From Clostridia bacterium (lineage in GTDB: Bacteria; Bacillota; Clostridia; Christensenellales; Pumilibacteraceae): DNA of 41,713 nt. The notes under the pieces were generated by a model. It was not told the origin of the DNA. It did no database searches and was given only the letters and a program-made list of their open reading frames with translations. The position numbers and the translations under genes were made by a program. This document shows, piece by piece, positions 1 through 41,713 of the stretch (the stretch's first letter is position 1; every line of letters begins with the position of its first letter). Where the stretch lies: positions 1 through 41,713 of the forward strand of contig JAFQMX010000030.1 in NCBI GenBank assembly GCA_017396125.1, written 5' to 3'.

Positions 1-1
1 A

Positions 2-871
2 CGTGGTTACGGTATTACTTTAGGAAATGCTCTAAGACGTGTGCTTCTTTCCGCTTTGCCCGGTGCCGCAGTAGTAGGCATCAATATCGAAGTCGTTAGT
101 CACGAATTCAGTACCATAAAGGGAGTCAAAGAAGACGTCGCTGAAATTATTTTAAACCTCAAGGGATTGAACCTCAAAGCGAATTATGCAGATAGAGATC
201 TCAAAAAGACTCTTCGTATCGAGCGTACCGAGCCAGGCATCGTAACTGCTGCCGACATCGAGCTTGATCCGGAAATTGAGATTCTCAATCCAGACCTCTA
301 TATTTGCACCTTGGACGAAAAAGCACGTCTTATTATGGAGCTTACCGTGGGCAAGGGCAGAGGTTACGTCGTTGCGGAAAAGAACCAGGACGCAAATAGG
401 CCGATCGGTTATATTCCTATTGACTCGATATTCACTCCTGTCAGGGCAGCAAGCTACTCGGTAGAGAGCACCCGCGTAGGACAGAGTATCGATTACGACA
501 AGCTTACCCTCGAGGTAAAAACCGACGGTTCGCTTTCGGCAAAAGACGTATTGAGTTTGGCAGCAAAGGCCATCGAAGAACATATTAAACTTTTTGTAAA
601 CTTGTCGGACGCTTTCTCGGGCGAAAATATTTTGACCAGTCACGAAGAAAACAAGATGCAGAAGGTTTTGGAAATGTCCGTAGAAGATATGGACTTGTCG
701 GTGCGTAGCTTGAACTGCCTAAAGAGAGCAAATATTAACACCGTCGAAGATTTGACCAAGAGAACCGAAGACGATATGCTCAAGGTTCGTAATCTCGGCA
801 AGAAATCTCTCGACGAGGTAATCAGCAAATTGCATAGCTACGGTTTGGACCTTAAACGTAGCGAAGATTAA
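2..871 (+). CDS. rpoA: DNA-directed RNA polymerase subunit alpha (5' end outside window)
   Basis: Alpha subunit of RNA polymerase, which nucleates core assembly and contacts UP elements and activators. The frame is already open at base 2, and its first residues (RGYGITLGNALRRVLLS) match the conserved N-terminal domain, so about 25-35 residues and the start codon lie before the window. The apparent ATG at 41 is internal. The dimerisation and beta/beta-prime-binding domain runs to about position 640. A linker follows, then the helix-hairpin-helix C-terminal domain, ending with the motif NLGKKSLDEV. The gene ends in TAA 12 bp before rplQ, the standard order at the end of the spc/alpha ribosomal operon. 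Identification is secure; only the 5' end is missing. Confidence 0.97.
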   Translation, partial: RGYGITLGNALRRVLLSALPGAAVVGINIEVVSHEFSTIKGVKEDVAEIILNLKGLNLKANYADRDLKKTLRIERTEPGIVTAADIELDPEIEILNPDLYICTLDEKARLIMELTVGKGRGYVVAEKNQDANRPIGYIPIDSIFTPVRAASYSVESTRVGQSIDYDKLTLEVKTDGSLSAKDVLSLAAKAIEEHIKLFVNLSDAFSGENILTSHEENKMQKVLEMSVEDMDLSVRSLNCLKRANINTVEDLTKRTEDDMLKVRNLGKKSLDEVISKLHSYGLDLKRSED

Positions 872-883
872 GGAGAATTTACA

Positions 884-1393
884 ATGGAACAGAGAAAATT
901 AGGTAAACCTACCGATCAGAGAATGGCGCTTTTGCGCAACCAGGTATCTACTCTCTTGTGGTACGGAAAAATAGAAACTACTTTCGAGCGCGCTAAAGAA
1001 GTGCAGAGAGAAACCGAAAAAATTCTTACCAAAGCGATTAATTCCTATCTTGATACCGTTAAAAAGGTTGAAACCCGTAAAAACGACAAGGGACAGGACA
1101 TTAAGGTTGAGGTAATCAACGACGGCGCTAAGAAGCTTGCTGCTCGTAGAGCAATTATGAGTTTCATCTATGATATTCCTGAACTCCGCAAGGAAAAGGA
1201 ATCCGCAACTTCTTTCAGAGCTCGTACTCACAACGTTAAGCATCCTCTCGTAGAGAAGATCTTCAACGAGTATGCTCCTAAGTACGATCAAAGAGCAAAA
1301 GACGTAGGTAACTACGGCGGATATACCCGCGTTCTTAAGATGGGACCAAGAAGAGGTGACAGCGCAGAAATGGCTGTTATCGAGTTGGTTTAA
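884..1393 (+). CDS. rplQ: 50S ribosomal protein L17
   Basis: Large-subunit ribosomal protein near the exit tunnel. The N-terminus (RKLGKPTDQRMALLRNQVS) and the C-terminus (GGYTRVLKMGPRRGDSAEMA) are both conserved L17 signatures. At 169 residues it is about 40 longer than the usual 115-130. The extra length lies between about residues 53 and 100, a charged segment inserted before the conserved NEYAPKYDQR region. An AAGGAGA ribosome site lies just upstream, 12 bp after rpoA, so the two genes are cotranscribed. A strong hairpin terminator follows. Confidence 0.97.
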   Translation: MEQRKLGKPTDQRMALLRNQVSTLLWYGKIETTFERAKEVQRETEKILTKAINSYLDTVKKVETRKNDKGQDIKVEVINDGAKKLAARRAIMSFIYDIPELRKEKESATSFRARTHNVKHPLVEKIFNEYAPKYDQRAKDVGNYGGYTRVLKMGPRRGDSAEMAVIELV

Positions 1394-1406
1394 TTCACAA
1401 ACAAGA

Positions 1407-1433
1407 GGGGAAGCGTAACGGCTTCCCTTTTTT
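1407..1433 (+). terminator. Rho-independent terminator of the rpoA-rplQ operon
   Basis: GGGAAGC (1408-1414) pairs with GCTTCCC (1421-1427) across a 6-nt loop and is followed by six T. It sits 14 bp after the rplQ stop codon and ends the ribosomal operon. Confidence 0.9.
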
Positions 1434-1465
1434 CGTGCAAAATTGCAAAGAAGCGGTGATATTGA

Positions 1466-1494
1466 TTTACAAAATCGAAATTTTAGTATAGAAT
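1466..1494 (+). promoter_or_regulatory. Sigma-A promoter of nrdG
   Basis: TTTACA (1466-1471) and TAGAAT (1489-1494) are 17 bp apart, each one mismatch from consensus. A 45-bp leader to the nrdG start includes AAGGAG. No convincing NrdR box is visible here, unlike at nrdD. Confidence 0.6.
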
Positions 1495-1538
1495 ATTTGT
1501 CAAAAGACACAGTTTTCGTTTTGTAAAAAAGGAGAATT

Positions 1539-2054
1539 ATGAACAGAGAAACTAAGCTTCGTATCGCAGGAATCGTAAACGATTCGGTGGTGGACGGGCT
1601 GGGCATACGCATGACGCTGTTTACCCAAGGTTGTCCGCATCGCTGTGAGGGTTGCCACAATCCGCACACTCACGACTACTCAGGCGGTTATGAAATAACG
1701 CTGGGCGAAATCACCGACAAGGTAAAAGGAAATCCTTTGCTTGATGGCATGACCTTTAGCGGTGGCGAGCCTTTCGAGCAAGCCGAGGCGCTTAGTGAGC
1801 TTGCCGTGTGGCTACGACAAAACGGGCTCAATCTTTGGTGCTACTCGGGATATACTTACGAGCAGTTGATGGCAAAAGCGGAGCAAAATTCCGCAGTGGA
1901 TACTCTCTTGGAATACACCGACGTTTTGGTGGACGGAAGATTTGAGCAAGACAAAAAGAATCTTTTGCTCAACTTTCGCGGTTCAGAAAATCAACGCGTT
2001 ATTGATATGAATAAGACGCGTGAGCAGGGCGAAATAGTTCTTTTGGACGTATAA
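1539..2054 (+). CDS. nrdG: Anaerobic ribonucleoside-triphosphate reductase activating protein
   Basis: Radical-SAM activase that installs the glycyl radical on NrdD, allowing anaerobic dNTP synthesis. The N-terminal GCPHRCEGCHN motif places three cysteines (C32, C36, C39) in the CxxxCxxC arrangement that holds the 4Fe-4S cluster. The FSGGEPFEQ motif that follows is the SAM-binding GGE element. The length of 171 residues is normal. The start is supported by AAGGAG 8 bp upstream. Its partner nrdD is not adjacent but lies 12.4 kb downstream on the same strand, whereas the two are usually neighbours. It has its own promoter. Confidence 0.95.
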   Translation: MNRETKLRIAGIVNDSVVDGLGIRMTLFTQGCPHRCEGCHNPHTHDYSGGYEITLGEITDKVKGNPLLDGMTFSGGEPFEQAEALSELAVWLRQNGLNLWCYSGYTYEQLMAKAEQNSAVDTLLEYTDVLVDGRFEQDKKNLLLNFRGSENQRVIDMNKTREQGEIVLLDV

Positions 2055-2165
2055 TCGCGGGGACGTATGTAAAAATTTTGTACACAAGTGGCAGATGAGA
2101 TGGATTTTGCGGTACACAAAAAACCTTGTCCGTCGACTAAATAAGATTTGTAGGAGAATAGAATT

Positions 2166-2678
2166 ATGGAAAATATTGTAAAGGCAGTTATCGAACTTAA
2201 TGACGGCAGAGTAATGAATCTTGAGCTTTACAGGGACGTTGCGCCTATTACCGTAGCGAATTTCGAAAAGCTAGCAAACGCAAATTTCTACGACGGACTT
2301 TGTTTTCATAGAGTTATCCCTAACTTTATGATTCAGGGCGGTGGATTCGAGTTTGGCGAGGAGCTTATTCAAAAGCCTGCGGAGAGCATCAAGGGCGAAT
2401 TTATCGCAAACGGAGTAAACAACACCCTCAGCCACGAGCCGGGTGTAATCTCTATGGCACGCACTATGGTCAAGGATTCGGCGTCCAGCCAGTTCTTTAT
2501 TTGCGTAGCACCTTGCGAGTATCTCGACGGACAGTATGCAGCGTTTGGCAGAGTTACCGACGAAGAAAGCCTAAAGGTTGCGATAGAAATCAGCACCACG
2601 CCAACCGGTAGATGGATGCACTTCGACGACGTTCCTACTACTCCAGTCGTAATCAAAACCATCAAAATCGTGGAATAA
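2166..2678 (+). CDS. Peptidyl-prolyl cis-trans isomerase, cyclophilin type
   Basis: Cyclophilin that speeds prolyl cis-trans isomerisation during folding. Conserved pieces include FHRVIPNFMIQGG (active-site Arg and Phe), GVISMAR and SSQFFI, followed by YAAFGRV. There is no signal peptide or lipobox, so it should be cytoplasmic. At 170 residues it is a single-domain enzyme. The ATG has a TAGGAG ribosome site 8 bp upstream. The 111 bp between nrdG and this gene show no obvious promoter or terminator, so cotranscription with nrdG is possible. A terminator follows. Confidence 0.95.
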   Translation: MENIVKAVIELNDGRVMNLELYRDVAPITVANFEKLANANFYDGLCFHRVIPNFMIQGGGFEFGEELIQKPAESIKGEFIANGVNNTLSHEPGVISMARTMVKDSASSQFFICVAPCEYLDGQYAAFGRVTDEESLKVAIEISTTPTGRWMHFDDVPTTPVVIKTIKIVE

Positions 2679-2714
2679 AAACGAGAAACAAAAGCTATAC
2701 TCGTTATAAAATTT

Positions 2715-2752
2715 AAAAAAAGCACACTCAAGATAACGGTGTGTTTTTTTTA
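2715..2752 (+). terminator. Terminator after the cyclophilin gene
   Basis: An A-run and GCACAC (2722-2727) pair with GTGTGT (2739-2744) followed by T8. The flanking A and T tracts make it plausible in both directions, but the next genes run the same way. Confidence 0.85.
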
Positions 2753-2849
2753 ATAAAAAATTTTCGGGCGGAAAAGTAGTAAAGAAATCGTGCGGTTTAA
2801 CTAAAAACGATAATTTTGCATAAAAATTTTACTCAACTTGTCAAAATTA

Positions 2850-2878
2850 TTTACAATTTTGCGCTAATGCAGTATAAT
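2850..2878 (+). promoter_or_regulatory. Sigma-A promoter of metG
   Basis: TTTACA (2850-2855), a 17-bp spacer and a perfect TATAAT (2873-2878). The predicted leader is only about 26 nt, too short for a T-box or SAM riboswitch. It probably drives metG, tatD and the alarmone synthetase gene. Confidence 0.8.
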
Positions 2879-2910
2879 AGCAGGGAAATTATCTATCAGG
2901 AAGGGATTTT

Positions 2911-4854
2911 ATGAAAAAGAAAGAAACCTTTTATATAACCACTCCGCTTTATTATCCGAGCGGAAACTGGCATCTAGGTCACGCTTATACGACTACTTGC
3001 TGTGACACTATCGCAAGATACAAAAGAATGTCGGGCTACGACGTGTTTTTCCTTACCGGAACTGACGAGCACGGTCAAAAGATTCACGAGCGCGCTACCA
3101 AGGCCGGAAAAACGCCAAAGCAGTTCGTGGACGAGCTAGTTGGAGATATTCAGCGTCTTTGGTCGCTTATGGACATAAGCTACGACAAGTTTATCCGCAC
3201 TACCGACGATTATCACGTAAAATCCGTTCAAAAGATATTTGAAAAGCTTTATGAACAGGGAGATATTTATAAGTCGTCCTACAAGGGCAAGTACTGTACT
3301 CCGTGCGAGTCGTTTTGGACGGAGGCACAGCTCGTGGACGGAAAATGTCCGGACTGTGGCAGAGAGGTTATTGACAGCGAGGAGGAGTGCTATTTCTTCC
3401 GCCTGTCTAAATACGCCGACAAGCTTCGTGAGTTGCTTTTGAGCGGAGATTTTCTCGAGCCAAAGACCAGAGTCAACGAAATGGTGCACAATTTTATTGA
3501 CGAGGGACTCAGCGACCTTGCAGTTAGCAGAACTTCGGTTAAGTGGGGTATCCCAGTTCCATTTGATCCAAAGCACACGATTTACGTTTGGATAGACGCG
3601 CTCGCCAACTACATCAACGCGCTCGGCTACAACAGTGACGACGAGTCTATGATGCAAAAGTTCTGGCCGGCGGACGTTCACATGGTGGGCAAGGAAATCG
3701 TAAGATTCCACTCCATAATTTGGCCTGCAATTCTTATGGCGTTGGGCTTGCCTGTCACCAAAAAGGTCTACGGGCACGGATGGTTGCTCCTTTCGGGCGA
3801 CAAAATGAGCAAATCCAAAGGCAACGTTGCCGATCCGTTTGTGCTGGCGGAGAGATATGGCGTAGACGCGCTCCGCTACTACTTGCTCCGTGAAATTCCG
3901 TTTGGAAGCGACGGCGCATACACCGACGAAGCGTTCTTGCTCCGTTACAATTCCGACCTTGTTAATGACCTTGGCAACCTTGTAAAGCGTACGGTTGCTA
4001 TGAGCAGACAGTACTTTGGCGGAAAGGTTACTGCGAGCAAAAGAGCGGCTTTGGGTGAGTACGTGGACGAGCTAAAGGCAAAAACCGACAGCGCAATCAA
4101 CTCGCTGTCTTGCTCCAAGGCGCTCGAAGAAATTTTCGACACCATCGGCAGAGCAAATAAGTTTATTGATGAAACCAAGCCATGGCAACTCAACAAAGAG
4201 GGCAAGACGGCAGAGCTTAACGAAGTTTTGTACAATCTTTTGGAAGCAATACGTATTTGCGCTTCGCTTCTCACTCCGTTCCTAACAAAAGGTGCGGGCA
4301 TGATTTTTGAGGAGCTTGGACTTTCCGTTCCTGAAAATTTTGATAATTTGCAGTTTGGCGCAATCAAAGAATATTCCACCGGCGAGGACAAAGTTCTCTA
4401 CGCCAGAGTGGACGTAAAAAAAGAACTTGAATTTTTATCCGGAGGCAATATGGAAGAGAACAAGGTTGAGGTTAAGGTAAAAGAACCTAAAAAGGAAGAA
4501 AAGAAAGACGAGCCTAAGACCGAAGAGGTTGGATATATTACTATAGACGAGTTTTTCAAGACTCAGCTCAAGATTGCAGAGGTTATCGCTTGCGAAAAAG
4601 TGGAAAAGACAGAAAAACTCCTAAAGCTTACCGTTAAGCTTGGCGACGAAATCCGCACCGTTGTCAGCGGTATCGCAAAGAGCTACTCTCCAGAAGAAAT
4701 GGTAGGCAAGCAAGTTGTGCTCGTTGCTAATCTCAAGCCGGCAAAGCTCAGAGGAATTGAGAGCTGCGGCATGGTGCTTTGCGCGAGCGACGGAGACAAA
4801 ATCGTTCTCGTTTCGCCAGAGGTTAAAGTTCCTAGCGGTGTAGAGGTAGGCTAA
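2911..4854 (+). CDS. metG: Methionine--tRNA ligase with C-terminal tRNA-binding domain
   Basis: Class I aminoacyl-tRNA synthetase charging tRNA-Met. The HIGH motif appears as HLGH (residues 21-24) and KMSKS is at 298-302. The connective-peptide zinc knuckle uses C129, C132, C146 and C149. The anticodon-binding helical domain ends near residue 510. A Lys/Glu-rich linker (about 514-542) leads to an OB-fold tRNA-binding domain of CsaA/Trbp111 type (about 543-647). The 647-residue length fits the long bacterial MetRS form. The ribosome site is AGGAAGGGA. Oddly, an internal GGAGG plus in-frame ATG (4450) sits exactly where the linker starts. The gene is 65 bp upstream of tatD, a common metG-tatD pairing. 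Confidence 0.97.
   Translation: MKKKETFYITTPLYYPSGNWHLGHAYTTTCCDTIARYKRMSGYDVFFLTGTDEHGQKIHERATKAGKTPKQFVDELVGDIQRLWSLMDISYDKFIRTTDDYHVKSVQKIFEKLYEQGDIYKSSYKGKYCTPCESFWTEAQLVDGKCPDCGREVIDSEEECYFFRLSKYADKLRELLLSGDFLEPKTRVNEMVHNFIDEGLSDLAVSRTSVKWGIPVPFDPKHTIYVWIDALANYINALGYNSDDESMMQKFWPADVHMVGKEIVRFHSIIWPAILMALGLPVTKKVYGHGWLLLSGDKMSKSKGNVADPFVLAERYGVDALRYYLLREIPFGSDGAYTDEAFLLRYNSDLVNDLGNLVKRTVAMSRQYFGGKVTASKRAALGEYVDELKAKTDSAINSLSCSKALEEIFDTIGRANKFIDETKPWQLNKEGKTAELNEVLYNLLEAIRICASLLTPFLTKGAGMIFEELGLSVPENFDNLQFGAIKEYSTGEDKVLYARVDVKKELEFLSGGNMEENKVEVKVKEPKKEEKKDEPKTEEVGYITIDEFFKTQLKIAEVIACEKVEKTEKLLKLTVKLGDEIRTVVSGIAKSYSPEEMVGKQVVLVANLKPAKLRGIESCGMVLCASDGDKIVLVSPEVKVPSGVEVG
4441..4452 (+). promoter_or_regulatory. 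Possible internal translation start in metG
   Basis: GGAGG (4441-4445) is followed after 4 nt by ATG (4450-4452), in frame with metG at residue 514. Initiation here would give a 134-residue protein made of the charged linker and the complete tRNA-binding domain, which other bacteria make as separate CsaA/Trbp111-type proteins. The spacing is short. GGAGG could also be chance in the Ser-Gly-Gly-Asn codons. Confidence 0.4.
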
Positions 4855-4919
4855 CCCATCTCGAGCCTAGCAACTAGAACGCAGGTGCTGAGTAAAATAA
4901 AATTAATAGAAATAAGGTT

Positions 4920-5684
4920 ATGATAGATTCACATTGTCATTTGACGGACGAGCGTATTGATGCAAAGGCTACAGCCAAGCAAATGAAATCCGACGGGTTG
5001 AACGCGCTTGTTACCATTGGTTATGATATGCCAACTAGCCGTAGTTGTGTCGAAATTGCGACCACGTACCCCGATATTTACGCCACGGTAGGCGTGCATC
5101 CCTCCGACGTAGGCGGTATGACTGACGCCGATTTGGACGAGTTAAAAAAACTTTGTTCGCACAAAAAGGTCGTGGCGGTTGGCGAAATAGGTCTAGATTA
5201 TCACTACGACGATACGGATAGAGAAAAGCAAAAGTATTGGCTGTGTCGTCAACTTGAATTGGTACAAGATGTTGGACTACCGGCAGTATTTCATCTTCGC
5301 GATGCTTATGAGGATATGCTAGAGATTATCGTAGCAAATCGTAACAAGCTGGTTAAGGGCGGTGTAATGCACTGTTTTTCGGGCTCGGTAGAAACAGCAA
5401 AAAAATATCTTGATATGGGGTTTTATATTTCGCTATCCGGCACAGTTACTTTCAAAAATGCAAAAAAGACAGCGGAGGTAGCAAAAATCGTTCCCGAGGA
5501 CAGACTTCTAGCAGAAACAGATTGTCCGTATCTTGCGCCCGAGCCGTATCGAGGACAGTTGAACGTACCTCGTTACGTTAGACACACGATACAAAGGCTG
5601 GCAGAACTTAGGGGCAAGGAATTTTGGTACGTAGAAAAAATTACCGAGCGCAATACCAAGGATTTGTTTTTTAGAATGAAGTAA
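4920..5684 (+). CDS. tatD: TatD family metal-dependent hydrolase
   Basis: TatD-type TIM-barrel nuclease, a 3'-5' DNA/RNA exonuclease family implicated in DNA repair. The N-terminal DSHCHLTD supplies the first two metal-binding His (H5, H7). VGEIGLDYHYD contains the conserved Glu, and GGVMHCFSGS and AETDCPYLAP are signature motifs for later ligands. The length of 254 residues is normal. No strong Shine-Dalgarno sequence precedes the ATG (only AATAAGG), so translation may depend on coupling with metG. It lies between metG and the alarmone synthetase gene in one likely operon. Confidence 0.94.
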   Translation: MIDSHCHLTDERIDAKATAKQMKSDGLNALVTIGYDMPTSRSCVEIATTYPDIYATVGVHPSDVGGMTDADLDELKKLCSHKKVVAVGEIGLDYHYDDTDREKQKYWLCRQLELVQDVGLPAVFHLRDAYEDMLEIIVANRNKLVKGGVMHCFSGSVETAKKYLDMGFYISLSGTVTFKNAKKTAEVAKIVPEDRLLAETDCPYLAPEPYRGQLNVPRYVRHTIQRLAELRGKEFWYVEKITERNTKDLFFRMK

Positions 5685-5712
5685 ACTAAATTAAACGAGC
5701 GAGGAAATTATT

Positions 5713-6393
5713 GTGGAAGAAAAACAGACGACGATTCATGCTCTGTTTGCTCAGTTAAAGCAAAGGGGCTTTTCGGGAGAAGCCAAAGAAAATTCACTCA
5801 CCTTTATTAAGCTGATGTCGTATTATAAATGCGCCATTATGGAGGTAGAAACCAAGTTTAACGTTTTGAACGAGGCATTTTCGATTAGGCACGACCGAAA
5901 TCCGATAAGCAGCGTCAAAACTCGCTTAAAGACTCCGCAGTCGATTATGGAAAAGATTGAGCGAAACGGGTGGGCGCTTAGTATAGAGACCGTGGAAAAA
6001 AATCTTAACGATATTGCCGGAGTAAGAGTTTGTTGCTCGTTTATCGAGGACGTTTATATGCTTGCCGACGCTTTGCTCAGTCAAGACGACGTAACGCTGA
6101 TACAAAAAAAGGATTATATCCAAAGCCCAAAGGCCAACGGTTACCGCAGCTTGCACCTTATAATTTCCATCCCGATTTTTCTTGCTAACGAAAAGAGGGA
6201 GATGAAGGTGGAAATTCAATTGCGTACCATAGCAATGGATTTTTGGGCAAGTCTTGAGCATCAAATGCGCTACAAAAAGGACACAGATTTTACAAAGGAA
6301 ATGGCGCAAGAGCTGCTTGTTTGCGCGGATACCAGTGCTGACTTGGACAGAAGAATGAGCAAATTAAGAAAGCTGATACAAGACGAAAATTGA
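5713..6393 (+). CDS. Small alarmone synthetase (GTP pyrophosphokinase, RelA/SpoT synthetase domain)
   Basis: Single-domain (p)ppGpp synthetase of the YjbM/YwaC type, making alarmones from ATP and GTP/GDP without a hydrolase half. Landmarks are NDIAGVRVCCSF, the KKDYIQSPKANGYRSLHL segment with the conserved G-Y-R-S-H residues, and VEIQLRTIAMDFWASLEHQ. No HD hydrolase, TGS or ACT domains are present, and at 226 residues it is typical for the group. The start is GTG, chosen because GCGAGGAAA lies at the right distance and it is 28 bp after tatD. It probably shares the metG promoter, so alarmone output may follow basal operon expression. Confidence 0.93.
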   Translation: MEEKQTTIHALFAQLKQRGFSGEAKENSLTFIKLMSYYKCAIMEVETKFNVLNEAFSIRHDRNPISSVKTRLKTPQSIMEKIERNGWALSIETVEKNLNDIAGVRVCCSFIEDVYMLADALLSQDDVTLIQKKDYIQSPKANGYRSLHLIISIPIFLANEKREMKVEIQLRTIAMDFWASLEHQMRYKKDTDFTKEMAQELLVCADTSADLDRRMSKLRKLIQDEN

Positions 6394-6415
6394 TACTTGA
6401 TTAAGGAGAAATATT

Positions 6416-7642
6416 ATGGATAAAAAATTGAAACAGTACGCTGAACTCGTCGTTCGTCAGGGTGTTAACCTCGCAAAGGGCGAAATGCTTACCATCGCAT
6501 CCCCTATTATTGCGGCGGACCTCGTAGAAGAAATTACCGAGGCGGCTTACAAGGCAGGCGCGCGCAAGGTTATGGTTTTGTGGAGACACGACAAGCTTTC
6601 TAGACTTGGCTACTTGTACCAGGACGAGGCAACGCTTACTGAAGTTCCTGATTGGGTAGTTGCATCCAGAGATTACATAATCGACAACAAATCCGCTTAC
6701 GTTAACATTATCTCCGACGATCCGGACATTATGAACGGAATTGACGCGGAGCTTATTACCAAGGTGGGCAGAGCGAGCAGCAAGGCGCTTACCCGTTTCC
6801 GCGAGAGCACCAGCACCAACACGACGAGATGGTGTCTCGTTGCCTATCCGCAGGAGGCTTGGGCAAAGCAAATTTTCCCTGACCTCGAGCCTCAGGCTGC
6901 GCTCGAAAAGCTTTGGGATCACGTGCAAAGGACTATGCGTCTTGATACCCCAGACCCTATTGCAGCGTGGAAAGAGCACGAGAATAATCTCAAAAAGCGT
7001 AGCGATATTCTCAACAACGCAAAAATTGTTAAGTTCCACTACAAAAACAGTATCGGAACTGACTTTAGTATAGGTATGCCAAAGGGCTATATCTTTACCG
7101 GAGCGGTTGAGCTCAGCTCCACCGGCGTTCCGTTTACCGCAAATATGCCAACCGAAGAAGTATTCAGCACCCCTGATCGCATGACTGCAGAGGGTACTTT
7201 GGTGTCGGCTTTGCCTCTCGTTCACGGCGGAAAAATCGTGGACAAATTTTCGCTTACCTTCAAAAACGGCCGTATAGTAGACTACAAGGCAGAAGTAGGT
7301 CAGGATGTATTAAAGGGTATTATCGAAACCGACGAGGGCGCTCATTATCTCGGCGAAATCGCTTTGGTAGGATACAATTCGCCTATCCAAAATCTCAAAA
7401 CCTTGTTCTACAAGACCTTGTTTGACGAGAACGCAAGCTGTCACTTTGCTATTGGCAGAGGCTTCCCTGCCTGTTATACGAACGGACTCAATATGACAAA
7501 AGACGAGCTTTTGGAAAAGGGAATTAACAACTCTCTCGAGCACGTAGACTTTATGGTAGGAACGGCAGACCTTTCTATCACCGCCACCACCGAGGACGGC
7601 AAAGAAATGGTTATCTTTAAGGACGGAGATTGGACGTTCTAA
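6416..7642 (+). CDS. Aminopeptidase, peptidase family M29 (AmpS/PepS-like)
   Basis: Cytosolic metallo-aminopeptidase of the thermophilic aminopeptidase family M29, releasing N-terminal residues from peptides. Seen: the N-terminal segment YAELVVRQGVNLAKGEM, the central SSTGVPFTANMPTEEVF block with metal-ligand Glu, and later HFAIGRGFPAC plus EHVDFMVGTADLSI, all characteristic. The length of 408 residues matches the family. AAGGAG precedes the ATG, and the gene starts 22 bp after the alarmone synthetase gene, so it may end that operon. It could process peptides brought in by the Opp system at 27-35 kb. A strong terminator follows. Confidence 0.93.
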   Translation: MDKKLKQYAELVVRQGVNLAKGEMLTIASPIIAADLVEEITEAAYKAGARKVMVLWRHDKLSRLGYLYQDEATLTEVPDWVVASRDYIIDNKSAYVNIISDDPDIMNGIDAELITKVGRASSKALTRFRESTSTNTTRWCLVAYPQEAWAKQIFPDLEPQAALEKLWDHVQRTMRLDTPDPIAAWKEHENNLKKRSDILNNAKIVKFHYKNSIGTDFSIGMPKGYIFTGAVELSSTGVPFTANMPTEEVFSTPDRMTAEGTLVSALPLVHGGKIVDKFSLTFKNGRIVDYKAEVGQDVLKGIIETDEGAHYLGEIALVGYNSPIQNLKTLFYKTLFDENASCHFAIGRGFPACYTNGLNMTKDELLEKGINNSLEHVDFMVGTADLSITATTEDGKEMVIFKDGDWTF

Positions 7643-7668
7643 ATCAGCCGTAAAAGTAAAGCAAAACG

Positions 7669-7702
7669 AAAGCCGTGAAAGTTTGTTGTTCACGGCTTTT
7701 TT
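7669..7702 (+). terminator. Terminator after the M29 peptidase gene
   Basis: AAAGCCGTGAA (7669-7679) pairs perfectly with TTCACGGCTTT (7689-7699) and is followed by further T residues. Confidence 0.92.
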
Positions 7703-7739
7703 ATAAGAAAAAAGAACGGAAAAGGAATATAATGACATT

Positions 7740-8672
7740 ATGATATACAACAACATTTTACAGGCAATCGGACGCACTCCGATAATAAAACTAAATAAAA
7801 TTACCGAAAAGGGAAGCGCGGATATTTTGGTTAAATTCGAAGGACTCAACGTGGGCGGCTCGATAAAAACCCGAACTGCGCTTAATATGTTAAACGAGGC
7901 GGAAAAACAGGGCTTAATCAACAAAAACAGCATAATCGTAGAGCCAACAAGCGGAAATCAGGGCATAGGACTTGCGCTAGTCGGTGCGGTTAGGGGGTAC
8001 AAGGTGGTTATAATTATGCCCGACTCAGTCAGCGAGGAGCGAAGAAAGCTCATACGGCATTACGGCGCGGAGGTTATCACCGTTCACGACGAGGGCAACA
8101 TAGGTGATTGCATAGACGAATGCTTAAGGCTTGCGCTAAAAATGAAAGCGAAAAATCCCAACGTTTTCGTTCCCCAGCAATTTGAAAACCCAGCAAATCC
8201 TATGGTGCACAGGCATCACACCGGCTTGGAAATTTTGGAGCAGGTGGCAGGGCCAATAGACGGATTTTGTTCCGGAATAGGAACGGGCGGAACGATTACC
8301 GGAATAGGCGAGGTGCTGAAAGCGCTCAATCCGAATATAAAAATTTGGGCGGTCGAGCCGGAAAACGCAGCGATTTTGGCAGGAGGAACGGTTACCTCGC
8401 ATATTCAGCTTGGGATAGGCGACGGACTTATTCCGCTCGTGCTCAATCTCGAAATATTCGAAAAAGTGTGCGTAATTTCGGACGAGGAGGCTTTGCAAAC
8501 GGCTCGTGATTTGGCAAGCAAGGAGGGAATTATGTGCGGAATTTCCTCGGGAACAAACGTAGCGGCAGCAAAAAAACTTGCAAAAGAGTTGGGAGAAGGA
8601 AAAACCGTGGTTACCGTTTTGCCCGATACTGCTGAAAGATATTTTTCCACCCCACTTTTTGAAAACGAATAG
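7740..8672 (+). CDS. cysK: Cysteine synthase (O-acetylserine sulfhydrylase), PLP-dependent
   Basis: Fold-type II PLP enzyme making cysteine from O-acetylserine and sulfide. GGSIKTRTA contains the PLP-binding lysine (K43). The substrate loop reads PTSGNQGIGLA (around residues 69-79), with Gln where many CysK proteins have Thr. GTGGTITGIGEVLK is the phosphate-binding loop. The length of 310 residues is normal. The stop is TAG at the family-typical end. A TATAAT at 7728-7733 lies just 6 bp before the ATG and AAGGAA is 12 bp upstream, so the start context is ambiguous. Related cystathionine beta-synthase-like enzymes cannot be excluded by eye. Confidence 0.9.
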   Translation: MIYNNILQAIGRTPIIKLNKITEKGSADILVKFEGLNVGGSIKTRTALNMLNEAEKQGLINKNSIIVEPTSGNQGIGLALVGAVRGYKVVIIMPDSVSEERRKLIRHYGAEVITVHDEGNIGDCIDECLRLALKMKAKNPNVFVPQQFENPANPMVHRHHTGLEILEQVAGPIDGFCSGIGTGGTITGIGEVLKALNPNIKIWAVEPENAAILAGGTVTSHIQLGIGDGLIPLVLNLEIFEKVCVISDEEALQTARDLASKEGIMCGISSGTNVAAAKKLAKELGEGKTVVTVLPDTAERYFSTPLFENE

Positions 8673-8748
8673 AAAGTTGCCTAATGCTTTGGAGCCTTGC
8701 AAATTTACCGATTTGTTAAAAATATTTTTGTTTAAATCTTATCCTTAT

Positions 8749-8826
8749 ATAATGTACACACTATATAATCTACAAATCTATTTGTTAAGCATTTTAACAG
8801 TATACAATGTAGACAATATATAATGT
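8749..8826 (+). repeat. Direct repeats flanking an inverted repeat in the HTH gene promoter
   Basis: A 23-bp segment at 8749-8771 recurs at 8804-8826 with 19 of 23 matches, 55 bp apart. Each copy holds a TATAAT. Between them a perfect inverted repeat, TGTTAA-GCATT-TTAACA (8783-8799), is present. The arrangement precedes a small HTH gene and looks like an operator region, possibly for autoregulation. No binding protein is proven. Confidence 0.6.
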
Positions 8827-8837
8827 CGGAGTAAACT

Positions 8838-9041
8838 ATGAAATTGAGAATAAAAGAAATATTAGAGCAAAAAGGAAAAACGAAGTATTGGTTATATATC
8901 CAATTAGGTTTAAGCTACCAAAACTTTAACAAGATAATAAATAATCAGACAGTAAGCATAAAGTTTGAAAATTTAAAAGCAATTTGCGATATTTTAGAGT
9001 GTACGCCAAACGACTTGTTTGAGGAATATTATAACAAATAA
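8838..9041 (+). CDS. Small Cro/C1-type (XRE) helix-turn-helix regulator
   Basis: A 67-residue protein consisting almost only of one XRE helix-turn-helix domain, of the YozG/Cro-like short regulator type common in Firmicutes. The KTKYWLYIQLGLSYQNFNKII segment corresponds to helices 2-3, and the end LKAICDILECTPNDLFEE is the classic closing motif. The ATG follows GGAG at 8828-8831. Base composition is more AT-rich than its neighbours, with a repeat-rich upstream region and a MITE just downstream, so it may be acquired. Its target is unknown; the repeated sequences in its own promoter are the obvious candidate. Confidence 0.88.
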   Translation: MKLRIKEILEQKGKTKYWLYIQLGLSYQNFNKIINNQTVSIKFENLKAICDILECTPNDLFEEYYNK

Positions 9042-9052
9042 AAGCAATCTAC

Positions 9053-9096
9053 AAAAAAAAGCACATTTAGTCAAAACGATTAAATGTGCTTTTTTA
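9053..9096 (+). terminator. Terminator after the small HTH gene
   Basis: An A8 run plus GCACATTTA (9061-9069) pairs with TAAATGTGC (9081-9089) and T6. The symmetrical A/T flanks make it potentially bidirectional, so it could also serve the convergent spo0A. The adjoining mobile element is inserted right behind its T-tract. Confidence 0.88.
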
Positions 9097-9101
9097 ATTT
9101 A

Positions 9102-9272
9102 GGCTCTGTCACAATCCTCGGTTGAATTTTGGCGGAAAATCACTACGAAATACGTCGTATTTTACTTAGTCACGTACCCTGCAGGTACGCTCCCTCGTAA
9201 GAATACTAGTCTTTCTTGTGAATTTCTCGCCAAACCGATAAATACTAATCAACCGTTTCTTGCGACAGAGCC
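9102..9272. mobile_element. MITE-like non-coding element, 171 bp, with 8-bp target duplication
   Basis: The ends are imperfect terminal inverted repeats of 24 bp with 19 matches, both starting GGCTCTGTC. They are flanked by an exact 8-bp direct repeat TTAATTTA (9094-9101 and 9273-9280), the mark of transposition. There is no coding capacity. The interior is largely self-complementary, including AAATACG-T-CGTATTT and CGTACC-CTGCA-GGTACG hairpins. An 8-bp duplication and ends resembling GG-TCTGTTGCAA suggest relation to IS6- or ISL3-type elements, but this is inference. It separates the HTH gene from spo0A. Confidence 0.82.
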
Positions 9273-9338
9273 TTAATTTAAATCCATATAAAAAGAGAGG
9301 TAAGACGTATCTTTTAGCAAAATTTATTCAATACGCAG

Positions 9339-10067
9339 TTACACCGACTCGAGCAGCATTTTGTCGGCGACGAGCGCAATAAACTCACCGTTGGTCGGCT
9401 TTTCGTTGTGGCTGTACACCCTTACGCCAAACAGCGAATTTATGTTTTCGATTTTTCCACGATTCCAGGCGACCTCAATGGCGTGACGTATGGCACGTTC
9501 AACTTTTGACGGGCTTGTCGAAAATCTTTCGGCGACCTCGGGATACAGCTTTTTGGTAATGCTGTTAATTACGTCGGGGTTGTCTATCGCCATCTTAATA
9601 GCCTCGCGCAAAAATTGATAGCCTTTTATGTGCGCAGGGATGCCTACGGTAATAAAAATATTGGTGATGCGTTCCTCGAGTGAACGGTTTTTTGAGGTAC
9701 GTACCGCGGTTTTTGCGCCCTCGACAATCTTTTTTTCCAGCTCCGACGCCTCAAACGGCTTTAGCATATAGTAGTCCGCGCCGAGATTCATAGCCTTGGC
9801 AATAAAGACGTCTTGGCTCAGCGCCGACGCTACGATAATTTTTGTGTTGTCCTTTTTGAATCTTTCCAGCACCGCGAACCCGTCCATCACGGGCATAACC
9901 AAATCCAGCACCACGCAGTCAAACCTTTCGCGCTCGAGCAAAGCCAAAGCCTGCTTGCCGTCGTGCGCCACCGCACCTATTTCTATTTTTTCAGACGAAG
10001 CAAAGTGCTCGCATAGTTTGTCGGTGTATTCCACGCAATCGTCCACTAGCAAAATTCTTGTTTTCAT
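9339..10067 (-). CDS. spo0A: Sporulation master regulator Spo0A (response regulator)
   Basis: Transcription factor that commits the cell to sporulation when phosphorylated. The N-terminal receiver has the acidic pair D9/D10, the phospho-acceptor D55 in LDLVMPVMDG, and K103 in MLKPF. The C-terminal DNA-binding domain carries the nearly invariant Spo0A signature VERAIRHAIEVAWNRGKI and ends KPTNGEFIALVADKM. The length of 242 residues is slightly shorter than B. subtilis Spo0A. GAGGAGG precedes the ATG. A sigma-A-like promoter and candidate 0A boxes lie upstream, as expected for autoregulation. The usual neighbour spoIVB is not adjacent. Confidence 0.97.
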   Translation of the reverse strand: MKTRILLVDDCVEYTDKLCEHFASSEKIEIGAVAHDGKQALALLERERFDCVVLDLVMPVMDGFAVLERFKKDNTKIIVASALSQDVFIAKAMNLGADYYMLKPFEASELEKKIVEGAKTAVRTSKNRSLEERITNIFITVGIPAHIKGYQFLREAIKMAIDNPDVINSITKKLYPEVAERFSTSPSKVERAIRHAIEVAWNRGKIENINSLFGVRVYSHNEKPTNGEFIALVADKMLLESV

Positions 10068-10143
10068 AATCTATTCCTCCTCGGTGACAGCGTCGGGAAT
10101 TTTCGCCCGCCAGTGCCTTCGCCGTAATTTTAGTTACGCATCA

Positions 10144-10173
10144 ATTATAACACCGCGCCAAAAGTCAGGGCAA
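10144..10173 (-). promoter_or_regulatory. Possible sigma-A promoter of spo0A
   Basis: On the minus strand, TTGCCC (complement of 10168-10173) and TATAAT (complement of 10144-10149) are separated by 18 bp, giving a leader of about 70 nt before the spo0A start. The -35 is weak, which would suit an activated promoter. Confidence 0.5.
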
Positions 10174-10243
10174 GTGCAAAATTTGTAAGAAATCGTAGGG
10201 TATTTTGGTTTTTAACGGGATTTTGGGTGAAAGAGAAAGATTT

Positions 10244-10281
10244 TGTCGAAACAAAATTACAAAAAACCGCATTAGGTCGAA
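10244..10281 (+). promoter_or_regulatory. Candidate Spo0A boxes between spo0A and a small gene
   Basis: TGTCGAA (10244-10250) matches the 0A-box consensus exactly, and GGTCGAA (10275-10281) matches at 6 of 7. They lie about 31 bp apart, near three helical turns, between the divergent spo0A promoter and the small gene at 10340. The motif is short, so chance occurrence is possible; another copy is at 17808. Confidence 0.4.
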
Positions 10282-10339
10282 ATTTGTTGTATGAATTATT
10301 GCAATCAAAAATAGGCACACTACCAAAAAGGAGATTTTT

Positions 10340-10528
10340 ATGAAAAATAAAAAAGGTAACAGCAATTCGCACAACCCCGATATTTCTATGGACAAGAGCA
10401 TAAAAAAGCTTTTGCCCGGCAAAAACCACAAGACCTTTGACTCGGGCGTAACCGACGACGCGCCGTTTTCCACCGCCGAGTATGAGATGATTGCGCCTGA
10501 TGATATGGTCAACAATCAGGAATCGTAA
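10340..10528 (+). CDS. Small hypothetical protein, divergent from spo0A
   Basis: No family recognised. The 62 residues begin with a basic, Asn-rich stretch and continue with an acidic C-terminal half (about residues 35-60, including STAEYEMIAPDD). There is no membrane segment or cysteine, so it is probably soluble and partly disordered. It is supported as a gene by AAGGAG at the right spacing, its own strong terminator, and its divergent position from spo0A with 0A-like boxes between. A sporulation-linked role is inference from location only. Confidence 0.65.
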   Translation: MKNKKGNSNSHNPDISMDKSIKKLLPGKNHKTFDSGVTDDAPFSTAEYEMIAPDDMVNNQES

Positions 10529-10569
10529 GTCTGGACAAAAACAAACGGCAAGTTGCTGGTCGCAACGAA

Positions 10570-10598
10570 ATGCGCGCTAACAAAAACGCGCATTTTTT
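10570..10598 (+). terminator. Terminator after the small hypothetical gene
   Basis: TGCGCG (10571-10576) pairs with CGCGCA (10587-10592) followed by T6. It lies 40 bp after the stop codon and just before the mrnC promoter. Confidence 0.88.
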
Positions 10599-10623
10599 AA
10601 TTCCTTTTATTTACTGCGTTTTC

Positions 10624-10652
10624 TTGCAATAATTTTAGCAATATGGTATACT
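10624..10652 (+). promoter_or_regulatory. Promoter of mrnC, positioned for a leaderless transcript
   Basis: TTGCAA (10624-10629), a 17-bp spacer and TATACT (10647-10652). The mrnC ATG starts at 10660, 7 bp beyond the -10, where transcription itself would be expected to begin. Confidence 0.55.
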
Positions 10653-10659
10653 GTAAATT

Positions 10660-11055
10660 ATGAAAGAGAACGAGGTTTTGCAACTCAGTCCGCTCAATTT
10701 GGCGTTTGTTGGTGACGCGGTCTACGGATTGTACATAAAACAACATTTGGTACAAGCCCACGATTTCAAAACGGGGGAGTTGACAAAACGTGCCAACTAC
10801 TTTTTGCGAGCGACTACGCAGGCGAAAATCTTCGAGTACCTTTTGCCCACGTTTACGGAAAAAGAGCAGGAGGTTGCCCGTCGCTGTCGCAACGCCCACG
10901 TCAACAACAAGGCAAAAAGCGCAACGCTGTCTGACTACAAACGTGCTACGGCGCTAGAGGGAGTTTTTGGTTTTTTACAGCTGGTGGAAGAGCACGAAAG
11001 GCTGGAAGAACTTCTTGAGGCAAGTTTGAATTTCAAAGAAGATACGCAAAAATAA
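10660..11055 (+). CDS. mrnC: Mini-ribonuclease III
   Basis: RNase III-type catalytic domain without a dsRNA-binding domain, which trims 23S rRNA precursor ends in Firmicutes. The N-terminal LNLAFVGDAVYGLYIK contains the catalytic acidic residue of the RNase III signature, and RRCRNAHVNNKAKSATLSDYKRATALEGVFGFLQL holds the second conserved acidic region (RATALEGVFG). The length of 131 residues is typical. No Shine-Dalgarno sequence precedes the ATG, and the -10 box is only 7 bp away, suggesting a leaderless mRNA. It sits upstream of thyA, folA and rlmB; mrnC and rlmB are commonly close in Firmicutes. Confidence 0.95.
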   Translation: MKENEVLQLSPLNLAFVGDAVYGLYIKQHLVQAHDFKTGELTKRANYFLRATTQAKIFEYLLPTFTEKEQEVARRCRNAHVNNKAKSATLSDYKRATALEGVFGFLQLVEEHERLEELLEASLNFKEDTQK

Positions 11056-11127
11056 TGCGATAAGATACGCGGGAAGCGTACGTATCGGGTTATCGCCGAC
11101 AAGCGTCGGAATAGAGGAGAAAAGGTT

Positions 11128-11958
11128 ATGGCGAGAGCAGATCGTATTTTTATTGAGAATATGGATTCGATAATTGCAGAGGGTGTTTGGGACACCGAGT
11201 ACGACGTTCGCCCAAAATGGACGGACGGCACTCCTGCGCACACGGTCAAGAAGTTTTGTATCGTCAACCGCTACGATTTGCAAAAAGAGTTCCCGATACT
11301 CACGATTCGCAAAATTAACTTTCGCGCAGCCGTGGACGAGCTATTGTGGATTTGGCAAAAAAAGAGCAACAACGTCAACGATCTCGGCTCGCACATTTGG
11401 GATGCGTGGGCGGACGAAAACGGCAGTATCGGCAAGGCTTACGGCTATCAGATGTCCGTCAAGCATAAATACAAAGAGGGCGAGTTCGACCAGGTGGACA
11501 GAGTGCTGTTTGACCTAAAAAACAACCCACACTCCCGCCGAATCATTACCAACATTTACAACCATGCGGATTTGTCCGAGATGAATCTTTACCCTTGCGC
11601 CTACTCGGTTACCTTTAACGTAACGGGCAACAAGCTTAATGCAATTTTGAATCAGCGCTCGCAGGATATGCTTACGGCAAACAACTGGAACGTTATTCAG
11701 TACGCGGTGCTGGTGTACATGATGGCGCAGGTGAGTGGGCTTGAGGTGGGAGAATTCGTGCACGTGATTGCCGACGCTCACGTTTACGACCGTCACGTCG
11801 AGGTGTATAAATCTATAAGAGAAAATAGACAGTTCAACGCGCCGAAGTTAATAATAAACAAGGACGTAAAGAATTTTTATGACTTTACGGTGGACGACTT
11901 CGTTCTCGAAAATTATGAGTGCGACGCGCTTAACCAAAAGATAGAAGTTGCAGTGTAG
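11128..11958 (+). CDS. thyA: Thymidylate synthase
   Basis: Methylates dUMP to dTMP with methylene-tetrahydrofolate, producing dihydrofolate for the folA product next door. The catalytic cysteine is C157 in NLYPCAYS, a variant of the usual PPCH context. The following NQRSQDMLTANNWNVIQYAVL block is the dUMP-binding region. HVIADAHVYDRHV supplies the conserved late motif. At 276 residues it is near the usual 264-310. GAGGAGA precedes the ATG. The 72 bp before it contain two small hairpins (GATACG/CGTATC and CCGAC/GTCGG). The stop is TAG. Confidence 0.95.
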   Translation: MARADRIFIENMDSIIAEGVWDTEYDVRPKWTDGTPAHTVKKFCIVNRYDLQKEFPILTIRKINFRAAVDELLWIWQKKSNNVNDLGSHIWDAWADENGSIGKAYGYQMSVKHKYKEGEFDQVDRVLFDLKNNPHSRRIITNIYNHADLSEMNLYPCAYSVTFNVTGNKLNAILNQRSQDMLTANNWNVIQYAVLVYMMAQVSGLEVGEFVHVIADAHVYDRHVEVYKSIRENRQFNAPKLIINKDVKNFYDFTVDDFVLENYECDALNQKIEVAV

Positions 11959-12039
11959 TGCTAGCGGTACTGGCGTACGGCGGGCATTGCGACCGAGAAA
12001 TAAAGTAAATTAATAAAGAAGAAGCTCAAGTTTCTTTTG

Positions 12040-12068
12040 CTTTCTTTTCTTTTCCAAAGAAAAGAAAG
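12040..12068 (+). repeat. Perfect 13-bp pyrimidine/purine hairpin before folA
   Basis: A 13-bp arm of only C and T (12040-12052) pairs exactly with an all-purine arm (12056-12068) across a 3-nt loop. It ends 19 bp before the folA ATG. It has no following T-tract, so it is not a standard terminator. Confidence 0.8.
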
Positions 12069-12087
12069 AGGAAAAAGGGAGAAGGAT

Positions 12088-12588
12088 ATGAATCTTATCG
12101 TAGCAGTAGACGAAAAGTGGGGAATCGGCAAAAATAACGACCTGCTTTTTAGCATAAAAGAGGATATGGCGTATTTCCGCGCGACCACTATGGGCAAGGT
12201 CGTGGTTATGGGCGGAAACACTTTGCGCTCCTTTCCGGGTGGTAAGCCACTGAAAAACAGAGTTAACGTGGTAGTGACCAGACACACCGACGAGGACGTA
12301 ATTGCGGTTGCTAACCTCGACGAGCTGTTTTGCGCGCTGAAAGATTACGCCGACGAAGATATTTTCGTAGTGGGCGGAGCGAGCATCTATCATCAGCTTT
12401 TGCCGTACTGCAAAAAGGCTTACGTTACCAAAGTTTTTGCTGACGGAGGCGCTGAGGTTTTCTTTGACAATCTTGACGAGATGGACGGCTGGACTTTGGC
12501 AACCAAGGGCGAAGAAATCAAGGCGGGCGACTACACTATACGATTTGACGTTTACCAAAACCAAACGGTAAAAAAATACGGAGAATAA
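12088..12588 (+). CDS. folA: Dihydrofolate reductase
   Basis: Reduces dihydrofolate to tetrahydrofolate with NADPH, recycling the by-product of ThyA. The start at 12088 is chosen because MNLIVAVDEKWGIGKNNDLLF is the canonical DHFR N-terminus and GGGAGAAGG precedes it; an upstream in-frame ATG at 12037 would add 17 non-homologous residues from the hairpin region. The acidic catalytic region (KEDMAYFRATTMGKVVVMGGNT) and IFVVGGASIYHQLLPYCKKAYVT are typical. The length is 166 residues. It lies 3 bp before rlmB, so the two are translationally close. Confidence 0.94.
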   Translation: MNLIVAVDEKWGIGKNNDLLFSIKEDMAYFRATTMGKVVVMGGNTLRSFPGGKPLKNRVNVVVTRHTDEDVIAVANLDELFCALKDYADEDIFVVGGASIYHQLLPYCKKAYVTKVFADGGAEVFFDNLDEMDGWTLATKGEEIKAGDYTIRFDVYQNQTVKKYGE

Positions 12589-12591
12589 TTT

Positions 12592-13332
12592 ATGAAGATA
12601 GAAGGAAGAAACGCTGTAGCCGAAGCGCTCGCAGCAGGAATAACCATTGACAGACTCGTTGTGCAAAAAGGTTTGCGTGACGCAGGCGCAGAAAGACTTA
12701 TTGCCGACGCCAAGAGCCGTAATATAAAAATCTTTTTCCGCGAAAAAGAGATTATGGACAAGGAGTGCGGTGGCAAGCGTCATCAGGGCTTTATTGCCGA
12801 GGTTACCGACTACAAGTACTGCGAAGTGGAAGATATTTTGGACTGCGCCGCAAAAAAACAGCAAACTCCGTTTATTTTGATTCTTGACGGAATCGAAGAC
12901 CCGCACAATTTGGGCAGTATTCTTAGAGTGGCGGAGTGCGCGGGCGTGCACGGAGTAATAATTCCGCGTCACCGCAGCGTTACCGTAAACGACACCGTAA
13001 TCAAGGTCAGCGCAGGAGCGGCGGCGCATATGCGCGTTGCCAAGGTAACTAACCTTTCCGACACCATTGAGGAGCTCAAAAAGCAGGGAATTTGGGTGTA
13101 CTGCGCGGATATGGACGGCGGTGACATTTACAAAACCGACCTTACCGGGCCCGTGGCTATCGTAGTGGGCGGAGAAGGTAGCGGAGTGGGCAAGCGCGTA
13201 AAATCGGTTTGCGACGGAGTGGTTGCTCTCCCTATGTTCGGAAAGGTTAATTCGCTCAACGCGTCCGTTTCTGCTGCCGTGGTGGTTTACGAAAAAATCC
13301 GACAGGAAAGCGCAAAAGCAAATATAAGATAA
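12592..13332 (+). CDS. rlmB: 23S rRNA (guanosine-2'-O-)-methyltransferase, SpoU/TrmH family
   Basis: SPOUT-class methyltransferase expected to methylate the ribose of a 23S rRNA guanosine. The N-terminal substrate-binding domain (to about residue 75) begins EGRNAVAEALAAG. The three SpoU motifs follow: LDGIEDPHNLGSILRVAECAG, then IVVGGEGSGVGKRVKSVCD, and LPMFGKVNSLNASVSAAV forming the SAM-binding knot. The length of 246 residues is typical. It starts 3 bp after folA, and mrnC-thyA-folA-rlmB reads as one cluster of nucleotide and RNA-maturation genes. Confidence 0.95.
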   Translation: MKIEGRNAVAEALAAGITIDRLVVQKGLRDAGAERLIADAKSRNIKIFFREKEIMDKECGGKRHQGFIAEVTDYKYCEVEDILDCAAKKQQTPFILILDGIEDPHNLGSILRVAECAGVHGVIIPRHRSVTVNDTVIKVSAGAAAHMRVAKVTNLSDTIEELKKQGIWVYCADMDGGDIYKTDLTGPVAIVVGGEGSGVGKRVKSVCDGVVALPMFGKVNSLNASVSAAVVVYEKIRQESAKANIR

Positions 13333-13403
13333 TTTGGCTCACGGGCTTGCTAACAACTTGCAATTCGTCAGCTAAAAAACAATTTCAAACAAATAAAACG
13401 TTA

Positions 13404-13416
13404 CGGGGCTTCCCCG
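13404..13416 (+). promoter_or_regulatory. Small hairpin adjoining the tpiA ribosome site
   Basis: CGGGG-CTT-CCCCG (13404-13416) ends immediately before AAAGGAG (13417-13423). A stable stem next to the ribosome site could protect the mRNA 5' end or modulate initiation. No T-tract follows, so it is not a terminator. Confidence 0.5.
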
Positions 13417-13432
13417 AAAGGAGTTTTTTAAT

Positions 13433-14176
13433 ATGCGTAGAAGAATCATTGCGGGAAACTGGAAGATGAACAAAACCGTTTCCGAAACCAGAGATTTTGT
13501 TAACGGCCTCAAGCCTCTTGCTGCCGACGCAGAATGCGAAGTAGTTTTGTGCGTGCCGTTTACCGATGTAGCGATTGCAGCGGAGACCGCCAAGGGTACC
13601 AATATCCACGTTGGTGCTCAGAACGTTGCGTGGGCGGAGAGCGGTGCGTTTACCGGCGAAATCAGCGCAAGCATGCTCAAGGACGTTGGAGCAGAATTCG
13701 TAATTATCGGCCACTCCGAGCGTAGAGCAATGTTTGGCGATACCGATGCAACCGTTAATAAGCGTCTAAAGACCGCGCTTGGCGCAGGACTTAAGCCTAT
13801 CGTTTGTATCGGCGAAACATTGGACGAGCGCGAGGGGGGAAAGACCGAAGAAGTTCTTGCTCGCCAGGTAAAAGGCTTTGCCGAAGGACTCACCAAAGAG
13901 GATATGGAAAAGGTTGTTGTAGCGTACGAGCCTGTTTGGGCAATCGGTACCGGCAAGACCGCAACCACCGAGGTAGCAGTAGAAACCGTAAAATTCGTTC
14001 GTAGCGTACTCGCTGAGCTTTTTGGCGAAGTGGCAAACGGCGTTCGTATCCAGTACGGCGGAAGCATGAACGGAAACAACGCAACCGCGCTCATGGCAAG
14101 CGGAGATATCGACGGCGGACTTATCGGCGGAGCAAGCCTCAAGCCGGAAGAGTTCATCAAGGTTATCAAGGCGTAA
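13433..14176 (+). CDS. tpiA: Triosephosphate isomerase
   Basis: Glycolytic TIM-barrel enzyme interconverting dihydroxyacetone phosphate and glyceraldehyde 3-phosphate. Active-site residues are visible: N9 and K11 in AGNWKMN, H94 in IIGHSERR, and E166 in AYEPVWAIGTGKTA. The phosphate-binding IQYGGSMNGNN and IDGGLIGGASL loops are intact. The length of 247 residues is normal. AAGGAG lies 9 bp before the ATG. It stands apart from other glycolytic genes, between rlmB and nrdD, and is followed by its own terminator. Confidence 0.97.
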   Translation: MRRRIIAGNWKMNKTVSETRDFVNGLKPLAADAECEVVLCVPFTDVAIAAETAKGTNIHVGAQNVAWAESGAFTGEISASMLKDVGAEFVIIGHSERRAMFGDTDATVNKRLKTALGAGLKPIVCIGETLDEREGGKTEEVLARQVKGFAEGLTKEDMEKVVVAYEPVWAIGTGKTATTEVAVETVKFVRSVLAELFGEVANGVRIQYGGSMNGNNATALMASGDIDGGLIGGASLKPEEFIKVIKA

Positions 14177-14218
14177 TTTCAGCCGTTTTTGGTTGTAGGT
14201 TACAAAAAATTCGTTATC

Positions 14219-14250
14219 AAAACCGTGAGGCAAAACTTGCGGTTTTATTT
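14219..14250 (+). terminator. Terminator after tpiA
   Basis: AAAACCG (14219-14225) pairs with CGGTTTT (14240-14246), with a T-rich tail and a 14-nt loop. The stem is short but well placed. Confidence 0.7.
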
Positions 14251-14355
14251 TGTACAAAAACTCGCTCGAAAGCTAAAAATTTCATACAAAAAATATGTCA
14301 AGCAAAAACGCGTGATAATTACAAAATTTCATATTTTATTTTTATGTAAAAAAAG

Positions 14356-14384
14356 TTGACAAGAATGGGCGCACAATATATAAT
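14356..14384 (+). promoter_or_regulatory. Consensus sigma-A promoter of nrdD
   Basis: Perfect TTGACA (14356-14361), 17-bp spacer and perfect TATAAT (14379-14384). This is the strongest promoter in the window by consensus. The predicted leader is about 97 nt and ends with AAAGGAGG before the nrdD ATG. Confidence 0.9.
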
Positions 14385-14408
14385 AGTCTACGCAACAATA
14401 TATAGTGT
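14371..14408 (+). promoter_or_regulatory. Two NrdR-like boxes at the nrdD promoter
   Basis: Box 2 (14393-14408) matches 14 of 16 positions of the published NrdR consensus acaCwAtATaTwGtgt, including the whole core. Box 1 (14371-14386) matches 12 of 16 and overlaps the -10. Their starts are 22 bp apart, about two helical turns, placing both on one DNA face. NrdR is a Zn-ATP-cone repressor of ribonucleotide reductase genes, normally binding paired boxes. AT-richness lowers the specificity of box 1. Confidence 0.65.
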
Positions 14409-14488
14409 TTAACTCAAGATTTTGCTACAAGATGTTGTTATAAAATTATAACTTAGAGAAGAAGAAAATTTACAAAAGGAGGCAAATT

Positions 14489-16798
14489 ATGAGAAAGATT
14501 ATTAAAAGAGACGGAAGAGAAGTTGATTTTAATATTGATAAAATAGCCAACGCCATCGAAAAAGCGCTCATTACCGCAAATATTTACGACAAAAAGATGG
14601 CTGAAGACCTTGCGGTGCAGGTAATAAATAGATTTGACGAAAACGCCGTTCCTCAGGTGGAGCAGATTCAGGACGCAGTAGAAGCGGTTCTTATCGAAAA
14701 CGGACTTATTCGCACCGCAAAGGAATTTATTTTGTACAGAGCGGAGCGTACCCGTATTCGTGAGAGCAATACCAGACTCATGAAGACCATGGACAGCCTT
14801 ACCTTTAAGGACGCAAGAGATAACGACATTAAGCGCGAAAACGCTAATATCGACGGCGACACTGCCATGGGTACCATGCTCAAGTACGGCTCGGAAAGCG
14901 CAAAGATGTTCTACGAGCTTTGCGTGCTCAACACTAAGCACAGCGAAATGCACAAGAGCGGAGATATTCATATTCATGACCTTGACTTTTTGACGCTCAC
15001 CACCACCTGCTGTCAGATAGACCTTGACAAGCTTTTCAAGGGCGGATTCTGCACCGGTCACGGATTTTTGAGAGAGCCTAATCATATTTCCAGCTACTCG
15101 TCGCTTGCTTGTATCGCTATTCAGTCCAATCAAAACGACCAGCATGGCGGACAGAGTATTCCAAAGTTCGACTTTGACCTTGCTCCGGGCGTTGCAAAAA
15201 CTTACGCAAAGTGCTACCGCGACAATATGATCAAGGGACTCGAGCTTAAGTTTGATGAAAACGCCGGCGCAAACGAGCTCAAGGTTTACGAAGCGCTCAA
15301 AGCCGAGGGAATCACTCCTGTAATCGACGCTAACAATGGCTACGAAGAAAAAGAGTGCGAAATGCTCGCTATGGCAGGGCTGGACGTTAACGAAGTTAAG
15401 AAACTTCAGGAGTGGGCTAAGCAAAAATCTTACAAAGAAACCGACAGAGCGACCTATCAGGCGATGGAAGCGCTTATTCATAACCTTAACACCATGCACA
15501 GCCGTGCGGGTGCGCAAATTCCGTTCTCGTCCATCAACTACGGAACCGATACTTCGAGCGAAGGCAGAATGGTTATGCGCAACCTTATGCTTGCTACTGA
15601 GGCGGGACTCGGCAACGGCGAAACCCCTATCTTCCCTATACAGATATTCAAGGTAAAGGAGGGCGTAAACTATCGCGAGGGCGATCCAAACTACGATTTG
15701 TTCAAGCTTGCTTGCGAGTGCTCGGCAAAGAGATTGTTCCCTAACTTCTCCTTCCTTGACTCGCCGTACAACAAGCAGTATTACAAGGAGGGACAGCCAG
15801 ATACCGAGGTTGCGTACATGGGTTGCCGTACCAGAGTTATTGCCAACACCTACGATCCAAGCAACGAAATTGTTACCGGACGTGGTAACCTTTCCTTTAC
15901 CAGTGTAAACCTCCCTCGTCTTGCCATCAAGTCTAACGGCAACGTGGATTTGTTCTTTGAGCAGCTCGACAGAGTAGTGGATGTGGTCATCGAGCAGCTT
16001 CTCGAAAGATTTGCTATTCAGTGCCAAAAGAAGGTTAAAAACTATCCGTTCCTTATGGGACAGGGTGTATGGCTGGGTTCTGACGGACTCAAAAACGAGG
16101 ACAGCGTAGCCGAGGTTCTTAAACAAGGAACTCTTACCTGCGGATTTATCGGACTTGCAGAGTGTCTCAAATCACTCATCGGCAAGCATCACGGCGAGAG
16201 CGTTGAGGCGCAAAGACTTGGACTTGAGATTATCGGCCATATGAGAAAGCGCATGGACGAGGCTTCCAAAAAATACAAGCTTAACTTCTCGCTTATTGCA
16301 ACTCCAGCCGAGGGCCTCAGCGGAAGATTCGTTCGTATCGACGCGGCAAAATACGGAAAAATCCCGGGCGTAACCGACAGAGATTATTATACCAACTCTT
16401 TCCATATTCCTGTTTATTACAAGATTTCTGCGTTTGACAAAATCAGACTCGAAGCACCTTATCACGCGCTTACCAACGGCGGCCATATCAGCTATATCGA
16501 GCTTGACGGCGACACCGTAAATAACGTTCAGGCGTTCGAGAAGGTAATCAGATACATGCATGATTGCGGAATCGGTTACGGCTCCATCAACCATCCGGTT
16601 GACCGCGACCCAATCTGCGGATACACCGGTGTTATCGGCGAAACCTGTCCTAAGTGCGGAAGAAAAGAAACCGAGAACGAGAGATTCGAGCGCATCCGCC
16701 GAATCACCGGTTATTTAGTAGGAACTCTTGACCGCTTCAACAACGCGAAGGCTGCTGAAGAAAAGGATAGAGTAAAGCACGGTTGCGGAGAGGATTAA
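14489..16798 (+). CDS. nrdD: Anaerobic ribonucleoside-triphosphate reductase (class III)
   Basis: Glycyl-radical enzyme reducing ribonucleoside triphosphates to deoxy forms under anoxia. An N-terminal ATP-cone (about residues 1-92, starting IIKRDGREVDFNIDKIA) gives allosteric control. The catalytic barrel follows. The C-terminal end has a four-cysteine zinc site (C693, C710, C720, C723) and the radical glycine G741 in RRITGYLVGTLDRFN. The length of 769 residues is normal. It needs NrdG, encoded 12.4 kb upstream instead of next door. Its promoter overlaps NrdR-like boxes. AAAGGAGG supports the start. Confidence 0.97.
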   Translation: MRKIIKRDGREVDFNIDKIANAIEKALITANIYDKKMAEDLAVQVINRFDENAVPQVEQIQDAVEAVLIENGLIRTAKEFILYRAERTRIRESNTRLMKTMDSLTFKDARDNDIKRENANIDGDTAMGTMLKYGSESAKMFYELCVLNTKHSEMHKSGDIHIHDLDFLTLTTTCCQIDLDKLFKGGFCTGHGFLREPNHISSYSSLACIAIQSNQNDQHGGQSIPKFDFDLAPGVAKTYAKCYRDNMIKGLELKFDENAGANELKVYEALKAEGITPVIDANNGYEEKECEMLAMAGLDVNEVKKLQEWAKQKSYKETDRATYQAMEALIHNLNTMHSRAGAQIPFSSINYGTDTSSEGRMVMRNLMLATEAGLGNGETPIFPIQIFKVKEGVNYREGDPNYDLFKLACECSAKRLFPNFSFLDSPYNKQYYKEGQPDTEVAYMGCRTRVIANTYDPSNEIVTGRGNLSFTSVNLPRLAIKSNGNVDLFFEQLDRVVDVVIEQLLERFAIQCQKKVKNYPFLMGQGVWLGSDGLKNEDSVAEVLKQGTLTCGFIGLAECLKSLIGKHHGESVEAQRLGLEIIGHMRKRMDEASKKYKLNFSLIATPAEGLSGRFVRIDAAKYGKIPGVTDRDYYTNSFHIPVYYKISAFDKIRLEAPYHALTNGGHISYIELDGDTVNNVQAFEKVIRYMHDCGIGYGSINHPVDRDPICGYTGVIGETCPKCGRKETENERFERIRRITGYLVGTLDRFNNAKAAEEKDRVKHGCGED

Positions 16799-16896
16799 TT
16801 TTCGTTGATGTTACGGTGCGCAAAAGGACGGTATGTCAAATAAAATCGCATACGTCCCACGAAAATACTGACATATAAACCTATATAACAATATAC

Positions 16897-16939
16897 AAAA
16901 AAGGCACGCTGGACCTACGTGGTACGGTGTGCTTTTTTT
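16897..16939 (+). terminator. Terminator after nrdD
   Basis: An A6 run and GGCAC-type stem pairs imperfectly with GTGC (16929-16932), followed by T7. The lower stem is clear and the upper stem has mismatches. Confidence 0.65.
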
Positions 16940-17242
16940 GTTTGGGGCTTCGGCGATTGCGCAACGCTACTCAATATTTTTGCGTGCGGGGCCCGCCCCT
17001 ACGAATGTTTCGTCTATTTCTCATCCATCGCCCTTTTTACAACCTTATATATAATAGAATGCTAGGTTATGTGTCAATAACGGTGGTGGATACGAGAGGC
17101 GACGTTTAGATGTAATAATGGAATAGCGTGGTACAGAATATATAATGCGGTACAGTATATATAATATAGAATAGAGAATTACAGTATGTACGTGAAATAA
17201 AAAGGGACGGTTGGCAAAAGCAGGATGTCAAAAAATGGAGTT
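16940..17242. other. Intergenic region with a GC palindrome and tandem 17-bp repeats
   Basis: No supportable gene. It holds GGGGC-CC-GCCCC (16988-16999) inside a GC-rich island unlike the AT-rich surroundings, resembling a fragment of a dispersed palindromic repeat. Further on, a 17-bp AT-rich unit starting GGTACAG occurs twice with one mismatch (17130-17146 and 17149-17165), each ending TATAAT. nrdD and the minus-strand membrane gene converge on this region. Confidence 0.55.
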
Positions 17243-17704
17243 TCAAAAATCGCACACGCCCAGAATGGTGAGCAATCGCGCAACGGCGCAGACAATCATA
17301 AGCACGGCGCAGACGGGAAGCAGGAATTTTTTCAGCACGAAAACCGAGAGCGCTAGCATTACGCCGATAACCGTATCGCCAAGCGCAACGATAGAGCCTC
17401 TTTGGAGAAAGCGCAAGATTCCCCACATGGCAATTGCTCCACCGCATACGACCAGTGAAAGATTGATAAAGAAGGGACAAAATAGCACGACTGTAGCACC
17501 GACAGCTCCAGTGACTGCACCCAGTCTTCGAGAGGGAGTATTTGTCGAAAAAAAGAAAACTGCACCGCCTGCAATGAGAGTGGTTACTCCGCAGACAGTA
17601 ACGATAGTTTTTACTGTCAAAGCGCCTTTGTGGCACAAAACCGCGCTGAGTGCAATATATAGCACAACGAATACGATATCATCTGAAAAAATACGCTTCA
17701 TCAT
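17243..17704 (-). CDS. Hypothetical multi-pass membrane protein
   Basis: A 153-residue, very hydrophobic protein with about five or six predicted membrane segments in three helix pairs, for example IVFVVLYIALSAVLC, TVKTIVTVCGVTTLIAGGAV and VLMIVCAVARLLTILGV. The pattern of paired helices loosely recalls HdeD/DUF308 membrane proteins, but no signature is decisive. The start is one of two adjacent ATGs at 17702-17704 or 17699-17701. No Shine-Dalgarno sequence is visible; a TTGCTT-17-CATAAT promoter-like pair lies upstream on the minus strand. It could be a weakly expressed gene or, less likely, a chance frame. Confidence 0.6.
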   Translation of the reverse strand: MMKRIFSDDIVFVVLYIALSAVLCHKGALTVKTIVTVCGVTTLIAGGAVFFFSTNTPSRRLGAVTGAVGATVVLFCPFFINLSLVVCGGAIAMWGILRFLQRGSIVALGDTVIGVMLALSVFVLKKFLLPVCAVLMIVCAVARLLTILGVCDF

Positions 17705-17900
17705 TATATGTATATAAAAAAATTATGCGCTTATGAGCGCAGACAAGCAAAATTTTGTTCATAAAACTCAGCAAAATACATTTTTTACCAAAACATATTG
17801 CACTTTTTGTCGAAATGTTCAAAATTTTGAGTGCAAAAAACAGTTGTTTGTGTTGATTTGGTATAAAGTCTAAAACTTTGGTTAAAGAAAACGCAGACGC
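17705..17900. other. AT-rich divergent intergenic region
   Basis: No gene seen. It contains a GCGCT-tatg-AGCGC palindrome (17727-17740) and a TGTCGAA matching the Spo0A box (17808-17814), about 90 bp upstream of the protease promoter. Either may be chance. Confidence 0.4.
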
Positions 17901-17930
17901 TTGCAAAATGTAAAGCTTTTGTGTTATAAT
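17901..17930 (+). promoter_or_regulatory. Sigma-A promoter of the giant subtilase gene
   Basis: TTGCAA (17901-17906), 18-bp spacer and perfect TATAAT (17925-17930). It gives a leader of about 100 nt with AAGGAGG (18030-18036) before the ATG. Confidence 0.7.
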
Positions 17931-18040
17931 TATCGCGTATTATAATCGAGCATAATACCATTAGTCTACAATCGGTTTGTATTTATAATTTTTTAAATTA
18001 TATTCAAAATAGAAATTTTATTTTCAGTCAAGGAGGACTT

Positions 18041-20491
18041 ATGAAAAGAAAGAACAAAAAGATTCTTGCTTTGATGGTTTTCTTCATGGTGGCAGTGATG
18101 TTCTCGTCTACTGCAGTAACAGCTTTTGCTGCACCTAAGACCACAAGCGCAATTGGATCTAGCGTAAGCGATCTTGTTCAATCTTCGGGTACTACCGGGC
18201 TTAACACCGTAAAGGATTTTGTTGACCCCGATAAGATCGAAGCTACTTCGACCATCAAAGCGAACCAAACTGTTTCGCTTGTGATCGAAATGGACGGAAA
18301 CGCGCTCGTTGACGAGTATCTTGCAAGACAGGATGAATTTGCATCCTATCAGGATTACTTGTCCAGCTCCAGCGGTAGAATTGCCGTTGATAACCTCAAA
18401 GCTAAGCAAAGAGCAGAGTTTAACAGAATTTCCAACAAGGTAAACTGTAAGCTTGGTTATCAGTACACCGGAGTTATGAACGCTTTCTCTATCGAAATCG
18501 CTTATAAGGACAGAAGTAAGGTGGACGCTGCTGTAAGCAATACCGTTACCAACACCTTCGTAGCAGAAAGATACGAGATGCCTCAGTATACCGTTGTTAC
18601 CAACGAAGTAGTTGCGTACGACACTGGTATATTCGATTCTTCCAGTACTGCTTACAAGGGAGAGGGAATGCTCGTTGCAGTACTTGATACTGGTCTTGAC
18701 CACACTCATGAGGCTTTCTCGACCGAGAACCTTCCTATGCTTGAGGACGGCGTGACCATTGATATGGATCGCTTGGCTCTCACCAAAGAAGACGTAAAGG
18801 CTAAGCTTTCTATTCTTTCGGCTAATGACAGAACCGATGCTCTTACCGCAACTGATCTTTATATTAACGAAAAGGTTCCTTATGCATTCGACTATTCCGA
18901 CAAGGATACCAACGTTAATACTCACATAGATAATATGCACGGTACCCACGTTGCAGGTATCATTGCAGGTAAATCCGACGATCCAAAGGATAAGGACGGA
19001 AACCCTGTATACGACAAGAAGGGTGACGTAATGACCGGTATTACCGGTGTTGCTCCGCTTGCTCAGCTTGCAATTATGAAGGTATTCGGCGATACCGAAA
19101 ACGGTGCAGAGCAGGAAGACATTCTTGCTGCACTCGAAGACTGTATCACTCTCGGCGTTGACGCGATCAACATGAGCTTGGGACGTGACTGCGGATTTAC
19201 GACCGAAGCTGGCGACGAAGCTAACATTCAGCTCGTTTACGATCGTCTCGAAGCAGTAGGTATCAGCGTAGTAGTTGCAGCATCTAACAGCTTCAGCTCG
19301 TCGTTCCAGTCTCACTACGGTCTTAACTTTACTTCTAACCCAGACTCCGCAACCGTAGGATCTCCTGCTACTTACAAAGCATCTATTTCCGTAGCGTCTA
19401 TCGCAGGTGTATACAGCAAGTACTTGATGGCAGTTGATACTGCAGGCAACGAGCTTGGTATCGCTTACTACAACGAGTCTGCTCACGTAGACAGCACTCA
19501 GTACGATTTTATGAAGGAAATCTTTGCTTCCGTAGAAGCAGATCCTACTAAAATCGGCGAAGAAAATATTACCAGAAACGCAGAAGGTAAAATTACCGCT
19601 GTTAAGGTAGAATACGTTCTTGTTCCTGGTACCGGTGATATCGTTAACTACGCAGGTCTCAGTGTTAAGAACAAGATCGCTCTTGTACAAAGAGGTGTAT
19701 TGAGCTTCGAAGACAAAGTTAAGAATGCAGAAAAGATGGGCGCTCTTGCGTGCGTTGTATACAATAACGTAGCAGGTGTTATCAGCATGCAGATCGGTGA
19801 CGATATTCACATTCCTTCTTGTGCAATCAAGATGGACGCAGCTTACACCTTCCGTGGTAAGAAGGGTAGTATTATTGTAAGCGAGGCGAACAAAGCAGGT
19901 CCGTTTATGAGTGACTTCTCCTCTTGGGGTCCTACTCCTTCGCTCAACATTAAGCCGGAAATTACCGCACACGGTGGCGAAATTTATTCCGCTGCACCGG
20001 GCGCAGGTAACTACGACCGTATCAGCGGTACTTCCATGGCTTGTCCTAACCTTGCCGGTGTAGTATTGCTTCTCCGTCAGCATATGAAGGAAAATGCAGC
20101 TCACTACGAGCTTTACAAAGACGGCACTACCGAAATTGACCTTAATAAACTTGAGAGAAGAGTTTATCAGCTTCTTATGAGTACCGCTACCATTGCTTTG
20201 AACGAAGACGGCAATCCGTATGCAGTTCGTAAGCAGGGTGCTGGTCTTGCAAGCCTTATCAACTCCCTCAAGTCCGATTCTTACATAATCACCGAAGAGC
20301 TCGATGAAGAGGGCAACAAGGTGGAAATGGATAAGACCAAGCTTGAGCTTATGGATGATCCAGAGAGAACCGGTGTTTATGATCTCGAATTCAAGGTAAA
20401 GAACCTCGGTGACAACGCTCACACCTACAACCTCGGTGCTATCGTAACTACCGAATCCCTCTCTACTGACCGCAAGACCGTTGCAGAATAG
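18041..20491 (+). CDS. Secreted subtilase (S8 family) catalytic part, ending at an in-frame TAG
   Basis: Secreted serine protease of the lactocepin/C5a-peptidase group. A signal peptide (KRKNKKILALMVF... to AFA, cleavage near residue 31) is followed by an inhibitor-like propeptide (about 75-180). The catalytic triad is complete: D216 in AVLDTGLD, H300 in MHGTHVAG, S665 in SGTSMACPNLAG, with oxyanion N416. A protease-associated (PA) domain is inserted at about 520-620. After residue 740 an Fn3-like domain begins but is cut by TAG (20489-20491) in the motif TVAE-stop. Translation can resume in the same frame with AGC TAT ATG. The truncated product would be active-site complete but without its Fn3 end, repeats and anchor. 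It heads a peptide-acquisition locus. Confidence 0.93.
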   Translation: MKRKNKKILALMVFFMVAVMFSSTAVTAFAAPKTTSAIGSSVSDLVQSSGTTGLNTVKDFVDPDKIEATSTIKANQTVSLVIEMDGNALVDEYLARQDEFASYQDYLSSSSGRIAVDNLKAKQRAEFNRISNKVNCKLGYQYTGVMNAFSIEIAYKDRSKVDAAVSNTVTNTFVAERYEMPQYTVVTNEVVAYDTGIFDSSSTAYKGEGMLVAVLDTGLDHTHEAFSTENLPMLEDGVTIDMDRLALTKEDVKAKLSILSANDRTDALTATDLYINEKVPYAFDYSDKDTNVNTHIDNMHGTHVAGIIAGKSDDPKDKDGNPVYDKKGDVMTGITGVAPLAQLAIMKVFGDTENGAEQEDILAALEDCITLGVDAINMSLGRDCGFTTEAGDEANIQLVYDRLEAVGISVVVAASNSFSSSFQSHYGLNFTSNPDSATVGSPATYKASISVASIAGVYSKYLMAVDTAGNELGIAYYNESAHVDSTQYDFMKEIFASVEADPTKIGEENITRNAEGKITAVKVEYVLVPGTGDIVNYAGLSVKNKIALVQRGVLSFEDKVKNAEKMGALACVVYNNVAGVISMQIGDDIHIPSCAIKMDAAYTFRGKKGSIIVSEANKAGPFMSDFSSWGPTPSLNIKPEITAHGGEIYSAAPGAGNYDRISGTSMACPNLAGVVLLLRQHMKENAAHYELYKDGTTEIDLNKLERRVYQLLMSTATIALNEDGNPYAVRKQGAGLASLINSLKSDSYIITEELDEEGNKVEMDKTKLELMDDPERTGVYDLEFKVKNLGDNAHTYNLGAIVTTESLSTDRKTVAE
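20489..20491 (+). other. In-frame amber codon splitting the giant protease gene
   Basis: Codon 817 is TAG. The frame before (816 codons) and after (1,735 codons up to 25699) is the same and otherwise uninterrupted. The downstream residues SYMLDDTSVAAQ continue the Fn3-like domain. A single C-to-T change from CAG would create this TAG, restoring VAEQSYM. No Shine-Dalgarno sequence precedes the ATG at 20498. Nonsense mutation, sequencing error, phase-variable strain difference and readthrough are all possible. Confidence 0.9.
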
Positions 20492-20497
20492 AGCTAT

Positions 20498-23400
20498 ATG
20501 CTCGACGATACTTCGGTTGCTGCTCAGGTAGTAGGTGACGTTGGTTCGCTCAACAGCAATATGGAACTTACCGTTCCTGCAAACAGCACCGTAGAGCTTA
20601 AGGTTACCCTTACCCTTTCCGAGGCTGCTAAAAACTATATCAACACTACCTTCGAAAACGGTATGTATGTAGAAGGTTATATTACTCTTGATGCTATCAA
20701 TGCAGAAGGCGTTACTGCAGACGACGAGAACTATGCAGTAGACCTCAACGTTTGTTATCTTGCTTTCTACGGTGATTGGGCTGATTCTCCAATCTTCGAC
20801 TACACTATCTACGAGCAGGAAGAAGACGAGGCAGACGATTCCATCAAGGAAGACGACAAGAGATGGTCCAACGCTCGTGCTGCTACTTTCTATGCTAAAA
20901 TGTATGAAAACGGCAACGAGTATATGTTCGAAGCAGGAAGAATGCTCTTCTATACTGCAGAAGAATACGAAGAAACCGTTATCCAAAAGGATTACTGTTC
21001 TCTTTCCGATAAAGAACATGCAATGTGCGAAATTTACGTTCTTTCCGGCTTCCTCAGAGGCTGTAAGACCGTAGACATGGAAGTGTATGATGACGCTACC
21101 GGCGAGCTTATGCACAAGGAAACCTTCTACAATGCTCGTAAGGCTACCGCTCTCATGGGCGTAGGTGGTGTGCTTCTTGAGCGTGACCCAAGCGCTTGGG
21201 GCTGTGTAAATGGTGGCAAATATACCATCAACGTAGTTGGTTACCTCGATTGGGACGACGGAAAGAGTGCCGGTAAGTCTAACACCATGTCTTATACCTT
21301 CTATATGGACTCCCAGAGCCCAATCATCGCTAACTCCAACCTCAGAGTAGAGGAAGACAGCGACGAAAATATCACTAAATACCTTGACCTTGATGTTTTT
21401 GAAAACCACTATATTTCTGCTTGTGATTTCAGAATTTGGGACAAGGAAACCAACGAATATCAGTCTATTTACACCGACGGTATGAGACCTATCAGCGGCG
21501 GTAGAAATACGACCAACAGAATTTCCTTTGATCTTACCAATTACTGGTATCTTATCGAGCAGAACAACTATAAGGTTCAGTTCGTTGTATATGACTATGC
21601 GTTTAACTATGCATGGTACAACATGGATCTCCGTGAGATTTACAGAAATGCTAAGAATATCCAGTTTGGTGACTTTGGCGTAACCAGCAAGTTCTATAAG
21701 AACGAGGGTGGTTCTGTTAGCACTACTGACTATAAAGAAGTATTGACTTCGATAAAGGATGAAGTTAAGACCGAAAATGGCAACGCACTTACCATTAACG
21801 AAATCAATATCATCCCTAATCAGCTTATCGAGCTCGAGAAGATGTTGCTTCTCGATCCTGTTGATACCTGGGAAGATGACCTCGTATGGAGCTGTCCTCA
21901 GTCTTGCGTAAAGATTGACGATGAAACCGGTGAAATTTTCGGCGTATCTCCTGGTACTGCAAAGATTACCGTTCATTCCAAGCTTAACAGCGCAGTTAAG
22001 GCAACGCTTACCGTAAACGTACTTGACGAAAGAGTAATTTCTCAGTACAACATCGTCGTTCCTACCGTAAACAACCGTCTCGGTGGTTTGAAGGTGGACG
22101 AAGAATCCGAGGTATATACTCACTTCGCAAAAGCCCTCAAGGCTGACCAGACCTATACCGTTACCGCAACTCTCGATCCTTGGTACTACGAGGCGGAGAT
22201 CGGTGAACGTTATTTTATCCAGTGGAGTTCTTCCAACCCTACTATCGCAAGCGTAACCTCCAACGCTAAGACCGACGTTGCATACGTTAGAGCAAACGCT
22301 TCCACCAAGGATGAAAACGGCGAATACGTAAGCAATCTTTCCGGTGCAGTTCAGATTACCGGTCGTGTAATGGAAAGAACTGACAATGGCGACAAGACCA
22401 CTCCATATTCCGTAAGCTTGTTCTTCGTTGTAAAAGAAGAATTTGTTGTAGAGGGTGGCGTACTTACCGAATACAACGGTTCTGCAAGCAAAGTAGTAAT
22501 TCCTGACAACAAGGATATTACCACCATCGGTTACGGCGTATTCATGAACAAGACCGGTATTACCGAAGTTATCGTTCCTGAAGGCGTAGAAAAGCTCGAC
22601 CGTGCTGCATTCGCTTACTGTAGAGACTTGGTTAAAATAAAACTTCCTAGCACCATTGAGCATATTGGAGATTATGCTTTTGCGGCTAAGATTGAAAATA
22701 ACGAAATCAAGACCAATCTTATCGAGGTGGATACCACTGCGTTTGCTAAGCCTGTTTACGTTGGTTACGCAGCGTTCCTCTATCAGATTGGCTTGGGTGT
22801 TTCTAACATTAACGAAGTAGCTGACAAAGTTAATCCACAGGCACCTGTACTTTACGATTGCAAGCTTGATCTCAGCATGGTTCGTACCGTTGACGACATC
22901 GCGTTTGCAATGACTAGATGTCTTACTGATATTGACCTTACTACTTGTTCGTACGTTGGTGTAGAAGCGTTCCTTTACTGCGGTGATATCGTAGCAGCAT
23001 ACTCTACCGGCGAGCTCGAGGGCTATGAAAAGATTGATGGATTCCCAGAGGTTAAGTTCTCTAAGTATTCTGCTGTTGGTGACAATGCGTTTGCATACAG
23101 CGGATTCGAAACTCTTGAGCTCCCTATGAGCAGAATAAACACTGGTGCATTTGTAAACAATCAGTTCCTTAGAACACTTACCTTTACCGGTGAAGACGTT
23201 TATATTGAGGACAGCGCGTTTGCAATTTGCTACAACATTGAAAAGCTTACCTTTGAGGGAAGTGTAAACAATATCGGATACATGGCGTTCTATCAAGACG
23301 TTTACGGAATGGCTGAGTACGATATCATTCCTGCAGAAATTACTATAGAGTTCAAGAGCACCTGTCGTTCTATCGACGCTTATGCGTTCTACGGCGAAAG

Positions 23401-25699
23401 CTTTACTACCTTCGAGCTTCCTGCAGGCCTTGAACGCATTGGACAGTTCGCAGCTGCAAACTGTGGCTCGCTTACTGAAGTTATTATTAACAAGGATTGT
23501 GCGCTCAAGAATTTTGATAGCGTAGTATTCTATCAGAGTGATAAGCTTACCACCTTCAGTGGTGAAAGCGCATACCTTACTACCGAGGACGGCGCAGTTG
23601 TTTCCAAAGTTGACAACGCTCTTATCCTCTTGCCTGCAGCAAAGAACGTAGTAACCTATACTTTGCCGGCTAGCGCAACCAAGATTGCTCCGTATGCGTT
23701 TGGTGCTAACCTCACGCTCAAGAGCGTAACTATCCACGAAAATATTGTGTCCATCGGTGAAGGTGCGTTCATGTACTGCCCAGGACTTGAAAATGTTGTC
23801 TTCGAGGGAGTAGCTAACCTTGAAGAAATCGGCGTTGCTGCTTTTGCAGATTGTGGCCGTCTCAAGAGCATTGACCTTAGCAGTGCAACCAATCTTGAAG
23901 TAATTTCAGAAGACACCTTTGCAGGTTGTGGTAGTCTTACCGAAATCAAATTGCCTAACACTATTCATACCATTGGCGCAGGTGCGTTTGCAATGACCGG
24001 TATCCAGAGCTTCGTAATTCCTGAGCTCGTTACCGAGATTGCTGACAATGTCTTTAGCTATGCAAGTGCTTTGAGCGAAGTGGTATTCCATGACGGTGTA
24101 ACCAAGATTGGAAATTACGCGTTTACTTATACTTCCCTCAATAAAATTACTGGAGATGGAGTAAATGGAATCACTTACGTTGGTGACTACGCATTTGCTT
24201 ACAACATGATTCTCGAAGAAGTAAGTCTTCCTAATGCTGTTGAGATTGGAAAATTTGCATTCCAGGCAACTAGCGGTAGTGCAGGATCTTACAGAACCTT
24301 GCTTACTAACGTAAATCTTCCTAAAGTAGAAGTAGTTAACGAAAAGGCATTTATTAACAACATCAACCTTGAAACCTTAAATCTCCCTGCAGCAGTTGAG
24401 ATCAAGGAAAGTGCGTTCGAAAACTGCTCCATTTCTTCTCTTACTCTCGGTAATGTAGAGAAGATTGGTAAGTCTGCATTTGCAAACAACAACTTTGCTA
24501 CTTTTGAAATCGCTGCAACTCTTACCGACATTCAGCCTCAGGCGTTCCGTAACGTTCCTGTAACTGCTTATACCGTAGCGGCAGATAATGAAAAGTACTT
24601 CGCAGAAAACGGTGTTGTTTATATGAACGCTGTTAATACCGACGAAGATGAAGTAACTACCGAAGGATATCAGCTCGTGCTTTATCCTATCGCTGCTGAA
24701 GCTACCGAGTACACCGTAAAAGAGAGAACTCTCCGTATCGAAGAATACTCCTTCTACGGCGCACAAAACTTGACCAAGATCACCTTGTCTGAAGCTTTGT
24801 GTAATATCGGTGCTAGAGCATTCTACGCAGCAAACAACCTCAAGTATTACAAGTTCCTCTCTCACGAGGCTCCTGTTCTTGAAACCGAAGCGGTAATCGT
24901 ACCTGAACAGTCTTGGGACGTTGGTGACGAGTCTTACTACTCCAACTTTGGTTTTGCATGGCAGAACTACGCTAACTTTGTTGGCTCGTTCTCTCCATCT
25001 GCTGATCCTGAAGAAGAGTATATGTACAATATGGTTGTAATGCAGAGTGAAGACGATCCAGCAGAAATGTATGATCCAAACACCAGAACTCACAGACAGC
25101 TTAACGGTACCATCAATGGTGGTGGACGCAACAAGTATGTTGACTTTGGTTTGACCATTGAATATCCTGCTAACGCTAGTGGATTTGACATCCTCGTTTA
25201 CACAGAATACTTCACCACCAAGGTTGCGGGAACCGAATTCTTGGAGGAAAAGACCAAGAACATCATCAGCAACATTGCAGCTATTAAGGATGCAGCACAG
25301 ATTACTCTTGCTGACCAGATTGCTGTATTGAATGCAAGAAAGGGCTACAATGCGTTGAGAGAAGGTCAGCAGGCTTACGTAACCAACATTGATAGATTGG
25401 TTGCGGCAGAAGCTAAGATCGCTGAGCTTAAGGCAAATGCTCATACTTGTGAGAGTCAGTGCCCTACTTGTGGCAAGTGTACCGATGCTACCTGTACCGA
25501 TTCCGCTTGCTCCGACAAGTGCCCTGGACATGACAACAAGGATGATGAAGATGACGACAAGAAATCTTCCGGCGGTTGCGGTTGCGGTACCGTAGGTGGA
25601 TCCGACAACGGAATCAACTCTATGATTGGCTTAATTGCAATCTTCGCAGTGCTCGCAGCAGCGTTCGTTATCAGAACTCGCAAGCAAAAGAGTCTGTAA
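20498..25699 (+). CDS. Continuation of the subtilase: Fn3, Ig-like, leucine-rich repeat and anchor domains
   Basis: Same reading frame as the protease; together they would make about 2,552 residues. Counting from 20498: the rest of the Fn3-like domain (about 1-80), further beta-sandwich regions, and Ig-like (BIg2) domains near 440-620, one containing GVSPGTAKITV. About 800 residues (650-1460) are BspA/LRR_5-type leucine-rich repeats with recurrent 'I-G-AF-C--L--I-LP' units. Then a helical module ends AEAKIAELKANA, followed by a Cys-rich stretch (CPTCGKC, near 1655), an Asp/Glu/Lys linker, GGCGCG, one membrane helix and a basic tail. Standing alone it lacks a start signal, so it is probably expressed only by suppression or in strains without the TAG. 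Confidence 0.88.
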   Translation: MLDDTSVAAQVVGDVGSLNSNMELTVPANSTVELKVTLTLSEAAKNYINTTFENGMYVEGYITLDAINAEGVTADDENYAVDLNVCYLAFYGDWADSPIFDYTIYEQEEDEADDSIKEDDKRWSNARAATFYAKMYENGNEYMFEAGRMLFYTAEEYEETVIQKDYCSLSDKEHAMCEIYVLSGFLRGCKTVDMEVYDDATGELMHKETFYNARKATALMGVGGVLLERDPSAWGCVNGGKYTINVVGYLDWDDGKSAGKSNTMSYTFYMDSQSPIIANSNLRVEEDSDENITKYLDLDVFENHYISACDFRIWDKETNEYQSIYTDGMRPISGGRNTTNRISFDLTNYWYLIEQNNYKVQFVVYDYAFNYAWYNMDLREIYRNAKNIQFGDFGVTSKFYKNEGGSVSTTDYKEVLTSIKDEVKTENGNALTINEINIIPNQLIELEKMLLLDPVDTWEDDLVWSCPQSCVKIDDETGEIFGVSPGTAKITVHSKLNSAVKATLTVNVLDERVISQYNIVVPTVNNRLGGLKVDEESEVYTHFAKALKADQTYTVTATLDPWYYEAEIGERYFIQWSSSNPTIASVTSNAKTDVAYVRANASTKDENGEYVSNLSGAVQITGRVMERTDNGDKTTPYSVSLFFVVKEEFVVEGGVLTEYNGSASKVVIPDNKDITTIGYGVFMNKTGITEVIVPEGVEKLDRAAFAYCRDLVKIKLPSTIEHIGDYAFAAKIENNEIKTNLIEVDTTAFAKPVYVGYAAFLYQIGLGVSNINEVADKVNPQAPVLYDCKLDLSMVRTVDDIAFAMTRCLTDIDLTTCSYVGVEAFLYCGDIVAAYSTGELEGYEKIDGFPEVKFSKYSAVGDNAFAYSGFETLELPMSRINTGAFVNNQFLRTLTFTGEDVYIEDSAFAICYNIEKLTFEGSVNNIGYMAFYQDVYGMAEYDIIPAEITIEFKSTCRSIDAYAFYGESFTTFELPAGLERIGQFAAANCGSLTEVIINKDCALKNFDSVVFYQSDKLTTFSGESAYLTTEDGAVVSKVDNALILLPAAKNVVTYTLPASATKIAPYAFGANLTLKSVTIHENIVSIGEGAFMYCPGLENVVFEGVANLEEIGVAAFADCGRLKSIDLSSATNLEVISEDTFAGCGSLTEIKLPNTIHTIGAGAFAMTGIQSFVIPELVTEIADNVFSYASALSEVVFHDGVTKIGNYAFTYTSLNKITGDGVNGITYVGDYAFAYNMILEEVSLPNAVEIGKFAFQATSGSAGSYRTLLTNVNLPKVEVVNEKAFINNINLETLNLPAAVEIKESAFENCSISSLTLGNVEKIGKSAFANNNFATFEIAATLTDIQPQAFRNVPVTAYTVAADNEKYFAENGVVYMNAVNTDEDEVTTEGYQLVLYPIAAEATEYTVKERTLRIEEYSFYGAQNLTKITLSEALCNIGARAFYAANNLKYYKFLSHEAPVLETEAVIVPEQSWDVGDESYYSNFGFAWQNYANFVGSFSPSADPEEEYMYNMVVMQSEDDPAEMYDPNTRTHRQLNGTINGGGRNKYVDFGLTIEYPANASGFDILVYTEYFTTKVAGTEFLEEKTKNIISNIAAIKDAAQITLADQIAVLNARKGYNALREGQQAYVTNIDRLVAAEAKIAELKANAHTCESQCPTCGKCTDATCTDSACSDKCPGHDNKDDEDDDKKSSGGCGCGTVGGSDNGINSMIGLIAIFAVLAAAFVIRTRKQKSL

Positions 25700-25794
25700 T
25701 TGCAAAATGAAAACTTACGGCGGAAAGCGTGTTGCTTGCATTGAGTGATACGCCTACTGCATAAGAGTTGTCGTGATGCACAAACAATAACTAG

Positions 25795-25845
25795 AAAAGC
25801 TTAAGGGGGTCTTTCTCCTCGGGTGAGAAGGACCTCTTTGCTTTT
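25795..25845 (+). terminator. Long hairpin terminator after the giant protease gene
   Basis: AAAAGC (25795-25800) pairs with GCTTTT (25840-25845), and within it GGGGTC-TTTCTC pairs with GAGAAGGACCTC around a 7-nt loop. The T-tract is short but the stem is long. Confidence 0.7.
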
Positions 25846-26242
25846 ATCGTTGGTATTGCGTGATGCAGGGGAGGATAGGGTGACCCGATATCCCACTCGG
25901 CATAAAGAAGTAAAATTTAAATTTTGCTTTTGGTAATCCAACCTTATTATATATAAACAGCTTATTTTGCGTTTTCTTCGCATAATATAAGGTAGAGTTT
26001 ATTGTGCGTGAAAGATATTTTGCAAACGGATAATTTTTGAGATTTTCCATAAAAAATTTTTTCACGTCCAAAAAACTCGCTTGTAAATTTTTTGCAAAAA
26101 ACTGTTTGTGACGGTGCAATTTTCACAAAATCTCAAAAAATCGAGCGAAAATCATCGAAAATTGCGCAAAATTTGACCCAAAAAACATCTTTTTTCATAC
26201 AATGAATTGTTGTGAGGGAATGGCGAAATTTTTGTTTTTCTA
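25846..26242. other. Intergenic region with one further hairpin, otherwise AT-rich
   Basis: No supportable gene. GGATA-GGGT (25873-25881) pairs with ACCC-TATCC (25883-25893, two-base bulge) to form a compact stem just after the terminator. The remaining 340 bp are AT-rich with A-tracts and no recognised RNA family. Confidence 0.5.
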
Positions 26243-26272
26243 TTGACAACTCACGATAGATTTTGTTATAAT
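26243..26272 (+). promoter_or_regulatory. Strong sigma-A promoter of the lipoprotein-opp region
   Basis: Perfect TTGACA (26243-26248), 18-bp spacer and perfect TATAAT (26267-26272). The leader is about 48 nt. No terminator is evident before oppA, so it may also drive the opp genes. Confidence 0.85.
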
Positions 26273-26326
26273 ATGTGTGGTCTAAGTACAAATAACTAAT
26301 TTTATAGTTACAATTAGAGGATAACA

Positions 26327-27586
26327 ATGAAAAAGAGAAAATTATTTTTATTGGCTTTTGTTTTGGTTATAGCCGCAGCATTGTTTGTAGGTTGTGCCGG
26401 ATTTGAGTCGCAAGTTGACCCTAACGTTCATACCTGCAAGGTTACTATTCATGCAAACGGCGGTACTATGAACGAAGTAGAGGTGAGAACTTTTTACGTA
26501 GAAGAAGGTTCCCCGTTGCCTGAACCTACCGTGTTCGGTAACGTTATTATCTACGAGCCGGTTCTTCTCAATCACACTATCGAGGGATTTTACAGAGTTA
26601 CTCTTGGCGAGAACAATGAAATTCTTTCGTGGGGCGAGAAGTGGGACTTCCAATGGGATCATGTTTCCGGAAACGTTGACCTCGCTGTTTTGTGGGTTAG
26701 AGATATGACTTTCGAGTTTGTTGGCGGAAAGCTTCTTGACGGAGGTGCGTTGCCGTCTGATTTTGCTTTTGTTAATCCAGAAGCAGATTTGACCGGCAGT
26801 GTTTCGGCTAACAACATTATCAAGGCTCCTACCCCAAGTAAGGCACCTAAGGCGACCGGTTATACCTTTATCGGTTACTTCAAGGATGCTGCTTGCACTC
26901 AGCCTATCCAGTTCCCTTATACTTTGACCGAGCAGGATATTGCAGATTATGATGCTGCTGCAGCAACTGATCCTAACTACAATATGCCTATTTACACTCA
27001 GTGGCTCAAGGGTGAATATACTTTGGTAAACGAGGCGAGCGATTTTACTAATATTGGTGCTAACTCCAATTACTACTTTATGGTAGACGAAATTAACATG
27101 ACCGGTCTCGACATTAGATTCCCTTCTACTTACAGAGGAACTATCGAAGGAAACGGCTGTGTAATCAAGAATCTTACCGTATCTGTAGAGCAGGCTAGAA
27201 ACACGCCTAACACCACTTTGATGTTTGCCACTCTTACGGGTGCAAAGATTAGGAACATTACCTTTGAAAATTTGGTTGCTGAGTACGTAATCGTACACAA
27301 GCCTGAGGATAACAATAACATCAACGTTGCTAACGTAACCTTCTTCTGTGAATCCAAGGATGCTAATACCGTTTTGGAAAACGTTAATATCAGCGCAACC
27401 TTGAAAGTTAGCCACAAGGAGAACAAGATTGTTATTACTGAAACCGGCTCGGAATACGTAGCAAACGACTACGAATGTGACGTAACCTTCTATTCGTTTG
27501 ATAGAGAAGATGCAAGCAAACTCGGAACTATCAAGACCGGCGACGCAGTTCAGGAAATCAGCTTTGTTTATCCTGCTGCAAACTAA
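26327..27586 (+). CDS. Surface lipoprotein with InlB-like and beta-helix-like repeats
   Basis: Function unknown. A type II signal peptide ends in LFVGC with the lipidated cysteine at residue 23. A segment CKVTIHANGGTMNEVEV (about 35-55) resembles the Listeria/Bacteroides InlB B-repeat, and a second such unit with GYTFIGYFKDAACTQP occurs near 180. The C-terminal half (about 225-390) has repeats like TIEGNGCVIKNLTV and KIRNITFENLVAEYV, typical of GLUG/right-handed beta-helix surface proteins. It should sit on the outer face of the cell membrane. It is between the protease and oppA and could bind protein or peptide substrate; this is inference. TAGAGGAT precedes the ATG. Confidence 0.8.
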   Translation: MKKRKLFLLAFVLVIAAALFVGCAGFESQVDPNVHTCKVTIHANGGTMNEVEVRTFYVEEGSPLPEPTVFGNVIIYEPVLLNHTIEGFYRVTLGENNEILSWGEKWDFQWDHVSGNVDLAVLWVRDMTFEFVGGKLLDGGALPSDFAFVNPEADLTGSVSANNIIKAPTPSKAPKATGYTFIGYFKDAACTQPIQFPYTLTEQDIADYDAAAATDPNYNMPIYTQWLKGEYTLVNEASDFTNIGANSNYYFMVDEINMTGLDIRFPSTYRGTIEGNGCVIKNLTVSVEQARNTPNTTLMFATLTGAKIRNITFENLVAEYVIVHKPEDNNNINVANVTFFCESKDANTVLENVNISATLKVSHKENKIVITETGSEYVANDYECDVTFYSFDREDASKLGTIKTGDAVQEISFVYPAAN

Positions 27587-27677
27587 GTAATTTTTGCAAC
27601 TTGTCCGTGCATGTTGCGGGACGAGATTGTATTTTTTAGAAATTTTATAAAAAATCATTTAGGAGGAAAGTTTAACT

Positions 27678-30524
27678 ATGAAGAAGATAGCACGTTTCAT
27701 TTGCATGCTTCTTTCTCTTGCGATGGTAATCGGCACTCTTGCTGCATGTGGCGGTGGTGTCGATGACGGCCTCGACAACGAGAAAGACGTATTCACTATG
27801 ACTCTCGGAGAACCGGACAACGTATTCAGCCCATTCTTCTCTACTTCTGCTTATGACTCTGAAGTTTGGGGAACTACCCAGATTTCTATGCTCTCTACCA
27901 ACGCTTTGGGAAAACCATACTGCGGAGAAGACGAGCCTACTATGGCACTTAACTACAATCAGACCATTTACATCAAGGGTGAAGCTGTTCCGGAAGACCA
28001 GGTAGAAGCTAAGACTGCTGATTTGAGTGAAGCAGAAAAAGAAAACGGAGATTTGTACTACACCAAGTACGAGTTCCTCGTTAAGAATGGCGTAAAGGAT
28101 AGCACCGGCACTCCACTTACCATTAAGGACGTTCTCTTTAATATGTACGTATATCTCGATCCTATGTACACCGGTTCCAGCACTATGTACTCTACCGATA
28201 TCAAGGGTCTTGATGCATACAGAGCACAGGACGCAGAGATTTCTGACATTGAGGCTGATAACTTTGAAAAGACCTTTGTAAGACTTGCAACCGACCGTGA
28301 GCTCCACATTGGTTCTTACTTCAGCAACGACGAAGATATCCGTAATGCATACAGAGCAATCGTAGATACCGAAACCGAAAACGAAATTATCGACGACGCT
28401 ATTTACGCTAGAGAATTGTTCTGGCAGGAGCTTCTTGATGACTGGGCAACCGCTACTTCCGTAGTTTCTGATAAAAATGACTTTGACTTTACCGAGGACG
28501 AAGCTTGGAAATACTTCCTCGTTAGCTACGGTATCATTCCTGTAACCTACGAAACCGATGGTACTATCGCACTCTTCGAAGAAGGCGATCAGGAAGTTAT
28601 CAGCGGTGAATATCAGGCTGGACAGAAGAAGATCTTCGTTAATGACTGCCTTGATTGGTATCATGACAAAGAGAACCTTCTCAAAATCGTTTACAACGCT
28701 AAGCTCGGCGTTTTGCCTACTGACGAGCAAGGTAGCCCTGTAGCATCTGCAGGCGCTAAGCCAAACATTGACCTCGTTCTCGACAGAGATTTGAAGGTTA
28801 CTGGCAACAAGCTTTCTGACAGCGAGCTTAGAGAGGCTATCAAGAGCAACGAGATGGCACTTGTTAACAACTTGCCTGCAATCGTTTCTTACTATGCAAC
28901 CGCTGCTAAGATGGATACTTTCTGGGTTGCTGACGAGAAGGAAAAATACTTCGAAGAACACGCAGACGACGCTAATATTCCTAAGACCATTTCCGGTATT
29001 ACCGTAGATAAGTATACCGCAGGTCAGACCTTTTACGGCAAGGATAGTGATACCCAGATTACCGAAGATCAGTACGCAGTTGTAATCGAAATCAACGGCG
29101 TTGACCCTAAGGCAATTTGGAACTTTGCAGTTACCGTTGCTCCAATGCACTATTACTCCAACCCTGAAGCTTGCGGTATGGCATCTAAGTATGCAGGCCA
29201 GGGATACAAGTACTTTAACTATCCTGGTACCGAAGGCTACGACGCTACCAAAGAACCAAACATGGGATTTGATAACTTTAGCCAAGGATACCTTACCGAC
29301 GTTGTTCAATCCGTTAACAAGCTCCCTGTAGGTGCAGGTACTTACATGGCATCTAACAGCACCGGTGCTGAAACCGGCGTTAAGGCAACTGAGTTCTATA
29401 TCAACAACGTTGTTTACTACGTACGTAACCCTTATTTTGAGACCACCGGTAAAGAAATTAACAACGCAAAGATCAAGTACATTCAGTACAAGGTTATTGC
29501 TACTACCGCAATTCTTAACTCTTTGGAAAACGGTGAAGTTCACTACGGTATGCCAAACGCTAAGACTGAGATTATCGAGCAGGTTAACGCTAACAAGAAC
29601 CTTGCTTCCTTCCAGCCTAAGACCAACGGTTACGGTTATATCGGTATAAACGCAGGATTCATCAAAGATATCAACCTCCGTCGTGCAATTATGACGGCTA
29701 TGGATACTTCTTACATCAAGTCCTACTACGCAAATTCGTGCGAAATTATTACCCGTCCTATGTCCACCAACTCTTGGGCATATCCACATGGCGCTGCTGA
29801 TGCTTATCCATACAGTGATTACAGCGAAAAGGAATACAGCGCGGAAGTAAGAAGAGAAGATGCTATCACCAAGGTTCAGGCTTATCTCGACCAGGTAAGC
29901 ATGAGAATGGAGAAGTCCTCTAAGGACGGCAAGCTTCGTGTTTACGACGAAGATAAGGGTAAGTGGGTAAAGCTTAAGTATACCTTCACCATTGCTGGTG
30001 CAGAAACTGACCACCCTGCTTATTTGACCTTCTCTAACGCAGCAAGTATCCTTAATGAGCTTGGATTCGAAATTACCGTTCTTCCTGACGCAATGGCACT
30101 TTCTAAGCTTTCCGCTGGTAAGCTCGAAGTATGGGCAGCAGCGTGGGGCGCAGGTATTGACCCTGATATGTATCAGATTTACCACAAGGATTCCAAGGCA
30201 ACTTCCGTAAACAACTGGGGTTATAAATATCTCCTCGACAGCAACTCCAAGCACGTAACTGAAGAAAGAGATATTCTTGATGATCTCGCTATCGAAATCG
30301 AAAACGGACGTAGCTCCCTCGATCAGGATATCAGAGCAAGCTACTATGAAGTTGCTCTCGACTACGTAATGGATCTCGCAGTTGAGTATCCTACCTACCA
30401 GAGAAATGACCTCTGTGTAGTTAACAAGAAGGTTATTGATACTAACACCATCAACAACAACCCTACTCCATACGAAGGCGTTTTCTCCAGATTCTGGGAA
30501 GTAAGCTTTGTAACCAAAAAATAA
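27678..30524 (+). CDS. oppA: Oligopeptide ABC transporter substrate-binding lipoprotein, enlarged
   Basis: Family 5 extracellular solute-binding protein that captures peptides for the OppBCDF importer. The signal peptide ends LAAC with lipid-modified C24. FLVKNGVKDSTGTPLTIKDVLFNM (about 130-160) is the family 5 signature region. A normal C-terminal lobe includes INLRRAIMTAMD and ends near the stop. At 948 residues it is far longer than the usual 520-620. The excess lies mainly between about residues 185 and 465, acidic and without a recognised domain. TTAGGAGG precedes the ATG. It is 91 bp after the lipoprotein gene and before oppB, separated by a stem-loop. Confidence 0.9.
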   Translation: MKKIARFICMLLSLAMVIGTLAACGGGVDDGLDNEKDVFTMTLGEPDNVFSPFFSTSAYDSEVWGTTQISMLSTNALGKPYCGEDEPTMALNYNQTIYIKGEAVPEDQVEAKTADLSEAEKENGDLYYTKYEFLVKNGVKDSTGTPLTIKDVLFNMYVYLDPMYTGSSTMYSTDIKGLDAYRAQDAEISDIEADNFEKTFVRLATDRELHIGSYFSNDEDIRNAYRAIVDTETENEIIDDAIYARELFWQELLDDWATATSVVSDKNDFDFTEDEAWKYFLVSYGIIPVTYETDGTIALFEEGDQEVISGEYQAGQKKIFVNDCLDWYHDKENLLKIVYNAKLGVLPTDEQGSPVASAGAKPNIDLVLDRDLKVTGNKLSDSELREAIKSNEMALVNNLPAIVSYYATAAKMDTFWVADEKEKYFEEHADDANIPKTISGITVDKYTAGQTFYGKDSDTQITEDQYAVVIEINGVDPKAIWNFAVTVAPMHYYSNPEACGMASKYAGQGYKYFNYPGTEGYDATKEPNMGFDNFSQGYLTDVVQSVNKLPVGAGTYMASNSTGAETGVKATEFYINNVVYYVRNPYFETTGKEINNAKIKYIQYKVIATTAILNSLENGEVHYGMPNAKTEIIEQVNANKNLASFQPKTNGYGYIGINAGFIKDINLRRAIMTAMDTSYIKSYYANSCEIITRPMSTNSWAYPHGAADAYPYSDYSEKEYSAEVRREDAITKVQAYLDQVSMRMEKSSKDGKLRVYDEDKGKWVKLKYTFTIAGAETDHPAYLTFSNAASILNELGFEITVLPDAMALSKLSAGKLEVWAAAWGAGIDPDMYQIYHKDSKATSVNNWGYKYLLDSNSKHVTEERDILDDLAIEIENGRSSLDQDIRASYYEVALDYVMDLAVEYPTYQRNDLCVVNKKVIDTNTINNNPTPYEGVFSRFWEVSFVTKK

Positions 30525-30550
30525 TTTTAAACAAACAATTCCGCGTTTTA

Positions 30551-30578
30551 AAAGAGGGGTTAGCAATAACTCCTCTTT
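30551..30578 (+). promoter_or_regulatory. 12-bp stem-loop with GCAA tetraloop between oppA and oppB
   Basis: Arms 30551-30562 and 30567-30578 pair over 12 bp with one G-T wobble and a GNRA loop (GCAA). There is no T-tract, so it is not a standard terminator. It probably protects the 3' end of oppA mRNA, raising binding-protein levels above the permease, or acts as a partial terminator. Confidence 0.75.
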
Positions 30579-30629
30579 GGCGGGGATATCAAGACGTTCC
30601 TTGTGGACGTCGGTACAAACGGAGTCAAA

Positions 30630-31622
30630 ATGATTAATTATATTATCAAAAGATTGCTTTTGAGCATATTCATACTCTTCGCAGTATCAATACTTCTTTA
30701 TATATTGATTCGTCTTATACCGCAAAACTTCGTAGAGCAAAAATTTGCTTCGCAGATTGCGCAAGGCGTTATCAAGCAAGAAGATATTGACCGAATGCTT
30801 AAGTTGTATGGACTTGCCGACAGTATTCCTAAGGGATATATGAAATGGCTTTCTAACGTATTCCACGGCGATCTCGGTATGAGCTTTAACTTTGGTATGC
30901 CTGTTCAGGAAATTATTGCCAAAGATATGTGGATTTCGTTCGGATTCTCATTCGTTGCAACCATACTTCAGTTCATTATTGCAATACCGCTTGGTATTCA
31001 TTCTGCAACTCACCAGTACGGTGCATCCGACTATGCCGTTACCATCTTCACTATGATGGGTATCTCACTCCCTACCTTCTTCCTTGCATCCTTGCTTCTT
31101 AGCGTGTTCTCTAAGAGCTTGGGATGGTTCCCGTATCAGGGTCTCGTTTCCTCCAAGATTTTCGAGGATAGTTTCGCAGGAAAGGTAGATCAGTTCTTTG
31201 ATATGGCATGGCACTTGATTTTGCCGATAGTCACCCTCGTAATTTTGAGTATAGGCGGTTTGATGCGTCATACCCGTACCAATATGCTCGAGGTTCTCAA
31301 TGCGGACTATATACGTACGGCAAGAGCTAAGGGATGTAGCGAAAAGACCGTTATCTACAAGCACGCTTTCCGTAACACCATGATACCGGTAGTTACCATG
31401 CTTGCGGGTATTTTGCCTGGCTTGTTCTCTGGTGCGATGATTACCGAGGAAGTTTTTGCAATTCCTGGTATCGGTCGTAAGGCGTACAAGGCTACTACCG
31501 TAGGTGACATACCGTTTATTATGGCGTACAACATGTTCCTTTCGATATTGACGATTATAGGAACTTTGCTTTCTGACCTTGCATACGCGTTGGTTGACCC
31601 ACGTGTTAAGATTACTAAGTAA
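30630..31622 (+). CDS. oppB: Oligopeptide ABC transporter permease OppB
   Basis: First membrane subunit of the importer, with six predicted helices. The N-terminal MINYIIKRLLLSIFILFAVS is a typical OppB/DppB start. The EAA coupling loop reads DYIRTARAKGCSEKTVIYKHAFRN, and the C-terminal GRKAYKATTVGDIPFIMAYNMF is conserved. The start at 30630 is preferred over an upstream GTG at 30603, because GGAG lies 7 bp before it and the extra nine residues are not family-like. The length is 330 residues. It is 15 bp upstream of oppC. Confidence 0.94.
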   Translation: MINYIIKRLLLSIFILFAVSILLYILIRLIPQNFVEQKFASQIAQGVIKQEDIDRMLKLYGLADSIPKGYMKWLSNVFHGDLGMSFNFGMPVQEIIAKDMWISFGFSFVATILQFIIAIPLGIHSATHQYGASDYAVTIFTMMGISLPTFFLASLLLSVFSKSLGWFPYQGLVSSKIFEDSFAGKVDQFFDMAWHLILPIVTLVILSIGGLMRHTRTNMLEVLNADYIRTARAKGCSEKTVIYKHAFRNTMIPVVTMLAGILPGLFSGAMITEEVFAIPGIGRKAYKATTVGDIPFIMAYNMFLSILTIIGTLLSDLAYALVDPRVKITK

Positions 31623-31637
31623 TAGGAGGATAGAGAA

Positions 31638-32936
31638 ATGGAAAATAATACTTTCGAACAGACCTCTTATGCTGAGCAGGTTGAAAAGAAAAGAGCCCTT
31701 ATAAAGAAAATGGCGGCGATTAACGTCGAAGAAACTAGAAACAAGGCAAACAGCGAAGATGAGTTTCTTGCGGATTCCGTAAAAGTTCTTTCGCCTATGC
31801 AAATGGTGTTGAAAAGATTCTTTAGATCTAGACTTTCTATGATAGGTCTTGTTACTATCATTTGCTTGTTCTTGTTCTCTTTCCTTGGCCCAATCTTCTC
31901 ACCTTGGGGAGAAATTGAAAGAGATGATACCCCTGGTGATACCGTTTATTCGGAGAAAATTACTATTTACCAAGAGACGTTTGACGAGGACTTGGTTCCT
32001 TCCAACAAAGTAGAGTATGCTAAAGAAGGTAAGAGAAATATCGGATACTTCACTATTGACGGTGTAAGATACGATTACGTTAGAGAATCGAAGTCCGGTA
32101 TCAATACCTACTATCGTATTATTGTCAACGAGAGAGATGCTCAGGGCAATGCGATTGATTACGACTACGCTACTTGGGAAATAATCGAGTCTACCGCAAA
32201 CACTCCTTCTTACAACGCTTATGACGATCCAAGCTGGAAGCATTGGCTTGGAACTGACGACAAGGGTATGGACGTGTTTACCCGTCTTATGTACGGTGGA
32301 CAAAAGTCCCTTTCCCTTTCCTTCCTCGTAGTATTCTTGCAGACCTTTATCGGTATCGTTATGGGTGGACTTGCAGGTTACTTTGGAAGATGGGTTGATA
32401 TGCTCGTAATGCGTATGGTTGACTTGTTGTACTGTTTGCCTTCCACTCCGTTGCTCCTCGTTATGAGCTCGGTACTTGATGGACAAGGCGTTGACCCGGG
32501 AGATAAAATCTACTGGTTGCTCGGCGTTTTGACGATAATTGGTTGGGCAGGTACGGCGCGACTTATTCGTGGTCAGATTCTTGGACTTCGTGAGCAAGAA
32601 TTTATGCTTGCTGCTGAAGCTACGGGACTTTCGCCAATGCGTAAGATCTTCAAGCACCTTATTCCAAACGTTATGCCACAGCTTATAGTTTCTATGACTC
32701 TAGGTCTTGGTGGCGTAATCTTGATGGAATCTACGCTCAGCTACTTGGGCTTGGGTATCCAGATTCCGTACGCTGCTTGGGGTACTATGATCGGTTTGGC
32801 AAAAGACCCTACTATATTGCAGTATTATGGTAACTTGTGGATTGCACCTGGTATACTCATCGTTCTTGCTGTTCTCGCATTCAACTTTGTCGGCGACGGC
32901 TTGCGTGATGCGTTCGACCCTAAAATGAAACGTTAA
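31638..32936 (+). CDS. oppC: Oligopeptide ABC transporter permease OppC with a large extracytoplasmic insertion
   Basis: Second membrane subunit. After a 60-residue cytoplasmic N-terminus comes helix 1 (about 66-86, LSMIGLVTIICLFLFSFLG). The usual short link to HWLGTDDKGMDVFTRLMYG (residue 202 onward) is expanded to about 115 residues (88-201), charged and Tyr-rich, and would lie outside the membrane. The rest is standard: EAA loop EFMLAAEATGLSPMRKIFKHLIPN and C-terminal FVGDGLRDAFDPKMKR. At 432 residues it is about 130 longer than typical OppC. AGGAGG precedes the start. The insertion may contact the enlarged OppA. Confidence 0.93.
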   Translation: MENNTFEQTSYAEQVEKKRALIKKMAAINVEETRNKANSEDEFLADSVKVLSPMQMVLKRFFRSRLSMIGLVTIICLFLFSFLGPIFSPWGEIERDDTPGDTVYSEKITIYQETFDEDLVPSNKVEYAKEGKRNIGYFTIDGVRYDYVRESKSGINTYYRIIVNERDAQGNAIDYDYATWEIIESTANTPSYNAYDDPSWKHWLGTDDKGMDVFTRLMYGGQKSLSLSFLVVFLQTFIGIVMGGLAGYFGRWVDMLVMRMVDLLYCLPSTPLLLVMSSVLDGQGVDPGDKIYWLLGVLTIIGWAGTARLIRGQILGLREQEFMLAAEATGLSPMRKIFKHLIPNVMPQLIVSMTLGLGGVILMESTLSYLGLGIQIPYAAWGTMIGLAKDPTILQYYGNLWIAPGILIVLAVLAFNFVGDGLRDAFDPKMKR

Positions 32937-32948
32937 TCGGAGGGCATT

Positions 32949-34442
32949 ATGGAAAATAAAGACGAAGAATTGAAAAACGTTAATAACGTGCCCGCTGAAG
33001 AAGCAGGTGCAGAAGAAAAGCCTACCGAAAACAAGAAAAGCGTGTTGACTTCCCTCAAGGGTTGGGTTAACAGAAAACTCGGTAAAGACAAGGACAAGAG
33101 CCACTTTATTTCGGCAAAAGACAGCCGTAGAATTCAAAAAGAGAATTTCAAAATCATGAGAGAGTACGAGGCTCGCAAGCGTCGTAAAAACGTTCCTGAA
33201 GAGGAATATCTCGATGAGATGAGAGACCCTAACAACGTAGTTGAATTCGAAGACCTCAACACTTGGTTCTTTACCTCTGCCGGTGTCGTTAAGGCAGTTA
33301 ACGGTGTTACTTTCTCCATACCACAGGGTGCAACCGTAGGCGTGGTTGGTGAGTCCGGTTGCGGAAAGAGCGTTACCTCGCTTTCGTTGATGCAGCTTGT
33401 AGCAGCACCTACCGGTCAGGTTATAGAAGGTAGCAAAATCCGCTTCCGTTCGACCGTAAACAAAAAGGATGAAAACGGTGAGTTTATTCCTATTTACGAG
33501 TACGAAACCGATGAAGAGGGTAATCAAATTCTTGACGAAGAGGGTAATCCAAAGATTAAGACTCAGGTCAAGAAGGATAAAAAAGGCAACGAGGTAAAGG
33601 GCAAAGACGGACAGCCTATTATCGAAAAGGTACAGGCAAAGGACGTCAACGGTATTCCTCTTTATGAAACCGAAGAAAAGACCTACAACGTTGCTAAGAT
33701 GCCTACCGAGCAGATGCGTACCATCCGTGGTAGAGAAATCACCATGATATTCCAGGAGCCGATGACCAGTCTTAACCCTGTATTTACCATCGGTAATCAG
33801 TTGGACGAGACCGTTCTTCTCCATACTCCTGGCGCAACCAAAGAATCCGCAAAGGCAAGAACCTTTGAGATTCTCCGCCTCGTAGGTATTATTCCGGAAA
33901 ACGTTTACGAACGTTATCCACACGAGCTTTCCGGTGGTATGAGACAGAGAGTTATGATCGCAATGGCGCTCGTTTGTCATCCAAAGCTCATCATAGCCGA
34001 CGAACCTACTACCGCACTTGACGTTACGATTCAGGCACAGATTCTCGACCTTTTGCGTGACATCAAGGATAAAATTAACGGATCCATCATGCTCATTACC
34101 CACGACCTTGGTGTAATCGCAGAGATGGCTGACATAGTGGTTGTTATGTACGCAGGACGTATCATCGAAATGGGTACTGCAAAGGAAATCTTTGACAATC
34201 CTATGCATCCGTACACGATTGGCTTGCAAAAGAGTAAGCCTGCCGTTAACAAAAAAGTTGACAGACTTTATAGCATACCGGGCGCAGTTCCTAACCCTAT
34301 CAATATGCCACACCACTGTTACTTCAAAGATCGTTGCGACAGACGCGTAGGCAAGTGTAACGGAGATTATCCTTGCATGATAGACGTTAGTCCTACGCAC
34401 AAGGTTGCTTGTCACTTGTACTATGGGGAGGAAAACAAATAA
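32949..34442 (+). CDS. oppD: Oligopeptide ABC transporter ATPase OppD with N-terminal extension and internal insertion
   Basis: ATP-binding subunit powering peptide import. Walker A is GESGCGKS (134-141), Q-loop Q269 in IFQEPMTSLNP, ABC signature LSGGMRQR (327-334), Walker B LIIADEPTTALD (347-358), followed by the H-loop LITHDLG. The C-terminal oligopeptide-HPY region has the Cys cluster CYFKDRC. Two departures: about 95 extra, highly charged residues at the N-terminus, and about 78 extra residues (169-246) between Walker A and the Q-loop, built of short DEEGNP/KGN-type acidic and basic repeats. The length is 497 against about 330-350. GGAGGGC precedes the ATG; its stop overlaps the oppF start. 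Confidence 0.94.
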   Translation: MENKDEELKNVNNVPAEEAGAEEKPTENKKSVLTSLKGWVNRKLGKDKDKSHFISAKDSRRIQKENFKIMREYEARKRRKNVPEEEYLDEMRDPNNVVEFEDLNTWFFTSAGVVKAVNGVTFSIPQGATVGVVGESGCGKSVTSLSLMQLVAAPTGQVIEGSKIRFRSTVNKKDENGEFIPIYEYETDEEGNQILDEEGNPKIKTQVKKDKKGNEVKGKDGQPIIEKVQAKDVNGIPLYETEEKTYNVAKMPTEQMRTIRGREITMIFQEPMTSLNPVFTIGNQLDETVLLHTPGATKESAKARTFEILRLVGIIPENVYERYPHELSGGMRQRVMIAMALVCHPKLIIADEPTTALDVTIQAQILDLLRDIKDKINGSIMLITHDLGVIAEMADIVVVMYAGRIIEMGTAKEIFDNPMHPYTIGLQKSKPAVNKKVDRLYSIPGAVPNPINMPHHCYFKDRCDRRVGKCNGDYPCMIDVSPTHKVACHLYYGEENK

Positions 34443-35479
34443 TGGAAGAGAATAAAGTTCTTGACGCTCAAAACGTTCAGCCAAATGCAGAACATCCTCC
34501 TATCGGTAAAGACGATATCTTGGTAGTAAGAAATCTCAAAAAGTATTTCCCTATCGAGAAAAATTTTTTCGGTAAACCAATCAGATTCCTCAGAGCAGTT
34601 GACGATGTATCTCTTACCGTAAAGAAAGGTAAGACCATGGGTATCGTAGGTGAGTCCGGTTGCGGAAAGACCACCATGGGTCGAACCATTTTGAGACTTC
34701 ACGACGTAACCGCCGGTGACGTTTATTTCGAAGGTAGAGATATTTCGAAAATCAGGGGCAGAGAGCTTCGTAATATCAGATCTGATATGCAGATGATATT
34801 CCAGGATCCGTATTCCAGCCTTTCGCCACGTATGCCAGTCGGCGAAATTATCGGTGAGGCAGTACGTGCACATGGACTCGTTGATCCGTCCGATTACAGA
34901 GACTATATCCTCTATATCATGAAGAAGTGCGGACTTCAGCCACACTACTTCGATAGATATCCACACGAATTCTCCGGTGGACAGAGACAGCGTATCTGTA
35001 TCGCGAGATCCCTCGCTTTGCAGCCAAAGTTTGTAATTTGTGACGAACCTGTTTCCGCGCTCGACGTTTCGATTCAGGCACAGATTATTAACTTGCTCGA
35101 TGATTTGCAGAACGATATGGGATTGACCTATTTGTTCATTTCTCACGACCTCTCCGTTGTAGAGCATATCTCCGACGATATCGGTGTTATGTACCTCGGT
35201 AGCATGGTAGAGAGTGGTAAAAAGGAAAGAATCTTCGACAATCCTATGCATCCGTACACTCAGGCTCTCTTCTCTGCGGTTCCGGTTCCGGATCCTAACG
35301 TTAAGATGAACCGAATCATCCTCAAGGGAGATATTCCTTCTCCTGCAAATCCGCCTAAGGGTTGTAAATTCCACACCCGTTGCAGACATTGCATGGACGT
35401 TTGTAAAGAGGTTGCTCCTAAATTCAAGGAGTACGAGCCGGATCATTTCGTTGCTTGTCATCTTTACTCGCAAGACTAA
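34442..35479 (+). CDS. oppF: Oligopeptide ABC transporter ATPase OppF
   Basis: Second ATPase subunit. Walker A GESGCGKT, Q-loop IFQDPYSSLSP, signature FSGGQRQR, Walker B FVICDEPVSALD and H-loop FISHDLS are all intact. The C-terminal HPY domain contains CKFHTRCRHCMDVC, a Cys arrangement known to hold an iron-sulfur cluster in Dpp/Opp ATPases. The start at 34442 is chosen because TAATG overlaps the oppD stop by one base and GGGGAGG lies upstream; the open frame extends back to 34409 but that part overlaps oppD. The length of 345 residues is normal, without the insertions of OppD. A terminator follows. Confidence 0.95.
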   Translation: MEENKVLDAQNVQPNAEHPPIGKDDILVVRNLKKYFPIEKNFFGKPIRFLRAVDDVSLTVKKGKTMGIVGESGCGKTTMGRTILRLHDVTAGDVYFEGRDISKIRGRELRNIRSDMQMIFQDPYSSLSPRMPVGEIIGEAVRAHGLVDPSDYRDYILYIMKKCGLQPHYFDRYPHEFSGGQRQRICIARSLALQPKFVICDEPVSALDVSIQAQIINLLDDLQNDMGLTYLFISHDLSVVEHISDDIGVMYLGSMVESGKKERIFDNPMHPYTQALFSAVPVPDPNVKMNRIILKGDIPSPANPPKGCKFHTRCRHCMDVCKEVAPKFKEYEPDHFVACHLYSQD

Positions 35480-35489
35480 AACAACTAAA

Positions 35490-35520
35490 ACGGGCGGAGC
35501 AAAATCCGTCCGTTTGTTTT
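35490..35520 (+). terminator. Terminator after oppF
   Basis: ACGGGCGGA (35490-35498) pairs with TCCGTCCGT (35505-35513) with one wobble, followed by a T-rich tail. It ends the opp operon. Confidence 0.88.
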
Positions 35521-35586
35521 ATTCGAAGGGTCAAACCGATAGAATAAAATTCGACAAAAAAGACAAAAATATTTTTGGGAGAAGTT

Positions 35587-35853
35587 ATGTCTAAAAAGAA
35601 CAATCCAAACAATAACGAAAAAGAAGATGAGTACAAAGACGTAACCTTTGCTAATATGAACGTCGAGGGTTTTAGGTGGCACAAGGATGAGCATGAGCAA
35701 AAAAGACTCACTGAGTACGAACAGATAGGACTTACGAAAAAGGAAAAGCGCGCAATAATCAAGGCTGCCTTTCTCAATGCGTTGCCTACATTTTTGTGCG
35801 CAATGTGCGGATTCGCCGCGACCATGATACTAATTTATTTGTGGCTGACTTAA
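35587..35853 (+). CDS. Small hypothetical protein with one C-terminal membrane helix
   Basis: No family recognised. The 88 residues have a charged, Asn/Glu/Lys-rich N-terminus, a GLTKKEKRAIIKAAFLNALP amphipathic segment and one hydrophobic helix (about 65-86) at the very end, suggesting a tail-anchored protein with the N-terminus in the cytoplasm. The ATG at 35587 is preferred because GGGAGAAG precedes it; an upstream TTG at 35575 overlaps this ribosome site. It lies between two terminators, so it may be monocistronic or depend on readthrough from opp. Confidence 0.7.
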   Translation: MSKKNNPNNNEKEDEYKDVTFANMNVEGFRWHKDEHEQKRLTEYEQIGLTKKEKRAIIKAAFLNALPTFLCAMCGFAATMILIYLWLT

Positions 35854-35939
35854 ACTGCGCGACTGAGCGTTGCAAGCGGCAAGATTTAAAAAACTGCCTG
35901 GCGTTGCAAGCGATAAATTTTATAAAAAAGTTATCAAAG

Positions 35940-35968
35940 CAGTCCCGATGAAAATCGGGCTGTTTTTT
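35940..35968 (+). terminator. Terminator after the small membrane protein gene
   Basis: CAG-CCCGAT (35940-35949, one bulged T) pairs with ATCGGG-CTG (35954-35962) around GAAA, then T6. Upstream, GCGTTGCAAGCG occurs twice (35868-35879, 35901-35912). Confidence 0.82.
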
Positions 35969-36002
35969 GCTTTGGTGGGGCGTTTGCGGCTGAAATTTGG
36001 CA

Positions 36003-36031
36003 TTGACAATTTTATATTTATATGCTAAACT
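36003..36031 (+). promoter_or_regulatory. Promoter of the DUF4234-SHOCT gene
   Basis: Perfect TTGACA (36003-36008), 17-bp spacer and TAAACT (36026-36031) preceded by TGC, an extended -10. AAAGGAG precedes the ATG. Confidence 0.7.
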
Positions 36032-36084
36032 ATTATTAAGGTAAATTTGACACAACCTTTGATTTTGACAAAAGGAGAGAATTT

Positions 36085-37149
36085 ATGGCAAAGAAAAAAC
36101 TTAATGCGTTTGACGTTATTGCTTGCGCGCTGGCATTGGCCGCGACTTTGTGTGTTTTTTTGAAGGCGATTGGTCAAGACGGCGATGGCTACACAGGAGT
36201 GGAAATCGTTTTTGGAGCAGAGTATCACGGAGTAAAAATTTTCGGATTTAATTTCGCTGCGTTCATCGCGTACTTTTTGCCGATTTTGGGGTTGGCTTTG
36301 ACCGTTCTCTCAGGCATTATTGGCAGTCGTGGTTTGGGCATAGGCGCAAGCATAGTGTATTTCTTGGCAATGATTATGATTGCAGTGTTCCCGATTTATT
36401 GGTATGATGCGGCGACCAAGGATTTTTATGACTTCTTTAAAGAACTGGAAGTAGAGATGCTTGCGGGTCCGGCGCTTGCTTTGTATGCCTGCGCATACGC
36501 CTTTGAATTTGGCATAATTGGTGCGGCTCTAAAATATGATTACGTAGAGGGAGAGGAATATCAGCAGGGCGAAATTTCACTAGGAAAGCTTTTTGGATTG
36601 AATATAGTAACTTTGGGCATTTATCAGTTTGTATGGATGCATCGCACGACTAGATTTACCAACGTATTGGAAGATGAGAAAAAGATGAACCCAACCACAC
36701 AGGTGCTTTTGTGCTGTTTCATCCCGATCTATTCAATATACTGGTACTACAAAAACGCACAAAAGATGGAATTGCTTTTTGCGAAAAAGGGTATGCGTGT
36801 AAAATGTGTTACTCTTTGTACGGTGTGCGCAATATTCGTGCCTATCGTTTCAATGCTCATTTTGCAGGACAAAATTAATAACGCTTGCTCTATCTACTGC
36901 ATAGATAATCTTATGGCGGACAGCAAATCGGATTCGACGGTTGAAGTAAAATCGGATTCGATGTTGGACGGCGTATTCGAGCTTGACGCTCCAAGCAAGC
37001 CAGCGCAAATTAGCGTGCAGCTCGAGCAAGTTGATGTGGAAAAAGAAAGCAACAAGGTTGATTTGCTTAAAAGATACAAAGAATTGTTGGATGCGGGAGT
37101 TATTACTGAGGAAGAATTCGAGCAAAAGAAAAAACAGCTTTTGAAGTGA
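36085..37149 (+). CDS. Membrane protein with DUF4234-like domain and C-terminal SHOCT motif
   Basis: Function unknown. Residues 1-150 form a four-helix membrane unit carrying GYTGVEIVFGAEYHGVKIFG and FNFAAFIAYFLP, shared with the next two genes. Residues about 165-275 resemble DUF4234 (LNIVTLGIYQFVWMHRTTRF and FIPIYSIYWYYKNAQKMELL), adding two or three more helices. A hydrophilic linker leads to a SHOCT motif (about 326-353, LLKRYKELLDAGVITEEEFEQKK), a short C-terminal oligomerisation or anchoring motif. The length is 354 residues. It has its own promoter and appears to be a fusion of a paralogue unit to two common accessory domains. Confidence 0.82.
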   Translation: MAKKKLNAFDVIACALALAATLCVFLKAIGQDGDGYTGVEIVFGAEYHGVKIFGFNFAAFIAYFLPILGLALTVLSGIIGSRGLGIGASIVYFLAMIMIAVFPIYWYDAATKDFYDFFKELEVEMLAGPALALYACAYAFEFGIIGAALKYDYVEGEEYQQGEISLGKLFGLNIVTLGIYQFVWMHRTTRFTNVLEDEKKMNPTTQVLLCCFIPIYSIYWYYKNAQKMELLFAKKGMRVKCVTLCTVCAIFVPIVSMLILQDKINNACSIYCIDNLMADSKSDSTVEVKSDSMLDGVFELDAPSKPAQISVQLEQVDVEKESNKVDLLKRYKELLDAGVITEEEFEQKKKQLLK

Positions 37150-37329
37150 TTTCTGATTTGTTTTTGCGCATTTTAATGAAAGGTATCTAAAAAGTTACAT
37201 TTTTATATATTTTAATGGTGTTTTTAAATAAGCACTGTGCAATTTTATAAAGCTATTACGGATTTTTCGCTTGCTTTTTTGATGGAATTGTGATAGTATA
37301 TTTATATCAATTTAAAGGAGTGAAGAATC

Positions 37330-37788
37330 ATGGACAAAAAGATGTTGAAAAAAGTTCTTGGTTACGTTGCAGTAGCTATGGGCGTGCTCGCTTTCTTGAT
37401 GATTTTCTTGAAGGCTGGCGGACTGGACGGAGAAGGTTATACCGGATTTGAAATTGCTTTCGGTGTAGAAGAGATGGGAGTACAGGTTCTCGGATTTAAC
37501 TTCCTTGCATTTCTTGCATATCTTCTTCCACTTGCAGGTGGCGTAGTTGCTCTTTTCGCTATGCTTAAGAATAACTCGTTGCTTTACTGGATCGCTGCTG
37601 GCTTATTCGTTGCTGGTGCAATTCTCGTATGCTTGTTGCCTACTTACTGGTACACTGCAGGTCATGAGATGATGAAGGATATGATGAAAGCGATGGATAT
37701 CGAAGTAATGATCGGTGGAGTTCTCGCAGTTGTATTCTCTGTTCTCGGCGCTGTAGCTTGCGTACTCAAGAACGTTTTGAAAGACTAA
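37330..37788 (+). CDS. Four-helix membrane protein, paralogue of the adjacent genes
   Basis: Function unknown. The 152 residues have four membrane helices and align end to end with the N-terminal part of the 36085 gene. Shared signatures are GGLDGEGYTGFEIAFG, GVQVLGFNFLAFLAYLLPLAG and LPTYWYTAG between helices 3 and 4. It lacks the DUF4234-like and SHOCT regions. AAAGGAG precedes the ATG, and a strong terminator follows, so it forms a single-gene unit. The codon choice (GCT, CTC, GTA) resembles that of the well-expressed protease and opp genes, suggesting that it may be abundant. Confidence 0.82.
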   Translation: MDKKMLKKVLGYVAVAMGVLAFLMIFLKAGGLDGEGYTGFEIAFGVEEMGVQVLGFNFLAFLAYLLPLAGGVVALFAMLKNNSLLYWIAAGLFVAGAILVCLLPTYWYTAGHEMMKDMMKAMDIEVMIGGVLAVVFSVLGAVACVLKNVLKD

Positions 37789-37807
37789 TTTTTAGCCAAG
37801 CAAAAAC

Positions 37808-37844
37808 AAAAAGACCTTGGTTTTTGTAAATCAAGGTCTTTTTA
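37808..37844 (+). terminator. Terminator after the second paralogue
   Basis: AAGACCTTG (37811-37819) pairs perfectly with CAAGGTCTT (37832-37840), flanked by A and T runs; probably bidirectional. Confidence 0.92.
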
Positions 37845-37845
37845 T

Positions 37846-37874
37846 TTTGCATTTTTTTTAATAAGTGTTATAAT
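37846..37874 (+). promoter_or_regulatory. Promoter of the third paralogue
   Basis: TTTGCA (37846-37851), 17-bp spacer and perfect TATAAT (37869-37874). The -35 abuts the preceding terminator. GGAGG lies before the ATG at 37903. Confidence 0.65.
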
Positions 37875-37902
37875 GATGCTAGTTCATTTTGGAGGATAGC
37901 TC

Positions 37903-38367
37903 ATGCGATTAAGGTTTTGGAAATTTTTTTCTGAGTATGCAGCGCCGGTTTTGGCGGCAATAGCGACCGTAACGATGTTTTGTGACGTAATCGAAATGAA
38001 GTTTTTTAACTTTACTGGTGCGGAGCTTGCGTTTGGTTGTAGCAAGGGTGGGTACCACTACCTGAATTTTAATATTATCGTATTTCTTGCGTATATGTGT
38101 CCGCTTGCAGGAGCAATAATAGCGATTATTGCCACGGTTAAAAACAAGCCTAATTTGCAGTTTTTAGCAGCAGGACTTATGATTGTGGGCGCAATTTTGA
38201 TGCTAATTATTCCTAACATTTGGTGCATGTTTGCCGACGGAATAGAGGTGAAAAAATATCTTGCTAGCTACAGCGTAAAGTTTTTGTATAGTGGAATAAT
38301 GGGCGTTGTTTGCGCGTTTCTCGGCGGTTTGTCCATGCTAGCTAGCTGTTTTATAAAGCTTAAATAA
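37903..38367 (+). CDS. Four-helix membrane protein, third paralogue
   Basis: Function unknown. The 154 residues share the same plan as the two preceding genes but are more diverged: FNFTGAELAFGCSKGGYHYL, FNIIVFLAYMCPLAGAI and IPNIWCMFADGIEV align with the signature blocks. It has several cysteines in or near helices that the paralogues lack. It has its own promoter, ribosome site (TGGAGGA) and terminator. Tandem duplication with divergence is the simplest origin for the three. Confidence 0.8.
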   Translation: MRLRFWKFFSEYAAPVLAAIATVTMFCDVIEMKFFNFTGAELAFGCSKGGYHYLNFNIIVFLAYMCPLAGAIIAIIATVKNKPNLQFLAAGLMIVGAILMLIIPNIWCMFADGIEVKKYLASYSVKFLYSGIMGVVCAFLGGLSMLASCFIKLK

Positions 38368-38394
38368 AATAATAATTTTACAAAAGAAAAAACT

Positions 38395-38436
38395 GAGCAA
38401 GAATAAAGGGCGAACCTTGTACTCTTGCTCTTTTTG
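38395..38436 (+). terminator. Terminator after the third paralogue
   Basis: GAGCAAGA (38395-38402) pairs perfectly with TCTTGCTC (38423-38430), followed by T5GT4. The loop of 20 nt is long. Confidence 0.82.
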
Positions 38437-38471
38437 TTTTGCTGGTTGCAATTGTGCTTTAATGCGCAGTA

Positions 38472-38564
38472 AGTCTACGGTGTGGAAAAATACTGTAGAC
38501 TGGATAAAATCGCTGTGCGAGGCAATAATGGCGCGTAGCTCGGTATGGAGAGATTACCGCCTCG
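38472..38564. other. Two further hairpins downstream of spoIIID
   Basis: AGTCTAC (38472-38478) pairs with GTAGACT (38495-38501). CGAGGC (38518-38523) pairs with GCCTCG (38559-38564), enclosing CGGTA/TACCG (38541-38545, 38555-38559). Neither has a T-tract on either strand close enough for a classic terminator. The role is unknown; they may help end spoIIID transcription. Confidence 0.45.
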
Positions 38565-38570
38565 GCTAAG

Positions 38571-38834
38571 TTAATTCTTTTTTTTGGCAGAGTTTACGTA
38601 TTTCATCTGGGTGGAAATTCCCCCGCGAATATGTCTTTCGCTGAGGTTAAAATCCAAAATTTTCTTTACGCGCAGATATTTTTCGTGGTCAATGCGGGGT
38701 AATCTTTGGGACAGGTCTTTGTGAACGGTAGATTTGCTGACACAAAATACGGTTGATGTTTCACGAATCGTCGCTTTTGTTTTTAGGATATATTCGGCTA
38801 TCTGTAAGGTACGGAGTTCAATGTATTCTTTCAT
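38571..38834 (-). CDS. spoIIID: Sporulation transcriptional regulator SpoIIID
   Basis: Small mother-cell DNA-binding protein that switches gene expression between the sigma-E and sigma-K phases. The 87 residues include the conserved opening LRTLQIAEYILKTKATIRETS, the helix-turn-helix VFCVSKSTVHKDLSQRLP, and the basic C-terminal RHIRGGISTQMKYV. The length and sequence fit the family closely. It is transcribed divergently from copA with 150 bp between. Together with spo0A it indicates a spore former. The usual neighbours (spoIIQ, mreB) are absent here. Confidence 0.95.
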   Translation of the reverse strand: MKEYIELRTLQIAEYILKTKATIRETSTVFCVSKSTVHKDLSQRLPRIDHEKYLRVKKILDFNLSERHIRGGISTQMKYVNSAKKKN

Positions 38835-38922
38835 AACAATACCTCGGTTAATTTATTGGCACTAACATTTTATGCCGTTAACCAGCCAAAATATGACACA
38901 CTTCGTTAGCATTGGCTAAATA

Positions 38923-38951
38923 TTGACTAAAAAACTTTTTGGGTATATAAT
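38923..38951 (+). promoter_or_regulatory. Sigma-A promoter of copA
   Basis: TTGACT (38923-38928), 17-bp spacer and perfect TATAAT (38946-38951). Just upstream is TTAGC-ATTG-GCTAA (38906-38919), an inverted repeat that may be an operator. It does not match the CopY consensus TACAnnTGTA. Confidence 0.8.
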
Positions 38952-38984
38952 AGTAAGGAAAGAAGAATAGGAGGGGAGCTACGC

Positions 38985-41465
38985 ATGAAAAAGAAATTTA
39001 CGGTGAGTGGAATGACTTGTGCCGCTTGTTCTGCTCATGTCCAAAAAGCAGTTAGCGCTCTGGACGGTGTAGACAAATGCGAAGTCAGCCTGCTGGGCAA
39101 CTGCATGACAGTCGAATGCCATGATATTACCGACGAGCAAATTATCGAGTGCGTCAAAAAAAGTGGGTATGGCGCTTCCGAATACCAGCTTAGCGCCTCC
39201 AAAGACGGACAAAATATTCAGTCCTTGCGCCGTAGGTTAGTGTGGTCGGCAATACTTCTCGTTCCGCTGTTTTACGTAACTATGCTGGCTATGCTCGGCG
39301 CGCCCCTGCCGTTTTTTATGAAAGGGCATTACAAGTGGATTAACGTGCTACTACAAATTACGCTGGTAGTACCGATAATGATAATTAACCATAAATACTT
39401 TAGCGTGGGTTTCAAGAGACTATTCAGCGCGTCACCTAATATGGATTCGCTGATAGCTATCGGCTCGTCAGCGTCGTTTTTGTACGGATTATTTGCGTTT
39501 GGTCAAATAATCGCGGGTACGGTGTCGCGTGATTGGGATTTAGTGCATAAATACGGCATGAATTTGTACTTTGATTCGGCGGGTATGATTTTGACTCTAG
39601 TTACGCTTGGCAAGTATTTTGAGGGCAAGAGCCGAGGCAAGACGGGCGACGCTATCGAAAAGCTGATTAACCTTGCGCCAAAAATCGCTACCGTAGTTGT
39701 GGACGGCGTGGAAATACAAAAAGAGACCTCTAATATCGAGGTGGGAGATATAATTAGGATTAGGCCGGGCGAGAGTATTCCCGTGGACGGAAAAATCACT
39801 TACGGTGGCTCGGCAATAGACCAATCGGCAATAACAGGCGAGAGTATCCCGGTTTATAAAACGGTGGGAGACAAGGTTGCATCGGGCTCGGTCAACACCA
39901 CGGGCGCGTTTTTGTACGTTGCGCAAAAGGCTTATCAGGACAGCACTCTTTCGCAGATAATCAGGCTGGTAGAAGAAGCAGGAAGCTCTAAAGCGCCTAT
40001 CGCAAGGCTTGCGGACAAGGTAAGCGGAATTTTCGTTCCTGCAGTAATCTTTATAGCGGTCGTTACGTTTGTCACCTGGCTGTTAGTAGGCAAGGGTTAC
40101 GAATTTGCGCTGTCAATGGCTATTTCGGTACTAGTAATTTCTTGTCCGTGTGCACTAGGCCTTGCCACTCCCGTAGCTATAATGGTAGGCACGGGAAAGG
40201 GCGCGGAAAACGGAATATTGATTAAATCGGCAGAAAGCTTTGAGCAACTTTCCAAAGTCGGCGCGGTGGTGCTGGACAAAACGGGCACTATTACTGCAGG
40301 CAAGCCTACGGTAACGGAGATTATTGCGTTGGCGGACGAAAACGAGCTTTTGACCTATGCTCTGACGTTGGAGCAAAATTCACAGCATCCGCTGGCTACA
40401 GCTGTGGTGGATTATTGCGAAAAAAGAGGGATTAAGCCTTTGCAACCGCAGGACTTTTTGAGCTATGTCAGCGGTGTTGAGGCGAGGATAAACGACCGCC
40501 GTTGCCTTTGCGGAAACACCGCTTTTATGGAAGAGCGTGGAGTTAACGTGCCTGACGCGGAGATTAGCCGACTTGCTGAGCAGGGCAAAACACCGCTTTG
40601 CTTTGCGATGGACGGAGATTTGGTGGGAATTATAGCGGTACGTGACGAGATAAAACCTACCAGTGCACGCGCGATACAGGAGTTTCACGATATGGGCATC
40701 GAGGTCGTTATGATGACCGGCGACAACGAGCTTACCGCAAAAGCCATAGCAAGCGAGATGAAAATTGACAGGGTTCTTGCCGGAGTGCTGCCACAAAACA
40801 AGGAACAAGAAGTTGCGCGCATTATGGAGGGTAAAATTACCGCTATGGTGGGCGACGGAATAAACGACGCACCTGCGCTTACCCGCAGCGACGTTGGCAT
40901 AGCGGTGGGAGCAGGCACGGACGTGGCGATAGATTCGGCGGATATAGTCCTCATGCGCAGCGACCTTATGGATGCGGTTACGGCAACGAAGCTCAGCAAA
41001 CGGGTTATGAAAATAATAAAAATGAACCTGTTTTTCGCCTTTATTTACAATATAATCGGTATACCGATTGCGGCTGGCGCATTTTATTACCTGCTGGGGC
41101 TCAAGCTCAGTCCTATGCTTGGGGCGGCGGCAATGAGCATGAGTTCGGTTTGCGTGGTCAGCAACGCGCTCCGAATAAGAAATTTCTCGCCAAACGGCAA
41201 AAACTCAAACAAATTTGTCAAAAACGCAAATAATAATAAAAAAATAATCAAGGAGAAGAATATGGAAAAAACTTTCGTGGTAAAAGGTATGATGTGTGAG
41301 CACTGCAAGGCTCGCGTGGAAAAGGCTCTTAATGCAATCGAGGGCGTTTCCGTCGAGAAAATTAATCTCAAGAAAAAAACGGTAACCGTCAGCGTTAACG
41401 ACCTCGTTACGCAGGATATGATTTCTACCGCTATTTCCGCGGCAGGCTACGAGGCTGAGTTTTAG
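38985..41465 (+). CDS. copA: Copper-translocating P-type ATPase with N- and C-terminal heavy-metal-binding domains
   Basis: P1B-type ATPase, probably exporting Cu(I). The N-terminal HMA domain has GMTCAACSAHV (C12, C15). TGES of the actuator domain is near 284, the membrane metal site CPC at 387-389, the phosphorylated aspartate D431 in DKTGT, SQHPLA near residue 467 and GDGINDAPAL later. After the last helices (ending about 735) an Asn/Lys-rich linker leads to a second HMA domain with GMMCEHC (C771, C774). A C-terminal HMA is unusual for CopA. A strong ribosome site plus ATG (41262) sits in frame exactly at its start. The length is 826 residues; the stop is TAG. Silver transport is also possible. 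Confidence 0.95.
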   Translation: MKKKFTVSGMTCAACSAHVQKAVSALDGVDKCEVSLLGNCMTVECHDITDEQIIECVKKSGYGASEYQLSASKDGQNIQSLRRRLVWSAILLVPLFYVTMLAMLGAPLPFFMKGHYKWINVLLQITLVVPIMIINHKYFSVGFKRLFSASPNMDSLIAIGSSASFLYGLFAFGQIIAGTVSRDWDLVHKYGMNLYFDSAGMILTLVTLGKYFEGKSRGKTGDAIEKLINLAPKIATVVVDGVEIQKETSNIEVGDIIRIRPGESIPVDGKITYGGSAIDQSAITGESIPVYKTVGDKVASGSVNTTGAFLYVAQKAYQDSTLSQIIRLVEEAGSSKAPIARLADKVSGIFVPAVIFIAVVTFVTWLLVGKGYEFALSMAISVLVISCPCALGLATPVAIMVGTGKGAENGILIKSAESFEQLSKVGAVVLDKTGTITAGKPTVTEIIALADENELLTYALTLEQNSQHPLATAVVDYCEKRGIKPLQPQDFLSYVSGVEARINDRRCLCGNTAFMEERGVNVPDAEISRLAEQGKTPLCFAMDGDLVGIIAVRDEIKPTSARAIQEFHDMGIEVVMMTGDNELTAKAIASEMKIDRVLAGVLPQNKEQEVARIMEGKITAMVGDGINDAPALTRSDVGIAVGAGTDVAIDSADIVLMRSDLMDAVTATKLSKRVMKIIKMNLFFAFIYNIIGIPIAAGAFYYLLGLKLSPMLGAAAMSMSSVCVVSNALRIRNFSPNGKNSNKFVKNANNNKKIIKEKNMEKTFVVKGMMCEHCKARVEKALNAIEGVSVEKINLKKKTVTVSVNDLVTQDMISTAISAAGYEAEF
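41262..41465 (+). CDS. Possible free CopZ-like copper chaperone from an internal start in copA
   Basis: AGGAG (41251-41255) lies 6 nt before ATG 41262, in frame with copA (residue 760). The product would be 67 residues, consisting of one complete ferredoxin-like HMA domain starting MEKTFVVKGMMCEHC and ending SAAGYEAEF. That matches the size and layout of CopZ, the cytosolic chaperone that delivers Cu(I) to CopA. The preceding copA codons (Asn/Lys-rich, AT-rich) look like a former intergenic spacer now read through. So the locus may make both a fused and a free chaperone. Expression of the free form is inferred from the start signals only. Confidence 0.6.
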   Translation: MEKTFVVKGMMCEHCKARVEKALNAIEGVSVEKINLKKKTVTVSVNDLVTQDMISTAISAAGYEAEF

Positions 41466-41494
41466 CCACCGAAATTTAAAAGCAAAACAAATAC

Positions 41495-41524
41495 TTTACA
41501 ATTTGATGTCTGTTGTGTTATAAT
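41495..41524 (+). promoter_or_regulatory. Promoter of tRNA-Pro
   Basis: TTTACA (41495-41500), 18-bp spacer and perfect TATAAT (41519-41524). Transcription would begin about 10-12 nt before the mature tRNA. Confidence 0.7.
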
Positions 41525-41541
41525 AAACGTCAGTAAAGTGT

Positions 41542-41617
41542 CGAGGTGTAGCGCAGGTGGTAGCGCGCTTGGTTCGGGACCAAGAGGTCGTGAGTTCGAG
41601 TCTCGTCACCTCGACCA
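41542..41617 (+). tRNA. tRNA-Pro (anticodon CGG)
   Basis: A 76-nt cloverleaf with encoded CCA. Acceptor CGAGGTG pairs with CACCTCG. The D-stem is GCGC/GCGC. The anticodon stem CTTGG/CCAAG encloses TTCGGGA, giving anticodon CGG and reading CCG. The TTCGAGT loop has two wobble pairs in its stem. Confidence 0.95.
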
Positions 41618-41620
41618 TTA

Positions 41621-41652
41621 AAAAAACGCAGGGAGAAGTCCTGCGTTTTTTT
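41621..41652 (+). terminator. Terminator after tRNA-Pro
   Basis: ACGCAGG (41626-41632) pairs with CCTGCGT (41640-41646), flanked by A6 and T7, 3 bp after the tRNA CCA end. Confidence 0.92.
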
Positions 41653-41713
41653 AATAATCACGGCATCGAGTAAGAAGTGATGCAAAGCATCAAGTTCGCG
41701 GTCAAAATGCGAC

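Follow-up and report, generated by a model that had tools for sequence, protein, structure and literature searches.

Our results suggest that a single copA gene of this Clostridia bacterium gives rise, in all likelihood, to two products, a fused copper pump and a free copper chaperone, the second by translation initiation inside the reading frame of the first; this reading rests on comparative evidence, without protein evidence. In this view, ribosomes starting at position 38985 of the window (the whole stretch of 41,713 nucleotides that was analysed) would produce a copper-exporting ATPase of 826 residues whose C-terminus bears a tethered CopZ-like domain, while 30S subunits binding the AAGGAG at 41250 on the same mRNA would start at the ATG at 41262, without change of frame, and yield this CopZ domain on its own, a free Cu(I) chaperone of 67 residues. 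The free chaperone would bring Cu(I) both to CopA and to the regulator of the copper response, and the tethered CopZ-like copy may have a regulatory or acceptor role of its own; these roles are inferred, as are the initiation and the stability of the small protein. The arrangement probably derives from an ancestral copA-copZ operon in which the copA stop codon would have been lost and the copZ ribosome binding site kept. The comparison of relatives shows that the fused frame and the internal ribosome binding site have both been kept by selection across many families.

The fused copA gene (38985–41465, forward strand) is an open frame that encodes a Cu(I) ATPase of the P1B type, bearing a single HMA domain at either terminus. 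In profile searches, CopA matches the copper-translocating P-type ATPase family TIGR01511 with 586 bits (cut-off 397) and the Pfam families E1-E2_ATPase, Hydrolase and, twice, HMA. Its translation contains the motifs CPC, DKTGT and GDGIND, and thus meets the criteria for membership of the P1B-1 Cu(I) ATPases. The N-terminal HMA domain (38997–39170, forward strand; PF00403, 51.3 bits) carries GMTCAAC and is of the CxAC type. A likely copA promoter, TTGACT-17-TATAAT, lies upstream (38923–38951, forward strand) and agrees with the consensus at 11/12 positions, a consensus match being its only support. Directly upstream of copA and divergent from it, this 1.1-Mb assembly has a gene for the sporulation regulator SpoIIID (38571–38834, reverse strand; TIGR02844, 112.3 bits, cut-off 111.5), and three consecutive small membrane proteins of 354, 152 and 154 amino acids, apparently paralogues as their N-terminal membrane segments are alike, are encoded at 36085–38367 (forward strand). 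Right after copA there is a tRNA-Pro (CGG) (41542–41617, forward strand), preceded by a strong promoter-like match at 41495–41524.

The last transmembrane part of CopA is joined to the C-terminal HMA domain by a linker of 28 codons (41178–41261, forward strand; residues 732–759), which holds the internal ribosome binding site. The Shine-Dalgarno (SD) sequence AAGGAG occupies 41250–41255 of the forward strand (AGGAG being 41251–41255) and is separated by the six bases AAGAAT (41256–41261) from the ATG at 41262–41264 (forward strand), which stands 33 nt before the first Cys codon of the CxxC motif and is in frame with copA (41262 − 38985 = 2277 = 759 codons). The initial annotation had proposed, within the fused copA, a free chaperone made by internal initiation, and the positions of AGGAG and ATG that it gave, their spacing, their frame and the 67-residue HMA domain at the end of CopA were all confirmed by the sequence, the open frame and the profile search. 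Its description of the linker as AT-rich, of low complexity and resembling a lost spacer held for the window genome, but the linkers of relatives are long, variable and often not of low complexity. Its central claim is supported, although the 67-residue protein itself is inferred and not shown.

The predicted free product, identical to the C-terminal HMA domain of CopA (41262–41465, forward strand; 67 residues, MEKTF...EAEF, with GMMCEHC), matches PF00403 with 50.6 bits (cut-off 24.8), a profile match that leaves its HMA identity beyond doubt, and meets the criterion for CopZ of an HMA fold of about 68 residues with MxCxxC. It passes TIGR00003, copper ion binding protein (64.9 bits, cut-off 62). 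Its best NCBIfam match is CopZ NF033794, aligned from residue 3, with 68.5 bits against a cut-off of 95, which is not passed, and NF047957 is likewise not passed (56.5 bits, cut-off 85). This 67-residue tail is therefore a CopZ-type HMA protein outside the named NCBIfam CopZ subfamilies tested (NF033794 and NF047957). Its PDB relatives are the CopZ structures 1cpz, 1yg0 and 2qif. Since the C-terminal HMA motif is CxHC in 155 of 163 fused loci, whereas the N-terminal domains are CxAC in 122 of 127, the C-terminal domain is closer to free CopZ than to the N-terminal HMA of the pump; MxCxHC defines a prokaryotic subgroup of CopZ (PMC7558416). Nevertheless, the production of a free 67-residue chaperone, its binding of Cu(I) in the cytosol and its delivery of copper to CopA are inferred from sequence alone, with no protein evidence.

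Across 100 related genomes that were searched, CopA proteins with a C-terminal HMA domain proved common in the family and order of the window, with 38–54% identity, and nearly every such locus inspected has (A)AGGAG or GGAGGT, followed after 5–10 bases by ATG, before the C-terminal HMA. Further loci, which show this signal as well, were added, 80 of them named and belonging to GTDB genomes and 30 retrieved in a search over the whole class, spanning Lachnospiraceae, Oscillospiraceae, Christensenella, Selenomonadaceae, Phascolarctobacterium, Erysipelotrichaceae, Coriobacteria, a Treponema and a few odd assemblies; the named loci were picked by protein motifs of the last membrane segment and not by their SD. 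Culturable carriers among these loci are Christensenella intestinihominis (L120), Acetatifactor muris (L088), Parablautia intestinalis (L119) and Pseudoflavonifractor (L106 and L147). The main set comprises 163 fused loci, in which the window locus is counted once and some near-copies remain, and the SD was scored as a match to TAAGGAGGTGAT at a usable spacing before the start codon. An internal start codon is present in 162 of the 163 (ATG in 159, GTG in 3), and in 126 of these 162 its distance to the first Cys codon is 33 bases; where ATG has been lost, GTG with a strong SD stands instead (L105, L160 and L193, judged with an earlier SD scorer that missed overlapping matches). Loss of AGGAG and ATG in fused relatives, which would have refuted the initial annotation, is not what we observe, as the start is kept with an SD match of at least five bases in 149/163 loci (at least six bases in 125/163), leaving about 9% with a weak SD or none. 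In a phylum-wide sample, all 16 further fused loci, none of them used before, have the ATG and 13 of the 16 an SD of at least five bases.

As controls, in place of genome-wide SD statistics, we took the in-frame ATGs that these copA genes contain in their ATPase body. Among these, an SD of at least six bases precedes only 36 of 3009 (1.2%) and one of at least five bases 140 of 3009, and for the stricter threshold the difference from the internal site is extreme (Fisher p ~7e-155), a value that, like all P values here, is nominal because the loci are related. The codon phase of the first G of GGAG is 2 in 106 loci, 0 in 27 and 1 in 3; therefore, it is the nucleotides that are conserved and not the amino acids, and linkers reading KE, GG, GE or GD all keep them. 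Lys-Glu is written AAGGAG in 84 of 100 cases at the site (84%) versus 115 of 592 elsewhere in the same genes (19%). Synonymous shuffles, in which the residues before the start were kept and codons drawn from the usage of each gene, gave 64.5 ± 5.2 loci with an SD of at least five bases (149 observed) and 33.3 ± 4.6 with at least six (125 observed). In addition, the 60-nt windows around the site are weakly folded (mean −3.7 kcal/mol, versus −14.8 for body ATGs), and folding remains about 3.9 weaker than at body ATGs even at equal G+C. The in-frame Met controls, the codon phases, the Lys-Glu codon choice and the synonymous shuffles together rule out chance or amino-acid constraint as the source of the SD. 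The comparison shows, therefore, that the internal SD and a start codon at functional spacing are kept by selection at the nucleotide level; that ribosomes initiate there is inferred. Among the fused genes, L077 has an in-frame TAA just after the internal start, within the C-terminal HMA, and is either decayed or wrongly assembled, and in L027 the linker is a tandem repeat of three copies (TTPDEACAL and like units), without an internal start.

Linkers range from 11 to more than 70 codons across loci and also vary in base composition and sequence. Across 160 homologous linkers there is no in-frame stop in 5446 codons, versus 328 and 451 stops in the other two frames; therefore, the fusion is selected too. 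In a FastTree reconstruction of 208 ATPase cores, whose root was not inferred, 164 fused genes and five split genes form one branch of 169 sequences (support 99), one further fused gene lying outside it, and the fused or non-fused state requires 7 changes over the 208 sequences. The Christensenella sequence (L120) adjoins L007 of G091, a locus from the order of the window, and from this neighbourhood the window is inferred to belong, probably, to Christensenellales. Fused genes with a weak SD or none are scattered in the tree (13 changes for 15 genes, scored with the earlier SD scorer). The clustering in the 169-sequence branch and the scattered losses of the SD therefore indicate that the dual arrangement has been long kept and lost now and then; this architecture is old and class-wide rather than a recent accident, a point that the initial annotation did not make. 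Among split relatives, a separate copZ with its own SD exists, and intermediates are found, one in which the copZ ATG overlaps the copA stop (L073) and three in which the SD lies within the end of copA (L076, L079 and L081).

The initial annotation would also have been weakened by a separate copZ elsewhere. Using a profile of the C-terminal domain, no further CopZ-type gene was found in 45 genomes with a fused gene and an SD, 43 of them at least 90% complete. In the window genome the only HMA domains are the two of copA; however, this genome is 67.6% complete, so a separate copZ may lie in the missing part. Conversely, two genomes whose fused gene lost the SD (G035 and G070) each have a separate CopZ, with GMHCMHC and GMGCQHC, respectively. 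Among other genomes without the signal in their fused gene, G390 gave a strong match elsewhere, probably a separate CopZ, whose sequence was not read, and G089 has only two GMxCGMC-type proteins. Several genomes with a weak SD or none showed no other CopZ in the profile search, for instance those of L099 (G388) and of L124 (G387), the latter from a Bacteroidetes assembly. The strict rule that loss of the SD means a separate copZ was thus only partly true, being met by G035 and G070 and probably by G390, but not by G089, with its GMxCGMC proteins only, nor by the others. The trend linking SD loss to a separate CopZ fits dual output, although it rests on a small sample. A small HMA protein of another type, GMxCGMC, occurs in three of the genomes with an SD (G033, G091 and G075). 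A distinct small-HMA family with GMxCGMCExHVND, often with a C-terminal KKGLFS, occurs in the genomes of several relatives (L217, L218, L219, L221, L222 and L223). Many relatives also have a separate small HMA gene of the DLDCANCAAKME type (L224–L231) beside a second, zinc/cadmium-like P-type ATPase, and this pump and HMA gene represent a split arrangement.

Of the other explanations for the internal signal, the one that survives best, though we regard it as unlikely, is that a promoter within copA yields a shorter transcript, on which the internal SD and ATG direct synthesis of the free chaperone. It would give the same protein from the same start site, and E. coli copA reportedly uses differential transcript formation in addition to frameshifting (according to the title of Drees 2017, cited in PMC9548414). 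Against it, a consensus scan, which is weak evidence, found no promoter-like match on the forward strand from 40379 to the internal start (the last 880 bases), and linkers varying from 11 codons upwards make a conserved linker promoter unlikely; a promoter further upstream, in the ATPase part, is not excluded. Much less plausible is that the SD and ATG are a functionless relic of a separate copZ after a recent fusion. Split copA-copZ pairs with an SD in the gap or in the end of copA do occur in relatives, but the fusion is old (one clade of 169 sequences), and the linkers have diverged beyond alignment, yet the SD has held its proper spacing, occurs in more than one codon phase and exceeds what synonymous shuffles predict. 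It is also very improbable that the gene makes the fused protein alone, its C-terminal HMA being a plain second metal-binding domain or freed by proteolysis: the fused frame is clearly kept, with 0 stops in 5446 linker codons, but this leaves unexplained both the keeping of the SD and start at the nucleotide level and the lack of another CopZ gene in the 45 genomes. The signal could, lastly, be an elongation pause site, for instance for insertion of the last membrane segments, with an incidental ATG. It lies in all loci about 11–75 codons past the end of the ATPase core, and a slowing of ribosomes by SD-like sequences within genes has been proposed, but we give this little credence since a start codon stands at the right spacing in 162/163 loci, is GTG where changed, and lies in a context of low RNA structure and an A-rich stretch that resembles a start region.

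Dual output from copA has a precedent in E. coli, in which a CopZ-like chaperone is made by programmed −1 ribosomal frameshifting (Meydan 2017; Drees 2017; PMC9548414, PMC10187127, PMC7558416). In both cases one copA gene would give a copper ATPase and a free CopZ-type chaperone, but in E. coli it is the N-terminal domain that is set free, through a frameshift followed by an early stop, whereas the chaperone of the window would be the C-terminal domain, in the same frame, from an internal start. Indeed, the window copA has no CCCAAAG slippery site, so it does not qualify for E. coli-type frameshifting, and where its N-terminal HMA ends it lacks an X_XXY_YYZ heptamer, the first lying at 39407; a frameshift of this type was rejected, as CCCAAAG is absent and the −1 products of the few heptamers are not chaperones. 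Elsewhere copZ is usually a separate gene (PMC10187127). The separate copA-copZ operons of Gram-positive bacteria such as Enterococcus hirae and Bacillus subtilis, like our split relatives, place a free HMA chaperone with its own SD beside copA; in contrast, the window gene has no stop between the two, and its chaperone doubles as the C-terminal end of the pump. Shorter C-terminal isoforms of several bacterial proteins, such as ClpB, IF2 and CheA, arise by internal initiation in frame. The copA signal, an SD and start codon within a reading frame, belongs to the same class of mechanism; it differs in concerning a metal pump and its chaperone over a wide bacterial range, and is not described in this way in the literature searched. 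No earlier report of internal initiation in copA or of C-terminal CopZ fusions was found in that literature, which left out most subscription papers, so novelty is unproven.

Dual output must be interpreted with caution, as there are no ribosome profiling, proteomic or reporter data and elongating ribosomes may reduce the use of the internal site. A bolder reading, which we hold to be probable, is that across Clostridia and neighbouring groups the internal copA start is the only source of the free chaperone, in an old dual-output gene whose tethered copy has a separate role, and that the same double product was independently reached by E. coli through frameshifting at the other end of the gene. 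Internal initiation in copA predicts a free copper chaperone, unlisted by gene finders, for a large bacterial group, from gut and environment, in which CopZ otherwise seems to be missing. As a start site that is unusually widely kept and recognisable by its sequence, it may offer a clean system for the tuning of initiation inside a translated frame. If true, it would represent a second, independent route by which one gene supplies a copper pump and its chaperone, working by another mechanism and at the other end of the gene than in E. coli, and would therefore suggest that the coupling of the pump and chaperone outputs is itself favoured.
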